NCBI GenBank assembly: GCA_026991575.1
Contig: JALXBF010000118.1
Span: 62,001-126,000 of the forward strand
Length of the DNA: 64,000 nucleotides
Direction: 5' to 3'
Source: Planctomycetota bacterium
GTDB lineage: Bacteria; Planctomycetota; Planctomycetia; JALXBF01
The notes under the pieces: generated by a model
Told to the model about the DNA's origin: nothing
Seen by the model: only the letters and a program-made list of their open reading frames with translations
Database searches by the model: none
Program-made: the position numbers and the translations under genes
Shown here: piece after piece, positions 1-64,000 of the stretch
How the letters are laid out: every line of letters begins with the position of its first letter
How positions within the stretch are numbered: the first letter of the stretch is position 1

Positions 1-1113
1 CCCGATCATCCGCGCAGCGGCCATCGCACGACAGGGTGCCTTACTTGAGCAGGACACCGATCTTCCTGTATGTCCTTAAGGCACGGTTCCGCTCAGCGAC
101 AGTAGCTCTGCGCGTAGTCATACTGAGGTGCCTTAGCCCTGGCAGAGGATGCGAAAACGGATGCCATGTCCGGAAGACGCTGGTCGGGAGGTTTGGTTAG
201 CGCTCATGCGGTGTACCATCGAGACAAGCTGCCATCCGATTTGCTGGCTGGTCAACTCGCATCCAGAAGCAATGCCTGCCTTGGCATCTGGCTCGGCACG
301 GATGGGCCAGGCGCGTCAGGGGCTCGGAATGCAGCCCTGGTGACAGCGCCGGTAGCGCTCGACCCAGGGTACCTGGTCGTCATTACGACAGAAAGTGGGA
401 TACGTGTGGGGCCTGAGATGGTCCTACCGGAAAACCGTTACAGCGTCGTGCCAGGGCTGGCGCGCGCCACGTGGCACACGACAATTGTAGCAGGAATGTT
501 GCTTGCAGCATGCCAGCGGTTCCAGTTCACAACGACGGCGTTTGTGGTGCCAGGTACACTGGTTAGACCTACGTCGCTTGCCTATCGACGAAGCGCGGTC
601 ACGCCGTCAATGTGGTACGCATCGTTCTTGTTGGCTCTCCTACGCATGAAGCCAGTCCATATGAGGGCAACTTCCCGTCGCATCCCGGATCGCCTACGCT
701 GCATGAGCGTGGGCACGGCTGGCCAAGTGTCCGACCTGGGGGAGTTGCAGGCATAAGGAGCCTGTGCGTGGTGGCTCGTCGCATGCAGACTACTGCGTGG
801 TCCCAACAGTTTGTGGAAGGGCGACATTCCGGGACGGGGACAGGCCCTCGTTGGGCACAGAGTGTGTGTCTGTGCTTTGCGTCATGCGGCGGTCTTCAAG
901 ACTTCCAGTCCACGGCGGGTTAACCATGATGCTGGCCCGTAGTGAGGCGAGGCACCAACAGGGCGGTGTTCGCTGTGATTGGGCGTCGGCGCGCTTTCAG
1001 CTGGGCGCCGTCGCACGGATGCCGTCAACGATGCTTAGCCTATTCGTGCGTAGAGTTTCGGGAGGGTGGGGCATATCCGTGGCATGATTGGGCATTCTCC
1101 GAGAACTGCCCGT
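1..1113. other. Gene-free stretch at the left window edge
   Basis: No reading frame here has a recognisable domain, a good ribosome binding site or a coding-like composition. The open frames present overlap each other on both strands and look random. I see no tRNA-like TPsiC arm, no repeat array and no transposase. It may contain the promoter side of a neighbour outside the window. The following gene (PEP-CTERM, minus strand) ends at 1114, so this stretch lies downstream of it. Confidence 0.5.
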
Positions 1114-1890
1114 TCATGCGGCGGGCCGGTGCACGCGGCGGCGGCGGTGGCAGCGGATGGCCCAGGCCGCGGGAAGCAAGGCCCACAGCAGCACGCTCGA
1201 AGGCTCAGGATTCACGTAGAACTTCACGTCCGCGAAGTGGCCGCGACCGGTGTCCGGGCTCGAACCAGCTCCCCAGAACACGTACGTGCCGCTGTACGAG
1301 AAGCCTTTGTAACCGCTGTGCAGCAACGACCCGTTCACGTACAGGTCGGCCTCAGCCCGGACCGGATCGTAAATCAGTTCGTAAAGGTTGTACTGTCCGC
1401 CGAGTCCGGTTAACGTGTAGTCCACAGAAGGCCCGCTGGGGCCGCCATACAGGCGGACGATCGGATCACCGCCTGTTGTCGTGCCAAAATGTAGCTGCCA
1501 ACTCTTCGTTCCATCCCGGTACAGCACCATGGGAGATCCGCCCGCGGTACCCGAGCCCGATAGCACCCGTATGTACGCACTCAGCTTCCACCCGTAAACG
1601 TTCCCAAGAGCCACCAGCGTTGCCGAAACTGGTGCCGAGTAGCCGCCCAGATCGCCCAGGGCAGTCCCAGTGTCGTATACGTACCAGGCGTCGATTCCCG
1701 TGCCCAGATCGTTCACGACGGGCCCGGCGGTTACCGCTGCTGAGCCGAAATACACCTGAGTCCAGCCTTCGGTGAGCGGATCAGTTGCGCCGGAGTGCGC
1801 TGCGACCAGAATCGAACCACCGTAGACCTGAGGGGCAAGAAAAAGCGGTAGGAGGAACCAAGCACCGAAGAGCAACCGACGTCCGCGCAT
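1114..1890 (-). CDS. PEP-CTERM sorting domain protein, LamG-like
   Basis: Predicted secreted or surface-anchored protein of 258 residues. It begins with a signal peptide (charged MRGRRL, a hydrophobic run to about residue 22, then AQ/YGG-type cleavage region). The middle has the beta-rich, Gly/Tyr/Asp-rich look of a LamG/concanavalin-like jelly roll (for example VDYTLTGLGGQYNLYELIYD). The C-terminus carries the sorting signal: NPEPSSVLLW, a hydrophobic segment, then an Arg/His-rich tail (RCHRRRR). In known systems such tails are processed by an exosortase together with exopolysaccharide export, which fits the glycan genes elsewhere in the window. ATG at 1890 is preferred over GTG at 1893 because GGAGAG lies 8 nt upstream. 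The exact ligand is unknown. Confidence 0.85.
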   Translation of the reverse strand: MRGRRLLFGAWFLLPLFLAPQVYGGSILVAAHSGATDPLTEGWTQVYFGSAAVTAGPVVNDLGTGIDAWYVYDTGTALGDLGGYSAPVSATLVALGNVYGWKLSAYIRVLSGSGTAGGSPMVLYRDGTKSWQLHFGTTTGGDPIVRLYGGPSGPSVDYTLTGLGGQYNLYELIYDPVRAEADLYVNGSLLHSGYKGFSYSGTYVFWGAGSSPDTGRGHFADVKFYVNPEPSSVLLWALLPAAWAIRCHRRRRVHRPAA

Positions 1891-2550
1891 CACACCGACT
1901 CTCCGTCGGCGTCGGGCAGCGGTCCCATCTGCGACATTATCCTATCGACAAGGCGGCTGCCCCGGCAAGCCGAAACGCACCCGGGGTGTGTTCCAGCCTT
2001 TGCAGCACAGCGGGGCCGCCGGGGCAGTGCCTCGGCGTCGCACCGTGTCATGGGGTGGGGTGGGAACCGGCGGGGTGTTGGTCGCGTGGCAAGCGGGAGC
2101 CGGACCAATCAGGCAGCCTATTTCGGCGGACCCGGGCGGCTTCACGCCCACCCCGCCGCAGGTTGATTGGATGGCGCCGTGGTATCCTCGCGGATCTCTT
2201 CTTGTCCTGCCGCCGCGGGCGCAGGCCGCGGCGGCAGGACAGCGCTCGAGAGCCGTGCCGCGGGAGGGCGCGGCCGCAGCACGGCGCCAACAGTTTTTGT
2301 TCCGCTGCGCTATCCAATCAACCTTGTGGGGGGCAAAGACCCCCCAGCCGCCCATTCGAGCAAGCGACGCTTGATCTGCCTGAGAGTTCTCGAAATGGCC
2401 GCGTGCCGTGGGTAGCGCCGCCACGGCCGTCTCGCCGACACACAGTCAGCGGTCCACGGGCAGAGTCGCTCCCGAAGCTGGAACGCTTCTCCGGAGCAGT
2501 GGAATGATCGAGCCCGTGCACTTTGGCGGAGGATCGGTGCGCGCGCGGCG
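1891..2550. other. Long spacer with nested inverted repeats
   Basis: No credible gene is visible in these 660 bases. The right half (about 2068-2324) is dominated by paired inverted repeats, described as a separate entry. The spacer lies between the starts and ends of two minus-strand genes: the PEP-CTERM gene starts on its left and the last gene of the prkA operon ends on its right. It should therefore contain both that operon's terminator and the PEP-CTERM promoter. Confidence 0.5.
2068..2324. repeat. Nested inverted repeats (hairpin or MITE-like element)
   Basis: Four pairs of inverted repeats are stacked here. The outer pair of the main element is an 18-base arm at 2160-2177 (AGGTTGATTGGATGGCGC) matched by 2307-2324 in reverse complement with one mismatch. 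Inside it, 2172-2180 pairs with 2281-2289 (9 of 9) and 2204-2218 pairs with 2226-2240 (15 of 15, 7-nt loop). To the left, 2068-2077 pairs with 2149-2158 (10 of 10). The 165-bp span with terminal inverted repeats resembles a MITE, but I see no flanking target duplication and no second copy in the window. A structured RNA or a terminator complex are alternatives. Confidence 0.55.
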
Positions 2551-3027
2551 TCAGGGCGCTGTGTCGTCGAGGTCGTCGATCAGGCGCCTGAGCTGATCGT
2601 GGGTGAAGTTCATTGGTTGCGGCGAGCGTTTCCTCGTGCTGCGGTCATAGCGGTACCGTCTGAGGGTGGCCCGGCCGGCGGGGCCGTGCACATGGGCTTC
2701 GTAGTATTCCGGGCCTTGAGCGGTTTGGGCTGGAGGGCGGCTGCGAACAATGGCTTCGTTGGCCTGGTCGTCGGTCTCGATTACCTCGACAGGCTCCAGC
2801 AGATACCGGGCGCGACGCGCGAACTCGTCTGCCCAGCGCCGCGCCTGCCCGTTTTCCAACGGGGTCGATCTCGTTGCTTCGACTTCGTCGACGGCGGCCC
2901 CGATGCCTTCGACACGGCGCGCCTTGACCCGCACCTGAGTCCGCCTGCCGTGGACCGTGATATCCACGGGTCCGCCACTGCGTGCCGCTTGCTTCAGCCG
3001 CTCCACGGCACGCGCTCCCACCGTCAT
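2551..3027 (-). CDS. Hypothetical protein, last gene of prkA-spoVR operon
   Basis: Unrecognised, soluble, charged protein of 158 residues with no signal peptide or membrane segment. An N-terminal basic region (RAVERLKQAARSG, then HGRRTQVRVKARRV) is followed by a mixed alpha/beta stretch and an acidic end (LIDDLDD). Its ATG overlaps the spoVR stop by 4 nt and is preceded by GGAGG 6 nt upstream, so it is translationally coupled to spoVR. The position implies a role with the PrkA/YeaH/SpoVR stress module. No function is assigned. Confidence 0.75.
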   Translation of the reverse strand: MTVGARAVERLKQAARSGGPVDITVHGRRTQVRVKARRVEGIGAAVDEVEATRSTPLENGQARRWADEFARRARYLLEPVEVIETDDQANEAIVRSRPPAQTAQGPEYYEAHVHGPAGRATLRRYRYDRSTRKRSPQPMNFTHDQLRRLIDDLDDTAP

Positions 3028-4544
3028 GACGCTCCTCCAAGGATCCGTTTGCGGTGCTCGTTACCGTCGTAGCACAGCAGCACACGACGATCGTCGATGA
3101 TGGTTTCTAGGTAAACGGGCCGGGTCCACAGTTTGAAGACGTTTTGCAGCGTTGCACGGGCGTAGGGAATGTCCAGGTCTACACCAGCGTAACGGTGCCA
3201 CAAGTACAGTTCGCCCCGGTTCTCGTAATTGCCATCCATCACATAAATGGCAGGCCGGCCCAGGTTCGTCAGGCTGAACAGCAGGCGCTCCTTGATCTTT
3301 TTGAACTGACGGCTTTCGATGACATACTGTTCACGGTCCTCGTCATACCGGTAAGCGAACAGGCGATGGCGTTCGCAGAACTCAGGGGTCAAGAACTCAT
3401 CGATGAACGTCACATCGTTATAGATCCGTCGCACTTCGAAGATCTTTTGGCGGCCGAGTCCGAGTTTCTTGTCCCAGTTGCGTCGTGCCTGCCAATCGTC
3501 ACACGCATCATAGTCGGGACCAAACTTCCCTGTGTCCCAGCGGTGTTCGATGTCACGGAACAGTTCGAGTCCGAGCTTGTATGGGTTGAGTCGACCGGGA
3601 TGCATGGCGACCGTGCCGGAGTGGTGGTCCGCGTAATCTACGACTTCCGCGTCACGCAGGCCTTTCTGGGTCATGATCGTCGAGTGCCAGTACGATGCCC
3701 ATCCTTCGTTCATGATTTTGGTCTGGGCCTGAGGGGCGAAGTAGTATGCCTCGGCGCGGATGATCTGCAGGACTTCACGCTGCCAGTCGGCCAGCGGGGC
3801 GTACTCGAGCAGGAAGAGCAGAAGGTCTTTTTCGGGCTGTTCGGGTAGGCGTGCCGGAGATGCTGCTGCTGCCTTCTCCGGATCTTCTGCGTCGTCGTTC
3901 TCCTCCCGCGGGCGCGGGTTGATGAACGGGTCCATGTACGACTTGCTGGGCAGCTTGCCTGGCTGACTGCCAGTGTTGTCTTCCTCTTCCTCTTCTCGCC
4001 CCGGACGCAGGGGGCGCCGCCGAATGAACGGGCTGTGGATGTCAATCTGATCTTCGAGCGACAGGCAAGTGTCGATGAACGCCTCCACGCGGTCGACGCC
4101 CTGCCTGTTCATGATTTCGCGGATGCGAACCGCATGGTTCGCCATCTGATCGATCATCTTGCGGTTGGTGCGGGAAAACCAGATGTTGTTCTTGAAGAAG
4201 TCGCAATGGGCGTAGACATGGGCCATGACGAGTCGCTGATCGGTGAGGCTATTGGAGGCGAGCAGGTAGGCGTAGCAGGGATCGTTGTTGATGACCAGTT
4301 CGTAGATGCGGTGCAGGCCGTACGCGTAGCTTTTCGAGAGCCGCTCATACTCCATGCCCCACCGCCAGTGGGGGTAGCGGACCGGGAAGCCGCCGTAGGC
4401 GGCGATCTGGTTCATTTCGCGGTAGTTGACCAGTTCGAACACGACCGGGAAGAAGTCGAGACCGAAGGAGCGGGCGTGCTGCTCCATCTCGCGTTGTGCT
4501 TCCCTCAGTTCCGGAGGGAATGGTCGTCGCATGGGCCGGGACAT
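3024..4544 (-). CDS. spoVR: SpoVR family protein
   Basis: 506-residue member of the SpoVR/YcgB family, close to the usual family length. The family was named for a Bacillus spore-cortex mutant, but it is widespread in non-sporulating bacteria together with PrkA and YeaH, and its biochemical activity is not settled. Characteristic stretches are YEAHWRWG-like text near residue 55-75 ([20 protein letters not shown]) and the central [13 protein letters not shown] segment. Two acidic, low-complexity inserts (about residues 180-240) separate the conserved blocks. GGAGG lies 6 nt before the ATG. It sits 24 nt after the DUF444 gene, clearly in one operon. Confidence 0.93.
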
Positions 4545-4568
4545 GGCGGTCCTCCAGCGGTGCGCGCG

Positions 4569-5672
4569 TCAGCGTCCCTTGCCCAGGAACACTTTCAGTG
4601 CGTCGTAGATGTTCTCTCGATCGCGAATCTCGGCTAGAGCGACGTTTTCCGCTTCGCCCACGGCTTCCTCCAGGTAATGCAGGAACAACCCACTGCCGTA
4701 CGGGCTCTCGACTTGCCCGTAGCAGAACAGGTTGCACGCGGGCAGCAAGTCCTCCTTCACGATGCGAATGGCATCGTTGTTGTCTTCTCCCCAGTTGTCG
4801 CCGTCGGAAAAGTGGAACGCGTAGATGTTCCACTCTTCGGGCGGGAAGTTCTGGCGAATCAGTTGGGCACAGAGCCGGTAGGCCGACGAAATCTTTGTGC
4901 CGCCACTTTCTCGAATGTGATAGAACGTCTCGCGATCAACCTCTGCCGCTTCCGCATCGTGTACGATGTAGCGGACCTCGACCCCCTTGTAGTGGGCTCG
5001 CAGCCAGGTGTCGATCCAGAAGGCGGTGATCCGGACAATCTCTTTCTGGTCGTCGGTCATCGATCCGGACACATCCATCATGTAGATGATGACAGCGTTA
5101 GCCTCGGGTTGTTGGATCCATTTCCGTGCCCGGTAGCGCTTGTCTTCTGGGAAAGGAACGATCTTGGGGCGCTGTGGGTCGTACTCTCCGGAGGCGATCG
5201 TGCGGCGTAATGCCTGCTTGAGCGTGCGTTTCATGTGCCGCAGCGACTCCGGGCCGGTCTGGCGGATGCTCGTGTATCGCGGGGACTGCTCGACGATGTT
5301 CTTCTTGCCCTTCGGCTCAATGCGGGGCAGTTCGAGTTCCTCGCCCAGCATCTGGGCAAGTTCCTCCAGTTCGATCTCCACTTCCAGGACGTGCTTGCCT
5401 GGCTCCTGGCCCGCCTCGCCGCTGCCGCCGTCGCCGGGGGCGGTTCCGATCGGGTCACCGACGTCACCATCCCCCTGACCCACCCCCCCATTGCCGCGGT
5501 TGCCATGACGGAAGTGGGGGATGTCGATCTGGGGGACCGGGATGGTGACCACGTGGCGGCCGTGTCGCCCGATCAGTTCCTCACGTGTCAAGTATTTGCG
5601 AAGGTTCTGGCGGATCTTGCCCCGCACGATCTCGCGGAAGCGCGCGTTGTCACGTTCGATCCGCTGAATCAC
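4569..5672 (-). CDS. yeaH: DUF444 (YeaH/YhbH) family protein with VWA-like fold
   Basis: 367-residue protein of the DUF444 family. Partner genes in other bacteria are prkA and spoVR, as here. The N-terminal third is basic and Gly-rich (residues about 60-95 hold a Gly/Asn/Asp linker). The C-terminal half holds a von Willebrand A-like domain with the MIDAS motif DVSGSM (near residue 200) and the later SDGDNWGEDN. GTG start at 5672 has AGGTGA just upstream. The gene lies 39 nt after prkA. In enterobacteria yeaG-yeaH responds to stress and nitrogen starvation; that role is carried over by analogy only. Confidence 0.92.
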   Translation of the reverse strand: MIQRIERDNARFREIVRGKIRQNLRKYLTREELIGRHGRHVVTIPVPQIDIPHFRHGNRGNGGVGQGDGDVGDPIGTAPGDGGSGEAGQEPGKHVLEVEIELEELAQMLGEELELPRIEPKGKKNIVEQSPRYTSIRQTGPESLRHMKRTLKQALRRTIASGEYDPQRPKIVPFPEDKRYRARKWIQQPEANAVIIYMMDVSGSMTDDQKEIVRITAFWIDTWLRAHYKGVEVRYIVHDAEAAEVDRETFYHIRESGGTKISSAYRLCAQLIRQNFPPEEWNIYAFHFSDGDNWGEDNNDAIRIVKEDLLPACNLFCYGQVESPYGSGLFLHYLEEAVGEAENVALAEIRDRENIYDALKVFLGKGR

Positions 5673-5711
5673 GAGTCACCTGCCCCGATGACCTGCGTCT
5701 TGCCCAAGGGG

Positions 5712-7763
5712 CTATTTGCGCGAGTCACCGCGTGCAAAGATGCTGGCTACGAAGCTAAGCACGTCCGAAGCACACACCTCACAGTAGCCGTAGTTGCGGA
5801 TGAGCCTTCCTTTGACGATGTCGATCTTCTCCTGAGTTGCTTCGTCGACCACGCCGGTCAGCAGACTGGTCAGCTTGATGGTGTCCTTCTGGTCCTCGAA
5901 CAGCTTCAGCTCGAGTGCCTTGTGCAGCCGCTCGTTCGTGCGGTAGTCGAATTGTTTGCCGTCCAGTGCCAGGGCCCCGATGTAGTTCATGATCTCGCGC
6001 CGGAAATCGTCCTTGCGACTCTCCGGAATGTCGATCTTCTCTTCGATCGACCGCATCAACCGCTCGTCCGGTTCTTCAAGCTGACCGGTGTACTTGTTGC
6101 GCACCTTCTCGCGCAGCGTGTACGCCCGTACGTGGTCGATGTAGTTAGCACACAGCCGCGCGAGGGCTTCCTCGTCGGCTGCGATCGCCCGCTGCACCTC
6201 GTTCTTCACGATGTTCTCGTACTCCTCCTTAACCACCTGGATCAGCTGGCGGCATTCCTGACGCTGCTCCTCGTGCGTGATGAGCGCATGGTGCTTCAGG
6301 CCGTCTTCCAGCTCATTCAGCACCATGAACGGATTGATGCAGCGTTCCTCAGGGTGTGCTACGAGCGCATTGGAGATCTTGTCCTGGACGTATCGGGGCG
6401 AAATCCCCTTCATGCCCTCCCGAGGCGCTTCCTCGCGAAGCTCTTCGATCATGTCCTCCGTGAAGCCAGGCAGCATCTTGCCGTCATACAGGCGCAGCTT
6501 CTGGAGCCTGGTGATGTTGCCCCGCTTGGGATCCTCCAGCCTTGTGAGCACAGCCCACATGGCGGCCATCTCCAGAGTGTGCGGCGCGATGTGCTTGCCC
6601 CGAACGGTCTTCTCGTTGAAGTACTTTTCGTAGATCTTGATTTCGTCCGATAAGCGGGTCACGTACGGGATGTCGATCTTGATCGTCCGGTCCCGAAGCG
6701 CTTCCATGAACTCATTGGATTGCAGCTTCCGGTACTCAGGCTCATTTGTATGCCCGATGATCACCTCGTCGATGTCCGTCTGAGGGAACTTTTTGGGCTT
6801 GATCTTGTGCTCCTGTGATGCACCGAGCAGGTCGTACAGGAAGGCAACGTCCAGCTTCAGAACCTCGACAAACTCAATCAGGCCACGGTTGGCCACGTTG
6901 AACTCACCGTCGAAGTTGAACGCGCGCGGGTCGGAATCACAGCCGTACTCGGCGATCTTGCGATAGTTAATGTCGCCGGTCAGCTCGGTCGAGTCTTGGT
7001 TCTTCTCGTCCTTCGGTTGGAACGTGCCAATGCCGACGCGGTCCTGCTCGGAAAGCAGTAGTCGATACACGCGCACGTCCTGGATGACCTTCAGCCAGTC
7101 GCCATGGTACTTCCGTAACCGTTCGGAGAACATCCGCCGGCAGAACGGGCAGAGATCACCTTCAATGACCACGTGGAAGTCGTCCGGCCCTCGGCCTTCA
7201 TTCAACCAGGCAAGGACCTGCGGCCGCATCTCCGTGGGAACCAGGTGCAGCGGTTCCTCGTGCATCGGACAAGGGGCAAAGTCCCGGCCGTCACCCGGAT
7301 CACGCCAACCAAACGTATACAGAGCCCCCTCGTCAGTGCGGCTGTAGCGTTCCAATCCTTTCTTCAGCAATCGAACAATCGTGCTCTTGGAGCTGCCAAC
7401 CGGGCCATGCAACAGCAACACACGCCGCTCAGGGCCCAGCCGTAGAGCGGCCGACTTGAGCACGTTGACGAGCTCTTGCAGCGGACGCTCAAGCCCGAAA
7501 ATAGCGTCCTGACCGCCGTCATCCGGGTCGTCGAAGAAGCGGTATCGGATCAGCTTCTGTTTGCCGATTCGGATCTCCTCGGTGCCATAGGAGAGGATCA
7601 TGTCGTACAGCCGCTGGAAGGCCGTCCGGGTGACTTCCGGACGCCGCCGCACGATCTCCAGATACTCTTCGAACGTCCCCTCCCAGTACTGCCGCGCGTG
7701 GGCCTCGCGCTGCTGCTCACTAAGGCGCTGCAAGAACGCACGGGTGTCGGTCACGCTGCTCAT
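5712..7763 (-). CDS. prkA: PrkA family serine protein kinase
   Basis: 683-residue PrkA/YeaG protein: an AAA+ type ATPase domain followed by the PrkA C-terminal domain. The P-loop reads [15 protein letters not shown] (about residue 100), the usual PrkA variant of Walker A. A Cys pair (FCRRMF region) and the conserved [12 protein letters not shown] block follow. Literature describes PrkA as a Ser kinase or as an AAA+ protease-like factor, so the activity is debated. I prefer ATG at 7763, which has GGAGG 8 nt upstream, over a GTG 30 nt earlier. It is the first gene of a minus-strand operon with DUF444, spoVR and a 158-residue unknown. Confidence 0.94.
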
Positions 7764-8458
7764 GAACCTCGCCTCCCGCCAGGACCGGCGCACGCTGCAT
7801 GGCTGGCGCGGTTGTGCCCGTTCTCTGGCTGATTACTGCCCGCTGGTGACTTGATCTCCGAAACTGGAAGCAGCCCCACGGAAGGGTGTGCAATCCCCCC
7901 GGACCGGACGGAGCGGTCTGCCACCTCGGACCCGCTCCACTATCCCGTCTGGCCGCCGCGCTCCAATGTGCTCGTTGCGGCGCCATCGGACGCTGTGCTC
8001 CTGCTGAATTCTACCTTGCACTACGCCGATGTGGTGCTCACGTGTTCACCCGTCGATGACTGTGGGGCAAACGTTTCGCGAGCACCGCAATTCCGGGGAG
8101 GGTCTACACACCACGGGAGGGCAGCCGACATGTGCCTCAAACACACACCCGACGCGGACGACTCTGTGGTGGTCTCGCAACGGTGGGCTCATCCAGGCCT
8201 GCGTTCAGGCCACGGCTGTACGCCGCGGTTTGTTTGCACACGGGATAGCCGTCCCTGCCGGCCAGGACTTCCTGTGGCGTCGGGGAGGCATTCGGCTCAC
8301 CGTAGTGCCTCCCGCTACCTACGACACCTAAATTGTGCACCTCGCCTCGCCTCGCGTCAACACGAATTCCAGCCGAACGCGCTGCACAACACAAACTGCT
8401 CCGAACCACACCGCCGGCCGACCACACGCACGGACGCACGATACGGTACCACGCCCAG
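7764..8458. other. Gene-free spacer upstream of prkA
   Basis: About 700 bases without a supportable gene. It separates the prkA start from the stop of the Gfo/Idh gene, both on the minus strand, so it should hold the promoter of the prkA operon. No clear -35/-10 pair, sigma-54 box or hairpin plus T-run could be identified by eye. Confidence 0.45.
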
Positions 8459-9526
8459 TCACTCCCCGTGCGCTGCGAGCAGCTCGGCCAAGGCCGGGAC
8501 CTGCACCGGGGCGTGCTCTTGCAGACTCCGGGCGACGGCGTCCGTAAACGCCATATAACGCAAGCCGGTGATCGGATCGGTGAAGCGGACCGGAGCGCCG
8601 GAGCGGATTGAGTTGATGAAGTCGGCTTCTACCTGCCAGCCACGCCGCCGCGCGGGAGGAACAGGTAATTCGCGAAATTCACCGCCAGCCTCGGCGACCG
8701 TCACCTCTTCCGTCGTACCAAACCGGCACTGCAACGTGGCTTTGCTTCCATACAGGGTGATCGAAACGCCTGGGCCGCCGTGCGCCACATGGCTCATGTG
8801 GTAGATGCCCATCGCGCCGCCCGGGAAGCGGGCCAGCACATGGACCGCATCCGGCAGCTCCACGGGAACCACCGCTCCGGTCGTCGGGTCTACCCGTTCG
8901 GGTACGAAAGCTTGAGCCTGAGCAAAAACCTCCACCGGGTCGGGCAGCCAGCGGATGAGCGTTTCGTGCAGGATGCCCAGCATCACCATGTTGATGCCGC
9001 TCAGCTCACGCACCTGCCGCCAACTCAGCGGCACCTGCTCATCCGCCCACTGGTCGTTCACCGCGACCACCACCACTTCCCGTAACTTCCCCAGCCTGCC
9101 GCTCTTCAGGTACTCAAGAACCGCATCGTGAATCTCCAGACCGAACGGGCTAGGGACAATCTGCAGTACCAGCTCCGGATGGCGCCGCGCCGCTTCTACC
9201 ATGAGCTGCGCTTCATGCAGAGAGCGTGCCATACGCGCTTCGCACAGCACGTGTTTACCCTGCTCCAGAGCTGCGACTGTGATCGGCGCGTGCAAATAGG
9301 GCCAGGTGCCGATGAGGATCGCGTCGATCTCGGGGTCCCGGACAAGGTCTTGCCATCGCTCATACCGGCGAGGAATGCCGTACTCGGCGGCTGCGCGCTG
9401 GGTCGAAGCAGGCGTACGGTTGCAGACGGCGACGATCTCCACATCGTCGCACCGCTGCAGGCCCGGGACGTGCCGCTCTCGGCAGTTGCGACCGAGCCCC
9501 ACGATCCCGACGCGTATCCGCGCCAT
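8459..9526 (-). CDS. Gfo/Idh/MocA family oxidoreductase
   Basis: 355-residue NAD(P)-dependent sugar or inositol dehydrogenase-like protein. The N-terminal Rossmann fold starts with VGIVGLG (residues 6-12). The conserved EKP catalytic motif of the family is replaced by EAR (residues 96-98, in HVLCEARMA), so the usual catalytic lysine is absent at that site; a subset of family members has this form. The C-terminal substrate domain is complete (HETLIRWLPDPVEV). GGAGG lies 7 nt before the ATG. It follows the FG-GAP selenoprotein gene by 58 nt on the same strand, so the two may be co-transcribed. Substrate unknown. Confidence 0.9.
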   Translation of the reverse strand: MARIRVGIVGLGRNCRERHVPGLQRCDDVEIVAVCNRTPASTQRAAAEYGIPRRYERWQDLVRDPEIDAILIGTWPYLHAPITVAALEQGKHVLCEARMARSLHEAQLMVEAARRHPELVLQIVPSPFGLEIHDAVLEYLKSGRLGKLREVVVVAVNDQWADEQVPLSWRQVRELSGINMVMLGILHETLIRWLPDPVEVFAQAQAFVPERVDPTTGAVVPVELPDAVHVLARFPGGAMGIYHMSHVAHGGPGVSITLYGSKATLQCRFGTTEEVTVAEAGGEFRELPVPPARRRGWQVEADFINSIRSGAPVRFTDPITGLRYMAFTDAVARSLQEHAPVQVPALAELLAAHGE

Positions 9527-9584
9527 CCCATCTCCTCCCTCCGCCCGGAATCACGCCACCGGTTGCCACCCGGCGCCACGTATC

Positions 9585-10889
9585 CTACGGGTTCTTTCGC
9601 AAAAAGAGCCACACCCACCCGTGGTACTCGCGCGATCGGGGTAGTTGGGAGGAGATCTGCCGGTACTCGGTCAGCGTCTTCTGCAGCTGCTCTTGCAGCG
9701 TCGCCCGAGCCTGGGGGTCCTTGGCGCGGGCAAGCTGTCTGGCCAGTCGAGCATACTCGGCAAGCTTCTGCTGAGCTTTCTCGCGCAACGCAGCGACCCG
9801 CTCGGATTGCTCGCTGCTGAGGCTCTGCGGACCGGGCCGCCACGAGCAAAAGTCGCCCAGCAGAATGTCCAGCAAGCCATCGCCGTTGTAATCGGTGACG
9901 CAGATCTTTGCACGCATACCGTGGCGAGGCTTGTCGGGACGGTCGCTTGCCCCAGGGCCAATGATCTGACGGCCGGCAGCAAGCCGCGGTGACTCGCGGC
10001 TGCCGACGTTCTCAAAGAGCCACACGCTGCCGTTGCCTGCGCCGACGAGCAGATCCAGATCACCGTCACCGTCCCAGTCGGCCACGGCGGGACCGGCATC
10101 GCCGGAGGCGACTCTCAGAGGCTTGCCCTGGACCAGAAGCTTCTCTGCCGGACCGAACGCAGGCGCTTTCGGCGTACCTTCGTTGGGAACGAGCCAGACG
10201 TTGCCCCGAATGTCACCGACGATGAGATCGTAGTCCCCGTCACCGTCCCAGTCAGCCACACAAACAGCCGACGCGCAGCCAGTCCGCCCCACCGGGGTGC
10301 CGGCTGGAAACTCGTGACGCTGCCCGTTATAGATGACGACAGTCTTCTGGTCCGTTTGTTCGATCTCGGCATCACCAACCACAACCACCATGCGGCCTGA
10401 CTTGCGGATGCCGCCGCCAACGTTGATGACCCGACCGTCCTGATGCCTGAGCTTCTGTGGAGCGGCAAAATCACCGTTCGGCAGTCGCTTGAAGAAGTAG
10501 ATTTCACCGGGCCACGAGCCAGAGATCAGGTCCGTGAGACCGTCACCGTCCAGGTCCACTAACTGTGGACCAAAGCCGATGCATCACCCAGCAGGGACAC
10601 AGCCCTCCGGCTTGCCGTCTTTGAACAGCTTGCCGGGGCCGAAGCGGGGGGCATCGTTCGTACCGACGTTCTTGAAGATCCAAAGCTTACCGCCTCCGAA
10701 CTGGCCGACCAGCAGATCCCGGACTCCATCACCGTCGAAGTCGGCCAGTAGCGGTGCTGCATGGCCGACCTCAACATCGATCGGTTTCCCATCTGCTTCA
10801 ATGCGAACCGGTGGGTGGAACAGTTCATCAGCCCAGGCACCAGCCGTCAGCGCCGCAACAGCGGCAAGTACTGCAGAGCTTAGACGCAT
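9585..10889 (-). CDS. Secreted FG-GAP/VCBS repeat protein, probable selenoprotein (in-frame UGA)
   Basis: The gene is one open frame broken only by TGA at 10586-10584. Read as selenocysteine it gives 434 residues. Residues 1-20 form a signal peptide (MRLSSAVLAA...AWA). FG-GAP/beta-propeller calcium-type repeats follow, each with D-x-D-G-D-G (DFDGDGVRDLL near 50, DLDGDGLTDLI near 113, DWDGDGDYDLI, DWDGDGDLDLL, DYNGDGLLDIL). Sec is residue 102, next to Cys 103, in GCVPAG-U-CIGFGPQ. As I recall, planctomycete relatives have Cys-Cys here. The C-terminal 80 residues are helical and Lys/Gln-rich. ATG 10889 has GGGAGG 7 nt upstream; a TTG at 10907 is less likely. A pseudogene with one nonsense mutation is the alternative, argued against by the SECIS-like hairpin and the Cys position. 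Confidence 0.82.
10553..10571 (-). promoter_or_regulatory. Candidate bacterial SECIS hairpin of the FG-GAP gene
   Basis: Read on the minus strand, 12 nt after the UGA comes GGTCCAC (10571-10565), loop AGTTA (10564-10560), GTGGACC (10559-10553): a perfect 7-bp stem with a 5-nt loop. The loop starts 20 nt past the UGA and has G at its second position. This satisfies the published bacterial SECIS pattern (loop 16-37 nt from UGA, stem 4-16 bp, loop 3-14 nt, G in the first two loop positions). Folded by eye only. Confidence 0.7.
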
Positions 10890-11803
10890 CGCTTGGCCTC
10901 CCGACAATCACCGAGGTGCAGTCGACGAACACGACCACCAGTATAGCGAATCGAACGGCCCAGCCGACGATGCCGTCGTCGGGGCGACGAAGGCACCTCC
11001 GCTGTCCCCGGTACATCGGCGTTGCCGGTCACGCACGTGCCGTCTCGGCCAGCTGGTCGGAGCAACGGAGCATTTGCCGAAGCGTTGCGCCATAAACACG
11101 CCGCTTTCTTGCATGCATTCTTCGGGGGGGGAATACGAAGGCACCATGACGAGGCGCGGGTAACGACCGCTCCCAGATACCGAGGGGGGTACGACCTGGG
11201 CCGATGGCGGCGCATCGGGGCTCGACTGGGCGGACAAACCCGTGGAAGGGCGTAACGGCCCACCTGGTGCGTTGAAGTACGACGCCCTTGCGTTCTGGCT
11301 TCTGGGCGGTGGTGCAGCACTGCCGAATTGTCACTGCCGGGCCATGATGCAGCGACGAGCGGTGACATGGTGTCGATCGATGAGTGGTCTCCGAGCCCAT
11401 CGTCTAGCTCACCGAGGACATCGCACTGCTGCTCCTGCTGCCAGGCACATCTTCCAACGGTGGCAGCCCAAGCGTGTCGTCAACCAAGGATGGTCATAGC
11501 GCGGCGTGGTGTGCATCCGGGGGCGGTGAGGTGGTGGACGCGGGTCTGTGGCATTACTTCGGCCGGTGTTCCAGGCGTCGTTGTCGCCGTCGTGGGGCGG
11601 GGAAGCCCGGGGCGGTACCGGACGGTGCCGAATCGCAGGAGCGATTGGCATGCCAGCTGGCCGAGGTCGCTTGCTGCGGCCTTGGTTGGGCGACCGTGTA
11701 CGCAGCGGCTGAACGGGCCCCAGGGGCCCGCCAGCCGGTTTGCATCGGCGAGGCGGCTCGCTAAGCTAGTAGACAGTGACGCGACCGTTTCAGGGAGAAC
11801 GCC
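10890..11803. other. Gene-free spacer between divergent genes
   Basis: About 900 bases between the divergently transcribed FG-GAP gene (minus) and the aldo/keto reductase gene (plus), so promoters for both directions should be here. No frame has a recognisable domain. I saw no tRNA, no repeat array and no IS remnant. An 8-base G run occurs near 11124. Confidence 0.45.
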
Positions 11804-12802
11804 ATGGCTGGAGCGAACCGAGCCGATCTGAGCCGTAGGTCATTTCTGAAGCTGTCTGGTACAGCGGCGGGGGCCCTGTGGTTGGCGAAGAGAACTGAGG
11901 GTGCCGATCCGAGGCCACAGCGGGTGCCGCAAACGGTGTTGGGGAGGACGGGACAGCAGGTTTCGCGGCTTGGCGTTGGCTGTGCTCCCCTGCAGCGGCC
12001 TCACGTGAAGCGTGAGGATATCGAGGAGCTGGTGGACCGGGCGCTGAGCCTCGGCGTGAACTACTTCGATGTCGCCCCGAATTACGGCAACCCGCAGATC
12101 GGCTTTTCCGAAGAGAAGCTGGGACCGGTGATCAAGCACGTGCGTGAAGAGATCTTCCTGGTGACGAAGACTGAGGAGCCGACCTACGAGGGCACGTGGC
12201 GCCTGCTGCGCCAGAGTCTCCGTCGTCTGCAGACCGATTACCTTGATCTGGTGCACCTGCACAACTTCGGCTACGAGCCGCGATTTAAGGACCTGGAGTT
12301 GGTTTTCAGCGATCGTGGTGCGCTCGGTGCGCTGCGTGAGGCGAAGCGGAAAGGAGTGATCCGTTTCATCGGTGCCAGCGGCCACCTGCATCCGTCCCGT
12401 TTCCACGCCGTCCTGGACACGGGCGAGATCGACGTGCTGATGAATGCCGTCAACTTCATCGTCTGCCACGTCTATGACTTCGAGCACAAGGTCTGGTCGC
12501 GGGCGCGGCGTGAGAATTTGGGGTTGGTCGCCATGAAGGTCCTGGGCGGTCGTGGTCGAGAAGGGGGCTTCAGGATACCGGAGCAGTTCTACGAGCAGGC
12601 GATCCGGTATGCGCTATCCATTCCTGGGGTGCACGTTGCGGTGATTGGGACGGAGAACGCTCGCGAGCTACAGGAGGCTGCCGACGTAGTCGCTGCCTTT
12701 CGGCCGCTCAGCCCGGAAGAGAAGCATCGGCTGCTGATGGAGGGGTTGCGGTTGGCCGCGACCCCGGCCTGGCGCACCGCATACGGAACGCCCACTCTGT
12801 AA
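11804..12802 (+). CDS. Aldo/keto reductase with Tat signal peptide
   Basis: 332-residue aldo/keto reductase family protein with an N-terminal twin-arginine signal (SRRSFLKLSGTAAGALWLA, residues 10-28), so it is probably exported folded with its nicotinamide or other cofactor. The TIM-barrel catalytic set is present: Asp and Tyr in NYFDVAPNYG (about residues 89 and 94), Lys in FLVTKTEEP and His in LVHLHNFG. It is one of the periplasmic AKRs frequent in PVC genomes; the substrate is unknown. GGGAGA lies upstream of the ATG. The MFS transporter follows 62 nt later, so the two may form an operon for uptake and reduction of a carbonyl or sugar compound. Confidence 0.9.
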   Translation: MAGANRADLSRRSFLKLSGTAAGALWLAKRTEGADPRPQRVPQTVLGRTGQQVSRLGVGCAPLQRPHVKREDIEELVDRALSLGVNYFDVAPNYGNPQIGFSEEKLGPVIKHVREEIFLVTKTEEPTYEGTWRLLRQSLRRLQTDYLDLVHLHNFGYEPRFKDLELVFSDRGALGALREAKRKGVIRFIGASGHLHPSRFHAVLDTGEIDVLMNAVNFIVCHVYDFEHKVWSRARRENLGLVAMKVLGGRGREGGFRIPEQFYEQAIRYALSIPGVHVAVIGTENARELQEAADVVAAFRPLSPEEKHRLLMEGLRLAATPAWRTAYGTPTL

Positions 12803-12864
12803 TCTCTGCGGCGAGGCTGCCGCAGCACACCCTCCGCGAACCCGATGACCTGTCAGCGTGTGGA

Positions 12865-14157
12865 ATGTCGATGAGCGATCAGCCGAGACCCACCGACGAA
12901 CGGAAGAAGTGGTACGCAGGCGTTACAACCTACCATTGGATCGTGCTTGCCATCGCCTCAGCTGGCTGGGTGTTTGACGTCTTCGAAGGCCAGCTGTTCA
13001 ATCTAACCCGTGCCCAGATGCTTCCGGAAATCCTGGGCGTACCGCCTGAGCACGAGAAAGTGAAGTTTTTTGGCGACGTGATGCTGGCTGTGTTCCTGGT
13101 GGGGGGCACGGTGGGCGGGGTGCTGTTCGGGTCGCTCGCGGACCGAATCGGACGACGTCCAACGATGGTCATCACGATTCTGGTGTATTCGGTCTTCTCT
13201 GGACTGACGTACTTCGCGACCCATTGGGTCCACGTTGCCGTGCTCCGGTTCCTGGTGGCGATGGGCGTCGGCGGCGAATGGGCGGTTGCTGCCGCACTGG
13301 TGGCCGAAGTTTTCCCTGGCGGAGCGCGCGCGGTGGCCGGTGGCATCTTTCACGCCAGCAGCGTATTGGGCACCTGGGGCGCATCGGTCGTGGCGCTGGC
13401 AGTGGGGGCGAACTGGCGGTACGCCTACCTGATCGGCATTGCCCCGGCGCTGCTGACGCTCTTGGTACGCTGGCTGGTGCGGGAGTCGGAGATGTGGCAG
13501 GAATCGGTGGATGAGGGGGAGAGTACGGGCAGTGTCCGTGAGTTGCTGGCCAGCTCTCCGTGGCGCCTGCGTGCCATCTGCGCCATGCTCCTGGCGGCCG
13601 TTGGCCTGGCAACCTTCTGGGGGATCACGGTTGCCGGTCAGGACCTGGCGCGCGAGCGGCTGATTGCCGAGGGCGTGAGTCCTGAGGTCGCGGCAGAGCG
13701 GGCCAAGTTTGCCTACGGCTGGATCCAGACCCTCGGAGGCGGTCTGGGATTGATTGCATTTGCACCGTTTGCGAATCGCTTTGGGCGCCGTCGTGCCTTT
13801 GTGCTCTTTCACCTCGGGGCCGTTGCATCCGTGCTTGCCGTCTGCTATTTGCCGCGTAGTTACAACCAGCTTCTCGTGCTGCTGCCGATCTTCGGGTTTC
13901 TGACGCTGGGCATGCACGCCGGCTATGCGATCTATTTCCCGGAGCTTTTTCCCACGCGGCTACGTGCCACGGGAACAAGCTTCGGCTTCAACGTGGGCCG
14001 GTTGGTAGCAGCGCCGATGCTATGGGTATCCGGTCATCTCAAAGGAACGCTGGGACTGCCCAAGGCCCTGCTGCTGCTGTCGCTGCTGTACATCGTCGGC
14101 CTGCTTGCGTTACTACCGTTGCCGGAGACCCGCGGGCGTGAGTTGATCCAGCGGTGA
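12865..14157 (+). CDS. MFS transporter (sugar/metabolite:H+ symporter type)
   Basis: 430-residue integral membrane protein of the major facilitator superfamily with about 12 membrane spans. Motif A occurs after span 2 as GSLADRIGRRPTM (about residues 90-102), and the matching loop of the second half reads ANRFGRRRAF. The family most resembled is the sugar-phosphate/metabolite:H+ symporter group, with WVFDVFEGQLF in span 1. The substrate cannot be read from sequence. The gene ends at TGA 14157, two bases before the convergent stop of the next minus-strand gene at 14160. A second ATG at 12871 is an alternative start. Confidence 0.9.
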   Translation: MSMSDQPRPTDERKKWYAGVTTYHWIVLAIASAGWVFDVFEGQLFNLTRAQMLPEILGVPPEHEKVKFFGDVMLAVFLVGGTVGGVLFGSLADRIGRRPTMVITILVYSVFSGLTYFATHWVHVAVLRFLVAMGVGGEWAVAAALVAEVFPGGARAVAGGIFHASSVLGTWGASVVALAVGANWRYAYLIGIAPALLTLLVRWLVRESEMWQESVDEGESTGSVRELLASSPWRLRAICAMLLAAVGLATFWGITVAGQDLARERLIAEGVSPEVAAERAKFAYGWIQTLGGGLGLIAFAPFANRFGRRRAFVLFHLGAVASVLAVCYLPRSYNQLLVLLPIFGFLTLGMHAGYAIYFPELFPTRLRATGTSFGFNVGRLVAAPMLWVSGHLKGTLGLPKALLLLSLLYIVGLLALLPLPETRGRELIQR

Positions 14158-14159
14158 GC

Positions 14160-15089
14160 TCAGTCGGCGAACGCGAACCGGATGATGGCCCACAGGGCTG
14201 GGAAGGCGTCCTTCCACGAGATCTTCTTGCCCTCGCTATAGTCACGGCCTGAGTAGCTGATGGGCATCTCGTACACACGCAACCGCCGACGTGCAACCTT
14301 GGCGGTCAGCTCCGGTTCGATCCCGAAACGATTCGACTTCAGCGTGGGCGCGATCTCCTGAATCACTTCCCGTCGGAACACTTTGTAGCAGGTTTCCATG
14401 TCGGTTAGGTTCAGATTGGTGAACATATTCGAGATGGTCGTCAGGACCTTGTTGCCCACATAATGCCAGAAGAACAGCACGCGATGGGTCTCGCCAATGA
14501 ACCGGGAACCGTACACAACGTCGGCGCGACCATCAAGAATGGGCTGAATCAGCAGTGGGTACTCTTCCGGGTTGTACTCGAGGTCCGCATCCTGCACGAC
14601 CACGATGTCGCCGGTAACCTTCTGGAAGCCGGTCTTCAGGGCGGCTCCCTTGCCCCGGTTCACCTCGTGGTAGTAGACGCGGAGCTCATTGAGCACGCCG
14701 CGATCATCGACCTCACTGCCACGTTCCTCGGCCCAGGCGCGGTGTTCCCGTTCGATTTCCCGAAGTAGCTCCCGGGTTCCGTCCGTGCTGCAGTCCTCGA
14801 CCACGACGATTTCCTTCGGGATCCGCACCTGACGCACCCGCTTCAGGATCTCCCGGATCGTATTCCTTTCGTTGTAGACGGGCATGACGACTGAGAGTTT
14901 GAAGTCGGGTGGATAGTCGATGAACAGCCCGAGCCTTCGGCATACCGCTTCGCCCAACAGCTCCCGCAGCGCGACGCGAAGCCGCTCCAGCTCCTCAGGC
15001 TCCAGCACTTCCACGGCCCGTGCCAAGGCCTCTTTTCTCTGTGCTGCTCCTGTCGTTTCGTTTCTTGTTTCGTGTCGGTCCACAGCCAA
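14160..15089 (-). CDS. Glycosyltransferase family 2 (DPM1-like)
   Basis: GT-A fold glycosyltransferase of about 309 residues. After a helical N-terminal extension comes the conserved core: [22 protein letters not shown], the charged [12 protein letters not shown] and the metal-binding QDADLEYNP (DxD-like). Such enzymes transfer a sugar from a nucleotide donor to polyprenyl phosphate or another acceptor at the membrane; there is no strong membrane segment. The start is uncertain. TTG at 15089 has GGAGG 6 nt upstream; GTG codons at 15083 and 15134 are alternatives. It is part of a minus-strand glycan block with the epimerase and second DPM1-like gene downstream in coordinate. Confidence 0.88.
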
Positions 15090-15185
15090 GCCTGACCTCC
15101 GCAACAGAGCTGTGCCTATGCCCGCGGAGTACACATGCGCGAGCGGATATCTTCCCTTGTTACGTAGAACAATTCGGTCGCGGTT

Positions 15186-16142
15186 TCAATGCCAACGTTC
15201 GCGTCGGAACCAAGCGGCGAAATGTCGGATGCCGTCCTCGATCGGTACCTTCGGCTCGTAGCCGAACCATTCCCGGGCTCGCGTGATGTCGGCACACGTG
15301 ATCGGCATTTCGCCCAGCTGTGCCGGCAACTCCTCCACCTGTGCCCTCTTGCCCAGAGCTTCCTCCAGGAGCCCGACGATACGCCGGATTTCGACCGGGC
15401 GGTGGTTGCCCAGGTTTACCTCCGTACCCACTCGATCGCTCCGCCAGGCAGCGACCGTGCCATCGATGATATCGTCGATGTACGTGAAATCACGCCGGGC
15501 CCGCCCACCGGCAAAGAGCGGTAACGGGCGGCCGTCACGGATTGCGGACGCGAAGATGTGCATGGCGAGGTCCGGGCGAAGTCGTGGGCCGTAGACACTG
15601 AAGTAGCGCAGACTCAACGTGGGCAGGCCGTAAAGCTGGTGATACAGCCTGCAGAGGTGTTCGGTAGTTCGTTTGGTCACGCCGTACGGGCTGGCCGGGA
15701 CGCTGCCGAGCCGGTCCTCACGGAAAGGAGCCTGTGCATCGGCGCCATAGACCGTGGAGGAAGAGGCTGAAATGAACCGCCGGCAGCCCACGTCGCGTGC
15801 CACTTCTAGCAGCGTCAGGGTGCCGGTAATGTTGACGTCCACATACCGGAACGGCTCCCGGATGCTGGGCCGAACGCCCGCGTGGGCCGCCAGATGAATG
15901 ATGTCGGTAACCGCGTACCGACGGCATACGTTCCGCAGCAGGTTGGCGTCCCGAATGTCGCCTTCCACGAGCACGAAACGGTCGTGACCGACCACGCCCC
16001 GTAGGTTCTCACGCTTCCAGCGCGGGTCGTAGAAGTCGTTGAAGTTATCCAGACAGACGACCGTCTCCTCAGTATCCCGGAGCAGGCGTTCCACAAGGTG
16101 GCTACCGATGAAGCCGGCGCCTCCCGTTACCAGAATGCTCAT
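15186..16142 (-). CDS. NAD-dependent sugar-nucleotide epimerase/dehydratase
   Basis: 318-residue extended short-chain dehydrogenase. The N-terminal NAD motif is TGGAGFIGSH (residues 6-15), and the catalytic Tyr-x-x-x-Lys is in SPYGVTKRTTEHL. Overall pattern (LAAHAGVRPSIREPFRYVDVN, YFSVYGPRLRPDLA) fits UDP-glucuronate 4-epimerase-like enzymes, but the exact sugar is not decided by sequence. It would supply nucleotide sugars for the neighbouring glycosyltransferases. GAGGTG lies just before ATG 16142. Spacing of 30 nt to the upstream DPM1-like gene suggests one transcript. Confidence 0.9.
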   Translation of the reverse strand: MSILVTGGAGFIGSHLVERLLRDTEETVVCLDNFNDFYDPRWKRENLRGVVGHDRFVLVEGDIRDANLLRNVCRRYAVTDIIHLAAHAGVRPSIREPFRYVDVNITGTLTLLEVARDVGCRRFISASSSTVYGADAQAPFREDRLGSVPASPYGVTKRTTEHLCRLYHQLYGLPTLSLRYFSVYGPRLRPDLAMHIFASAIRDGRPLPLFAGGRARRDFTYIDDIIDGTVAAWRSDRVGTEVNLGNHRPVEIRRIVGLLEEALGKRAQVEELPAQLGEMPITCADITRAREWFGYEPKVPIEDGIRHFAAWFRRERWH

Positions 16143-16172
16143 GGCACCTCGTCCTTACCCCTCGCTACCAGC

Positions 16173-16901
16173 TCACTTGCGCTTGGCGACAATCAGACCC
16201 ACCATACCGGCCAGCCCCAGGCCGGCGATCAGCACCACGGCGCGTACCGCTTCGCCCGCGTTGATCTTTGACTGCCCGTATCTGCGATCGCGGAACACGA
16301 TGGGCACCTCGCGGAAAAGTGCCCCGGTTAGCCTGAGCCGAAACAGGATCTCCTCCTGAAAAGAGTAGCCCCGAGACCAGATGTCAGCCCAGTCCAGCAG
16401 CCGCAGGACGTCGCTGCGGTACAGGCGGTAGGCGCCGCTGATGTCGCGGACCGTCAGGCCAAGCCATAACCGGCCGTAGGTGTTGATGAGCAAGCTCATG
16501 AGCTGCCGGTGCCAGGGCCAGTTCACGACGCCTCCGCCGTGCGTGTATCGCGATCCGATGGCGACGTCTGCTCCGGCGGCGAACGCACGCAGCAGGCCAG
16601 GGAGATAGCAGGGATCGTGGCTGAAGTCCGCGTCCATCACGATCACGGCCTCGGCACCCCACTGCAAACCGGCCTTGAGCCCCGCGATCGTGGCAGTTCC
16701 CAGCCCGAGCTTCCCGGGACGGTGCAGCACGTGAACGCGGCTACACTCGGCGGCGAGCCGCTCTGCGATCTGGCCGGTTCCGTCCGGCGAGTTATCGTCG
16801 ATGACGAGCACGTGGAGGCGGTCGTCGGCGGCCAGCACCTGCCGTACCAGCGGCTCGATATTCTCCCGCTCGTTGTACGTCGGAATCACAACGAGGATCA
16901 T
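16173..16901 (-). CDS. Polyprenol monophosphomannose synthase-like GT2
   Basis: 242-residue GT2 enzyme closely matching bacterial dolichol/polyprenol phosphate mannosyl (or glucosyl) transferases. Motifs: VVIPTYNERENIEPLV at the N-terminus, VIDDNSPDGTG, RPGKLGLGTA, and VMDADFSHDP with the metal-binding DAD. The C-terminus holds a hydrophobic stretch (VVLIAGLGLAGMVGLIV) that may be a single membrane anchor. Product would be a lipid-linked monosaccharide used by membrane glycosyltransferases such as the two GT39-type proteins at 29546-34205; that pairing is inference. Confidence 0.92.
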   Translation of the reverse strand: MILVVIPTYNERENIEPLVRQVLAADDRLHVLVIDDNSPDGTGQIAERLAAECSRVHVLHRPGKLGLGTATIAGLKAGLQWGAEAVIVMDADFSHDPCYLPGLLRAFAAGADVAIGSRYTHGGGVVNWPWHRQLMSLLINTYGRLWLGLTVRDISGAYRLYRSDVLRLLDWADIWSRGYSFQEEILFRLRLTGALFREVPIVFRDRRYGQSKINAGEAVRAVVLIAGLGLAGMVGLIVAKRK

Positions 16902-17038
16902 CAGCGCAGCCGAATTATCGGAGCACGGGGATCGACGGCTCTGCTGGGCGTTGGCCCAACGGGTAGGGGCCCCATCGACTTGCTGCAGTCGCGGTTCGGC
17001 CGGTGCTGCGGCAGACGCTCCGAGCCAGCTCCCTACGG

Positions 17039-18001
17039 TTATCCTGACTGGGCGATCGGTTTGCCGTAAATGGTTGCGTAGTAAGCGACCGTGCGACGGA
17101 GCCCCTCTTCGAACGGCACGACGACATCGTAGCCGAGCTCGCGTCGCGCCCGTTCGATGTCCGCCTGGCTGTGTCGGACGTCACCCGGCCGCGGCGGACC
17201 GTGTACCGGTTCTACGTCCACGCCGATGATCCGTTTCAGGGCCTCGACGAGTTCCAGCAGGTTAATGCGCGAGCCGGTCGCTACGTTGTATACTCTGCCC
17301 GCAACGTGGTCACCGGCGCGGGCTGCCAGCAGGTTGGCGTGGACGACGTTGTCGATGTAGGTGAAGTCGCGCGACTGCCGGCCGTCGCCGTGGATCGTCG
17401 GTGGTTCGCCGTGGAGCAGGGCACGGATGAACAGTGGGATGACGGCCGAGTACGGGCTGTTTGGATCCTGGCGCGGGCCGAACACGTTGAAGTAGCGGAG
17501 CCGGACGGTCTGCAGGCCATAAACCTCGTAGAACGCCGCGCAGTAGTGTTCGCCGGCCAACTTGGCAGCGGCGTAAGGCGACAGAGGGTTCAATGGGGCA
17601 TCTTCGCGGATCGGTAGCCGGTCGCTGCCACCGTAAGCGCTGGAGCTGGCCGCATACACAAAACGGCGCACGCCCGCATCGCGCGCCGCCAGCAGTGTGC
17701 AAAGCGTGCCCGTGACGCAGGCCTCATGAGTAGCCTCCGGATCATCCACACTACGTGCCACCGAAGCCAGCGCAGCCTGATGAAAGACAATCTCCACACC
17801 GCGGCACGCCTCGGCGATGAACGAACGGTCGGCTACTGATCCCTGGCGAAAATCGATCCGATCGAGCACGTCGTGCAGGTTATCCAGGCTCCCGGTGCTG
17901 AGGTCGTCGACAACCACAACCTCCGCGCCCTGCTCGACAAGCTTTCGCACAAGATGGGATCCGATGAAGCCGGCACCACCCGTAACTAGGATCCTGCTCA
18001 C
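17039..18001 (-). CDS. UDP-glucose 4-epimerase-type SDR
   Basis: 320-residue extended SDR. Starting at GTG 18001 (GAGGAAAGG about 10 nt upstream) the protein opens directly with the NAD motif (RILVTGGAGFIGSHLV). The catalytic motif is SPYAAAKLAGEHY, and the sugar-binding YFNVFGPRQDPNSPY block is typical of GalE/WbpP-like epimerases acting on UDP-hexoses or UDP-GlcNAc. A longer frame to 18049 lacks a good start context. It is a second epimerase in this glycan block, only about 35% similar in look to the one at 15186, so probably a different sugar. Confidence 0.9.
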   Translation of the reverse strand: MSRILVTGGAGFIGSHLVRKLVEQGAEVVVVDDLSTGSLDNLHDVLDRIDFRQGSVADRSFIAEACRGVEIVFHQAALASVARSVDDPEATHEACVTGTLCTLLAARDAGVRRFVYAASSSAYGGSDRLPIREDAPLNPLSPYAAAKLAGEHYCAAFYEVYGLQTVRLRYFNVFGPRQDPNSPYSAVIPLFIRALLHGEPPTIHGDGRQSRDFTYIDNVVHANLLAARAGDHVAGRVYNVATGSRINLLELVEALKRIIGVDVEPVHGPPRPGDVRHSQADIERARRELGYDVVVPFEEGLRRTVAYYATIYGKPIAQSG

Positions 18002-18247
18002 CGCTTTGCACCTTTCCTCTGGTACCGTCTGTGCGTCACATGGGACCATCTGTGGGCTACACTTCGCCGAAGGTAGGCTCTCTTTAGCATAGCATGCGTG
18101 TGCCCGCTCACCGTGTGTGGCAACCTACGACCGGGGGGGGCGATGCCCCCGTCCTCGGCTACCTCGTCAGCAGCAGGCTCCCGTCTCCTGGACCGCCGGC
18201 CGAAGCCGCGGCGCTTGAGTACAGTGGCACAGCCCTGAGTCGCGGGA

Positions 18248-19237
18248 CTAGCCCGTCGGAGGCGGCACGACCACCTCGGGGCGGCACCGGCCTGCGAGCA
18301 CGTCGATGATGTTCCACGCGGCACCGACGGCCATCAGATAGAGGGCATCTTCGTCGATCCCGGCCACGTGGGGCGATAGCACCACGGTATCAAACTGCAG
18401 TAGGGGGCTGTCTTCTGCAGGGGGCTCCTGGACGAACACGTCCAGCCCGGCACCGGCCACGTGGCCGTCGCGCAGAGCCTCGACCAGGTCCTCTTCCACG
18501 ATCAGGCCGCCGCGGGCAGTATTGATCAGAATCACGCCGCGCTTCATCTTGGCCAGTGTATGGCGGTTGATCATTCCGGAAGTTGCCTCAGTCAATGGCG
18601 TGTGCAGGCTGATGAAGTCAGCTTCGGCCAGCAGTTCGTCCAGTTCGACCAGGGCCACAGAAAGCCGGCGGGCGGCTGATCGGTTCGGGAAGGTGTCATA
18701 GGCGATCGTCCGCAATCCGAACGCGGCCGCTCGCTCGGCCACCGCCTGCCCGATTCGACCGAAGCCGATCAGCCCCAACGTACGACCGCGCAGTGCGGTC
18801 AGCGGTTCCCGGCTCCAACGTCCGGTCCGTACCTCACGGTCACGCCGCACAACCTGCCGCGCCACGGCCAGCAGCAAGGCGAACGTGTGTTCGGCGACTG
18901 CTTCATGGTTCGTGTTCGGCGTAATCGTGACCGTGATGCCACGCTCAGCGGCGGCGGCTACGTCGACGGAGTCGCTGCCCACGCCGGCGCGAGAGATGAC
19001 CCTCAGGCCGGCCGCCCGCTCGATGACGCGTCGCGTGTACGGCTCACCCCCGGCAATCACCGCTACGATGCGATCATCTGCCAGCCATTCGATCAAGTCC
19101 TCCTCGGTGGCTGCCTCGACGAAGCGTGGTGGAAAAACCGGCTGTAGCCCGTGGCGCATCAGGAGGTGGTAGTAGTCGGTCTTTTGCTCGTAGAGCGGCG
19201 GGCTGACCACAAGCACCCGGTTTGCGTCGGTTGGCAT
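18248..19237 (-). CDS. D-2-hydroxyacid dehydrogenase (phosphoglycerate dehydrogenase-like)
   Basis: 329-residue NAD-dependent D-isomer-specific 2-hydroxyacid dehydrogenase. The nucleotide motif is LGLIGFGRIGQAVAERAA, followed by the family signature around LHTPLTEATSGMIN. Catalytic Arg lies in NTARGGLI, Glu in the DVFVQEPP region and His in VVLSPHVAG. No ACT or other serine-feedback domain is present, so it may be PGDH-like or act on another hydroxyacid. ATG 19237 has AGGAG 7 nt upstream; the upstream frame extension to 19330 has no support. It stands alone, divergent from the ExeA-like gene. Confidence 0.9.
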   Translation of the reverse strand: MPTDANRVLVVSPPLYEQKTDYYHLLMRHGLQPVFPPRFVEAATEEDLIEWLADDRIVAVIAGGEPYTRRVIERAAGLRVISRAGVGSDSVDVAAAAERGITVTITPNTNHEAVAEHTFALLLAVARQVVRRDREVRTGRWSREPLTALRGRTLGLIGFGRIGQAVAERAAAFGLRTIAYDTFPNRSAARRLSVALVELDELLAEADFISLHTPLTEATSGMINRHTLAKMKRGVILINTARGGLIVEEDLVEALRDGHVAGAGLDVFVQEPPAEDSPLLQFDTVVLSPHVAGIDEDALYLMAVGAAWNIIDVLAGRCRPEVVVPPPTG

Positions 19238-19448
19238 GAGCTTTCTCCTGGAGCACAAGCAGGCAACATCGCGCGATTCTACCGGCGAGGCCGGCGACGC
19301 TAAAGCTGCGGCGCGTACGCGATCGATCAATGGTAGTAGCTGGTGACGGCAGCCGAGCCGCCGGTGGCCAATGCTGACGGCGGTCTACTGGCGCACTGGC
19401 CTGTGTCGGGCCGGTTTCGGTTCCGGGTAAGGCGTAGGAGATGCGGGA

Positions 19449-20927
19449 ATGTACCAGCGTTTCTTCGGCATGGAACGCAAACCGTTCGGGGTCTCGCCGC
19501 GGCTGTCGTCCTACTGCCCCGTGCCGGAGCATGAGGAGGCGATCGCGGCACTGCGCTACGTTGTGCTGCAGGGTGCCGGGATCGGGCTCGTGCTGGGCGA
19601 CTCCGGCATGGGCAAGACGACCGTGTGCTTGCGGCTCAGCCAGTTGCTCGATCCGACCTACGCCATTGCGTTCGTGACCCAGACGAACTTCGCCACCGTG
19701 AAGGCCTTCTACCAGGCGATTCATTACGACCTCGGCCTGCCGTACTACGGCATGGATGAGCAGGAGCTGAGGCTGTCGTTCAGCGACTTTGCGCTGGCCC
19801 GGTTGGCCGCCGGTGGCAAGACTGTCCTCATTGTGGACGAGGGCCAGAACTTGACCGACCGCATCCTGGAGGAGATCCGGCTGCTGGCCGACGTCGACGC
19901 CCAGGACAAGGGCATGGTGCAGGTGATCCTGGCTGCCCGTCCGGAGCTGAAAGAACGGCTGGCCGATCCATTCTTCGGCAGCCTTCGCCAGAGGATCGCC
20001 ATCACCGTCCAGCTACAACCGCTGAGCCTGCTGGACACGATCGGCTACGTCAGGAGTCAGATTCGGGCAGCCGGAGCCGAGCCGGAGCGGCTCATCAGCG
20101 AGGACGCGATCGAACGCGTGCACGAATTGAGCGGTGGTGTGCCACGTGTCATCAACCGACTCTGCGACCACGCCTTCTTGATTGCGTTCGCGGCGGAAAA
20201 ACCAATGGTCGACCGCGACACGATCGACGCCGCGTGGGTCGAGCTCCAGGAGGTCGAACTGGCTAACCAGCAGATCCAGGCACCGGACGTTGCTGAAGCG
20301 ACCCCGTCGCTCAAGACACAGCAGGAGGTGCCGCCGAGCCGGTTGCGTCAGCGTCGGGAGCCGGCCCCGGCGAACCTCCCAGCAGGCGATCTCGGCGGTG
20401 TCAAGGAGGGTGAGGCCGCAGGACTACCATTTGCGGACAGCGCACTCGTGTATGTCGAAGCGGACGGAATCGGCACCACCGCAGCGGCCGAGAGTACCAT
20501 GCTGATGCCGCCGGAATCGGCCGAAGGGGCAGAAGTGTTTGTAACGGCCTCAACCGGTGAAGCATCGGCTGTGCCGGCTGACCCCGTCCCAGTCGACGAC
20601 CCGTACCGCCTGATGGATGCCCGACTGCAAGGGCAGCAGTTGCCGGCCGCCCCTGGTGCGGCAGAGCCAGGCGGTGGCGCGGCGGAAGCGGCGGCCGATG
20701 AACCGCAGGCAGCACACGTTGCCGAAGAGTGGGACGCCGTCGAAATCGGGCCGGAAGACGGTGCAGACATCTCGCACGGCCTCGGCATGGTCTCAGGCCT
20801 ACAGCAGGTACTGCCCGAGAAGGACATCACCACACATCCACCGCACGGCGACGAGAAGCGGAAACCGCACGACGTGCGTCAAACGGCGAAGCGGATCTTC
20901 TCGCGGCTCCAGCAGCGCTATGACTGA
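19449..20927 (+). CDS. ExeA-like AAA ATPase with long disordered tail
   Basis: 492-residue protein. The first 270 residues match the ExeA/general secretion pathway A ATPase group: MYQRFFGMERKPFG at the start, Walker A GDSGMGKTT (about residues 52-60), Walker B TVLIVDEGQN, and the ISGGVPRVINRLCDHAFL-like sensor 2 segment (LSGGVPRVINRLCD). The remaining 200 residues are Ala/Pro/Glu-rich and look disordered. There is no peptidoglycan-binding domain and no secretin gene nearby. AGGAG lies 8 nt before the ATG. The cellular role in this organism is unknown; ExeA family members aid secretin assembly or are linked to transposition. Confidence 0.88.
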   Translation: MYQRFFGMERKPFGVSPRLSSYCPVPEHEEAIAALRYVVLQGAGIGLVLGDSGMGKTTVCLRLSQLLDPTYAIAFVTQTNFATVKAFYQAIHYDLGLPYYGMDEQELRLSFSDFALARLAAGGKTVLIVDEGQNLTDRILEEIRLLADVDAQDKGMVQVILAARPELKERLADPFFGSLRQRIAITVQLQPLSLLDTIGYVRSQIRAAGAEPERLISEDAIERVHELSGGVPRVINRLCDHAFLIAFAAEKPMVDRDTIDAAWVELQEVELANQQIQAPDVAEATPSLKTQQEVPPSRLRQRREPAPANLPAGDLGGVKEGEAAGLPFADSALVYVEADGIGTTAAAESTMLMPPESAEGAEVFVTASTGEASAVPADPVPVDDPYRLMDARLQGQQLPAAPGAAEPGGGAAEAAADEPQAAHVAEEWDAVEIGPEDGADISHGLGMVSGLQQVLPEKDITTHPPHGDEKRKPHDVRQTAKRIFSRLQQRYD

Positions 20928-20946
20928 TCGGCTCGCAAGCGGTGTG

Positions 20947-21507
20947 TCAGTCGCAGTGCAGCTTACGGAGTCGCGGGGACAGACGCAACAGCCAATGGAC
21001 CCGCTCCAGCTCGTTGAGCCACTCGCTGACCATGGCGCGGAGCAGCTCTTGCTCGTCTTTCGGTGCTCCGGCGACCGTCTGCCCCAGCTCTCGGCTGGCA
21101 AGGTACCGGTAGCGGCTGAGCGTGCGGTCGCCGTAGCGGGCTGCTTCGTAGCCGTCCTCACTGAGAAAGAGCACCACGGGAATCCGACGGCCACCGTTGA
21201 CGAGGAGCTGATCGCGTAGCTCGGGCACTTCGTCCCGCTCAAGCAAGCGGAGCTTGACGCGTTCGGTTTCGGCGGCAAACCGGCCGAGGATGGGGACCTG
21301 CAGGGTGCAGTCGCCGCACCAGGGGCTTGCCAAACACAGGAGCAACACGTCGCGCTGGAATGACTGGAGCAATTGCCGCTGCGGCTCGCTCAGCTCGACC
21401 CGTTCGTACTGTTCTTGCCACCGTTGGCGGGCGTCGTCGAGTCCGTACTTTAGGAGGAATTCCTCGTAGGGCAGCCCCTGCTCAAAGTACTCCAGCCAGA
21501 CACTCAT
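20947..21507 (-). CDS. Thioredoxin-like protein
   Basis: 186-residue cytoplasmic thioredoxin-fold protein. The redox motif is SPWCGDCTLQVP (CGDC, about residues 58-66), and a plausible cis-Pro is in GGRRIPVVLF. An N-terminal helical extension of about 45 residues (LEYFEQGLPYEEFL) precedes the fold, as in the YbbN-independent 'thioredoxin family' proteins of Bacillus/planctomycetes. ATG 21507 has GGAGGTGA 4 nt upstream. It converges with the ExeA-like gene, ending 19 nt from its stop. Partner proteins are not evident. Confidence 0.85.
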   Translation of the reverse strand: MSVWLEYFEQGLPYEEFLLKYGLDDARQRWQEQYERVELSEPQRQLLQSFQRDVLLLCLASPWCGDCTLQVPILGRFAAETERVKLRLLERDEVPELRDQLLVNGGRRIPVVLFLSEDGYEAARYGDRTLSRYRYLASRELGQTVAGAPKDEQELLRAMVSEWLNELERVHWLLRLSPRLRKLHCD

Positions 21508-22058
21508 CGGCTCACCTCCCAAGCTCTCCTGGCTGGCCCGTGGTGGTGTCGCGGGTCAAGGTTTCGGCCGGCTGGCATGCGGAACTGACGGTCATGACGA
21601 TTTTGCATCCTAGTCGCTGCGGGACGGGGCTGACAACCAGTGCACCACGTGTCATAATACCCCCCGGGGCATCTCCTGCCCGGTAGGGCGCGGCCGCCTG
21701 TGCGGCGAGTGGTTGTGCCCGTCGGTCTGTCTCGGTAGGCAGGGTGCCCCGGAGCGGCCGGGTGTCACCAGCGGCCATAGCTCCGGGCGTCCGGCCGGCG
21801 CGAGCTGGGCATGCCGGTTGACGTCGGCTGTGAGGTCTGTGCAAAATGGGTGGAGTGCATGGCGGTAGCGTAGAATGAAGCGCGAGCTGTTGGAAGGCAT
21901 TGGGCGCAAAGGGTATGGGACGCTGATCGCACCCCCGTGAGGGGACCGATGGCAGCCTGGCATGCGATAGCTTCCCCTTCCGGCCCGTTTCCCGTTGTCT
22001 GTCCCTGGCAGCCCAAGTCTTCTTCTTGGATCTGACAACCGAGCGACGGGCTACGGCC
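21508..22058. other. Spacer between divergent thioredoxin-like and activator genes
   Basis: 550 bases that must contain two divergent promoters. I see no recognisable gene. A TGGCATGCGATAGCT sequence near 21958 recalls a sigma-54 box, but the GG-GC spacing is one base short. A run of CCCCCCGGGG near 21660 is unremarkable. Confidence 0.4.
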
Positions 22059-23984
22059 ATGGCTAAAGTAGCAACGCAGGCCTTCATCATTGCAAGATCC
22101 GGGCCGGCCAAGGACGAGGTATGGCTTGTCGATCCGCACAAGCGGAGCACGATCGGGCGGCAACGCAGCGCGCACATCTACTTGAACGATCGCTGGTGCA
22201 GCCGCCGCCACGCGGAGATCTGGTACGACGGCACCCAGTGGTGGATACGCGACTGTGGTAGTCGCAACGGCACATGGGTCAACGGGGAACCGCTGACCGC
22301 GCCGCGCACGCTCGCGCCGAACGATGTCATCCAGATCGGCGAAAGCGAACTGGTCTTTGCACGCGACCTGTCCGCCCTGCCCGAAGAGAAGCGTCCGAAC
22401 ATCTCTGATCTGGAGTCCGACTCGAAGGTGATCGAGGACCCGGAGACACACCTGTCGGTCACGGCCACCATCCCGGTTAAGGAGCGCCAAAGCGGCGCGA
22501 TCGAGTTGGCCGAAAGTGCGCAGATCTTCGGGGCCGTGTACCGAACGGCGCGGCGGCTTCTGCTGCGGCTGTATCGAGAAACCGACCCGGCTGCCCTGGC
22601 CGAGACCGTCGCACAGGTGCTGAAGAAGGGTACCGAGGCGGATGCTACGGTCATCGTCGGCTACCGTGACCCGACGAACCAGAGGGTCTGGGCACGAGCC
22701 GGGGAGCTTGCTCAAGGCTACAGCCGCCGTCTGGCCGAACTGGCAATGGAGCAGCACACCGGCCTGCTTGCCAAGGACATCCCAGGCGATCGCGAGTTGG
22801 CCGGGAGAGCGAGTGTGAGCCGGATCGGCGCAACCAGTGTCGTGTGCGTCCCGGTCTATGCGTTCAGTGGGCCGGTTGCGCTGCTGTACGCCTACCGCTT
22901 CGACCGCAGCCGCCCGCTGCGCGAAAGCGACCTGGAGTTTGCCCTAACCGTCGCCGAGGACTATGGCCGGGCCCTCGAAGCGCTCGGCCGCGGCACGTTC
23001 CAGCGCTGGGTCGGGTTGCTCGAGCAGGAACGCGACCTCGATACGGAAATCATCGGTCAAAGTCCTGCGATCCGCCGCATCCTGGAGATGGTCCGACGCG
23101 TGGCAAAGACTCAGTCGACGGTGCTGATTCGGGGCGAGAGCGGTGTTGGCAAGGAACTGGTGGCCCGCGCAATCCATGCCAACAGCGTCCGGGCAGACGG
23201 CCCGTTCGTGTGCCTGAACTGCGCCGCACTGACAGAGACGCTGCTTGAAAGTGAACTGTTCGGCCACGAGAAGGGCGCGTTCACCGGGGCCACGCAGAAG
23301 AAGATCGGCAAGTTCGAGGCGGCCGACGGCGGAACCATCTTCCTGGACGAAATCGGCGAAATGAAGCCCGCGACGCAGGCGAAGCTGCTGCGGGTTCTGG
23401 AGGGCCATCCGTTTGAGCGAGTGGGCGGTGGCGAACTGGTTGAGGTCGATGTACGCGTGGTGGCAGCGACGAACCGGCCCCTGGAGAAGATGGTCGAAGA
23501 GGGCACGTTCCGGAGAGACCTGTTCTTCAGGCTGCAGGTTGTCGAGATCTACGTGCCGCCCCTGCGCGAGCGCAAAGAAGACGTGGCTCTGCTAGCCGAG
23601 CACTTCCTCAGAGTGTACGCTCGCCAGACCGGTCGCGACGTCAAGGGCTTCTCGCGCGAGGCGCTGGAGAAACTCAAGAACTACCACTGGCCCGGAAACG
23701 TTCGCGAACTGAAGAACGTCGTCGAACGCGCCGTGGTGCTGGGTCAGGGCGACATGGTTCTGCCCGAAGATATCATCCTGACAAACATCCCGCTCGGAGG
23801 GGATGAACCAGAGAAAGGCCCTGGCGGATACCGGCCAACCAGCCTGGAGGAGGTAGAGAAGAAGCACATCGAGGCGACGCTGGCCTACACGAAGTGGAAC
23901 AAGACTCGAGCGGCAGCCATCCTGGGGATCGAACGCTCCACGCTCGATCGGAAAATCCACAAGTACGGCCTCAAACGCGTCTAA
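22059..23984 (+). CDS. Sigma-54-dependent activator with FHA and GAF domains
   Basis: 641-residue bacterial enhancer-binding protein. Order: FHA domain (residues about 18-95; [14 protein letters not shown], then SRRHAEIWY and [10 protein letters not shown]), GAF-like domain (about 150-310), AAA+ domain (about 330-560) and a Fis-type helix-turn-helix at the end ([18 protein letters not shown]). The AAA+ part is complete: Walker A GESGVGKE, the sigma-54-contacting GAFTGA loop, and Walker [14 protein letters not shown] binds phospho-threonine, so input probably comes from a Ser/Thr kinase rather than a histidine kinase. ATG 22059 is preferred to TTG 22026; neither has a clear Shine-Dalgarno. Targets unknown. 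Confidence 0.93.
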
Positions 23985-24459
23985 CCCGGGGGCCATTCCC
24001 GTCTCGGACTCGTTCCCGCACACGACTTGACCAACTGCTGTATGCCCTCGATGCTCAAGTGCCGCGCCCGGCACGTCGTTCCCAACACCCCGTGGCTAGG
24101 AGTTCGCCGCCTGGACCCGAGGCGGCCTCTACCTACACCACCGCCCAAGAGGGTAAGAAGGCGGTCGCTTCCGATCGGTTCGTACTGGGGCAGGCATCAC
24201 GCCAGCTGAGCTGACGACTTCCATGGATCATCTCTCCTCCGCGGCGAAGGGGTCCTGCCGCCGGGACATCCGAGCTGGCTATTGACGGAGACGACAGCAT
24301 GACCCGATGCGTTGTTGACCCGTTGGTCCGTCCGACGGGCGCGGTGCCGCGCAGGACGCAGGCCACGTAGTCTCGTTCCTCACCGGTCTTGGCACCAGGC
24401 CGCAAACTGCCGGACTGACTTGCCGGTTGGCAGCGCGTGAACGGATGCCGGCCGCTGCG
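23985..24459. other. Spacer between convergent genes
   Basis: 475 bases between the stop of the FHA activator and the stop of hflX. No gene is supportable. As both flanking genes end here, terminators are expected, but I could not identify a clear stem with a T-tract. Confidence 0.4.
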
Positions 24460-25800
24460 CTAGCTACGCGGGCTGGAAAGGTCCAGCACGCCGTTGCCTG
24501 TGCCCGCAATCCGTTCAGGCAGGAATGCGACCTGACCATGTAGTTGTTGCACACGCCCAACCGCCGACCGGGGTAGTCGACACGTGACCTCCGCCTGACC
24601 ATTGTCCTGTGCCTGGTGCTCGACGATAGCGTGCGTGCGCAGGAAGCTGGAGAGTTTCCAGTTCGTGGTGTCAAACGTCACACGCACATAGGCGAATTGC
24701 TCGGCCAGCTTCTCAAGCACCTTGGCAGCCAACCGGTCCAGGCCTTGGCCAGTCTGGGCGCTGACGACGACCGTGTCTGGCAGTCGGGCCCGCAGCAGCT
24801 CGATGTAGCTGCGATCGGGGACAATGTCCGCTTTGTTCAGCACGTGGATGGCCGGCTTCTTCGCGCAGCCGAGTTCGGCCAACACCTCGTGCACTGCCCG
24901 CGCCTGGTCCAGAGCATGCACGTTCGCTGCGTCGATGACGTGCAGCAACAGATCCGCCTGGCGCACTTCCTCCAGCGTTGCCCGGAAGGACGCGACTAGG
25001 TGGTGAGGCAGATCCCGGATGAAGCCGACCGTATCGCTCAGCAGCACCTGGCCCCAGCCGGGCAGTTTCCAGCGGCGGGTGCGCGTATCGAGTGTGGCGA
25101 ACAGGGCGTCCTCCACGAACACTCCGGCGCCGGTGAGCGCGTTCATCAACGTGCTCTTGCCGGCATTCGTGTAGCCTACGAGGCTGACGGTAATCTCGTC
25201 GCCCCGGCTGGCCACCGTCTGCGCCTTGCGCCGCTCAATGGCCCGCAGCTGCCGTTTCAGGTCCGTGATCCGGCGGGCGATCACCCGGCGGTCTTCTTCG
25301 AGCTGTTGCTCACCGGGCCCGCGCATTCCGATACCGCCCTTGATACGGCCCAGGTGGGTCCACATCCGCCGCAACCTGGGCAAGGCATACTGCAGCTGCG
25401 CCAACTCCACCTGCAGCCGCGCCTCGTGCGTACGTGCCCGGGTGGCGAAGATGTCCAGGATCAGCTCGGTGCGGTCCAGCACACGAGCGCGGACCACTCG
25501 TTCGAGGTTGCGGACCTGGGCAGGTGACAAGTCGTTGTCGAAGATGACGATGTCGGCCTTGTGCGCTTTTACCAGCTCGGCAAGCTCCTGCGTCTTGCCC
25601 CGGCCAATGTAGGTCGATGCGTCCGGCTTCTGACGCTTCTGGACCAATGTTGCGACGACGTGGGCACCGGCCGTTTCGGCCAGTCCGTACAGCTCTTCCA
25701 GAGGGTTGCGGTCGTCCCAGGTCTTCCCGGGCAGGATAACGCCGACAAGGATCGCCCGCTCATTGCGGACTTTCAGCTGGATATCAGCGAACTTCGCCAC
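24460..25800 (-). CDS. hflX: GTPase HflX
   Basis: 446-residue HflX, a ribosome-associated GTPase that splits stalled 70S ribosomes under heat or antibiotic stress. The N-terminal HflX domain contains the family block TYIGRGKTQELAELV and VIFDNDLSPAQVRNLE. A helical middle (LPRLRRMWTHLGRIKGGIG, MRGPGEQQLEEDRR) leads to the G domain: G1 GYTNAGKST, G3 DTVGF, G4 NKAD. The length is normal for the family. Start GTG 25800 gives MAKFADIQ; no strong ribosome binding site is visible. It stands as a single gene. Confidence 0.95.
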   Translation of the reverse strand: MAKFADIQLKVRNERAILVGVILPGKTWDDRNPLEELYGLAETAGAHVVATLVQKRQKPDASTYIGRGKTQELAELVKAHKADIVIFDNDLSPAQVRNLERVVRARVLDRTELILDIFATRARTHEARLQVELAQLQYALPRLRRMWTHLGRIKGGIGMRGPGEQQLEEDRRVIARRITDLKRQLRAIERRKAQTVASRGDEITVSLVGYTNAGKSTLMNALTGAGVFVEDALFATLDTRTRRWKLPGWGQVLLSDTVGFIRDLPHHLVASFRATLEEVRQADLLLHVIDAANVHALDQARAVHEVLAELGCAKKPAIHVLNKADIVPDRSYIELLRARLPDTVVVSAQTGQGLDRLAAKVLEKLAEQFAYVRVTFDTTNWKLSSFLRTHAIVEHQAQDNGQAEVTCRLPRSAVGRVQQLHGQVAFLPERIAGTGNGVLDLSSPRS

Positions 25801-26108
25801 GTTGTTCTCGTTACGCGGTGCCGAACCTCAGGTCCTCTCGTTCCAGGAGTTCTTCCCAAGCTGCCCATCCCGGCCCTAGCTTCGACGGACCGAGCCGGCT
25901 TGCCGTTCCAGCGCCATGATAAATGTGGGCCGCCAGGTGGTCAACGACCGGTCCACGCCTCACCTGCGACCCACACGTACGCCCGGTCGTTCCGATCGTG
26001 CAACAAGTTGGTGTTGCTGTCTGCCTCCAACGAGAAACGCGTGACCGGGGACGGTCGCGCGCTCAGGGCGCTGGCGTGAGCGAAGCGGTCACGCACGCGG
26101 GGTGGTTG
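25801..26108. other. Spacer upstream of hflX
   Basis: 308 bases between the hflX start and the PilZ gene stop, both minus strand. It presumably holds the hflX promoter. No gene or repeat seen. Confidence 0.4.
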
Positions 26109-26540
26109 TCACAGTGCCAAAGGGCCGTCCCATTCGGGCGGGCCCGGTGGACTGCAGAAGTTGCCGGGCAGGGCCGCCAGGAAGCGGCCGCCAATCTGGT
26201 AGTAGCCCCGAGTGGTGAACTTCACCCAGCGCGGCTGAAACAGCATGTGGCACCAGGGCCGATCCTCGGTCCAGAAACTCAACACGGCCTGCTCCGTACG
26301 TAGCAGCTGTTTCACGATCAGTCCAAAGCCACCGGCAGAGATGTCGGTTACCAGCGCGTGGAACGATTCCTCCGGCAGTGCGCGGCCCGACTTAGGGTCG
26401 ATCGGGGTAACGGTCACAGGCTGGTGCAGCGGATAACGCCGAGCCTGCCGCCGTTCGCGACGCGTGACGACGAACCCGTTTGCTTCCAGAATGCGCGTGA
26501 TCGCCTGATCAAGATCTGGGCTGAAGGCGGCTTGCTTCAC
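26109..26540 (-). CDS. PilZ domain protein (probable c-di-GMP receptor)
   Basis: 143-residue single-domain PilZ protein. The c-di-GMP contact motifs are visible: basic RERRQARRYPL (RxxxR-type, about residues 24-34) and the downstream DISAGGFGLIV (DxSxxG). It probably senses c-di-GMP and could tune exopolysaccharide synthesis or motility; the polysaccharide genes at 50813-58080 are candidates but not adjacent. Start GTG 26540 follows a purine-rich GGGGGG. No partner gene neighbours it. Confidence 0.85.
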   Translation of the reverse strand: MKQAAFSPDLDQAITRILEANGFVVTRRERRQARRYPLHQPVTVTPIDPKSGRALPEESFHALVTDISAGGFGLIVKQLLRTEQAVLSFWTEDRPWCHMLFQPRWVKFTTRGYYQIGGRFLAALPGNFCSPPGPPEWDGPLAL

Positions 26541-26718
26541 GGTTGCCCCCCACGTTCGACGGTGACATGAAGGCGGTGAGCGTCCCCGAGATGTTGCTCA
26601 CTCTAACCTAGCTTGCGATCCGGGCGCGGCAAACTGCGGCGGCTCAGAATGCTGTCGCCAGGCGGCGCAGTAGAATAGGTCCTCCCGTGAACGGCCCACC
26701 GAGCTTGGAGGTTCAGCC

Positions 26719-27384
26719 ATGTTACGTACAGCCCTTTCGGTGGCAGGTGCCGCTGCGCTGGCTCTAGCCCTGGCCAACCTCGCCGCAACCGCTCCGTCGC
26801 CTGGTGCAGAAGACGGATACGTGTCGATCTTCAACGGCAAAGATCTGACGGGGTGGATCGAGCGCGGATCTAAAGGCGGTTGGATCGTCGAGAACGGCCT
26901 GTTGGTGTGCACGCCGAAAGGCCGCTTCCTGTTCACGGAAAAGGAGTACTCGGATTTCAGCTTCAAGTTCGAGTTCAAGCTGACGCCCGGAGCGAACAAC
27001 GGCGTCTGCATCCGGTCCCCACTGCAGGGCAATCCTGCCTACGACGGGATCGAGATTCAGATTCTTGACGACTACCACCCGCGGTACCTCGGTCGGCTCC
27101 GACCAGCTCAGTACCACGGCTCCATTTACGACGTGTGGCCGGCACGGCGGGGGTTCCTGCGCGAGGCGGGCGAGTGGAACGAGGAGGAGATCATTTGCAG
27201 GGGCCCGAAGATCAAGGTGATCCTCAACGGCGCCGTGATTGTTGATGCCGACCTGACGAAGGCGACCGATCCGAAAGTGCTTGCAAGACATCCGGGCCTA
27301 AAGCGCACCAAGGGGCACCTGGGCTTCTTCGGCCACGGGGATCGCGTCGAGTTTCGGAACTTGCGCGTGAAGGAGTTCAAGTAG
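26719..27384 (+). CDS. DUF1080 secreted protein (3-keto-disaccharide hydrolase-like)
   Basis: 221-residue secreted protein with an N-terminal signal peptide (MLRTALSVAGAAALALALA) and one DUF1080 domain, a concanavalin-like jelly roll. Conserved blocks: FNGKDLTGW, GLLVCTPKGRFLFTEKEYSDF, NNGVCIRSPLQG, GIEIQILDDY and the closing RVEFRNLRVKEF. The family is greatly expanded in planctomycetes and includes enzymes acting on 3-keto-disaccharides. GGAGG stands 7 nt before the ATG. The NhaC-type gene begins 17 nt downstream, so the two may be co-transcribed, though no functional link is obvious. Confidence 0.92.
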   Translation: MLRTALSVAGAAALALALANLAATAPSPGAEDGYVSIFNGKDLTGWIERGSKGGWIVENGLLVCTPKGRFLFTEKEYSDFSFKFEFKLTPGANNGVCIRSPLQGNPAYDGIEIQILDDYHPRYLGRLRPAQYHGSIYDVWPARRGFLREAGEWNEEEIICRGPKIKVILNGAVIVDADLTKATDPKVLARHPGLKRTKGHLGFFGHGDRVEFRNLRVKEFK

Positions 27385-27400
27385 GCCGTACGGCAGCACG

Positions 27401-28975
27401 GTGTTCGGAGCGCTACTGAGCACTGCAGCAGCGACCAGCGAAGGCCATCCGTATGGCCTCTGGTCGCTGTTGCCCGCTGTGGTCGCCATTGTCCTTGCTT
27501 TCTGGACACGCAACGTGCTGCTTGCTCTGTTCGTTGCCGTGCTGACCGGTTCCGCGGTGCTCTATGCCCATAGTGGGCGGCTGGAGGATTGGAACTTCCT
27601 GGAGCGGTTCTTCCTTCCGGCGCTTGGCACGCCGGGATACGCCCGGATACTGCTCATTTATCTCTGGTTCCTAGGGGGGATCCTTGGGCTGTGGGAGTAC
27701 ACGGGAGCGGCCCGCCACTTCGCCGAATGGGCCGCCCGGCTGGTGCGCGGCCCGCGCTCTGCGAAGTTTGTCGCCTGGTTGCTGGGCTGTGTGTTCCACC
27801 AGGGGGGGACCGTGAGCACGGTGCTGGCCGGCACCACGGCCCGCCCGGTAGCGGAACGCCATCGCGTCAGCCACGAGGAGCTCGCCTACATCGTTGACTC
27901 CACCGCCTCACCCGTGGCCACCATCATCCCGCTGAATGTCTGGCCGGCATACGTGGCGGGCTTGATCGCCGGCGTGAGCCTGCAGGGCCAGGTGCTGGTG
28001 GCCGATGCGTCCGAAGGCGTGCGCTGGTTTCTGCGCGCGCTGCCGTTCAACTTCTACGCGATGTTCGCCGTCGGCATGACGCTGCTGTTCAGTCTGGACC
28101 TGTGGCCGTTCATGGGGCGGAAAATGCGGGAAGCACGCCGGCGGGCCCGGTCACTAGGCCAGCTCGACCGACCCGGTGCCCAACCGATGCTCACCGGCAC
28201 ACCGGGACCCGAGGCGGCCACGGACTACCCGGTGTCGCTAGCCGACTTCTTAGTGCCGCTGCTTGTGCTGATCGTCGTGGCACTGGTGCCGCATGTCGCT
28301 CACTGGGCCGGTGTTACCCATTTGCCCTACTTTGGTACGCGACGCGATGCGATCAACGAAGCATTCTTTCTGGGCACGGCCAGCGCAATCGCGCTGGCCA
28401 TTTTCAAGGGCTTGCGACCGGGCCAACTTGTGGATGCGTTTGTGCGTGGGTGTCAGAACATGACGCTAGGGGCCATGATCCTTGGGCTGGCCGTGACGCT
28501 GGGCCAGGTTGCCAGGGTGCTGGATCCCGCTGGCTATCTTGTCCAGCTTCTTGCCCGGCACGTACCGTATTGGGCCCTGCCGGCTGCCCTGATGCTGCTG
28601 TGCATGGTCGTTTCCTTCTCGATCGGGTCGTCCTGGGGCACTTACGCGGTGGTCTACCCGATGGCACTGCCCCTGGCGTTTGCCGTGGCGGTTCGAACGT
28701 ACGGTGTTGAGGTGGCTGGTCTCGCCGAGTTGGCTCGGCACGACCCGGCCGCGGCAGCAGCAATCAACCGGTACGTGGCCGTTTGCTTCGCGGCCGTGCT
28801 CGGTGGCGCAGTGTTCGGGGACCAGTGTTCGCCGATATCCGACACTACAGTACTGTCAGCCCTGTTCACGGGCTGCGACCTGATGGACCATGTCGAAACG
28901 CAGTTGCCGATGGCCCTGATGGCCGCCGCTGCCGCAGCGGCAGCCGCCACGTTAACCGTGCTGTTGCTGTGCTGA
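27401..28975 (+). CDS. NhaC-family Na+/H+ antiporter
   Basis: 524-residue multi-pass membrane protein of the NhaC/YheL-type antiporter group, about 11-12 spans. Family hallmarks are FHQGGTVSTVLAGTTARPVA, YIVDSTASPVATIIPLNVW and near the end GDQCSPISDTTVLSA followed by CDLMDHVETQLPMAL. It likely exchanges Na+ (or a dicarboxylate/amino acid in relatives) against protons at the inner membrane. Start is GTG 27401 with a weak ribosome binding site, 17 nt after the DUF1080 stop, suggesting translational coupling. The C-terminus overlaps the convergent gene at 28952 by 24 nt. Confidence 0.92.
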   Translation: MFGALLSTAAATSEGHPYGLWSLLPAVVAIVLAFWTRNVLLALFVAVLTGSAVLYAHSGRLEDWNFLERFFLPALGTPGYARILLIYLWFLGGILGLWEYTGAARHFAEWAARLVRGPRSAKFVAWLLGCVFHQGGTVSTVLAGTTARPVAERHRVSHEELAYIVDSTASPVATIIPLNVWPAYVAGLIAGVSLQGQVLVADASEGVRWFLRALPFNFYAMFAVGMTLLFSLDLWPFMGRKMREARRRARSLGQLDRPGAQPMLTGTPGPEAATDYPVSLADFLVPLLVLIVVALVPHVAHWAGVTHLPYFGTRRDAINEAFFLGTASAIALAIFKGLRPGQLVDAFVRGCQNMTLGAMILGLAVTLGQVARVLDPAGYLVQLLARHVPYWALPAALMLLCMVVSFSIGSSWGTYAVVYPMALPLAFAVAVRTYGVEVAGLAELARHDPAAAAAINRYVAVCFAAVLGGAVFGDQCSPISDTTVLSALFTGCDLMDHVETQLPMALMAAAAAAAAATLTVLLLC

Positions 28976-29488
28976 GGCGGCCCGCACGACTTGCTGGAGC
29001 AGGGCAACGTTCCGTTCCACCGCCGCGTACTCGAAGAAGTAGCTGACCAGGTTGAAGCCGACGGCCACCAGCGCGGCCGAAAGGTGAACCCAGGAGGGCA
29101 CGGATCCGTTGTCGCAGGCTGCGCCGAGAATGGTGGTCACAATGATGAGCACCATGCTGAAGAAAGCGAACGGGAAGCAACGCGCCTTCAGCTTACGCGT
29201 GGCTCGTTCCAGGGCCGGGTCCAATCGCCACCTGGCCACCGCTTCTTTCACCCACCGTCCTGTGCCGATGAAATAAGTCATGACGATACTGTGCACCAGA
29301 AGCGTGGCGATACCGGCCAGGAGGCCGACAAGGAAGTGGCGATGGAACGCTGCGTTCAGTGCCTGGATCCGGGATGCTTCCACCGTGGCTGCGACCGCTT
29401 CACGTGGCTCCGCGTGCAGACCGAGCCAGAAAGCGGCCGCCAGCAGCAGGAGGTTCAAGACGGTGAGGCCCGTTAAGATGCGTTGCAC
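28952..29488 (-). CDS. Small membrane protein of unknown function
   Basis: 178-residue protein with about four membrane spans: a first span ILTGLTVLNLLLLAAAFWLG, then HFLVGLLAGIATLLVHSIVM, a cytoplasmic basic loop, FAFFSMVLIIVTTILGAAC, and a last span near LSAALVAVGFNLVSYFF. Family not recognised by me. GTG 29488 with GGAGG 5 nt upstream is chosen; the frame is open to 29875 but that part is not coding-like and overlaps the divergent GT39 gene. It lies tail-to-tail with nhaC (24-nt overlap) and head-to-head with the glycosyltransferase at 29546, sharing a 57-nt promoter gap. Confidence 0.78.
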   Translation of the reverse strand: MQRILTGLTVLNLLLLAAAFWLGLHAEPREAVAATVEASRIQALNAAFHRHFLVGLLAGIATLLVHSIVMTYFIGTGRWVKEAVARWRLDPALERATRKLKARCFPFAFFSMVLIIVTTILGAACDNGSVPSWVHLSAALVAVGFNLVSYFFEYAAVERNVALLQQVVRAASAQQQHG

Positions 29489-29545
29489 GCCATCCTCCGG
29501 CAACTGGACATCGGTCTCGCGATGATTGAATCGGGGTAGTCGCTC

Positions 29546-32092
29546 GTGAGCAACCGGGCAAGTGGCCCCGTAACCCGCTACCTGATCGGCTGGCTGCTGG
29601 TTTTCGCCACCACGCTTGCCGCCGTCACCGCCACATTGGACGACCCCGGGCTGACGTGGGATGAACCAGCCTACCTGCACAGCGCCCGGGGGGATCTCCG
29701 CGTCCCGCCGGGGCCGCCGCAGTCTGTATCGGATTATTATCACCGCCAGTGCGGTGCTCTCCGATGGCTCAGGCGTGTGATCGGGGCCGCCTCGGCTGAG
29801 GAGCGTCGTCGGTTGTTGTCCCGCGACGCCGTGCTGAGGGCATGGGACTACAACCGCTATGGGCCGAATTTCCACCCACCGCTTAGCGGGTTAATGGCGA
29901 TCGCCGGCCACTTGGTGAGTCGCCCGTGGTTGTCGGAGCTGGCCTCGTGGCGTTTTGCCAGCGGTGTGCAGTTTGCGGCCGTTGTAGCCTGCCTGTACGT
30001 CGTGATCGCTGCCCGTTTCGGCCCCTGGCCTGGCCTGGTCGCCGCCGCAGCCTTGGGGCTGACACCCCGTGTCTTTGGTCACGCACACATCTTCGGTACA
30101 GATACCCCCACGCTGTTCATTTGGGTGCTGACCGCGCTGGCGTTCTGGCGCGGGTTCCGCAGCCGGCCGGCACGCTTGGCCTTCGGCGCGCTGGCAGGGC
30201 TGGCATTCATCACCAAGATGAACGCGCTGGCTGTGCTGCTGCCGCTGACGGTGTGGACCGCGTTCTCATGGCTCAACGGTGCGCGGCCAACGCTGCGAAC
30301 TGCTGCTGCCGGGGCACTTATCTTGGCTGCTCTGGCCCCGCTGGCACTGGCGGTGGCCGAGGTCGACCGGCAGGCGCGCCTGATCCGGGTGCAGACCAAG
30401 AGGGAACTTCTGCGACAGGCTGCCACGCTGTTGCAGGTTCCACTGCCTCGCGGTCTGGACGCCGCTGATGAAAGCCGGCTCGAGACGATGGCTCTGCAGA
30501 TTGCGGAGCAGGCCGCTCAACGGCGGGGGATCCTGCCGCAACAAGCCCCTGAGTCCCCGGCCGCACGGCTACGCCAGCTCGCACAGCAGCTCGCAGTGCC
30601 GCAACTAGTCCTGGACGACTACATCAAATACATCTGGGCCGACCAGCTCAGGGTGCCCTCGGCGATTTCTCGCGTGGTCCTCGCACTGCCTCTGGTTCCG
30701 CTGGCGGTATGGCTGCTGGCGGTGCCGGCCCGCGTGGCATCCCAGAACCCGGCCATAGCAACCGCGGAGATGGTTCTGACAGGGGCCGCATTCGGTCCGA
30801 TCGTTGCCATCGCGTTGAATCCCACCTGGTGGTTCGATACGTACACCCAGCTTGCGCTGTACTACCTGGTCAGCGTTGGCCGCAAGGGGGCACTTCCGGA
30901 CATCGAAGTGTTCTACCTGGCCCAGAAGTACATCTACAGCCTGCCGTGGCACAACGGCTTCGTGCTGGTCGCCGTCACCGTTCCCGTGCTGCTGCTAGTG
31001 TGGGCGGTCGTAGGGCTGTCGTGGGGCCTGGGCGTGCGGTCACAAAGAGCCTGGACACTGTACGTCGCGGCGCATCTGCTGACGCTCCCATTGCTGCGCA
31101 TGTTCCCCGTACCGGCACACGACGGGGTTCGCCTGATGTTGCCGACGTTCTGGTTCCTGGCTGCGGCCGTCGGGCTCGGCTTTGCTGCGTTGGGAGCGCT
31201 GTTGCGTCGATTCGAGGCGGGCTGGGGGGGCCGACATGCGACCTTTGCGCTCGCGGCGCTCGTGACGCTGCTGCCGTGTGCCGTGCAGCTCGTACGGATC
31301 CATCCATACGAGCTCTCCTACTACAACCTTGCCGTAGGGGGGCTCCCCGGTGCCCAACAGCTCGGCTTCGAAACCACCTACTGGTACGATGCTGTCACCG
31401 ACGAGGTCTTGGCCAAGATGAACGACCTTCGCCGCGGCTTGCCCCGCGGTGCCGTGCTACACCCGCCGTCACCGAAGAGCAACACGCCGGTCTTTGGCGA
31501 GTTGCAGGATATGGGAAAGCTCCGCGAAGACATCAGGCTCGACGTGGCACCGGCCAGTGGCTTTCCGTACATGTGGCTGCTGACACATTCCGCAAAGTCC
31601 ACCCCGTTCAGTCGTGTGCTCTACGCGCTGGCACCGCGCCTGGAGCACTCCTGGAACGGCGTCCGCCTGTTCAGCATTTACGATCCCCGACAGGTGGCGC
31701 GTGCCTATGCGCTGACGTTGTTCCTGCGCGACGTGGACGCGGAGCCGGGGCCGAGAGTGGCAACGGAGCTGGTTCGCGTTGCGCGCGAAAGTCCCTCTGC
31801 GGTTGTGCAGGCAGCAGTGCTGCTGGTTGAACTCGGACCGGACCAGGCTCAAGCGCGGCTAAGCCGCCAGCGTCGGCCGGTGCGGGTCGTTGTGGCGCAC
31901 CTACTGCGGCAACGCCATGACCTGGACCAACTCCTGCAACGGGCACCGGGCGCGTTAACGGAGGCTGCCGAGATCCTGGTCCAGGCTGCCCAGCAACGTC
32001 CGGAAGTGCTGCACAAGCTGATCGAGTACCCCGGTTACTTGAGCCACGCGGAACTAGGCGAATTCCTCGACGCCAGCTACCAACGCCCTTGA
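29546..32092 (+). CDS. GT39-type membrane glycosyltransferase (first paralog)
   Basis: 848-residue polytopic protein resembling the ArnT/PMT (GT39/GT83, GT-C) family, which moves a sugar from polyprenyl phosphate to an acceptor outside the membrane. The first extracytoplasmic loop has the catalytic-type Asp-Glu in LTWDEPAYLHSA. Many hydrophobic spans follow. The end of the membrane part has YYNLAVGGLPGA, shared with the next gene. A helical soluble tail of about 130 residues follows. Substrate unknown. It probably uses the product of a DPM1-like enzyme. GTG 29546 has a weak binding site. Paralog of the 32235 gene. Confidence 0.85.
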   Translation: MSNRASGPVTRYLIGWLLVFATTLAAVTATLDDPGLTWDEPAYLHSARGDLRVPPGPPQSVSDYYHRQCGALRWLRRVIGAASAEERRRLLSRDAVLRAWDYNRYGPNFHPPLSGLMAIAGHLVSRPWLSELASWRFASGVQFAAVVACLYVVIAARFGPWPGLVAAAALGLTPRVFGHAHIFGTDTPTLFIWVLTALAFWRGFRSRPARLAFGALAGLAFITKMNALAVLLPLTVWTAFSWLNGARPTLRTAAAGALILAALAPLALAVAEVDRQARLIRVQTKRELLRQAATLLQVPLPRGLDAADESRLETMALQIAEQAAQRRGILPQQAPESPAARLRQLAQQLAVPQLVLDDYIKYIWADQLRVPSAISRVVLALPLVPLAVWLLAVPARVASQNPAIATAEMVLTGAAFGPIVAIALNPTWWFDTYTQLALYYLVSVGRKGALPDIEVFYLAQKYIYSLPWHNGFVLVAVTVPVLLLVWAVVGLSWGLGVRSQRAWTLYVAAHLLTLPLLRMFPVPAHDGVRLMLPTFWFLAAAVGLGFAALGALLRRFEAGWGGRHATFALAALVTLLPCAVQLVRIHPYELSYYNLAVGGLPGAQQLGFETTYWYDAVTDEVLAKMNDLRRGLPRGAVLHPPSPKSNTPVFGELQDMGKLREDIRLDVAPASGFPYMWLLTHSAKSTPFSRVLYALAPRLEHSWNGVRLFSIYDPRQVARAYALTLFLRDVDAEPGPRVATELVRVARESPSAVVQAAVLLVELGPDQAQARLSRQRRPVRVVVAHLLRQRHDLDQLLQRAPGALTEAAEILVQAAQQRPEVLHKLIEYPGYLSHAELGEFLDASYQRP

Positions 32093-32234
32093 GTGACTCA
32101 ACCACCCCCGCCCCCGTTCCCGTCGGCCGACTGCCTCTGCCGGCCCGTCGCAGGGTAACCGCAGGGCAGTACAGTTACAGCTGCCAGAACCTGCGGGGCG
32201 GGAGATGTGGCGGCTCTAGTTCCGGCTGATAACG

Positions 32235-34205
32235 ATGGCAGAAAGGTCCAGGCTTGATGCATTGCTCATCTTCGTTGCCGTCGCCGTGCCACTGCTGGTT
32301 ACGGCCGAGGGGCCAGGGATGGTCTGGGATGAGGGGTACACTGTGGACCGTGTCGAGAAGGTGGCCAAGTGGTTCGACCGGCTGGTCCGCGGCGAGCTGG
32401 ACTGGCGACAAGCCATTTCGGCACAAGCCATCGACCATTACTGGCCGTTTGCACGGGAGGAGCCCGATGGCCACCCTCCCTTGTACGCCCTGGTTGCTTT
32501 TGCCGGCTGGATTGTCGGCCGGGTGCTCCTGCCACCGCTGGCAGCGTACCGGCTTGGCCCGATTCTGCTGATCGCTACCACGATGACTGCCGCTTACGTG
32601 TTTCTCCGCGGCCGGCTCGGGCCATGGCCCGCGGCCGCGGCCGTGTTGCTGTGTGTCTACTGTCCGAGGCTGTTCAGCCATGCGCACTTTGCTCTGTACG
32701 ACATGCCACTTGCGTGCTGGTGGCTGCTGACGGCGATTGCCTTCTGGCGTGCGGCTGAGGCGGCACAGCGGAGCTGGTGGCAGGCGCTTAGCTGGTCAGG
32801 CGCGACCGCCGTGCTTCTAGCCGCATGTGCCGCGACGAAGTTCACCGGTTGGCTTGTGCCGGTGCCACTGCTGGTTGCCACCTGGATCTGTTGGCCACGG
32901 GCAGGCCGCGACATGGCGGACGCGGTACCAGGACCTGGCATGCGGGCGAAGCTGCTGCTGACCGCCGTGACGGCCCTACCGATCGTGGTCGGAGCCTGGC
33001 CGGTGCTTCGGCAGGTACGAACGCTGGAGCGGATCGACGGGGAGCTGCGTCGCGAGCTGGCCGCAGTCGAGCCGGCGCGTCAGCGTCTGATTCCGCGGCT
33101 GGTAGCAGACCGGTACCGCCGCGAACATCCTTCGGAGGTGCCAGGCTGGTTGCTTTTCGGTGCAGGCCCCCTGCTGGCTGCCTTCGCGCTTGTCCGCTTC
33201 AACTACCCCCAGCGCGGCCGGCGGTTTACGGCCTGGGAGCTGTGGTTTGTGCTCCTGGGGCTGACCCCGCTGGCGACGGTGATGCTTGTGCCCAGCTGGT
33301 GGCCAGATCCGGTGCAGCGGATCGCGCTGTTCTTGTGGTCCAATCTCACGCGGGCCCGGACGACTTGGATTCCGACGCTTTTCTTCGGTCAGGTCTACGA
33401 GTTTGGGCTTCCGTGGTATAACACGCTGGCCTGGTTGGTGCTGGCTATGCCGCCGTTGACGCTGCTTCTGGTGGCTATCGGCCTGGGAGCTGCGGTCGCC
33501 GGGCTGCTTTCGCGAGGGCGCAGCGGCTCGGGTAGCGCCATGTTGCTCGTCTATCTTGCGATCCATGCTGCGACGCTGCTGGTCGTGCGTGCCCTGCCGA
33601 ATGCTCCAGGGCATGACGGAATTCGCCAGCTGGTGCCTTCCTTCGTGTTCCTGACGTTAGTAGCCGGTGGCGCGCTAGGCCGAAGCGGCGCTGTGGTGCA
33701 CCGTCTGCTCGGTGGCGCGGCGGTCCTGTGGACAATCGCTGCAACGGCCGTCTATCATCCGGTGCAACTGTCGTACTACAGCTTGCTCGTGGGGGGACTA
33801 CCCGGGGCGACGCGCCTGGGCATGGAGCCCACGTACTATTGGGATGCTCTGGATGCGCGCGTGCGGGCCTGGCTGACGGAGCATACGTCCGCGGAAGAGA
33901 AAATCGCGTTCTCATCGCTGCCGCTGAGTTTCCATTACCTGAGAAGTTGGGGCTATCTGCCCGTGCGCTTTCTGCCTGACGAGCCGGGTCGCATCCGCTG
34001 GTACGTGCTACAGAACCGGCCTGGCATGTTCGTCGCCCGGCCTCTGGATCGGACGCTGGCCGAGCGGGGCAGGGCCGCTTACGTGCGTCGGCGGCTTGGG
34101 GTGCCGCTGATCTGGGTGTTTCCGATCGAAGAGCTTGACCGGCTGAAGCGAGAAAACGTCGGAGGACGTGGCGATGCAGCAGGTTCCTGGGGCGGGGGGA
34201 GCTGA
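32235..34205 (+). CDS. GT39-type membrane glycosyltransferase (second paralog)
   Basis: 656-residue polytopic GT-C protein, a shorter paralog of the 848-residue protein immediately upstream (143-nt gap). Shared signatures are the acidic first loop MVWDEGYTVDRVEKV (Asp-Glu pair) and YYSLLVGGLPGATRLG near residue 530. It lacks the long helical tail of the first paralog. Expected to act on the outer face of the inner membrane with a lipid-linked sugar. The C-terminus overlaps the start of the next small gene by about 32 nt, implying coupled translation. Confidence 0.85.
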   Translation: MAERSRLDALLIFVAVAVPLLVTAEGPGMVWDEGYTVDRVEKVAKWFDRLVRGELDWRQAISAQAIDHYWPFAREEPDGHPPLYALVAFAGWIVGRVLLPPLAAYRLGPILLIATTMTAAYVFLRGRLGPWPAAAAVLLCVYCPRLFSHAHFALYDMPLACWWLLTAIAFWRAAEAAQRSWWQALSWSGATAVLLAACAATKFTGWLVPVPLLVATWICWPRAGRDMADAVPGPGMRAKLLLTAVTALPIVVGAWPVLRQVRTLERIDGELRRELAAVEPARQRLIPRLVADRYRREHPSEVPGWLLFGAGPLLAAFALVRFNYPQRGRRFTAWELWFVLLGLTPLATVMLVPSWWPDPVQRIALFLWSNLTRARTTWIPTLFFGQVYEFGLPWYNTLAWLVLAMPPLTLLLVAIGLGAAVAGLLSRGRSGSGSAMLLVYLAIHAATLLVVRALPNAPGHDGIRQLVPSFVFLTLVAGGALGRSGAVVHRLLGGAAVLWTIAATAVYHPVQLSYYSLLVGGLPGATRLGMEPTYYWDALDARVRAWLTEHTSAEEKIAFSSLPLSFHYLRSWGYLPVRFLPDEPGRIRWYVLQNRPGMFVARPLDRTLAERGRAAYVRRRLGVPLIWVFPIEELDRLKRENVGGRGDAAGSWGGGS

Positions 34206-34500
34206 ACTGCCGGGGGCTGGGCCGCAGCCACCAGACCTGGTCACCGTTGTGCTGCTCACGGCAGCGCTGGTCGGGCTTGTGCTTCTGTCCGCCGTCGCCG
34301 TCGCCCTAGCCCGGCGGTTCCTGCTGGAGCGACAAGGGGGGACTGAGGAGGTCTTCGACACAGCACGGCTGCTTGCCCAGTACGATCGGCTCCGCGAGCA
34401 GGGTCAGTTGAGCGAAGAGGAATACCGCCGGATCCGGGCGCGGTTACTGGGGCAGGCGGTAGAAGACGGTGATGATGCTCACCGGGGTGACGAGCCGTGA
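34174..34500 (+). CDS. Short membrane protein with SHOCT-like C-terminus
   Basis: 108-residue protein. A Pro/Gly-rich N-terminus is followed by one membrane span (TVVLLTAALVGLVLLSAVAVALA, residues about 30-52) and a charged helix pair ending YDRLREQGQLSEEEYRRI, the pattern of a short SHOCT-like oligomerisation domain. ATG 34174 has GGAGG 8 nt upstream; the frame also opens at GTG 34168. It overlaps the end of the GT39 gene by 32 nt. Function unknown; an assembly or scaffolding role with the upstream membrane enzymes is only a guess. Confidence 0.75.
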   Translation: MQQVPGAGGAELPGAGPQPPDLVTVVLLTAALVGLVLLSAVAVALARRFLLERQGGTEEVFDTARLLAQYDRLREQGQLSEEEYRRIRARLLGQAVEDGDDAHRGDEP

Positions 34501-34834
34501 CGGGCCAGCCGCGTATGATCCGAGACGCGGCCGTGATGCCGCCCGCACGGGAACCGGCGCGTGGGCCAGACCGCGACTTTGCCGGTACGATGTTAGGAAC
34601 GCCTGCTGGATGGCCGCTTGCAGCATGCCGTGGGCTAGAATGCCTACGGTTCGCTGGAGGGACGGCACGAGCCGGTTGCGTCATAATCGGTCACGTGTGA
34701 GCAAAGGTCATCTTTGGCATTGTGCCTGGGAGAGATTCGTTTAGGCTTAAACTGGCGCGCGTTTGGCAGCCGATGCTGACAGCGCCCCTGGTCGGCCTGG
34801 ACTGCAACGTGGAGTACACTCGTTCGAGGGCCCT
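34501..34834. other. Spacer upstream of clpX
   Basis: 334 bases with no supportable gene. It should hold the clpX promoter. No riboswitch, tRNA or clear sigma-32-like box could be read by eye. Confidence 0.4.
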
Positions 34835-36136
34835 ATGCCTTCAGGAAAGGACCAATCGGGAAAGCGGCGCGGTATGGGCAGCTCCTCTTCCAGACGGAAT
34901 GCGTACTGCTCGTTTTGCCGCAAGAGCTATCGCGAAGTCGGCCCGCTAGTGGAAGGGCCTGGCGACGTGTACATTTGCGGCGAGTGCGTTGAGCTGTGCC
35001 AGCAGATTCTCGACCAGGACCGGCGCCGTCGGGGTGTCGCCCGCGGGATGATCCGCGAGGTGCCCTCGCCGCGCGCGATCAAGGAGTACCTGGACCGCTA
35101 CGTGGTCGGGCAGGATCGGGCCAAGCGGGTGCTGGCCGTTGCCGTCCACAACCACTACAAGCGGCTGCTGCATGCTGAAGAGGGTGATTCGGACGTCGAA
35201 ATCGAGAAGAGCAACATCCTGCTCATCGGGCCAACTGGCTGCGGCAAGACGTTGCTTGCCCGCACACTCGCCCGCCTCATGAAGGTGCCGTTCGCCATCG
35301 GTGACGCAACCACCCTGACCGAAGCTGGCTACGTGGGCGAGGATGTCGAGAACATTCTGCTAAAACTCCTCCACGCTGCCGACTTTGACATCGAAGCCGC
35401 ACAGCGTGGCATCGTGTACATCGATGAGATCGACAAGATCCGCAAGACCTCGGGCAACCTCTCCATCACGCGGGATGTCTCCGGCGAGGGCGTCCAGCAG
35501 GCCCTACTGAAAATCCTCGAAGGCACCATTGCTAACGTGCCGCCTCAGGGGGGGCGGAAACACCCCGAGCAACAGTACATCCAAATGGATACCACGAACA
35601 TCCTGTTCATCTGCGGCGGTACGTTTGTGGGATTAGAGCAGATCATTGCCCGCAGGCTGGGCAAGAAGAAGATCGGCTTTGTTGCCCAGGCCACTGGCGT
35701 GGAACGAGACCGACAACTTGGCGAGCTCCTTGCCGAAGTGACCGCCGACGACGTGGTCGAGTTCGGGATGATTCCGGAGTTCGTTGGGCGGTTGCCCGTG
35801 ATCTGCCCGCTCGAGCCGCTGACCGAAGAAGCCCTGGTGCGGATCCTCACCGAGCCGAAAAACGCGCTGGTACGACAGTACCAGAAGCTGTTCGCCATGG
35901 ACGGCTGTGAGCTGCGGTTCACACCCGGCGCGCTAGCTGAGATTGCCCGCATGGCACGCAAACGAGACACCGGAGCCCGAGGGCTTCGGGCCATCGTGGA
36001 AGGTATCATCTGCGACGCAATGTTCGAGTTGCCCGAACACCCCGAAGGGACGGTCTTCGAGGTTACCGAGGCACACGTCCGCGGTGAGAAGCCGCTAAAG
36101 CCGCTGCCGCAACGGCGCCAGAAGGAAAGCGCGTAA
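34835..36136 (+). CDS. clpX: ATP-dependent protease ATPase subunit ClpX
   Basis: 433-residue ClpX, the AAA+ unfoldase that feeds substrates to ClpP. The N-terminal zinc-binding domain has four Cys (CSFC ... ICGECVELC, about residues 25-55). AAA+ motifs: Walker A GPTGCGKT, the pore loop GYVGEDVE, Walker [11 protein letters not shown], sensor 1 region NILFICGG and sensor 2 GARGLR. Length is typical. ATG 34835 is chosen because the four-Cys domain then starts near residue 25 and GAGGG lies upstream; the frame is open further left. clpP is not adjacent, unlike in many bacteria, so ClpX is transcribed alone here. Confidence 0.95.
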
Positions 36137-36305
36137 CCGGCCGCAGTTCGGGCCACGGGCACATCGCTACCTCCGATCGTGTCGATCGGCGGTTACCCGC
36201 CCGCTCTGCTCAAGACCGGACCAGGGCACAACGGCAGCGGACCGTGGCTGCGGACGCGCTCGCGGCAAGCGCAGGCCTACACCCGCAGGCTACCCGTGCC
36301 CGCGC

Positions 36306-37286
36306 TTATCGCCCGCCGAGCAGCTTCCGCTCGATGAACTCTCGCATCGCTGAGAAATAGCCGTCCTGTCGGCGGGCCCGTAGCAGCACGTGGCATTCCG
36401 CGCCAACCTCATCGGCCTTCTGCTTCAATTTCCAACACAGCACCGGGTGGTGGATGCCATGGCCCACGTCGAAGGCGGGCACATGGACGCTGCCGAAAGC
36501 TTCCATGAAAACCGGCGGATCGTCCTTATCGACGTGGTAGTATGGGGAGAATTTGCGTGCAACGTCGCGGTACTTTTCGTAGTTCGCCAGCACATCCTCA
36601 GGGCTTGATGCCCCCACGGCCTGCCACACCATTGGGTGCTGGACGATGGCGTCCCCAACCCACTCTCGGACCAACCGAGCATCGATGGCTGTCTGCGGCG
36701 CGAAGACCGCCGCGCAGGTTGGCTTGGTGGACTGCCGCGCGACGGGGTCCGGGGAATCAGGATCTGCCAGGTCGTCGTGATACGCCAGCCACAGGCTGGT
36801 GCAACCGCCAGCGGAGCCCCCGGTCAGTGCGACCCGCGTCGGATCGATGCCCCATTCCGCAGCTTTCGACCTCACGAACTGGACCGCACGGGCAGCGTCA
36901 AGGACGGGTACGGGAAGCAGATTCTTCCGCCCGCGCATGAGCCGGTATTCGACCGATACCACGGAAATGCCACGGTTCAGGTAGTAGTCCTCGGCGATCT
37001 GTTCCAGCGCTCGACCCCCGCGCCAGCCTCCACCGTGGATGTGGATCAGCACAGGCGTGGGCTCCTTGCCAGGCGCTTTCCAGTAATTCACGTAGTTGGC
37101 AGGGTCCGGGCCGTAACGCACATGCCTGAGCGTTGGCTCCACCAGCCGCTTCCGCTGCGCCCAGAGGATGCGCAGCTCCGCCAGCCGGCGGGTCAGCGAA
37201 CTGCCTTCCATCTGTCCCCAGGCAGGCAGCGAAAGACAGCTGGCCATGACAGCGATAAGGACGCGGACGCAAGAGGCCATTCTCAT
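36306..37286 (-). CDS. Secreted alpha/beta hydrolase (esterase, BD-FAE-like)
   Basis: 326-residue alpha/beta hydrolase with an N-terminal signal peptide (ASCVRVLIAVMASCLSLPAWG). The oxyanion-hole motif is HIHGGGWRGG and the nucleophile elbow is LTGGSAGGCTS (Ser in GGSAGG, about residue 169). A His in the C-terminal FDVGHGIHHP region is a candidate for the triad. It belongs to the carbohydrate-esterase-like group that often removes acetyl or feruloyl groups from plant polysaccharides; the substrate is not determinable. ATG 37286 overlaps a possible small upstream frame by 4 nt. Confidence 0.9.
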   Translation of the reverse strand: MRMASCVRVLIAVMASCLSLPAWGQMEGSSLTRRLAELRILWAQRKRLVEPTLRHVRYGPDPANYVNYWKAPGKEPTPVLIHIHGGGWRGGRALEQIAEDYYLNRGISVVSVEYRLMRGRKNLLPVPVLDAARAVQFVRSKAAEWGIDPTRVALTGGSAGGCTSLWLAYHDDLADPDSPDPVARQSTKPTCAAVFAPQTAIDARLVREWVGDAIVQHPMVWQAVGASSPEDVLANYEKYRDVARKFSPYYHVDKDDPPVFMEAFGSVHVPAFDVGHGIHHPVLCWKLKQKADEVGAECHVLLRARRQDGYFSAMREFIERKLLGGR

Positions 37287-37624
37287 CGGAGCGTCTCCCC
37301 AAACGAATCCGGCTGCTGCTGGTCAACTGCGCCAGCGTACGGTTCCGGTACAGCTCGCACACGGGGGGCAACTCTTCCGGTCGTCTCCACCAACCGCAGC
37401 CGCCGCGTTTGGCCAAAGGGACTGCTCAGCTGCAGGCCCGGCCCGCAGGCGGTGCCGGCCAGGAAAATTCCCCACTGCGCGCCGGGAACCGGTCCCACGT
37501 TGGCTTCGGGCCATCCGACGCCTCGCCTCGACCAGTAAACCGCCACCCGGGAGTCGATCCTACGTTGGCTTCGGGCTAGACCCGCAGCGCACGCAACGGC
37601 TGCTGCCCAACAACGCAGTATCAT
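37283..37624 (-). CDS. Possible small secreted protein (low confidence)
   Basis: A 113-residue frame that could be real: it starts with a hydrophobic, signal-like run (ILRCWAAAVACAAGLA), and its stop overlaps the esterase ATG by 4 nt (ATGA), as in coupled genes. Against it: no clear ribosome binding site, no recognised domain, and a 15-base direct repeat inside it is read in two different frames. It may be only a spacer. The stretch between the esterase and the aminotransferase would otherwise be a 474-base gap. Confidence 0.25.
   Translation of the reverse strand: MILRCWAAAVACAAGLARSQRRIDSRVAVYWSRRGVGWPEANVGPVPGAQWGIFLAGTACGPGLQLSSPFGQTRRLRLVETTGRVAPRVRAVPEPYAGAVDQQQPDSFGETLR
37497..37576. 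repeat. Direct repeat ACGTTGGCTTCGGGC, two copies
   Basis: The 15-base sequence occurs at 37497-37511 and again at 37562-37576, a period of 65 bases. The spacing is not a multiple of three. It may be a small tandem duplication relic or paired regulator sites between the esterase and the aminotransferase genes. Confidence 0.5.
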
Positions 37625-37760
37625 AGGGCACGACCGTTCCGGGATGGGGCGTAGAGTCACGCTGAAGGAGCTGGGAGGGCAAGCGAAGGGACCGAGGCAC
37701 GTTTGCTTCGGCGCGGCGACGTCGGCGGGCGAAGTTAACGAGTGTCCGGAGAGTTGGGCA

Positions 37761-38879
37761 ATGAGTGAACACTGGATAGCCGCTCGTGCACGCCAGATCG
37801 ACGCGTCGGGCATACGCAAGGTGTTCGACCTTGCGGCCACGATGCAGAATCCGATCGATCTGAGCATTGGGCAGCCGGACATGGACGTTCCGGAACCGGC
37901 CAGGCAAGCGTGTATCGAAGCCATCCAGTCCGGCAAGAACGGGTATACGGTGACGCAGGGAATCGGGCCGCTGCGCGAGCGACTGCTGGAACGCGTTGCC
38001 GAACAGTTGCCCGGTCAGCAGCGGGACCTGATCATCACGAGCGGCACCACGGGGGGGCTGGTCCTGGCCATCATGACGCTGGTTGACCCCGGAGACGAGG
38101 TGATCGTTTTCGACCCCTACTTTGTCATGTACCGCCATCTGGTCGTCATGGCCGGGGGCGTACCAGTGCTCGTAGACACTTACCCGGACTTCCGCATTGA
38201 CCTGGACCGCGTGCGTGCCGCGGTGACCGACCGGACCAAGGGCATCATCGTCAACAGTCCAGCGAACCCGACGGGTGCAGTAGCTTCGGTGGACGAGCTG
38301 CGCGGGCTTGCAGAGCTTGCGGCCGAGCGGGAACTGTTCCTGCTGAGCGATGAGGTCTACCGAGCCTTCTGCTATGACACCGAGTACGCGACCCCGGCAA
38401 CCTGGTACGACCAGACGATCGTGGTCGACGGTTTCAGCAAGGCGTACAGCATGACCGGCTGGCGACTGGGCTATGCCCACGGGCCGCGTGAGGTGATTCA
38501 GGAGATGGCTAAGTTGCAGCAGTTCACCTTTGTCTGTGCACCGCAGCCGGTGCAGTGGGCGGGGATCGCGGCGTTGGATGTGGAGCTGGACCAGCGCATC
38601 GATCGGTTCCGCCAGCGGCGTGACCGGCTGGTCCAGGCCCTGTCCGAGTACTACGAGATCCCGCGCGCCGACGGCGCTTTCTATCTGTTCCCCAGAGCGC
38701 CATGGGGGACCGGTACCGAGTTCGTCCAGGCAGCCATCCGGAACGGCCTGCTCATCATCCCGGGCAACGTTTTCAGTAGCCGGGACACGCATTTTCGGCT
38801 CTCGTATGCTGCGAGCGAAGAGACGATCGAACGGGGCATCGAGAAGCTGATCGAGCTGGCGAGGCGCGGCCCGCGGTGA
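37761..38879 (+). CDS. PLP-dependent class I/II aminotransferase
   Basis: 372-residue fold-type I aminotransferase. The substrate/cofactor-binding region begins IDLSIGQPDMDVP. TSGTTGGLVLAIMTLVDPGDEV and DPYFVMY are the PLP phosphate and ring-stacking region. NSPANPTGAV and the Schiff-base lysine in VVDGFSKAYSMTGWRLGY (Lys about residue 230) complete the active site; the C-terminal Arg is in THFRLSYA. Aspartate/alanine-type substrates are likely. Start ATG 37761 follows GGAG; the frame is open from 37644 but lacks coding character there. No operon partner is obvious. Confidence 0.93.
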   Translation: MSEHWIAARARQIDASGIRKVFDLAATMQNPIDLSIGQPDMDVPEPARQACIEAIQSGKNGYTVTQGIGPLRERLLERVAEQLPGQQRDLIITSGTTGGLVLAIMTLVDPGDEVIVFDPYFVMYRHLVVMAGGVPVLVDTYPDFRIDLDRVRAAVTDRTKGIIVNSPANPTGAVASVDELRGLAELAAERELFLLSDEVYRAFCYDTEYATPATWYDQTIVVDGFSKAYSMTGWRLGYAHGPREVIQEMAKLQQFTFVCAPQPVQWAGIAALDVELDQRIDRFRQRRDRLVQALSEYYEIPRADGAFYLFPRAPWGTGTEFVQAAIRNGLLIIPGNVFSSRDTHFRLSYAASEETIERGIEKLIELARRGPR

Positions 38880-39030
38880 ACGCTGCCGGTGGTCGCTCGG
38901 CGCCGGGTGCATTTCAACGTTCACACGCTGGCGGGCCTGAACGGCTTCGCTAAAATCGGCGGGATCCGATAGCATTCCGTGTGGCCCTCCCGGAGCCGGA
39001 CATCAGCGTGCTTGTCAGGGCTCCGAATCG

Positions 39031-42000
39031 ATGAGCAAGACCGTAGCAGCCGAGAGATTCCTCATGCCAAGACGTGTCCTACCCGTCCTCGGAACAATCG
39101 GCCTTTCCCTGCTTCTTTTGTTTGGCTGGAGCTATGCCCAACGCGGAACCATCGCCCCCCGCGGAGTGCAGTGGATTTGGACCGACGAGGGGGAACCTTT
39201 GAAACAGGCCCCGACCGGGTTGCGGTTCTTCCGCGCCTTGTTTGAAGTGGACCGTGATCCGGCAGAAGTGAAACTTTACCTCGTGTGCGACGATGCGTTC
39301 GTTGCGTACGTCAACGGAGTGCGCGTCGGCAGCTCCCGCAGCTGGCAAAGCGGATCCGTGTTCGACATCACGGACAAGGTGCGCATCGGACGCAACGCGC
39401 TTGCGGTAGAGGCGACCAACCGTGGCGGGCCGGCCGGCCTGGCAGGTTGGGTCTTTGTTCGGACAAAGCCGGGCAACCACTACGTCTATCCGACCAATCA
39501 GTCGTGGCGTTGGGCCACCGAGCCGTCCGAAGGGTGGATGATGCCCGAGTTCCCCCACGACCGCTGGCGACCGGTGAAGGTGCTCGGAGCGTTCGGTACG
39601 GTGGGACCATGGGGCGAAATAGGCTTCGGGACGGAGGGGCGGTTCCGGGCGCTGGAGGGGTTCCACGTCGAGATGGTTGCCGACCCGGAGCTGACCGGAT
39701 CCATTATCGCCTTTGGCTTCGATACACAGGGCTTGCCGCTACTTTCGGTTGAACGCGGCCCGATCATCCGGCTCCATGACGACGACGGCGATGGCGTCTA
39801 CGAACGCAAGTCCGTCGTCTGCGACCAGGTCAGCTACTGCCAGGGGCTGCTGGCGTACGATCCGAAGACGTACTACTTTGTCGGCATGCAGCAGCAGGGC
39901 AAGAAAGTTGTCACCGGGCTGTGGCGGGGCCTGGACGAGGATGAAGATGGCAAAGTGGACAAGGTGGAGTTGCTGCACCAGGTGCGGGGTCGAATCGCGG
40001 AGCACGGTCCTCACGCGATCCTCGTCGGACCGGATGGTTATCTCTACTTCGTCACCGGCAATCACGCGTGGGTGAACCTGGACCCGCCTGCCCACTCGCC
40101 GGTGCGCATGCTGTACGAAGGGGTGCTCTTGCCTCGCTACGAGGATGCACACGGCCATGCTCGGGGGATTCGCGTGCCGGGTGGCACGATCTGGCGGCTG
40201 GATCCGGACGCTCGCGACTGGACGCTCGAGACCGCCGGGTTCCGCAACGAGTACGACATCGGTTTCAACCGCGTCGGTGAGGTGTTCACCTTTGACAGCG
40301 ACATGGAGTGGGACGAGGGCTTGCCGTGGTATCGGCCCGTGCGCGTCAATCATTGCCCCTCGGGCGCGGAATTCGGCTGGCGCAGCGGCTGCGCGAAGTG
40401 GCCGCCTTACTACGTGGACAGTTTGCCCGCGACCGTGGACATCGGCCGCGGCTCTCCTACGGGTGTGGTCTTCTACCACCACACCGTTTACCCGGCCAGA
40501 TTCCACGACGCGTTCTTCATTGCTGACTGGTCGTACGGCCGGATTTTTGCCGTTTCCTTCAAACGCCAGGGGGCTTCGTACTCGGGCGAAGCGGAGCTCT
40601 TCCTGCTGGGCAAACCGCTGAACGTGACCGACCTGGACGTTGGCCCAGATGGGTTCCTGTACTTCACCACGGGGGGGCGAGGTACAGAGGGGGGCCTGTA
40701 CCGCGTGGTCTACGGCGAGGCCGGTTCGGCTGGCCCGCCGCTGGCGGACCTCGAGGGTGAAGAGGCCGTGCTTGCGGCCCTGCAACAGCCGCAGCCCTGG
40801 TCAGCCTGGGGACGCGAACGCGTACGGAAGCTGAAGGCGGCCGCGGGTGACGCCTGGCAGCGCGTTCTGAACCGCGTCATCCTGGACGAAGAGGAGGGCA
40901 CCGGCACACGCGTGCTGGCACTGTCGTATCTGCTGCAGTTCGGCCCCGAGCCCGACATGAAGCTGACCCGCCGGTTGATGCGCAGCAGCGATCGGGAACT
41001 GCGTGCGTGGGCAGCCGTGCTGATTGCGCGGTTAGGCCCGAAGGATGCGGAGAAACTTCTAGGCGAACTGCTTCAGGACTCGGAGCCGATTGTGCAGCGT
41101 CGGGCCATCGAGGGCTTCCTGCGGCTGACCCGCCCGGTCCCCAAACCGTTGCTCCGACCTGTGCTCGCCAGCACCGACCGCTTCCTGCGGTTTGCCGGTC
41201 TGCTGGCCCTGGAGCGGACCGATCCGGAAAGCTGGGCTGATTGGCTCGATGAACAAGACCGCCGCGTTGCCATCATGGCCGTCGTGGCGCTGAACCGGGG
41301 CGGTGCCGTGGCTCGCTCTGATCACTGGACCAACCAGGCGTTCAGCACCTGCTGGCGGCTGTTGCAGACGACCACCGGTGCCGATGATGAGCTGGAGGTC
41401 CTGCGCGGCATCCAGTTGTCGCTGATTAACTCCGAAAAGCGGACTCGCCCCGAACAACTCGTGGAGCAGATCGCAGAAGAGATCCTGCGCCGCTTCCCGT
41501 CCGGTGACTGGAGGGTTAACCGTGAATACGCTCGGCTATTGGCTTACCTTGAACCGGACGGCACGGTGGAGAAGCTGGTCGAGGCGCTGGAGTCGTGCGG
41601 CACGGTGGACCAGGCAGACCGGGCCCAGGCGATCCACTACGCCCGCTGTCTGGTTGCGTGCGAGAAGGGATGGACGGGGCAGTTGCGAAGGCGATATCTG
41701 AAGTGGTTCGATGTGTCGGCTGATTGGGACGGCGGTCACAGTTACCGTGGCTACCTGATGAACTTCCTGCGGGATTTCCTCCGGCGAGTGCCCGAAGAGG
41801 AAAAGCTTGCGCTCGTGGCCGACGCCGCACAGTACCGGCTGGCCGCGCTGGAGATCGTCCGGCGGCTTGATCAGAACAACGGAGCGGCGTACGTGCCGCT
41901 GCTGGACGAGGCGCTGCGCGAAGGCACGCTGCCGAGAGAGGATGTGCTGCTGGCACTGGGAAGAGTCCGTCAGCCAGAGGCAGAGCGGATCGTGTTGCAC

Positions 42001-42855
42001 TGGTACCGCAGCCATCCTGAGGATCGACCGGCAGCCTTGATCGCACTGGCCAACTATGCCAAGCAGGCGTACCGGGAGATTTTCCTGCAAGGACTCAAGC
42101 ACGACGATCCACGCGTGGTCCGTGCCGCGCTACAGGGGCTGCGTCGGTGCCAGCCGGAAGGACCGGACGACTACCGGGCGGTCCTCGAAACCGCACTCCG
42201 GTTGGGCCAACCGGTCGGCATGGCGGCCGTCCATACATTGCGTCGCTGGACCGGTAAGGACTTCGGGGCGAAGCCGGAGCAGTGGCGCAACGAATTGGAT
42301 CAGTTCCTGGCATGGTACCGCGAAACGTATCCCAATGCCGCACCGGTGGGTGGCTCCGGTAAGTACCGTGAGTGGACGCTGGAAGAATTGCTGGAGGCCG
42401 TGGAGCAGCACATCGGGTCCGCCGATCCGGAACGGGGCAAGCTGGTGTTCATGAAGGCCAGTTGCGTGAACTGCCACAAGGTCGGCTCATTCGGTAAAGG
42501 GATCGGCCCGGACCTGAGCACCCTGGGCAATCGTTTCTCGCGGAAGGACATCTTGGAGGCAATACTCACCCCCTCGAAAACGATTTCCGATCAATACAAA
42601 ACCTACACCATCCTGACAACTCGCGGCCAGATCATTAACGGCATGCGAGCCCCGGATGAGGATGGGAAGATCGTGCTGCTGCTCTCTGATGCCACCACCG
42701 TCAGGATTCCGAAGGACGAAGTCGAGGAGATTGTGGAATCGTCGGTGAGCATTATGCCGGACGGCCTGCTGAACACGCTGAGTGCTCAGGAGATCGCTGA
42801 CCTGGTGGCGTTCCTCGAAGCCGCGCAGGTGGAGACCGCTTCGGGCAGTCGGTAG
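39031..42855 (+). CDS. PVC-type membrane-bound dehydrogenase/cytochrome c fusion
   Basis: 1274-residue exported protein of a type common in Planctomycetes. A signal peptide (VLGTIGLSLLLLFGWSYA) precedes an N-terminal jelly-roll-like domain. A six-bladed propeller of the PQQ-sugar-dehydrogenase/membrane-bound dehydrogenase type follows (about residues 220-570; GPDGYLYFVTGNHAW, DLDVGPDGFLYFTTGG). HEAT-like repeats (about 600-1100) and a C-terminal c-type cytochrome domain with CVNCH complete it; distal Met ligands are in the region to residue 1274. Proposed to oxidise a sugar-type substrate and pass electrons to heme. Start ATG 39031 or 39064. The selenoprotein gene follows 15 nt after its stop. 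Confidence 0.9.
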   Translation: MSKTVAAERFLMPRRVLPVLGTIGLSLLLLFGWSYAQRGTIAPRGVQWIWTDEGEPLKQAPTGLRFFRALFEVDRDPAEVKLYLVCDDAFVAYVNGVRVGSSRSWQSGSVFDITDKVRIGRNALAVEATNRGGPAGLAGWVFVRTKPGNHYVYPTNQSWRWATEPSEGWMMPEFPHDRWRPVKVLGAFGTVGPWGEIGFGTEGRFRALEGFHVEMVADPELTGSIIAFGFDTQGLPLLSVERGPIIRLHDDDGDGVYERKSVVCDQVSYCQGLLAYDPKTYYFVGMQQQGKKVVTGLWRGLDEDEDGKVDKVELLHQVRGRIAEHGPHAILVGPDGYLYFVTGNHAWVNLDPPAHSPVRMLYEGVLLPRYEDAHGHARGIRVPGGTIWRLDPDARDWTLETAGFRNEYDIGFNRVGEVFTFDSDMEWDEGLPWYRPVRVNHCPSGAEFGWRSGCAKWPPYYVDSLPATVDIGRGSPTGVVFYHHTVYPARFHDAFFIADWSYGRIFAVSFKRQGASYSGEAELFLLGKPLNVTDLDVGPDGFLYFTTGGRGTEGGLYRVVYGEAGSAGPPLADLEGEEAVLAALQQPQPWSAWGRERVRKLKAAAGDAWQRVLNRVILDEEEGTGTRVLALSYLLQFGPEPDMKLTRRLMRSSDRELRAWAAVLIARLGPKDAEKLLGELLQDSEPIVQRRAIEGFLRLTRPVPKPLLRPVLASTDRFLRFAGLLALERTDPESWADWLDEQDRRVAIMAVVALNRGGAVARSDHWTNQAFSTCWRLLQTTTGADDELEVLRGIQLSLINSEKRTRPEQLVEQIAEEILRRFPSGDWRVNREYARLLAYLEPDGTVEKLVEALESCGTVDQADRAQAIHYARCLVACEKGWTGQLRRRYLKWFDVSADWDGGHSYRGYLMNFLRDFLRRVPEEEKLALVADAAQYRLAALEIVRRLDQNNGAAYVPLLDEALREGTLPREDVLLALGRVRQPEAERIVLHWYRSHPEDRPAALIALANYAKQAYREIFLQGLKHDDPRVVRAALQGLRRCQPEGPDDYRAVLETALRLGQPVGMAAVHTLRRWTGKDFGAKPEQWRNELDQFLAWYRETYPNAAPVGGSGKYREWTLEELLEAVEQHIGSADPERGKLVFMKASCVNCHKVGSFGKGIGPDLSTLGNRFSRKDILEAILTPSKTISDQYKTYTILTTRGQIINGMRAPDEDGKIVLLLSDATTVRIPKDEVEEIVESSVSIMPDGLLNTLSAQEIADLVAFLEAAQVETASGSR

Positions 42856-42870
42856 AGGTGAGGCGCAGTC

Positions 42871-43221
42871 ATGGCGAAGACGATCAACTGGTACTACCAC
42901 CGACCCGGGTGAAGGACCTGCGGTCGAGCGCAGGAGTTTCTTGCGCGCAAGGCTGTACGCATCAAACAGGAAGTCAGCGCAACAAAGGACAAGCAGGGAC
43001 CAGAGAAGGCCCTGGAGCTAGCTCGGGCCGCGAACAAAGTCATCGTGGCTCGGGGCAAGAAGGTTCATGAGTTCAACATGAAGAAGGACCCGCCCGATGA
43101 CGAAACGCTGCTGAAGCACATGCTGGGGCCCACCGGTAACCTGCGCGCCCCCACGATGGTCATTGGCAAGACGGTGTACGTCGGATTCGAGGAAGAATCG
43201 CTCTCGAAGTTACTGGGCTAA
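42871..43221 (+). CDS. ArsC-like thioredoxin-fold selenoprotein (in-frame UGA)
   Basis: The frame runs ATG 42871 to TAA 43219-43221 with a single TGA at 42910-42912. Read as Sec the product is 116 residues. Residues 4-17 read TINWYYHRPG-U-RTC, the U-x-x-C redox motif of the 'ArsC family (seleno)protein' group known in planctomycetes; the Cys form is G-C-x-x-C. A cis-Pro-type LRAPTMVIG (residues 91-99) near the C-terminus completes the thioredoxin/glutaredoxin fold. Its start follows a GAGGTGAGG ribosome binding site 15 nt after the cytochrome gene, so it is probably in that operon. A one-base-change pseudogene is unlikely because the frame is otherwise intact and the SECIS candidate fits. Confidence 0.88.
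42928..42946 (+). promoter_or_regulatory. Candidate bacterial SECIS hairpin of the ArsC-like gene
   Basis: Stem GCGCA (42928-42932) pairs with TGCGC (42942-42946), loop GGAGTTTCT (42933-42941, 9 nt). The loop starts 21 nt past the UGA and begins with GG, meeting the bacterial SECIS pattern. An alternative hairpin (CCTGCG-GTCGAG-CGCAGG, 42917-42934) has its loop only 11 nt past the UGA and fits less well. By-eye folding only. Confidence 0.6.
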
Positions 43222-43251
43222 CGCCCAGGTTCCGCAGCGGCAGGGCCCTCG

Positions 43252-46107
43252 ATGAGTTGGTACCAGGCAACGCTTAGCTTCACGCTGGCCAGCCTGCTGA
43301 TGGCGACCGCCATGCCAGCAGACGGCCCGGTGGGTGTCCGCATCGAGTTCGGTGTCGGAGCGAAGCAGACCGCAGTGTGGGCGGGCCGCGTTGTGCGACC
43401 ACAACAGGCGGTCCAGCGAGTGACCCCATGGCGGTTCCTCAACGGGCGGGTTCAGCCCGGCCAGAACGCGTGGACGACGAGGACCGTGCTGCTGCCGGCG
43501 CCCTTCGAGCGGAACCCGATCCAGGGGGCCAATTTTCCCCAGCCCAGGCGGGTGCCGTGGTCAGCCGGCGTCGACGTGGTGTTGAAAGACAGCGCCGATG
43601 TCCTGCGTGTCAGCTGGCAGAAGCCCGAGGGCATCGCCCCGCTCGAGGTGCCGCTCAACAGGCTGCGCTACGGCCAGGTGCAGTCGGTTGGAGAACACGT
43701 CGCGCTGCACCGCTTCGTGCCCTACGTTGCCGAAACGGCGCCAGAGGACGGGGTCCACGATGACCTGCCGTCCATGGCCATCGCGCCGGACGGTGTGCTG
43801 TGGCTTGCCTGGCGGCGGTATCAGCAAGCAGCGGACCGGATCGTGGTCGCAACGGTCGATCCACGCACCGGGCGGTTGAGTCCCCCCGAATGGCGCTCGA
43901 ACGCGGGGGACCACGGAGGCCCTGCGATCGCTGTTGACGGCAGCGGGACCGTGTGGGTCGCGTACGCTGCGCAGCACAACGGCAACTGGGACATTTATGT
44001 CGTGAGCCGACGGGAGGGGCGCTGGAGCAGACCGCAGCGCGTCTCGGACCATCCGCAACCCGACCTGCATCCGGTACTCGTCGGTCTGACATCCGGCGCA
44101 GCGTTGGCCTGGCAGGGCTTCCGCGAAGGTCAGAGCGATATCTTCTACACCGAAATCACGGTCAGCGGCGAACTCCGCGGCGTGCACCGGCTCAGCCCCT
44201 CGCGGCGGAACGACTGGTTCCCCGCGATCGCTACCGACGGCCGCGGGACGGTGTACGTCGCGTGGGACAGCTACGACGCAGGCAACTACGACGTGCTCTT
44301 GCGCCCGGTAGTCGGCGGCAAGCCGGGAAAGCTGGTTGCTGTGGCTTCGACCGACCTGTTTGAGGCGAATGCATCGGTTGCCTGCGACCGTGACGGCGGT
44401 GTCTGGGTTGCTTACGACGAGGGAACGAAGGCCTGGGGCAAGGACTACGGCTTCTGGTGGTGGTATCTGGACTGGCCGCGAGGGACTCGGCTGTATGAGC
44501 GGCGGGTGTTGCGGATCCGCAAGATCGAAGGTGACAGATCGTTGGCTGTGCAGCCCGACCTCGTGGGCTCGCTGCCCAGAGCGATGCGGGAGTATTCTGA
44601 GTACCCGCAGCTCTGCATCGACCAGCGGAATCGTCTCTGGGTCGTGTTCCGCCACCGCACGGCGCGCAGCCCTCGGGCCGACGGCTGGGCCGCCGCCGGC
44701 TGGTGGGAACCCTACCTGTGCTTCTGGGATGGCAAGCGGTGGAGCGACCCGATACCGCTTGAGCGTTCGCTCGGTCGCCAGGACATGCGGACCGCTCTGG
44801 TCGCGGGCGGCAACCGCCTGTGGTTGGCCTGGGCCACCGACAGCCGCACGGCTCGCCAGCCGACAACGGGAGGCCACCTCAAGATACAGGTGGGACAGGT
44901 TTCGCTGGATCAGATTGCCGCTCTGCCAGGCAGCGGACTGCCGCCCGTCGGGCGTTACAGACGTCCGGAGCTGGCGGACGAGTCGATCCGCAACGTCCAT
45001 CCCAACGAGGAAGCCGATCTGGAGCGGATCCGGTCGTACCGAGTCGACTACCGGGGCAAGCAGCTGGCGATTTATCGCGGAGACCTGCACCGGCACACGG
45101 ACATTTCGTTTGACGGTGTCGGCGACGGGAGTCTGACGGATTTCTACCGTTACGCGCTGGATGCGGCCAGCCTGGACTACGTCCTCGTCGGTGACCACGG
45201 CATGGGACACGACCGTGAGTATCCGTGGTGGCGCACGCAGAAGTCGAACGACATGTACTTCGTGAGCGGCAGGTTTGTGCCGCTGTACGGTTACGAACGG
45301 TCGATTCCCTATCCGTGGGGCCACCGGAACATTATCTGGACTAAACGAGGTTTCCGAACATTTCCGATGACCAGGGATCCGCGGGCCAAACGGCGGCGGC
45401 CGGCACCGGACGACACGCTCCAGCTGTATCGCGAGATCCGACGCACCGGCGGTATCGTCACGCTGCACACGTCAGCAACCAACCAGGGCACCAACTGGGA
45501 GACGGGCTACGATCCTGAGCTGGAACCCGTCGTTGAGCTGTTCCAGGGCTATCACACTTCGTACGAAGGGCGACGCCAGCCGCTGGCGGTAGACGAAAAC
45601 ACGCCGATTCTGCACGGGCCGTTCAAGCCGGATGGCTACGTGTGGCACGCGTTGGAGAAGGGCTACTGGCTGGGCTTCCAGGCATCCAGCGACCACATCG
45701 CGACGCACAACAGCTACGCGTGCGTGCTGGCCGAGGAGTTCTCGCGGGAAGGTCTGGTTGAAGCCATGAAGGCCCGCCACACGTACGCTGCCACGGACAA
45801 TATCGTGCTGGAGTTTCGATCAGGTGATGCGCTGATGGGCGATCGGGTGCGGTACCGCGGTGGCCCGGTCCGCCTCTCAGCCCGCATCTGGGGTACCGCG
45901 CCGATCGCGTTCGTGGAGGTGGTGCGCAACGCCAGTGTCGTCTACTCGATGAAAGTCGACGGGGCCAGTCAGGTGGAGTTTGCCTGGACCGACACCGCCG
46001 TGCCTGACCGCAGCTTCAACTACTACTACGTGCGGGTGATTCAGGTCGACCGCAACGTCGCGTGGGCCTCTCCGATCTGGTTCGTCAAGGACGACCTGCG
46101 GCGCTAA
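43252..46107 (+). CDS. Large exported PHP/DUF3604-like protein with BNR-type repeats
   Basis: 951-residue protein with an N-terminal hydrophobic signal (MSWYQATLSFTLASLL). Residues about 170-560 form repeated beta-blade motifs (APDGVLWLAWRRY, DGSGTVWVAYAA, DGRGTVYVAWDSYD) like sialidase/BNR or TolB-type propellers. The C-terminal half contains the metal-type motif DLHRHTDISFDG (DxHxHTxxS), VLVGDHG, and later LHTSATNQGTNW and ASSDHIATHNSYA, which are the metal ligands of PHP/DUF3604-type phosphoesterase-like domains. The function is likely hydrolytic and extracytoplasmic, but the substrate is unknown. It starts 30 nt after the selenoprotein gene. Confidence 0.82.
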   Translation: MSWYQATLSFTLASLLMATAMPADGPVGVRIEFGVGAKQTAVWAGRVVRPQQAVQRVTPWRFLNGRVQPGQNAWTTRTVLLPAPFERNPIQGANFPQPRRVPWSAGVDVVLKDSADVLRVSWQKPEGIAPLEVPLNRLRYGQVQSVGEHVALHRFVPYVAETAPEDGVHDDLPSMAIAPDGVLWLAWRRYQQAADRIVVATVDPRTGRLSPPEWRSNAGDHGGPAIAVDGSGTVWVAYAAQHNGNWDIYVVSRREGRWSRPQRVSDHPQPDLHPVLVGLTSGAALAWQGFREGQSDIFYTEITVSGELRGVHRLSPSRRNDWFPAIATDGRGTVYVAWDSYDAGNYDVLLRPVVGGKPGKLVAVASTDLFEANASVACDRDGGVWVAYDEGTKAWGKDYGFWWWYLDWPRGTRLYERRVLRIRKIEGDRSLAVQPDLVGSLPRAMREYSEYPQLCIDQRNRLWVVFRHRTARSPRADGWAAAGWWEPYLCFWDGKRWSDPIPLERSLGRQDMRTALVAGGNRLWLAWATDSRTARQPTTGGHLKIQVGQVSLDQIAALPGSGLPPVGRYRRPELADESIRNVHPNEEADLERIRSYRVDYRGKQLAIYRGDLHRHTDISFDGVGDGSLTDFYRYALDAASLDYVLVGDHGMGHDREYPWWRTQKSNDMYFVSGRFVPLYGYERSIPYPWGHRNIIWTKRGFRTFPMTRDPRAKRRRPAPDDTLQLYREIRRTGGIVTLHTSATNQGTNWETGYDPELEPVVELFQGYHTSYEGRRQPLAVDENTPILHGPFKPDGYVWHALEKGYWLGFQASSDHIATHNSYACVLAEEFSREGLVEAMKARHTYAATDNIVLEFRSGDALMGDRVRYRGGPVRLSARIWGTAPIAFVEVVRNASVVYSMKVDGASQVEFAWTDTAVPDRSFNYYYVRVIQVDRNVAWASPIWFVKDDLRR

Positions 46108-46332
46108 CGCACAGGCGAGCAGCCATACCCGCGATGAGCCACGTAGCCGTGCGAGCGTAGAGCTAAGGGGGTACCGGCGGGGTAGGCCCGTGGGGGGCGT
46201 GATTGCCGGACGCATGGCTGACTGCTGGGACAGCCGCGTATGCCGTATGAGCAGTCCCTGCCCCCGGCAGGCTGCCGGCGTGTGCCGAGCGGCTGAGTTG
46301 CCGTGTGCTGCTGCATAAGCGAGTAGCAGGCG

Positions 46333-47469
46333 ATGTCATCGTATCTGGATCTTTCACGCTATCCGCTGCCGCCTCGTGGTGAACTGCCGACGCCGGCGTT
46401 GGTCTTCTACAAGCCACTCATTGAGGCGAATCTGCAGGCCATGCTTGCTGCCGTCGGAGGCAACCCGGACCGCTTGCGGCCCCATGTGAAGACGGTCAAG
46501 TGTGCCGCCGTTGTACACCTTGAACTGGGGCTGGGCATCACCAAGCACAAGTGCAGCACACTGCGCGAGGCGATGTTGCTTGCCGAGTGTGGCGTGCCGG
46601 ACGTGCTGCTTGCCTATGTCCTGGTCGGCCCGGCGGTACGATCATTCGTCGAGCTATGTGTGCGGTACCCTGCCACAACGTTCCGTGTAACGGTGGATTC
46701 GCGGCAAGCAGTCGAACAGCTAGAGTGGGCGGCCGCCAAAGCGGGGATTACCGTGTCGGTGCTAGCGGACATGGATCCCGGCCTGCACCGTAGCGGGGTT
46801 GCCCCCGAGAGGCTGGCGGATTTTTGTCGCTTGATTGTAGCTCAGCGTCACCTCCGGCTCGACGGCCTGCACTGCTATGACGGGCACATCAAGGATTCCG
46901 ATCCTGAACTGCGACACCAGCGAGCCGCGCAGGTGTGGCAGCAGCTGGTGAAGGTGCTCGAGGAAGTGAGGCCGATAGCGGGCGATTCACTGCGGCTGGT
47001 CTGCGGTGGTACGCCGACATTTCCGTTCTTTGCTTCGCTTGGCCGTAGCGATGTCGAATGCTCGCCGGGCACGTGCGTCCTGCACGACTGCGGCTACGGG
47101 CGGAAGTTTCCGGATCTACCGTTTGTCCCGGCCGCGTTCGTGCTCACGCGCGTGTTATCCGTACCCGGTCCGGACCGATACTGCCTGGATTGTGGCTACA
47201 AGGCGATTGCATCCGATCCACCGCCTGCGGAACGTTTCCTGGTCGTGGGCCGGGAGGACGCTCGGATCGTGTTACAGAACGAAGAGCACTCGGTCGTGGA
47301 AGCACCGGGGGCGCAGTGGGACGTTGGGGAAGAGCTGTTGTTGTGTCCGACGCACGTCTGCCCAACGGTAGCGTTGCACGATGTGGCGTACGTACTGGAT
47401 GGTTCAGGTCGGGTCTGCGACCGCTGGTTGATCGGTGCACGGACTCGGTTGCTTGGTTTGTCGGCTTGA
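46333..47469 (+). CDS. D-threonine aldolase/D-serine dehydratase-like PLP enzyme
   Basis: 378-residue fold-type III PLP enzyme (alanine-racemase-like N-terminal barrel) of the DSD1/low-specificity D-threonine aldolase family. The PLP lysine lies in RPHVKTVK (Lys 53), and CGGTPTFPF binds the phosphate. The metal-ligand pair of the family is visible near the C-terminus in CPTHVCPTVALHD (His and Cys two apart). It would cleave D-threonine to glycine and acetaldehyde or dehydrate a D-hydroxy amino acid. Stand-alone gene between two spacers. Confidence 0.9.
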   Translation: MSSYLDLSRYPLPPRGELPTPALVFYKPLIEANLQAMLAAVGGNPDRLRPHVKTVKCAAVVHLELGLGITKHKCSTLREAMLLAECGVPDVLLAYVLVGPAVRSFVELCVRYPATTFRVTVDSRQAVEQLEWAAAKAGITVSVLADMDPGLHRSGVAPERLADFCRLIVAQRHLRLDGLHCYDGHIKDSDPELRHQRAAQVWQQLVKVLEEVRPIAGDSLRLVCGGTPTFPFFASLGRSDVECSPGTCVLHDCGYGRKFPDLPFVPAAFVLTRVLSVPGPDRYCLDCGYKAIASDPPPAERFLVVGREDARIVLQNEEHSVVEAPGAQWDVGEELLLCPTHVCPTVALHDVAYVLDGSGRVCDRWLIGARTRLLGLSA

Positions 47470-47624
47470 ACCAAACCGCTTGACAGCACGGTGCGGGAGC
47501 CGGCGCGGCGGACGTTGTCCGACTCGACCGCTTCACACAGCTGGCCAGAATGTGACGTGGCGATCGTATGGTGGTCTTCAGCGGCACGCCGCGTAGGGGG
47601 GACGGTTCGGCACCTTGCCGTCGG

Positions 47625-48638
47625 TCACCGGGCGTCCGCCGAGACGACCAGCACACCGGATCCCTGAAAGCGGTCTCGCTTCAGCTCGAGCAGCCCGCGA
47701 TTTGCTTCTTCGAATGGGACCGTGGTGACGTGGGGCCGCAGCGGGATGCGTACGGCCAGTTCGAGCAGCTCGTGGCCGTCTTCACGGGTGTTGGCCGTCA
47801 CGCTGCGTACCTCTTTTTCGAAGTACAGGTGTTTCTCGTAGTTCAGTTCGGGCACCGGGCTCAAGTAGATGCCGGCGATCGCCAGGATGCCGCCTTTGTC
47901 CAGGTACTCCAGGACTGGTGGCACGAGCTTGCCGGAGGGCGCAAAGAGGATTGCATGTTCGAGCTTGCGCGGGATCTCTTCCCCGATGGTTCCTACCCAG
48001 GCGGCTCCCATCTGGCGGGCCAATTCGCGATGGTGTGGCTGGCGGCTGAAGACGAACACCTCACAGCCCCAGTAGTTTGCCACCTCCATGACGATGTGGG
48101 CGGAGGAACCAAAGCCGACGATCCCGAGCGTGCTACCGGGCCGGACGTCAGCCCGTTTTAGGGCGCGGTAACCGATGATGCCGGCGCAGAGCAGCGGAGC
48201 GGTCAGCACCGGGTCGACCTCCGCCGGGAGGCGATACGCGTACTCGGCGGGGACCGTGGCATACTCCGCGTAGCCGCCGTCATGGTCCCAGCCGGTGAAG
48301 GTGGCGTGCTCGCAGAGGTTCTCTCGGCCGCGCTGGCAGTAGCGACATTGTTGGCAGGTGGAGCGTAGCCAGGCGATGCCGGCACGATCGCCGATGTTCC
48401 AGTTCTGGACGCCGGGGCCGAGTTTCTCGACGACGCCAACGATCTGGTGGCCGGGGACCACGGGCTGTTTGTGAGGAGGCAGCTCACCTTCGACGATGTG
48501 CAGGTCCGTGCGACAGATGCCACAGCAGAGGACGCGAACGAGCAGTTCGCCCCGGCCGGGTTCGGGTACGGCCACTTCCTCCAGCGTCAGCGGTTCGGCC
48601 TCCACAGGGGCTGGCTTGTGCAGCAAATGGGCTCTCAT
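47625..48638 (-). CDS. Zinc-dependent alcohol dehydrogenase
   Basis: 337-residue medium-chain (MDR) zinc alcohol dehydrogenase. Catalytic zinc ligands are in CCGICRTDLH (Cys) and GHQIVG (His), and a third Cys is in PLLCAGIIGYRALK. The structural zinc site is the four-Cys stretch CQQCRYCQRGRENLC. The NAD motif is GIVGFGSSAH, ending in His where Gly-x-Gly-x-x-Gly is usual, so cofactor binding may be shifted. Oxidation of a primary alcohol to aldehyde with NAD(P)+ is the family role. ATG 48638 is preferred to GTG 48644; no good ribosome binding site is visible. Single gene. Confidence 0.92.
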   Translation of the reverse strand: MRAHLLHKPAPVEAEPLTLEEVAVPEPGRGELLVRVLCCGICRTDLHIVEGELPPHKQPVVPGHQIVGVVEKLGPGVQNWNIGDRAGIAWLRSTCQQCRYCQRGRENLCEHATFTGWDHDGGYAEYATVPAEYAYRLPAEVDPVLTAPLLCAGIIGYRALKRADVRPGSTLGIVGFGSSAHIVMEVANYWGCEVFVFSRQPHHRELARQMGAAWVGTIGEEIPRKLEHAILFAPSGKLVPPVLEYLDKGGILAIAGIYLSPVPELNYEKHLYFEKEVRSVTANTREDGHELLELAVRIPLRPHVTTVPFEEANRGLLELKRDRFQGSGVLVVSADAR

Positions 48639-48896
48639 GTGCACAATCCCGGCGCGTGCTACCTCAGAGTGCTATGCAGCTGGACCACCGTGGACCGAAA
48701 TCACCGATTGCTGGGCACCGCGAAAGGCGTTCGACTACCCCCTCAGCCGCTCATCCAAGGCTATCAGTGAACGCGCCACGATTCAACCCGCTGGCTCGTT
48801 TGGCCGGGTTGGTTGGCCTTGCCCTACTGTTGCCAAAGGGCTAGTCTCAGTCGGGAGACCGGACGAAAGCGGAAGGCAGAACGCACGGAGGGCGAC

Positions 48897-49946
48897 GTGC
48901 GCCGGATTGCGATTCTCAACCAGAAAGGGGGCGTGGGTAAGACGACGACCACCGTGAACCTCGCCGCGGCCCTGGCGCGCCTGGGTTACCGGGTGCTCGT
49001 CCTGGATATGGACCCGCAAGCCCACGCCACACTGCATTTCGGCGTCGATCCGACTACGCTGGATCATTCGATGTACGAGCTGCTTACGAGCGGCACCTCG
49101 CTGCGCGAAGCGGTTCGGCACCTGGCGCCCAACCTGAGTCTCGTCGGGTCGCATATCGACCTGGCGGCCGCTGAAGTTGAGCTGGTCGGGGTTGTGGGCC
49201 GAGAGGTTATCCTACGTGACTTGCTCCGGAAAGAACTCTCCTGCGACGAACAGGGCGCGACGCCGGCGATGCCGTTGCGGTGCGGCGCAACCGCGTTCGC
49301 GCTAACGCTTGATCGCGACCGGCACGAGCCCCCGGACTTCCTGCTGATGGACTGCCCCCCGTCACTGGGCATCCTGACCCTGAACGCCCTGACGGCAGCC
49401 AACGAGGTGTTGATCCCGCTGCAGCCGCACTTCCTTGCCTTGCACGGGATGTCCAAGCTGCTGGAAACGATCGCGCTCGTGCACCAGCGAATCAACCGAC
49501 AGCTTCGTGTCACCGGCGTCGTGTTGTGCATGGTGGAGACCAACACGAAGCTTGCCGCCGAGGTGGAAGCCGACCTGCGCGATTTCCTCGAGCGGCGCCG
49601 CGACAGCCGATTACCCTGGGCCGAAGCGGTCATCTTCGACACACGTATCCGGCGCAACATCCGTCTGGCCGAGTGCCCCAGCCATGGCAAGACCATTTTC
49701 GAGTATGCCCCGACCAGCAACGGGGCGCGCGACTACTTCGATCTGGCCCTGGAACTGGTTCGCCGCCACGAGGGCGAGCACGATGCGGCCACGGCGCCGA
49801 CCGGTGCCGGCGTTGCCCTGCAAGAATCGGCGCGATCGGAGGATCAGTTGGACGGCGCAAGCCGCCAGCCGTCGCAGCACGATGCAACCGAACCTGCGAT
49901 CTGCGTCGGAGAAACCAAGCCGGCAGAAGGGGAATGCACGCAATGA
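48897..49946 (+). CDS. ParA family ATPase (orphan)
   Basis: 349-residue ParA/Soj-type deviant-Walker ATPase: ILNQKGGVGKTTTTVNLAAAL (P-loop, residues about 8-20), VLDMDPQAHAT (Walker A'), and LLMDCPPSLGILTLNAL (Walker B). The RhLAE-like IRLAECPSHGKTIFEY end is also ParA-typical. No parB or parS lies beside it, so it is not the chromosomal par locus as seen; other roles include positioning of protein or membrane machinery. A disordered 60-residue tail follows. GTG 48897 has GGAGG 5 nt upstream. Its TGA overlaps the ATG of the next gene by 4 nt. Confidence 0.92.
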   Translation: MRRIAILNQKGGVGKTTTTVNLAAALARLGYRVLVLDMDPQAHATLHFGVDPTTLDHSMYELLTSGTSLREAVRHLAPNLSLVGSHIDLAAAEVELVGVVGREVILRDLLRKELSCDEQGATPAMPLRCGATAFALTLDRDRHEPPDFLLMDCPPSLGILTLNALTAANEVLIPLQPHFLALHGMSKLLETIALVHQRINRQLRVTGVVLCMVETNTKLAAEVEADLRDFLERRRDSRLPWAEAVIFDTRIRRNIRLAECPSHGKTIFEYAPTSNGARDYFDLALELVRRHEGEHDAATAPTGAGVALQESARSEDQLDGASRQPSQHDATEPAICVGETKPAEGECTQ

Positions 49947-50242
49947 GCTGGCCGCAAGCGCTTCGCCCTGAGACCGAAGTGGTGTTGCGCTGGCTTGAAT
50001 GCGAGGAAGGCATCCAGGACCAGGTGTCCGATCTTGTGGCCGCGGCGGTCCGCGGAGTCCACGGCCAAGAAGCACGTTTGCAAGCAGCCGCAGCGGCAGT
50101 GCGTCGGTGGATCGAAGAACGTAACCCGCTGCGCGGAGAAGTGAGCCTCTTCTCGGAGCTGATCCGAATCGCTCTCGATCGGGTCGAATGGACTGCCGTG
50201 GCCGAGTGGCTTGTCCCGGAAGAGGAACCCCTCTCCGACTAG
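49943..50242 (+). CDS. Small hypothetical protein coupled to ParA
   Basis: 99-residue soluble protein of unknown family, translated from ATG 49943, which overlaps the ParA stop (ATGA). It is mostly helical by composition: Glu/Ala/Arg-rich, with ECEEGIQDQVSDLVAAAV and EARLQAAAAAVRRWIEE, and an acidic C-terminus. Tight coupling implies a ParA partner (regulator or adaptor), which is inference. Longer frames starting left of it overlap ParA in another frame and are not supported. Confidence 0.72.
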   Translation: MSWPQALRPETEVVLRWLECEEGIQDQVSDLVAAAVRGVHGQEARLQAAAAAVRRWIEERNPLRGEVSLFSELIRIALDRVEWTAVAEWLVPEEEPLSD

Positions 50243-50812
50243 CCGGGCACTTTCCGGGCAAGCTGGCCGCTCCGCGGGCCGGCAGATCCGGACGCCGTTC
50301 TGCCGTCGCGGATGGTACCACGAGCGGACTCCCCACAACACAGGTGGGGTAGCCGTGTCGGGAGTTTGCCGCCGAATCGGACCGGTTTATGGCCGAGGGG
50401 CCCGAGCGGCCTTCAGCGAACCGCATCTGTCGAGTGAGCTCCACACACCCGTCCCGACACGCAAGCCCACGGGCGAAGCCATTTCGTGGTTCTCGGAATG
50501 GCGCAGGTGCTCTGCGCCGGCGGCTGGCAGGGCCCGGCGATGCCCACGGGACGCTGGCCCACGACTAGAGACCGCGCAGCGGCCCTCTTGGACGCTGCGG
50601 AGCTGGTGAGGTGGCCACAGTCGTTCGAGCAACCTGACCGGCTGCGCCGCGGGTACGGGTCGAGATGCCGTGGGGTCCCCCGGCCTCATCCAGAGTCACC
50701 GTGTCGAACTGCCGCAGCGCGGAGCAGAGCTGCATGTTGTGCCACGGTGTGGCGACCCGGCGTGAGCTATATTTCGGCGGCGGATCAACGGCATGTCCGA
50801 TAGGGAACCGTG
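50243..50812. other. Spacer before the exopolysaccharide genes
   Basis: 570 bases with no supportable gene on either strand. It should hold the promoter of the exopolysaccharide-type operon. I read no riboswitch, tRNA or repeat here. Confidence 0.4.
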
Positions 50813-52192
50813 ATGCGCGTGTTGATGGTGAACAAGTTCCTTTATGCGCGTGCCGGTGCGGAAACGCAAATGTTGCGGCTGGGCGCGGCGCTGGAGCGGG
50901 TAGGGGTCGAAGTGGCGTACTTCGGTACGGCGGACCGAAGGAACGAAACGCCGCCCGACCGTTCCTACACCTTCGCCTGCCCGCAAAACGAGCACTGTCG
51001 GTCGCTACGCGACCGCTTCATTGCCCTGGCCAACCTCTTCACTGGACGCGGTGGCCAGAACGTCTTTCTACGTGCCCTTCGCGAGTTCCGTCCCGACGTC
51101 GTGCACACGCACAACGTGTATCATCAGATCGGCTGCGCGCTGCTCCCGATTGCACGCGACCGCGGTATCCCGCTGGTGATGACCGTACACGATTACAAGA
51201 TCATATGCCCGACTTACAACCTGCACGACGGCAACAGTCCTTGTTTTGCCTGCCGTCATCGCCGTTTTTGGCACGCTCCGCTTAAGAACTGCCATCACTT
51301 CGGCCGCACGGCCAGCGCGCTGCTGGCGGCGGAGAGCTTCTGGAACGAGCTCAACCGGTTCTACCTGCGGGGCGTCGATCGGTTCGTGGTTCCCAGTCGC
51401 TACATAGCCCGGCTGCTCGCCGATAGCGGCATTCCAAGCCGCCGGATTCTGGTACTGCACAATGCGGTGGACACGCACGGGTGGCGGCCCGCGTCTGGAC
51501 CGGGCGGTTACTTCCTGTACGCGGGACGGCTGGCTGCGGAGAAGGGGATCGGGGTTCTCCTGGAGGCGTTCCGCTCGTTGCCGGGCGTCCCGCTGAAAAT
51601 CGCGGGCACCGGGCCGCTACAGGACGAGGTATCTCGGGCCGCGGTCAGCTGCCCTTGGATCGAGTACCTTGGCCACGTCTCGCACGAGGACGTACGCCGG
51701 CTGCTGTCGGACTGCCGCGCCGTCATTCTCCCAAGCGTCTGGGCGGAGAACTGTCCGATGATCCTGCTGGAGGCGTTTGCGTGCGGACGCCCGGCCATCG
51801 CCAGCCAGATTGGCGGCATCCCCGAGCTGTTCGAGTACCCGCAGACGATTCCGCCGGGATTGCTTGTGCCTCCGGGCCGCGCGGAGCTGTTGGCCGAGGC
51901 GGTGCGCACCCTATGGCAGTCGCCAGGCTTGGTCGAGGAGCTCGGCCACGCGGCCCGGTGCGCGGCAGAGAAACGCTTCGCGCTGGACCGCTACGTGCAG
52001 GAGATTCTTGCACTGTACGGCCGTCTGTGCGCCAGCTGCCGATCCCGGCCCGATTGCTCCTCAGCGGTTGGTTTGACTCATGCGAGCTCCGCCTTCAGCG
52101 ACTCCAGCAACCGCACGGCCGCGGCGATGTCCCGCTTCTGGCGCTCCGGATCGTGCGGGATCTCGCGCTCGATGGTCAGCGGCCCGGTGTAG
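50813..52192 (+). CDS. Glycosyltransferase family 4
   Basis: 459-residue GT-B (GT4) glycosyltransferase. N-terminal domain: VNKFLYARAGAETQMLRLG and DVVHTHNVYHQIG. C-terminal donor domain: YAGRLAAEKGIGVLLEAF, then the acidic EX7E-type PSVWAENCPMILLEAFACG and GGIPELF. It forms glycosidic bonds using a nucleotide sugar on the cytoplasmic side. ATG 50813 has AGGGA upstream. The final about 40 residues run past the natural end of the fold and overlap the convergent sugar-isomerase gene by 115 bases; a lost stop is possible. Confidence 0.9.
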   Translation: MRVLMVNKFLYARAGAETQMLRLGAALERVGVEVAYFGTADRRNETPPDRSYTFACPQNEHCRSLRDRFIALANLFTGRGGQNVFLRALREFRPDVVHTHNVYHQIGCALLPIARDRGIPLVMTVHDYKIICPTYNLHDGNSPCFACRHRRFWHAPLKNCHHFGRTASALLAAESFWNELNRFYLRGVDRFVVPSRYIARLLADSGIPSRRILVLHNAVDTHGWRPASGPGGYFLYAGRLAAEKGIGVLLEAFRSLPGVPLKIAGTGPLQDEVSRAAVSCPWIEYLGHVSHEDVRRLLSDCRAVILPSVWAENCPMILLEAFACGRPAIASQIGGIPELFEYPQTIPPGLLVPPGRAELLAEAVRTLWQSPGLVEELGHAARCAAEKRFALDRYVQEILALYGRLCASCRSRPDCSSAVGLTHASSAFSDSSNRTAAAMSRFWRSGSCGISRSMVSGPV

Positions 52193-52920
52193 CCGAATTC
52201 GTCCAGCGTGCGGAGGAACGCCTCGAAGTCAACGTCGCCCTGGCCTAGAGGCACCTCTTCGCCCCACTCCTCGCCCGGCCGTGCAGCCCACTTGGCATCC
52301 TTACAGTGCACGCTGCGCACACGGCTGCCGACCTTCCTCAAAGCCTCAATCGGGTCCCCCGTGCCGTAGAGGATCATGTTGGCTGGATCGAAGTTGATGA
52401 ACAGGTTGTCGCGGCCCACGGCATCCATGAACGCCAGCAGCGTATCGGCGGTCTCCTGTCCGGTCTCCAGATGCAGGTTCTGGCCGTTGCCTTTCAGATA
52501 ATCGCAGATTTCCTGGGTCACCGCGACCAACTCCTTGAAGTCCGGGTCGTCGGGGGATTCGGGAATGAAGCCGATGTGAATGCCCAGCGCGGGCACACCA
52601 AGCAGCTTGCCGAAATCTGAGATGCTTTTCAGCTCCGCAACCCGTTCGGCCCTGGTCTCTTTGGGCACCAGGCCCACCGTGCGCCGCACGGTCGGGATGT
52701 CGGCGTAACTTTCCCCTTCGAACCCGCCAAACATCACCGTGATCGTGATGCCGGCATCGCGACACTCCTTCAAGAACCGCTCGGCTGCCTCCGGGGTACG
52801 GTTCTGGCGGCTGGGCGTGTGCAGGTGAACGGTTGGAATCTTGAGTTCTTTGACCACGTCGAACCGTACGCCAAGGCCGGCGTCAATCGAGGTAAAGACA
52901 CCAATCGGCCACTTCTCCAT
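52078..52920 (-). CDS. Sugar phosphate isomerase/epimerase (xylose isomerase-like TIM barrel)
   Basis: 280-residue TIM-barrel protein of the AP-endonuclease-2/xylose isomerase-like family. Metal-site acidic and His residues are plausible in NLHLETGQET, NLFINFDPANM and RSVHCKDAKWA. Conversion of a keto-sugar, inositol or hydroxypyruvate-type substrate is the family range; exact reaction unknown. ATG 52920 is preferred with AGGGGG 7 nt upstream; ATG 52926 is two codons earlier. It is convergent with the GT4 gene (115-base overlap) and divergent from the Wza-like gene, so it interrupts the polysaccharide block. Confidence 0.88.
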   Translation of the reverse strand: MEKWPIGVFTSIDAGLGVRFDVVKELKIPTVHLHTPSRQNRTPEAAERFLKECRDAGITITVMFGGFEGESYADIPTVRRTVGLVPKETRAERVAELKSISDFGKLLGVPALGIHIGFIPESPDDPDFKELVAVTQEICDYLKGNGQNLHLETGQETADTLLAFMDAVGRDNLFINFDPANMILYGTGDPIEALRKVGSRVRSVHCKDAKWAARPGEEWGEEVPLGQGDVDFEAFLRTLDEFGYTGPLTIEREIPHDPERQKRDIAAAVRLLESLKAELA

Positions 52921-53072
52921 CGGCATCCCCCTGTCAGTCGGGTTCGTACGGCGTTCCCTTCGGCAAGTAGTCTCGTATCATAGCGGGTTCGTCGCCTGAG
53001 GGCGAGACGGTTGCTGGCCGGGTACAGCTGCGGGCGAGCAAAGTTCCTCAATCGCTGGCTGCGGTTCCGTCG

Positions 53073-54230
53073 ATGATCACAGTGAGTCCGATACACGGGG
53101 ACATGACGGTCGGAGGGAGTGCGACGGACGCCGTGGCCACAAGAGCGGGTGGGAACAAGCCGCTGCTGAGCGTTGTGCTGTCTACGACCGTCCTGCTGGC
53201 TGGGGGCTGCTGGCATTGGCTCGATAAGTTGCCGTCGCGCCGGCCGCCGGCCACGTTCCGACCGGTCCAGAGCCCGGTGCCACGAGCAACGCTCGACGGG
53301 ATGATCCTGCCGGTGACCGGAGACCGGCCGTTCGCTCCGTACGACAACTACCGGTTGCGGCCCGGGGACCAGTTACTCTTCACGCTGAACATCCCCACCA
53401 GGCCAGTCGCCGACAGCTACCGGATCCGCGTCGGAGATACGCTGCGCGTGGAATACCTCCACGAACCGGCTCAGCAACGGCGGCCGATCGAGCTGAGGGT
53501 CAAGCCCGATGGCACAATCGATCTGCCACTCATTGGCAACGTGCGTGTGGCCGGCGTCACGGTGGCCCAGGCTCGCCGGCAGATTCTTGCCCGGGCCCGC
53601 CGCTACTGGAAACGGCCGCGGATCGAGCTCACTGTCGTAGACCCGTTCCAGCTCGCTGAAGAGCTGCGCAAGACGTTTTCCGTGGGCAGCTTTTTCAACC
53701 AGTCGCTCACGTTGCCGGTTGGACCGGACGGCCGGATCCAACTGCCTCTGATCGGCCCGGTCAACGCATTCGGTCGCACCCTGCCAGAGGTGCAGCAGGA
53801 GGTCACGGCTCGCTACCGCGAGCAGATCCCGGGCATCGAGGTGGCAGTGCACCTGTCGCAGCGAGCCCCGGATCGGGTGTACGTCATTGGCGAGGTGCGC
53901 AATCCTGGGGTGCTTGAGATCGATCGCCCCACGACCGTCATCCAGGCGATTGCCCAGGCGGGCAGCTTCCTCCCGTCTGCTGAGCTCCGCGACGTCATCC
54001 TGATCCGCGGCTACGCTGAAGGCACACCGCAGGTTGCCGTGCTGAACCTGGACCGGGCGATCGATCGGGAGTGGCGGCGCGGCGACGTCAATCTCTGGGA
54101 CGACACCTGGTTACGTGACGGCGACATCATCATCGTGCCCAAGGACCATGTGCAGGATGTCAACGACTTCGTGCGTCGTGTGATCTCCGAGACTTTCTAC
54201 GGCGCGTTCCCCGCGACGTTCTGGGACTAG
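53073..54230 (+). CDS. Wza-like polysaccharide export lipoprotein
   Basis: 385-residue outer-membrane polysaccharide export protein. A long N-terminal segment carries a lipobox LLAGGC (Cys about residue 47), so it is probably lipid-anchored. Two Poly_export/SLBB-type regions follow: GDQLLFTLNIPTRPVADSYRIR, KPDGTIDLPLIGNV, then a second GPDGRIQLPLIGPVN and VYVIGEVRNPGVLEI. The end WRRGDVNLWDDTWLRDGDIIIVPK is typical. It forms the export channel together with the Wzz-like protein encoded 15 nt downstream. ATG 53073 is used; ATG 53103 is possible. Confidence 0.9.
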   Translation: MITVSPIHGDMTVGGSATDAVATRAGGNKPLLSVVLSTTVLLAGGCWHWLDKLPSRRPPATFRPVQSPVPRATLDGMILPVTGDRPFAPYDNYRLRPGDQLLFTLNIPTRPVADSYRIRVGDTLRVEYLHEPAQQRRPIELRVKPDGTIDLPLIGNVRVAGVTVAQARRQILARARRYWKRPRIELTVVDPFQLAEELRKTFSVGSFFNQSLTLPVGPDGRIQLPLIGPVNAFGRTLPEVQQEVTARYREQIPGIEVAVHLSQRAPDRVYVIGEVRNPGVLEIDRPTTVIQAIAQAGSFLPSAELRDVILIRGYAEGTPQVAVLNLDRAIDREWRRGDVNLWDDTWLRDGDIIIVPKDHVQDVNDFVRRVISETFYGAFPATFWD

Positions 54231-54245
54231 TGAGGAACCGACCAG

Positions 54246-55748
54246 ATGCCGCCACGTGAAGCAGCGCCCAAGACGACGGCCCGTGAGCTGTTGCGGGTGG
54301 TGTTCCTGTATAAGCATCTGGTTGTCGGCGTCGCGGTCCTTTTTGCGGCGGTTGCCGGTCTGGCAGCCTATCTGAGCCCGGACCAGTATCAGGCATCGGC
54401 CCGCCTCTGGGTCCGCGACGAAACGGCCCTGCTACGGAGCATGGGGGAAAGTCCTCGCGAGCAACACGAGCGGATCCAGGTGGCGGCGGCCAACTTCCGT
54501 GAAGCCATGCTTTCCCGCTCCGTGCTGGCCACCGTGCTCGAGAGGCTTGAAGGAGGGCGGTTTGAGCGGCTGGGCGAGCGGCAGCGCCAGCGGCTCATCA
54601 AACGGCTGCGGCGACGCGTCGGCTTCTCGCTGGCGCGCTCCTCCGAGTTCGGCGCCAGTCAGGTCATCGAGGTCACCGTGCGCGACGAGCATCCCGAGCG
54701 TGCCCGGAGACTGCTCCAGCTGATGCTCGAGGAAGCAGACAGGCTGCTGCAAGAAGTTGGTCGTCGTCGGGCTGAGCAGCTTATGGCCAAGACGGAGCGG
54801 GAGTGGCGGGAAGCGCGCGCTGAGCTGGATAAAGCCGCAGCCAACCTGCACCGGCTCGTCGCAGCACTGGGCGGGGAGCTGCTGGACGTGCAGGCGATGA
54901 GCGGCAGCCCTGTCGGTGACTCCGTCACCCGACACATGCTCAGCCAGGTCCAGCAGCAGCTCGTCGAGCTACAGGCACGTATTCTCCAGCGCCGCGCCCT
55001 GCTGGAACGGATCCGTTCCGGGTCGGTGCCGGACCGGCTATCAGGAGAGCTGGCCGAGTTGCTCGGAGAACGCTTCGACCAACTGGTGCGTGTTCAGCAG
55101 GCCCTGGTGGATGCCCGGGTGCGCGAACGGGTGCTGCAGGCGAGCATGACGGACGCTCACCCGGATCTGCAAGAGGCCCGCGAACGGCGGGCTCACCTGG
55201 AGGAGTTGTACCGTTCGGAACTGGGCAAACTGATCGCTGCCCTCCAGGAGGAGCTGACCGTTCTGGAGGCGACCGCGCAGTCGCTGCAGAGCGAGCGGAA
55301 CCGGCTTGCCGAGGAGCTTGCCCGCGTAGCCGGACGGTACCCGGAGTTCCTGGCGCTGCGGACCGAGTACGAAATACGCGCCGATGCGCTGCGTCAGGCA
55401 GCGCTAAAGCGGGAACAGGCCCGCACGCAGCTGGCGATCGCGTCCCAGAATGCCGTGTTCGTGCCACTGGACGCGTTGCACGTTTCGAACCGGCCGGTCA
55501 CGGTCAGTGATACCGCCGCGGCACTGGCGGGAGGTTTGCTGGGCATGATCTGCGGGCTCGGTCTGGCGTTCGTGGCGAACTACTACAGCCACACGGTGCG
55601 CGACGCGGGTGACCTGCGCCGCTGGGGCATCGACGTGCCAGTGCTGGCGAGCGTGCCTGCGGTGGACGACCCGCTGCTGCTCGAGGGGCGCCGAAAGGTT
55701 GCCTCCAGCAGGATGCGCACTGACGGGCGCGGCCGGCAGCACACCTAG
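54246..55748 (+). CDS. Wzz/chain-length determinant-like polysaccharide co-polymerase
   Basis: 500-residue polysaccharide co-polymerase (Wzz superfamily). A membrane span lies near the N-terminus (LVVGVAVLFAAVAGLAAYLS), followed by a periplasmic coiled-coil domain with long heptad-like Leu/Arg/Glu stretches (residues about 170-410), and a second span near the C-terminus (ALAGGLLGMICGLGLAFVANY). It controls chain length and works with the Wza-like exporter and a tyrosine-kinase-type ATPase. GAGGAA lies 8 nt before ATG 54246. No BY-kinase domain is fused. The next gene in the operon encodes a CpsD-like protein. Confidence 0.9.
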   Translation: MPPREAAPKTTARELLRVVFLYKHLVVGVAVLFAAVAGLAAYLSPDQYQASARLWVRDETALLRSMGESPREQHERIQVAAANFREAMLSRSVLATVLERLEGGRFERLGERQRQRLIKRLRRRVGFSLARSSEFGASQVIEVTVRDEHPERARRLLQLMLEEADRLLQEVGRRRAEQLMAKTEREWREARAELDKAAANLHRLVAALGGELLDVQAMSGSPVGDSVTRHMLSQVQQQLVELQARILQRRALLERIRSGSVPDRLSGELAELLGERFDQLVRVQQALVDARVRERVLQASMTDAHPDLQEARERRAHLEELYRSELGKLIAALQEELTVLEATAQSLQSERNRLAEELARVAGRYPEFLALRTEYEIRADALRQAALKREQARTQLAIASQNAVFVPLDALHVSNRPVTVSDTAAALAGGLLGMICGLGLAFVANYYSHTVRDAGDLRRWGIDVPVLASVPAVDDPLLLEGRRKVASSRMRTDGRGRQHT

Positions 55749-55822
55749 GCGGCTCTGCTCCCCGGCGGGAAAGCTGGTGACGCAGCCCGGCAAACGCCCA
55801 CGTGCAGATGAGGTGCGGGAGT

Positions 55823-56599
55823 ATGGGGCTGTTCCAAACGGTCTTGGAGAAAGCAGGGAGGTGGCACCGGGATGATTCCGGGGCAGGCGCGGTTATGACC
55901 AGTCCGGGAGAAGTGCTCAGCGGCGCCGCCCTACCGCCGATTCCATTTCCCCAACCGGCTGAGCAACTGGACGCTTCCCTGGAGGAACTCTGGACTCACC
56001 TGTCCGTCAGCGATGATGCGAACACGGCCGCTCAGCGCGGTCCGTATTTCTTCGCGCACTGGCACGAGCCGGCGGGCGCAACCACGCTGACCTTGTTGCT
56101 GGCCGCCAAGGCTTCGACACTCGACCCAGACCTGTCCTTCTGTGTCGTCGACCTCGACTTGCACAAGCGAAGTCTCAGCCGCCTGTTGGGGCTGGGCCGC
56201 TGTGCCGGTGTGAGCGAGATCATCAACCATGATGCCGTGCTCGAAACATGCCTTGTACCAACCCGGTGCGAGAACGTCGTTGTCCTGCCGGCTGGAACAG
56301 GTTGGGGGGGCCGGGCGCGGGTGCTGCGTCGAGAGCACGCCCGGGCGCTGATCCAAATGCTCTGTGAGCAGTTCCAGTACGTGCTGGCTGACATGCCCGC
56401 ACTGAAGACCAATCCGGCCTCGCTCGTCTGGGCCTCGGGACGCGGTACAGCCGTGCTGGTGGTTCCCGCAGGCCAGATCAAGTGCGAAAGCGTTGACCGT
56501 GCCTTGGGGGCGCTGCGCCGTTCCAAGGTCAAGATTGCCGGGCTGGTGTTGAACAGGCAGCACTTCCCGTTGCCGCGCTGGCTCTATCGCTGGACGTGA
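55823..56599 (+). CDS. CpsD/CapB-like protein with degenerate P-loop
   Basis: 258-residue protein at the position of the tyrosine-kinase-type partner of Wzz (CpsD/CapB, ParA/MinD-like fold). The second loop SFCVVDLDLHKRSLSRLLG fits Walker A' (VDLDLHK) and VLADMPALKTN fits Walker B-like text. The expected P-loop (G-x-x-x-x-GKT) reads WHEPAGATTLTLLLA, with Ala where the Lys should be, so ATP binding may be lost or altered. No C-terminal Tyr cluster is present. A pseudo-ATPase scaffold is possible. ATG 55823 is chosen over ATG 55802. The gene is between Wzz-like and O-antigen ligase-like genes. Confidence 0.78.
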   Translation: MGLFQTVLEKAGRWHRDDSGAGAVMTSPGEVLSGAALPPIPFPQPAEQLDASLEELWTHLSVSDDANTAAQRGPYFFAHWHEPAGATTLTLLLAAKASTLDPDLSFCVVDLDLHKRSLSRLLGLGRCAGVSEIINHDAVLETCLVPTRCENVVVLPAGTGWGGRARVLRREHARALIQMLCEQFQYVLADMPALKTNPASLVWASGRGTAVLVVPAGQIKCESVDRALGALRRSKVKIAGLVLNRQHFPLPRWLYRWT

Positions 56600-56661
56600 T
56601 CACTCGTGCTCCCAAGAGGTTGCTTCCCGCTGAAGCGTCGGCGGGCTTGTCGAGGTAAGCG

Positions 56662-58080
56662 ATGGTCGTGCTCCTGGTCCTGGCTGCACTTGCCGCGCTG
56701 TCCTGGTCGGTCGCGCTAGCAATCCCCTTTAGTGCCTTCGGACCGGGCATGCTCACGTGGCTGGCTGCCTCCGTGTACGGGCCCACCACGGTCCGCTGGG
56801 AGATCGGCCCCTGGACGCTGTCGCCGGACCGGGCCGTGCTCTTCTGGTTCCTCTTGTTCGTCACCGCCCGATGGTTGCTGGGGCACAGCCACCCGAGCCA
56901 ACTGCGCCGCGATCCGGCCGTCTGGGCCGGCCTTGCCTTCGGCGTGCTGGCGGCCCTGCAAGCATTCCTGCTACCCTGGAACCCCACGGCTCCTGAAGAC
57001 ATGCCGCCGCCCATTCGGCTAGCGTACGTGTCGGTCTTCCCGCTGATCTTGTACGTTGGAGTCGCTGCCGAGCCGACGGGGCGCGGTGGCGACCGGCGTC
57101 TGGCGTTGCTGATCGTCGTCCTGTGGCTGTTCGGCTTGTACCTTGCGGTGACCGCACTGGCAGAGCAGCTTGGCGTGACCTCGGTGATCTTTCCCAAACA
57201 CATCCTCAGGCCCCGTGTGCTCTATCCCGGGCGGCCAGTTGGACCATTCCTGTCGACGCCGCTACTGGGCACCACACTGGTCGTTTGCACTGCGGCGACA
57301 GTCCTCGTTGCGCTCAGAGGCCGAGGGGTGTTGCGCGGCGCTGCCCTGTGCAGCCTGCCGTTGCTTCTGGCCGCGATCGTGGCTACCGAGACCCGCTCAG
57401 TCTGGATCGGCGCGGTTGCTGTCGCAGGGCTTCTGCTCGTTGCGCTCGCCGGTAGGGACCTTCGCTACGGACTGCTTCTGCTCGGGGGGGCTGCCGCGGT
57501 GCTCGCCGGTGTCTTCGCCGGATCCAGTTTCGTCAATCCGGAGCGCGTCGAGGGATCACAGCTCGTTGAGTACAGCTTCCTGCAGCGGCTTGCGTTGATG
57601 GATGGGGCTGTGACGCTGTTTGTGCAGAAGCCCGTGCTTGGGTGGGGGTTCGGTCAGTTCGAACGCGTGGTGCGGTTGCATGTTGGTGGCGGCCTGCTCG
57701 GGTTCTGGGCCACCGGAGCGGCGGAGGGCTTATCGTCGCACAGCCTGCCGCTCCGCCTGCTGGCCGAGACAGGAGCCGTTGGCACCGGTCTGTGGCTTTC
57801 GATGTGGGCGGTCTGGTGCCGACGTGCGCTGGCGCTGTGGCGCAGCGGTGAGGCGGACAATCGGGCCGCCGGGCTACTATTCCTTGCAGGCACACTAGCA
57901 TACTGGTCCGAGACGCTGTTTCACGACACCAGCTTCCTGCCTGCTGGCAATCTCATGATCGCCCTGCTGGCAGCCGTAGTGACCGGAAGGCTCGCGGCGT
58001 CACGTAGTGACGCGATACGGGCGGAGGTGTTCGCTAGCCGTGCCACCGAGCGATTCCGCGTGGGCGTACATCAACGGTGA
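56662..58080 (+). CDS. O-antigen ligase/polymerase-like membrane protein
   Basis: 472-residue protein with about 11-12 membrane spans, of the Wzy/WaaL O-antigen ligase family. A large periplasmic loop sits late in the protein, around GSQLVEYSFLQRLALMDG and GWGFGQFERVV, with conserved Gly and Arg residues typical of this family (Wzy_C). It polymerises or ligates lipid-linked glycan repeats on the outer face of the inner membrane. GAGG lies upstream of ATG 56662. Its last 41 bases overlap the start of the class IV aminotransferase gene. Confidence 0.87.
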   Translation: MVVLLVLAALAALSWSVALAIPFSAFGPGMLTWLAASVYGPTTVRWEIGPWTLSPDRAVLFWFLLFVTARWLLGHSHPSQLRRDPAVWAGLAFGVLAALQAFLLPWNPTAPEDMPPPIRLAYVSVFPLILYVGVAAEPTGRGGDRRLALLIVVLWLFGLYLAVTALAEQLGVTSVIFPKHILRPRVLYPGRPVGPFLSTPLLGTTLVVCTAATVLVALRGRGVLRGAALCSLPLLLAAIVATETRSVWIGAVAVAGLLLVALAGRDLRYGLLLLGGAAAVLAGVFAGSSFVNPERVEGSQLVEYSFLQRLALMDGAVTLFVQKPVLGWGFGQFERVVRLHVGGGLLGFWATGAAEGLSSHSLPLRLLAETGAVGTGLWLSMWAVWCRRALALWRSGEADNRAAGLLFLAGTLAYWSETLFHDTSFLPAGNLMIALLAAVVTGRLAASRSDAIRAEVFASRATERFRVGVHQR

Positions 58081-58939
58081 GTTCGTTCCACTGCAACGGG
58101 CAGCTCTGCCCGTATTCGATGCTGGCTTTGTTTACGGGGCGACCGTCAGCGACGTGCTGCGCACATTCAACCGACGCTGGTTTCGCTTCGACGATCACGC
58201 CCGTCGTTTCCTGCGCTCCTGCCGCTACGTGGGCATCGAGCTTGCTGTGGACCCTGGCACGCTTCGGTCGATTGCCAATCAGCTGCTAGTCCGCACCGGA
58301 GGCCAGGAGTGCGGACTGGTCATGCTCGCCACGCCAGGCATCGTGCCGCTGTACGCCGGATTGCCCCGCGAGGCGGCGGCGGAGCACGGACCGAACCTGG
58401 TGCTGCACGTCTTTCCGCTGCGGCCAGGGCAGTTCCGCCCGCTGTACGAACGCGGCGTGCACGCCGTCGTAGCTGCCAATCGCCAGGTCCCGGTCGACTG
58501 CTGGGACCCGAAGGCTAAGTGCCGTAGCCGACTGCACTGGTGGCTGGCCCAGCGGCAGGTCCAGTCACTCGATCCGGAGGCAGTCCCGATTCTCTTGGAC
58601 CATCACGGCAACTTGACCGAAAGCGCTACCGCGAATGTGGTCGTCGTCATCGACGGCAGGATCTATTCGGTGCCGCCAGACCGCATCCTCTGGGGGATCA
58701 GCCTGCAGACCCTGCAGGAACTGTGTCAGGCACACGGCATTCCCTTCGATACGAGGCCGCTACAAGCGTACCATGCTGCTATTGCCGATGAAATCATCCT
58801 AACCAACTCGCTTTACTCGCTTGCGCCAGTAACCCGTTTCAACGGGCGGCCAGTGGCCACCGGGAAGCCGGGCCCGGTGTTTCGGCGGCTGTATCAGGCC
58901 TGGTCTGGACTGGTTGGCCGCGAGCTGGCCGAAGCATAG
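58040..58939 (+). CDS. Class IV PLP aminotransferase
   Basis: 299-residue fold-type IV PLP enzyme (branched-chain, D-amino acid or aminodeoxychorismate lyase group). The start AWAYINGEFVPLQRAALPVFDAGFVYG is family-typical. A Lys-rich PKAKCRSRLHWWLAQ block holds the candidate PLP lysine, and LTESATANVVVVIDG is the conserved Glu-containing block. Substrate cannot be decided: BCAT, D-alanine transaminase and ADC lyase share the fold. GTG 58040 is chosen; earlier GTG 58007 overlaps the ligase gene more. Its place at the end of the glycan operon suggests a sugar- or amino-acid-supply role, but that is inference. Confidence 0.88.
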   Translation: MPPSDSAWAYINGEFVPLQRAALPVFDAGFVYGATVSDVLRTFNRRWFRFDDHARRFLRSCRYVGIELAVDPGTLRSIANQLLVRTGGQECGLVMLATPGIVPLYAGLPREAAAEHGPNLVLHVFPLRPGQFRPLYERGVHAVVAANRQVPVDCWDPKAKCRSRLHWWLAQRQVQSLDPEAVPILLDHHGNLTESATANVVVVIDGRIYSVPPDRILWGISLQTLQELCQAHGIPFDTRPLQAYHAAIADEIILTNSLYSLAPVTRFNGRPVATGKPGPVFRRLYQAWSGLVGRELAEA

Positions 58940-59200
58940 TTGCTTCCCTATGACCTCACGTTCCGCGTGTCTCGCATCCGTTGCAGCCACCGGTCGCGGG
59001 GCCCGGGCCCGAGGGGGGACGTCGTGCGGGGGACGGGCGCCGCGGACGCGGTGGTAAAATAGGCAACTGTGGTGGGCTGGGGTGTGCTTGCCCATGTCAC
59101 GCTCACCGTACCGCTTGACCCGCCCGCTTGCAGCCGCCCATGCGCTTCCGGGTCTGTCCAGAGGCCGGATCGATTAAGAAGGCACCGTGAGGTCGAAATT
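58940..59200. other. Spacer upstream of the M1 peptidase gene
   Basis: 260 bases without a gene. Reading frames here extend the peptidase frame leftward but have no signal-like or coding character. The M1 gene promoter should be here. Confidence 0.4.
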
Positions 59201-61735
59201 ATGGTCCGTCGTCTACTGATCGGTATCTGCCTTGGGCTTTGCCTGGCTGTGTCCGCGTTCGCGCAGCTGGCGCCCTTCAATGCCAAGCCCAGGTCGGTGC
59301 GCACGCGGACGTTTGACACCGAGCACCTGAAGCTCGAATTGCGGTTTGACTGGGACCGCCGCACCGTCACCGGTACCGCCACGCTCACGCTGACGCCGTT
59401 CCGAGAGCTGCATCAACTGGAACTGGACGCAGTCGAGTTACGAGTCGAGGACGTGTGGGTTGGAACGGGGCCGGATCGGCTCGCACGGAGCCGTTTTCAG
59501 CGTCGGCCCGGGCGGCTCGTCGTCCTGCCAGAGAAGCGGTTGCGGCCAGGGAAGAAATACTGGGTGAAGGTGCAGTACACGGTGGTGGAGCCACGCCGGG
59601 GGGTGCACTTCGTGGTTCCCGGCCCCAAAGAGCCCCACAAGCATCGGGTGGTGTGGACCCAGAATGAGCCGGAATTCGCACGGTACTGGATCCCTTGCTA
59701 TGACGCACCCAACGATCGCCTGACCAGTGAGACGCTGGTCACGGTGCCCAAAGAGATGTTTGTCCTGTCGAATGGCGTGCTTCGCGGGCGTTCCGAGAAT
59801 GATGACGGCACGGTGACCTGGCACTGGGTCCAGGAGCAAGACCACGTTGTTTACCTCGTATCCGTCGTCGCGGGCACGTTCGTGCCGTATGAGCAGAAGT
59901 GGCGCGACGTTCCGATCGTCTCGTATGTGCCGCCCGAGTACGTGCACCTGGCCGAGAACTCCTTCGTGCACACCCCTGCAATGATGGACCTGTTCTCGCG
60001 GCTGATCGGTGTGAAGTATCCGTGGCCGAAGTATGCACAGATTTGCTGCGACGAGTATGGCGGCGGCATGGAGCACACGTCGGCCACGACGCTCGCGCTC
60101 GACACGCTGCACGACGACCGCGCGCACCTGGACGTCAGCAGCGAAGGGCTGGTGGCCCACGAACTAGCCCACCAGTGGTGGGGCAATCTGCTGACGTGCA
60201 AGGACTGGGCTGAGATCTGGTTAAACGAGAGCTTCGCCACGTACTTCGCCACCCTTTGGACCGAACACCACAAGGGCTGGGACGAGGCGACCTGGGAGCG
60301 TTACCAGCATCAGCTGCGGTACCTGCGCGAGGCGCGGCGTTATCGCCGGCCAATTGTCACGTACCGTTACCCATCGCCGGGGGCCATGTTCGATGCCCAC
60401 AGCTATCCCAAGGGCGGACGCGTCCTGCACACACTGCGTTATGTCCTGGGAGACCGGCTGTTCTATCGGGCACTTCGCCACTACGCCCGCAAGAACGCGT
60501 TCCGGGTGGTCGAGACCGCGGACCTGCGTACGGCCATTGAGGAGGCCACCGGCTATGGCATGAACTGGTTCTTCGACCAGTGGATCTACGGTGCCGGGCA
60601 TCCGGTGTTTCGGGTTACCGGTTCCTGGGATGGCGACGCGGGCGCATTCAAACTAGTCGTCGAGCAGACGCAGGAGGGGGAGGCGGTCCCGGAGGTGTAC
60701 CGCACGCCGGTTGAGCTGACGGTGTTGTCAGAGAAGGGGGAGCCAGTTCTGACGCGGCGGCTTTGGATTGATGAGCGGCGGCAAGTTTTCGTGTTGCCGC
60801 TCAAGCACGCGCCGGCCTCCTGGTGCTTTGATGGTCCGGACTGGGTGCTGGAGGTACACGACATTCGCAGGAGCGACGCTGAGTGGCGTTTTCGCGCGTT
60901 GCGTGATCCCCACCTGCTGTGTCGCCTTGAGGCCGTGCAGAAGCTCGATCGCCGGGGCGTCCGTGAGCGGTTTGTCGCGACGCTGGCTAGGGTGGCCGAG
61001 CGCGACCCGTTTTGGGCCGTACGCGCGGAGGCAGCCCGCGTGCTCGGTCGCGCGGGCGGGCCGCAGGCCAAGGCAGCTCTCCTGCGCGTAGCACGTCGGG
61101 ATACGAAGTCGGCGGTGCGCACGGCCGCCCTGCAGGCTCTCGGTTCCTACCGGGGTAAGGATGTGGCGGACGCACTGGAGGCGGCTGCGCGCACGGACAG
61201 ATCCTACTTCGCCGTTGCTGCCGCCCTGCGCAGCCTCACCCGCGTTGCCCCGGATCGGGCACGCCCGCTGCTGAAGCAGGCACTCCACCAACCCAGCTAC
61301 CGCGAAATCCTGCTGCGCGCTGCCGTGGACGGACTCGTCCAACTCGGTGATCGCTCCGTGACGGAGCGGATCAAGCAAATCCTCAAAGGACCGTCCACCG
61401 TACGGCAACGGCTGGCCGTGTACCGGGCTGCACTGCAGTTGGCAGAGGGCAAGGAACGCGAGCAGATCATCGACCTGCTCCTTGAAGACATGGACGATCC
61501 CAGACGGGGCATCCGTCAAAGCCTTGCCGCGATCCTGGGCGACAGCGGCAGCGCGCGGGCGCTGCAAGCACTACGCAAGATGCGTAGCCAGGAAGAGTGG
61601 GCCTGGGTTCGGCAGTCGCTGGATGATGCCATCGAGCGGCTGGAACAGAGCCTTCAACGGCAGCAGTCACTGGAGCGCCGCATCGAGCAGCTCGAACGGA
61701 AGATACGCCAGTTGGAGCAATCCAAGCCGAACTGA
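59201..61735 (+). CDS. M1 family metallopeptidase with HEAT repeats
   Basis: 844-residue secreted zinc aminopeptidase (M1). The signal peptide is VRRLLIGICLGLCLAVSAFA. The N-terminal beta domain leads to the exopeptidase motif GGGMEHTSATTL (variant of GAMEN, about residue 287) and the zinc motif VAHELAHQWWGN (HExxH, about residues 320-324) with the third ligand Glu in WLNESFATYFA about 19 residues on. Residues about 590-800 are HEAT-like repeats, and the last 40 residues form a heptad coiled coil (LEQSLQRQQSLERRIEQLE). ATG 59201 has GAGG 8 nt upstream. It probably trims peptides outside the cytoplasm. Confidence 0.93.
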   Translation: MVRRLLIGICLGLCLAVSAFAQLAPFNAKPRSVRTRTFDTEHLKLELRFDWDRRTVTGTATLTLTPFRELHQLELDAVELRVEDVWVGTGPDRLARSRFQRRPGRLVVLPEKRLRPGKKYWVKVQYTVVEPRRGVHFVVPGPKEPHKHRVVWTQNEPEFARYWIPCYDAPNDRLTSETLVTVPKEMFVLSNGVLRGRSENDDGTVTWHWVQEQDHVVYLVSVVAGTFVPYEQKWRDVPIVSYVPPEYVHLAENSFVHTPAMMDLFSRLIGVKYPWPKYAQICCDEYGGGMEHTSATTLALDTLHDDRAHLDVSSEGLVAHELAHQWWGNLLTCKDWAEIWLNESFATYFATLWTEHHKGWDEATWERYQHQLRYLREARRYRRPIVTYRYPSPGAMFDAHSYPKGGRVLHTLRYVLGDRLFYRALRHYARKNAFRVVETADLRTAIEEATGYGMNWFFDQWIYGAGHPVFRVTGSWDGDAGAFKLVVEQTQEGEAVPEVYRTPVELTVLSEKGEPVLTRRLWIDERRQVFVLPLKHAPASWCFDGPDWVLEVHDIRRSDAEWRFRALRDPHLLCRLEAVQKLDRRGVRERFVATLARVAERDPFWAVRAEAARVLGRAGGPQAKAALLRVARRDTKSAVRTAALQALGSYRGKDVADALEAAARTDRSYFAVAAALRSLTRVAPDRARPLLKQALHQPSYREILLRAAVDGLVQLGDRSVTERIKQILKGPSTVRQRLAVYRAALQLAEGKEREQIIDLLLEDMDDPRRGIRQSLAAILGDSGSARALQALRKMRSQEEWAWVRQSLDDAIERLEQSLQRQQSLERRIEQLERKIRQLEQSKPN

Positions 61736-62014
61736 GCCTCCTACGGGCGATAGCGCCGCCCCACGCCGTACGGATCCGGTCAGGGGGGCCAGGTCGGCCG
61801 ATCCGCGCTCGCAGCCGGTCCTGGGGGCCGTGCGACGGCGTGGCCACGCCAAACGCTGACGGAACACGCCTGCGCGACGGCGTGCACGGCGGGACCGGGC
61901 AGGCTACCCGGCTGTCGATCGCCTAAGCTGCTGCCGGAACTCCCTCCCGTGTGTTCCGGAGCGGTGGCCTCCGTGACCGGTCCTGCTTTCCCTTGCCGCC
62001 GCGACGGATCGCGG
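61736..62014. other. Spacer between convergent M1 peptidase and topoisomerase genes
   Basis: 279 bases between two stop codons. No gene is seen. GC-rich palindromes occur, but I could not identify a clear T-tract terminator. Confidence 0.4.
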
Positions 62015-63130
62015 TTAGTCGATCCAGTCCTGTTCTTTCAACTTGCGTGGCAGGTAGTCCGTGGTGAGGTAGCGGAAGTCCTTGTTGGCCAGCGCGTCCA
62101 GCTCGTACTTCAGACCCGTCTCCAGCATGTGCTTGATTTCGCGCTGCCATACCCTCTTAGAGAACCACGGGTACCTCAGCAGCTCCTTGGCACGGCGGAT
62201 GTCGCTGGGAGTCAGCTTGATGCCGACGTTTCGGGGGAGACCGTGCTTCTCCGGGTCGAAGCTACTGAGTCCTAGGAACTTCGCGTCCGGGATGGCCATT
62301 CGCTGGCTTTCGAACGCCAGGTTGATCGAACCCTGCTTGATGACCGAGTAGATGTAGTATCCCCAGGGATCGTTGTCGACCAACACGTAGATGGGCAGGC
62401 CGTATTCGTCGTGTAGCCGCCGGGCAAGCCGGCGGACACCCCGTGGTGGCTGGCCATTGCCGGTCATGAGGATACAGTTGTGCTTCTTCCAGAACTTGTC
62501 CTCCGACAGCCGGTTGAACTGCGTGCCCTTCTCGACGATGAGGACGAAATCGGCAGTGACTTTCTTGATGTCCAGTTCGCCTGGCTCGACGATCGACGGT
62601 ACGGTCTTGCCCGCCTTGCCCTGGCGGGTGCAGTCGATGACATCGCCGCCCTCGACAAAGACGATCGGGCCGACGATGGAACCGGATTCGGCCGCTCGTA
62701 CGTTGAGCTCCTCACGGAGGAGCGACAGGGTCACTTCCAGATCTTCGATTACCGTGTCAGACTCGTTTTGATCGTCAAACGTGTTCTCGTTCGTTCCGGG
62801 AATGGTGTGCTTGGTGCGGTAGTAGATCTCTCGCAAGGAGGTGCTGAAGTTTTCTGACTGCAGCACCTTCAGGGCATCGGCCACGAGGAGCGTTTGCATG
62901 AACTTCTTGGCCATGCCCAGGTTGAAGAAGGTGCGCTGCGTCTTGTTGTTGCCCATCTCGATCATGCCGCGCTTCTTGTTGAACGAGACGTTCGACAGGG
63001 CGCGGACCGGTACCTGGATGCACGGATCGCGCCCTTCGCGCGCGGCCTGGATCACGATGTCCGCCAGGCTCTCCAGAGCCTTCGCGACTTCTCTATTGGT
63101 CTTTCGCTTCCTACGTGTTACGGTTGCCAT
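62015..63130 (-). CDS. top6A: DNA topoisomerase VI subunit A
   Basis: 371-residue subunit A of type IIB topoisomerase VI, homologous to Spo11. The catalytic tyrosine is in STSLREIYYRTKHT (Tyr 103 or 104), and the Toprim-type metal motifs are VLIVEKGTQFNRL (Glu) and VDNDPWGYYIYSVI (DxDPxG). Length matches the archaeal family. The enzyme makes double-strand breaks with subunit B and relaxes supercoils. Typical hosts are archaea; bacterial cases are few. It follows top6B by 54 nt on the same strand. ATG 63130 has GGAAGAG upstream. This bacterial occurrence, with the intact active site, looks functional. Confidence 0.93.
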   Translation of the reverse strand: MATVTRRKRKTNREVAKALESLADIVIQAAREGRDPCIQVPVRALSNVSFNKKRGMIEMGNNKTQRTFFNLGMAKKFMQTLLVADALKVLQSENFSTSLREIYYRTKHTIPGTNENTFDDQNESDTVIEDLEVTLSLLREELNVRAAESGSIVGPIVFVEGGDVIDCTRQGKAGKTVPSIVEPGELDIKKVTADFVLIVEKGTQFNRLSEDKFWKKHNCILMTGNGQPPRGVRRLARRLHDEYGLPIYVLVDNDPWGYYIYSVIKQGSINLAFESQRMAIPDAKFLGLSSFDPEKHGLPRNVGIKLTPSDIRRAKELLRYPWFSKRVWQREIKHMLETGLKYELDALANKDFRYLTTDYLPRKLKEQDWID

Positions 63131-63184
63131 TGCGCTCTTCCGTCACGTTTCGCCGGTGCCGTGCTTGGGGGGCTACCAGATGGG

Positions 63185-64000
63185 CTAACGCTTACGGGAG
63201 CGGACTTGCCGGGCCGCCGCCTGAGCGGCCAGTTCGTGGACGTCGCCCTTCAGTTGGCCGTCCTCGGTACGGATGACCGCGCCGGCCAGTTCCGGATCAT
63301 CCTCTGCAGCTTTGACTCGCTTCAGGATGCGGTCCGTTTCGATGCCGCCGGTGACCTCTTCGGCGATGCGGAGCAGCTGTTTCTTGAGCCGTTCTTTGCT
63401 GATCTTGCCGTCCTTGAGGCGGTAGCACGCCTCGGCCACTTCCTCGATGTAGCGCGCAAAGGTGAATCGGCGCTGCAGCTCGTTGCGTGCCTGCTGGCGC
63501 TTGCGCAACCAGATGGCTAGCTTCCGGCCGCATTCCTGCAGCGCCAGCCGGATCTCACGAACAATTTCGTCATATTCGGCGATTGCCTCTTTCGCTTCGT
63601 TCGTGAACGGCACCCAGACGCTGGCCATGTGGATGACGATGGTCATCGGTCCCTGGGGCAGGGCTCCTTTGGACTGGGACAGGCCGTAGTTGCGCCAGTT
63701 CGTGTTCAGCACGGCCTTGTAGGTTGCGCACGCGGACTGCTGGTAGATAAGCGGCACGCGGTTGGCGAAGCGAATCACCCGGGCCAGTTCGGTATTGTCC
63801 TTGCCCTTCTGTTCCCCCTCCGCCTGGGCCTCACCATTACCACCATTAGCTAGTTCCTCGGCCACCTTGCTCAGGCTCCCGCCGTCTCCTCTGCCATAGG
63901 CGATCGCGACCTCGATCTGGAACGGGTTGCCGCGGTAGACGGCTGGTGCCCGGGTTGTTGCCACGTAGAAGTCCGCCGGGATGGTCTTGACCAACCCGGA
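63185..64000 (-). CDS. top6B: DNA topoisomerase VI subunit B, C-terminal part (gene continues off the window)
   Basis: The C-terminal portion of subunit B (at least 272 residues) of a Top6B continuing beyond position 64000. The visible part begins in frame with SGLVKTIPADFYV and covers the transducer and C-terminal region: QGPMTIVIHMASVWVPFTNEAKEAI is the typical Top6B transducer text, then a helical LRKRQQARNELQRRF region. The GHKL ATPase part is not in view. The frame is open at the edge, so the start cannot be given. Gene order B-then-A matches archaeal topoisomerase VI operons. Basic tail (QVRSRKR) closes the protein. Confidence 0.9.
   Translation of the reverse strand, partial: SGLVKTIPADFYVATTRAPAVYRGNPFQIEVAIAYGRGDGGSLSKVAEELANGGNGEAQAEGEQKGKDNTELARVIRFANRVPLIYQQSACATYKAVLNTNWRNYGLSQSKGALPQGPMTIVIHMASVWVPFTNEAKEAIAEYDEIVREIRLALQECGRKLAIWLRKRQQARNELQRRFTFARYIEEVAEACYRLKDGKISKERLKKQLLRIAEEVTGGIETDRILKRVKAAEDDPELAGAVIRTEDGQLKGDVHELAAQAAARQVRSRKR

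Follow-up and report, generated by a model that had tools for sequence, protein, structure and literature searches.

A reading frame divided by a TGA codon

The window analysed here, a stretch of 64,000 nucleotides from a Planctomycetota bacterium, raises the question of whether a single TGA codon on its minus strand ends one protein ahead of another, or is read as selenocysteine (Sec) within one protein. Standard ORF calling returned two ORFs at this place, 10907-10584 (107 aa) and 10559-9585 (324 aa), which is what the original prediction had said gene callers would see. Translation of the minus strand from the ATG at 10889 to the TAG stop at 9585 found the TGA at 10586-10584 to be the sole internal stop, and with this codon taken as U the product (gene at 9585-10889, minus strand) had 434 residues and read M...GCVPAG-U-CIGFGPQ..., with U at residue 102 followed directly by Cys103. 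The product matched Pfam FG-GAP_3 (E 1.5e-24) with repeats flanking the TGA on both sides, and translation and repeats together bore out the proposal that one in-frame TGA splits a single FG-GAP frame. Reading of the sequence also placed a putative ribosome-binding site, GGGAGG (10897-10902, minus strand), 7 nt 5' of the ATG. Gene callers routinely split a selenoprotein gene into two proteins, and a truncated gene model is probably present in annotated genomes that hold a member of this family.

The protein is predicted to be exported. Its N-terminus (MRLSSAVLAAVAALTAGAWA, 10830-10889, minus strand) has the hydrophobicity of an export signal, with a putative cleavage site, and a simple hydropathy test found an N-terminal hydrophobic stretch in all 44 homologs with a complete N-terminus, from which a signal peptide is predicted.

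The genes selA, selB, selC and selD, to whose presence the original prediction had tied its reading of the codon, were all found in the genome of origin (G000), where they lie adjacent in the order selD-selB-selA-selC (C184:25019-29790; loci L128, L112, L127 and L119). ARAGORN read the selC tRNA as SeC with anticodon TCA. The selD gene of this genome is itself interrupted by a TGA in frame (CAGUAGKL), and the hairpin after it has the loop AGGUU, a loop that is also frequent among the genes of the family described below, which we refer to as the Sec-propeller family.

Conservation of the codon and of a downstream hairpin

Homologs were drawn from relatives and from species genomes, and in a first alignment of 45 sequences the residue-102 column held TGA in 41 and TGC or TGT in 4; no other residue occurred, so that all 45 have Sec or Cys at the position on which the original prediction had staked itself. 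The Cys-Cys relatives that it named were likewise found in planctomycetes. Typical motifs at the column were GUCIGFGPQ and VWUCTSSTPQ, with NWUCIGMGPQ in later loci. A 33-member profile run against 392 Planctomycetota genomes detected members carrying a single TGA in 92 of them. Full-length Cys forms turned up in 7 genomes, six of these belonging to one genus and the seventh (L151) standing separate. Matches were present in 18 of 291 Armatimonadota genomes; TGA forms predominated, and there were at least two Cys forms (L222, L227) among them. TGA members occurred in 3 of 289 Verrucomicrobiota genomes and also in MAGs that carry the labels Acidobacteria (Vicinamibacteraceae) and Zixibacteria. 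Since over 100 genomes from several phyla, planctomycetes prevailing, keep a TGA at this one column, a TGA arising by chance or sequencing error is excluded. The family is present in about a quarter of the sampled Planctomycetota genomes, appears to be exported, is multicopy in some and nearly always has Sec over Cys. Several of its TGA members come from single-contig genomes, G013 and G433 for example. Genome G449 holds four Sec-propellers (loci L163 and L164-L165) and G245 a tandem pair (L166), and the paralogs of these two genomes fall into different motif subfamilies (VWUCTSSTPQ, NWUCIGMGPQ).

The distribution of selB followed that of the codon. Among the 392 Planctomycetota genomes, a full-length selB was present in 84 of the 92 TGA genomes as against 151 of the 300 others (Fisher p = 1e-13), and one of the 7 Cys genomes had it. 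The 8 TGA genomes with no full-length SelB match are drafts, 64-90% complete. These counts use the family cut-off (235 genomes), the looser threshold of E 1e-55 giving 259 genomes including EF-Tu-like matches. In the species search, selB was above the cut-off in 27 of the 31 genomes holding TGA members.

The hairpin that the original prediction described, a 7-bp stem with a 5-nt loop beginning 12 nt past the TGA, lies exactly so at 10571-10553 of the minus strand (GGTCCAC-AGTTA-GTGGACC; GGUCCAC-AGUUA-GUGGACC in the RNA). Taken by itself, the 71-nt stretch has an unexceptional folding energy (z = -0.93), and as such a single-sequence value is uninformative, the significance of the hairpin rests on comparison. 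We therefore compared 54 TGA sequences of equal spacing, using 5000 shuffles, with 7 Cys sequences. Within the stem the wobble base of a Pro codon (10566) pairs with the second base (10558) of a Val, Ala or Gly codon three codons downstream, and across the 54 genes this pair was A-T in 30, G-C in 19, C-T in 4 and G-T in 1, giving 50 of 54 paired as against 39.4 in shuffles, none of the 5000 reaching 50; the pairing combinations of Pro wobble and downstream base were summarised as A-T, G-C and C-G. A change of the pair is synonymous on the Pro side and alters the amino acid on the other (Val GTG, Ala GCG, Gly GGG), and such coupling is thus not expected from protein selection alone. The changes mapped on the tree numbered at least 17 and at least 13 for the two sides of the pair, and the covariation is for this reason a repeated one; sign tests on independent pairs went in the expected direction in 4 of 4, a result below significance with so few supported pairs.

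Further marks of the RNA were found outside the pair. The base at 10557, a free wobble position, was G in all 54 TGA genes but in none of the 7 Cys genes (log10 P = -23.6 for the 54, calculated from Val/Ala codon use in these genes and uncorrected for relatedness), and the codon preceding Pro had a wobble T in 49 of 54 as against 9% expected. In a later-fetched set both the pair and the G were kept in 23 of 23 TGA members (19 new, 4 repeating earlier members at L203, L210, L211 and L223), and the Cys forms L222 and L227 did not have the G. Relative to synonymous recoding, hairpin energy had a mean z of -2.08 in 41 TGA genes and 0.08 in 5 Cys sequences. The apical loop lies 19 nt after the UGA, with a G within its first two bases, a geometry that we take to fit the bSECIS consensus. 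Taken together, the comparisons indicate that the hairpin (10553-10571) is a SECIS element, under selection as RNA and lost in Cys forms, and the candidate put forward in the original prediction is upheld by this covariation and loss.

Against these data, a TGA acting as a real stop, whether in a pseudogene, through a sequencing error or between two separate proteins, is very improbable: it would account for the two ORFs of standard gene calling, but not for a column that keeps TGA across phyla, for a covarying hairpin that disappears with the codon, or for protein similarity that runs on past the TGA, and we reject it. We give still less credence to a genome-wide reassignment of TGA to Trp or Cys. 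The frame would indeed be open with TGA as Cys; however, homologs show Cys and never Trp at the column, family genes in many genomes use TGA as their terminal stop, selABCD and a tRNA-Sec(UCA) are present, the hairpin is under selection, and the Cys forms are found mainly in genomes that lack selB. Reassignment was rejected on these grounds. The TGA at residue 102 almost certainly encodes selenocysteine, the UGA being decoded, on comparative evidence, by SelB and tRNA-Sec(UCA) under the guidance of the downstream hairpin. Column, selABCD and covarying hairpin thus support the central claim of the original prediction, that an in-frame UGA hides a selenoprotein, and an exported FG-GAP beta-propeller selenoprotein is very likely the full explanation of the locus.

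On an unrooted tree of 63 members the Sec/Cys trait switched on two occasions, and the Cys forms sit within the Sec forms. Sec as the older state, with Cys derived by replacement, is on such a tree the simpler reading and not proof. In lineages that lack selB the family provides a plain case of Sec giving way to Cys that can be put to the test, and it suggests one reason why Sec decoding is kept by many planctomycetes. The separate Cys form at L151 (genome G276) has a broken stem and its genome still contains selB, and from the sequences it is read as a Sec-to-Cys change with no loss of the Sec machinery.

Fold of the protein and possible roles of the Sec-Cys pair

AlphaFold2 modelled the protein as a propeller with a mean pLDDT of 93.8 and a pTM of 0.89, in which a helical hairpin insertion (residues 359-413; 9648-9815, minus strand), of varying length among homologs, precedes the last propeller strand (421-429). 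FG-GAP_3 matched 33 of 33 members, and the DxDGDG motifs are largely invariant in the 33-member profile, their calcium binding being predicted only. In the model Sec102 is found in the loop that leads into the blade-2 inner strand (107-111), which, from general propeller topology, would place it on the face opposite the calcium-binding DxDGDG turns. Loops of an equivalent kind carry His43 (34 of 45 homologs), Arg326 (33 of 45) and Lys328 (26 of 45, with Arg in 12 more). Foldseek and profile searches of the PDB returned the FG-GAP propellers ITFG2, BBS2/7 and CRTAC1 and the lectins AAL2 and PVL, with Foldseek TM-scores to the nearest solved propellers of only about 0.3. By sequence and by fold alike, the PDB matches were non-enzymatic propellers and included no enzyme.

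The Sec-Cys pair of the original prediction stood in part. An adjacent Cys103 is common, being present in 41 of 45 homologs (91%), but it is not obligatory, as the other four have Ser, Asp or Arg instead, with a Cys at +2 in L013 and L016, at +5 in L003 and none nearby in L055. At L209 the pair is reversed, with Cys directly before Sec (-1) and none right after, which suggests that the vicinal pair matters and not its order.

We propose that the selenol is catalytic or sensing and cycles via a Sec-Cys selenylsulfide. It would work in the periplasm or on the cell surface, and candidate partners of Sec102 are His43 and Arg326/Lys328 of the equivalent loops. A redox role of this kind is the most likely of the functions considered, and is held tentatively at somewhat less than an even chance. 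Counting against it are the non-enzymatic nature of the nearest solved folds, neighbouring genes that are not conserved, and the homologs in which no Cys adjoins the Sec. Equally tentative is the wider picture of a large, mainly-Sec family in which a propeller loop may have been turned into the active site of an extracytoplasmic selenoenzyme, a non-thioredoxin selenol oxidoreductase, with Sec older and later replaced by Cys, for the most part where a lineage has no Sec decoding.

Two other roles were weighed against the redox couple. The propeller could be a binding or adhesion module comparable to integrins, CRTAC1 and the fungal FG-GAP lectins, its Sec-Cys pair forming a structural or regulatory selenylsulfide, and it is true that the nearest solved relatives (ITFG2, BBS2/7, CRTAC1 and the lectins AAL2 and PVL) bind or scaffold. 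Few structural half-cystines, however, are known to be retained as Sec across phyla. Sec is also metabolically costly, and it is usually catalytic in catalogued families of known function (PMC13188914), so that a binding module seems rather unlikely. The pair might alternatively join His43 as a ligand site for a soft metal or metalloid such as Cu, Hg or As, with no redox couple. The presence of His at residue 43 in 34 of 45 homologs would suit such a site, as would the gene for a Cu-type P-type ATPase-like protein found upstream at L175, L177 and L194, and soft metals can be bound by vicinal Sec-Cys or Cys-Cys pairs. The ATPase association is nevertheless limited to 3 of the 73 loci, of which two come from a single genus; no third ligand proved constant, and Cys103 itself gives way to Ser, Asp or Arg in four homologs; a metal site is accordingly judged unlikely.

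Relation to known selenoproteins and gene surroundings

FG-GAP and propeller entries are absent from a 2026 inventory that covers 119 families and subfamilies of prokaryotic selenoproteins (PMC13188914, Table 1) and takes in those of the 2023 and 2025 Haft papers, and no NCBIfam model came near its cut-off for the Sec-propeller protein. With no inventory entry and no NCBIfam fit, the protein therefore represents a new selenoprotein family, with a fold unlisted for Sec. The family was also absent from other searchable selenoproteome literature, and literature searches for selenoproteins with FG-GAP or VCBS repeats, or from Planctomycetota, yielded nothing on it; selenoprotein candidates from two planctomycetes are tabulated in PMC4807772 (Table S9). 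We regard it as a new family of a known protein kind, although a database annotation outside these lists may exist. Among the selenoproteins characterized to date a thioredoxin-like fold prevails (PMC13188914), and the Sec-propeller widens the range of scaffolds by one fold.

The repeated DxDGDG blades are common to the Sec-propeller and to the FG-GAP/VCBS propellers (PF13517, PF01839; CRTAC1 9etn, ITFG2 9van, AAL2 4tqm, PVL 2bwm), but none of these solved propellers is described with Sec, whereas in the Sec-propeller an invariant Sec or Cys occupies the loop ahead of the blade-2 inner strand. With bacterial selenoprotein families at large (PMC13188914) it shares a UGA-encoded Sec with a bSECIS, selABCD, Cys homologs and a Sec near Cys, and differs in the strong predominance of Sec forms over Cys forms and in the nesting of the latter within the former. 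A vicinal Cys-Sec pair is likewise known from the CU/UC selenoproteins SaoL, SaoC, HgcA, KCU-star and MbdU (PMC13188914); these are, however, unrelated families with the order CU, in contrast to the U-C order in a loop seen here. The thioredoxin-fold selenoproteins with UxxC or CxxU differ both in fold and in the spacing of the pair, the present family having a propeller and a vicinal U-C. Selenium-binding protein 1/methanethiol oxidase also has a propeller fold, though to our knowledge it is not an FG-GAP protein and has no encoded Sec. The PDB sequence search with the Sec-propeller gave no match to this protein, for which a copper-dependent thiol oxidase activity is described (PMC10362175).

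Across 73 loci no conserved neighbour genes were found. The P-type ATPase at L194 carries the metal-binding motif TCATCAGRIE, and a serine-peptidase-like gene lies near the Sec-propeller gene at 4 of the 73 loci. In the window itself a gene for a Gfo/Idh/MocA oxidoreductase (8459-9526, minus strand) starts 58 nt past the selenoprotein stop on the same strand, an adjacency that is not kept at other family members. Genes for a DUF444 (YeaH/YhbH-like) protein and a PrkA serine kinase, a recognised stress-related pair, lie next to each other at 4569-7793 (minus strand).

Follow-up and report, generated by a model that had tools for sequence, protein, structure and literature searches.

An NF041106-family ArsC-like protein with a predicted selenocysteine at an in-frame TGA in a Planctomycetota genome

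A short reading frame in a Planctomycetota genome is interrupted by a TGA, which raises the question whether this codon is decoded as selenocysteine (Sec) and which function the product may have. The analysed window is a stretch of 64,000 nucleotides (contig JALXBF010000118.1, positions 62,001 to 126,000) of a draft genome of 4.96 Mb in 191 contigs, which is 97.8% complete. The gene lies on the forward strand at 42871-43221 and ends with the stop codon TAA (43219-43221). A Shine-Dalgarno-like sequence, AGGTGAGG (42856-42863, forward strand), is located 7 nt upstream of the ATG. No ordinary ORF of at least 80 amino acids covers this region on the forward strand. With TGA translated as Sec, a product of 116 residues is obtained that starts MAKTINWYYHRPGURTCGRAQ...GPTGNLRAPTMVIGKTVYVGF... 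and contains a single TGA, at codon 14 (42910-42912, forward strand). Both motifs described in the initial annotation are present: G-U-R-T-C around residue 14 and R-A-P-T-M at residues 92-96. The Cys17 codon TGC (42919-42921, forward strand) encodes the probable resolving cysteine of U-x-x-C. Pro94 (43150-43152, forward strand) belongs to the motif GPTGNLRAP and is invariant in the alignments; its cis geometry is assigned by analogy with the fold family. By itself, the reading frame argues weakly for a gene, as the window contains 265 ORFs of at least 90 amino acids that read through one TGA. Homology lifts the gene beyond chance, by the score against the NF041106 model and by the in-frame TGA that 134 of 150 family members have at the equivalent codon. 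Translation and homology thus confirm the 116-residue gene that had been seen on read-through of the TGA.

The protein matches NCBIfam NF041106 (ArsC_rel_Se_1), 'ArsC family (seleno)protein', over model positions 1-106 of 107 with 133.2 bits (cut-off 85; 4.9e-39). This score, well above the cut-off, agrees with the proposed membership in a known planctomycete family. The Pfam ArsC model PF03960 is matched with 25.8 bits at a cut-off of 24. Among 392 genomes sampled from the phylum, 80 have an NF041106 member above the cut-off. GTDB genomes were scanned as well and yielded at least 581 relatives, of which 80 were kept; these are mostly from Planctomycetota, with others from Acidobacteriota and further groups, and share at most 61% identity with the window protein. 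Viral relatives were searched with a single pattern, without a match. One family member is on L119, with the record title Klebsiella pneumoniae MAG; it groups with a MAG labelled Proteobacteria, and the Klebsiella label is probably wrong.

The column of residue 14 was read in 150 extracted members: 134 have TGA, 15 have Cys and one has Asp. The arginine at position -3 and the cysteine at position +3 from this column are invariant (Cys in 150/150). Relatives without Cys at residue 14 had been named as evidence against a selenoprotein; 149 of 150 carry Sec or Cys, and the exception is the Asp paralogue. This paralogue (L070:4983-5330, genome G045) has the motif SSDATC, is accompanied by a Sec copy in the same genome (L082) and is possibly a non-redox derivative. 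On a tree built with the Sec/Cys column masked, the Sec/Cys label requires 8 changes, at least 7 of them forced by well-supported branches, with the Asp paralogue scored as Cys. Such repeated exchange is the pattern expected for a redox-active residue.

The genome encodes the machinery for Sec insertion, the absence of which would have spoken against the gene. SelD, selB, selA and a tRNA-Sec with the anticodon TCA form one cluster (C184:25019-29790; L194:4999-9792, G000:C184). The selD of this cluster has its own in-frame TGA, and SelD is itself a selenoprotein (CAGUAGK). Across the phylum sample, selA was present in 66 of 70 genomes with a Sec form versus 2 of 10 with a Cys form (Fisher p 7e-7, uncorrected for relatedness). 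The selA match is missing in four Sec-form drafts, and most Cys-form genomes (8/10) are without selA.

A hairpin, GCGCAGGAGUUUCUUGCGC, follows the UGA at a distance of 16-34 nt (42928-42946, forward strand), with the upper stem GCGCAGGA/UCUUGCGC. With its GG at 21-22 nt it matches the SECIS-like stem-loop of the initial annotation, for which a GG at the loop start and a distance of 21 nt from the UGA had been given. Folding of the window sequence forms all seven stem pairs; an alternative fold has equal energy, and on its own the hairpin is not significant (z -1.5, 17/200 shuffles equally good). Support comes from the family level, by covariation and codon selection. The covariation was analysed in 89 Sec-form sequences carrying an A-Q/R-x-F motif. 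The stem positions pair in 88.4% of cells, and double changes occur in 55 cells versus 19.7 in shuffles, with none of 500 shuffles as high. The strongest pair links codon +6, at its third base, with codon +11, at its middle base (G-C 61, C-G 13, U-A 8, U-G 5, A-U 1). The 18 nt of the hairpin were also shuffled synonymously, in a test designed after the alignment had been inspected. Mean z was -1.87 for 97 Sec loci with the A-Q/R-x-F motif versus 0.02 for 15 Cys forms; the same test elsewhere in the gene gave -0.02 and 0.00. The leucine codon +10 is CTT in 68 of 95 sequences, and other leucine codons are CTT in 82 of 951. Given the covariation over 89 sequences, the codon choice and its absence from Cys forms, the hairpin is very probably the bacterial SECIS.

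The 37 Sec forms outside the A-Q/R-x-F group have a weak 18-nt signal (z -0.60). In many of these motif-less forms, the signal over 39 nt is stronger than over 18 nt, so their SECIS is probably larger, shifted or otherwise shaped. An earlier synonymous-shuffle test over 39 nt separated Sec forms (z -1.8) poorly from Cys forms (z -1.2), because four Cys forms have kept strong structures; for the A-Q/R-x-F group the 18-nt test gives the cleaner separation. The strong RNA structure of the four Cys forms (L026, L040, L041 and L044) lies within the 39 nt past the Cys codon. They belong to one family (f2), and their genomes have no selA match above the family's cut-off. The structure is perhaps a relic SECIS.

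The AlphaFold model, computed with 74 sequences, has a mean pLDDT of 92.3. In structure it comes closest to Spx, YffB and ArsC-related proteins, with Z-scores up to 8.9; for Spx (3ihq), the VIA Z is 8.9 with an rmsd of 2.7 over 88 residues. Scores near 8-9 are modest. The sequence profile gave the ArsC-related 2m46 (2.9e-10) and Spx (1.6e-8) as its best matches. Spx (PDB 3ihq, 6ghb, 1z3e) shares the predicted fold, a C-x-x-C near the N-terminus and the cis-proline, but the window protein has Sec in place of the first cysteine and alanine in place of the arginine that precedes the cis-proline. YffB (1rw1) and the ArsC-related 2m46 and 3gkx resemble it in predicted fold and length; it differs by the Sec in the active site and by lacking an arginine before the cis-proline (aligned for 2m46). 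The UXX-star glutaredoxin-like selenoproteins NF041212 and NF041211 are likewise small and glutaredoxin-like and give weak matches. These scores are well under the cut-offs, and the models, of about 70 positions, are without the longer middle part of the NF041106 family.

Four other readings of the locus were weighed. A pseudogene, a sequencing error or decoding of TGA as another amino acid would explain a frame broken by a single TGA. The comparative pattern contradicts this reading and makes it extremely unlikely: 134 members, drawn from many assemblies, share the TGA at this codon, the alternatives there are Cys and not Trp, the genome has the Sec machinery and the hairpin is under selection. 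It is improbable that the protein is a true reductase of arsenate or another oxyanion in which Sec replaces Cys12 of ArsC. The Pfam ArsC score is above its cut-off, the E. coli ArsC Cys12 aligns with Sec14 and the literature uses the name 'arsenate reductase-like'; nucleophile position, fold class and Pfam family are shared. The functional residues of E. coli ArsC are Cys12 (the nucleophile), Arg94 (catalytic) and Arg107, and the two arginines speak against this reading. The site of Arg94, before the cis-proline, carries Ala in 146 of the 150 members and Ser in the other 4, and Arg107 falls on Phe106 when counted from the cis-proline. The comparison is based on the cis-proline motif and on HMMER alignments to 2m46 and Spx, as MAFFT addition misaligned the C-terminal half of E. 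coli ArsC and hhalign ended before the cis-proline. Moreover, ArsC has C-x-x-S where the NF041106 family has U/C-x-x-C. Homologues of E. coli ArsR or ArsB were absent from the window and from the neighbouring genes, although linked ars genes are common rather than strictly required. With the key arginine replaced in 150/150, the ArsC reductase reading was rejected and arsenate reduction by the window protein is unlikely. It is also very unlikely that the protein is a redox-sensing regulator of the Spx kind, with RNA polymerase as its partner and the Sec-Cys pair as the switch. Spx is the best fold match and among the best by sequence, and it also has a C-x-x-C switch. Yet the Spx/MgsR model TIGR01617 scores 26.6 bits, far under its cut-off of 75.05, and the arginine preceding the cis-proline in the Spx alignment is alanine in the window protein. 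The scattered gene contexts of the family are neutral toward this reading. The broader idea that the family is an Spx-kind selenium redox switch with a Sec14-Cys17 sensor, controlling transcription in Planctomycetota, is a long shot.

A service to the surrounding genes, as the initial annotation had suggested for a cytochrome operon, is also very doubtful. Upstream, at 39031-42855 on the forward strand, is a PVC-type cytochrome c/HEAT protein of 1274 amino acids (TIGR02603, 110 bits; TIGR02604 under the cut-off). Downstream, at 43252-46107 on the same strand, follows a CehA/McbA-like (PHP) metallohydrolase with a propeller, of 951 amino acids (NF038032, 76.4 bits, cut-off 80). Both are placed outside the selenoprotein system. 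The spacing had been given correctly, with 15 nt between the cytochrome stop at 42855 and the gene and 30 nt from the gene to the ATG at 43252. The same strand and the short gaps make co-transcription plausible in the window genome. The neighbours are not conserved, however. When both neighbours were compared by Blast with the ORFs flanking 149 other loci, the downstream gene had no homologue and a single weak cytochrome-domain match appeared; the flanks covered up to 8 kb, with 1.5 kb for 30 loci and less at contig ends. Where sampled genomes have both the selenoprotein gene and a homologue of the downstream gene, the two are on different contigs. The downstream gene has three paralogues in the window genome, none of them with a cytochrome homologue alongside. 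Both flanking proteins look exported, and the selenoprotein has no visible signal peptide. The proposed redox service therefore found no support, and the check for operon conservation turned out negative. The 149 loci are from genomes outside the window genome's own family, so a coupling confined to the window lineage may exist.

Other gene contexts were seen elsewhere in the family. In one clade (L030, L036 and about 15 relatives), a rhomboid gene is located about 15 nt downstream of the selenoprotein gene and a gene for a periplasmic-binding protein about 86 nt upstream. This context is fixed and could hint at the function in this clade. The three paralogues of the propeller/PHP protein (43252-46107) share about 40% identity with it and are located on contigs C1, C14 and C156 of the window genome (G000). 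Few genomes of the phylum sample have a homologue, 14 of 199 with the window genome included. One homologue, L199 (G081:C21:15082-17490), carries a single in-frame TGA, which is an error, decay or another selenoprotein.

The selenoprotein family is already described, and the window gene is an added member. ArsC-like selenoproteins were noted as early as 2006 (PMC1794560). An 'Arsenate reductase 2' with UxxC was predicted from ocean metagenomes (Zhang and Gladyshev 2008; PMC2398784) and is probably the NF041106 family. A 2026 review lists the 'arsenate reductase-like protein', NF041106, with UxxC, among the high-confidence predicted selenoproteins and attributes the family to the Global Ocean Sampling study of 2008 (PMC13188914). 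The window protein agrees with the described family in its whole-length match, the U-x-x-C and the in-frame UGA, and otherwise shows ordinary sequence divergence. Two observations were not found in the papers examined. One is the hairpin, which covaries between a synonymous and an amino-acid-changing site and which the Cys forms have lost; the other is the at least seven Sec/Cys exchanges, with most Cys forms in genomes that lack selA.

The gene almost certainly encodes a real selenoprotein with Sec14 inserted, and the product is probably a cytoplasmic thioredoxin-fold selenol/thiol oxidoreductase of the Spx/YffB/ArsC type. Insertion of Sec at UGA 42910 is predicted with near certainty. The oxidoreductase chemistry is likely, as a prediction argued from fold and motif only, and since no signal peptide is visible, the protein is predicted to be cytoplasmic. 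During translation, SelB and Sec-tRNA would bind the hairpin 16-34 nt past the UGA and insert selenocysteine as residue 14. In the folded cytoplasmic protein, Sec14 may attack an oxidised substrate such as a disulfide, a sulfenic acid or similar. Cys17 would resolve the Sec14 intermediate, and a cellular reductant would regenerate the Sec14-Cys17 active site. The covariation and the Sec/Cys exchanges support the use of Sec and leave the function unsettled. Since such genes are cut or dropped by standard gene callers, this instance deserves annotation.
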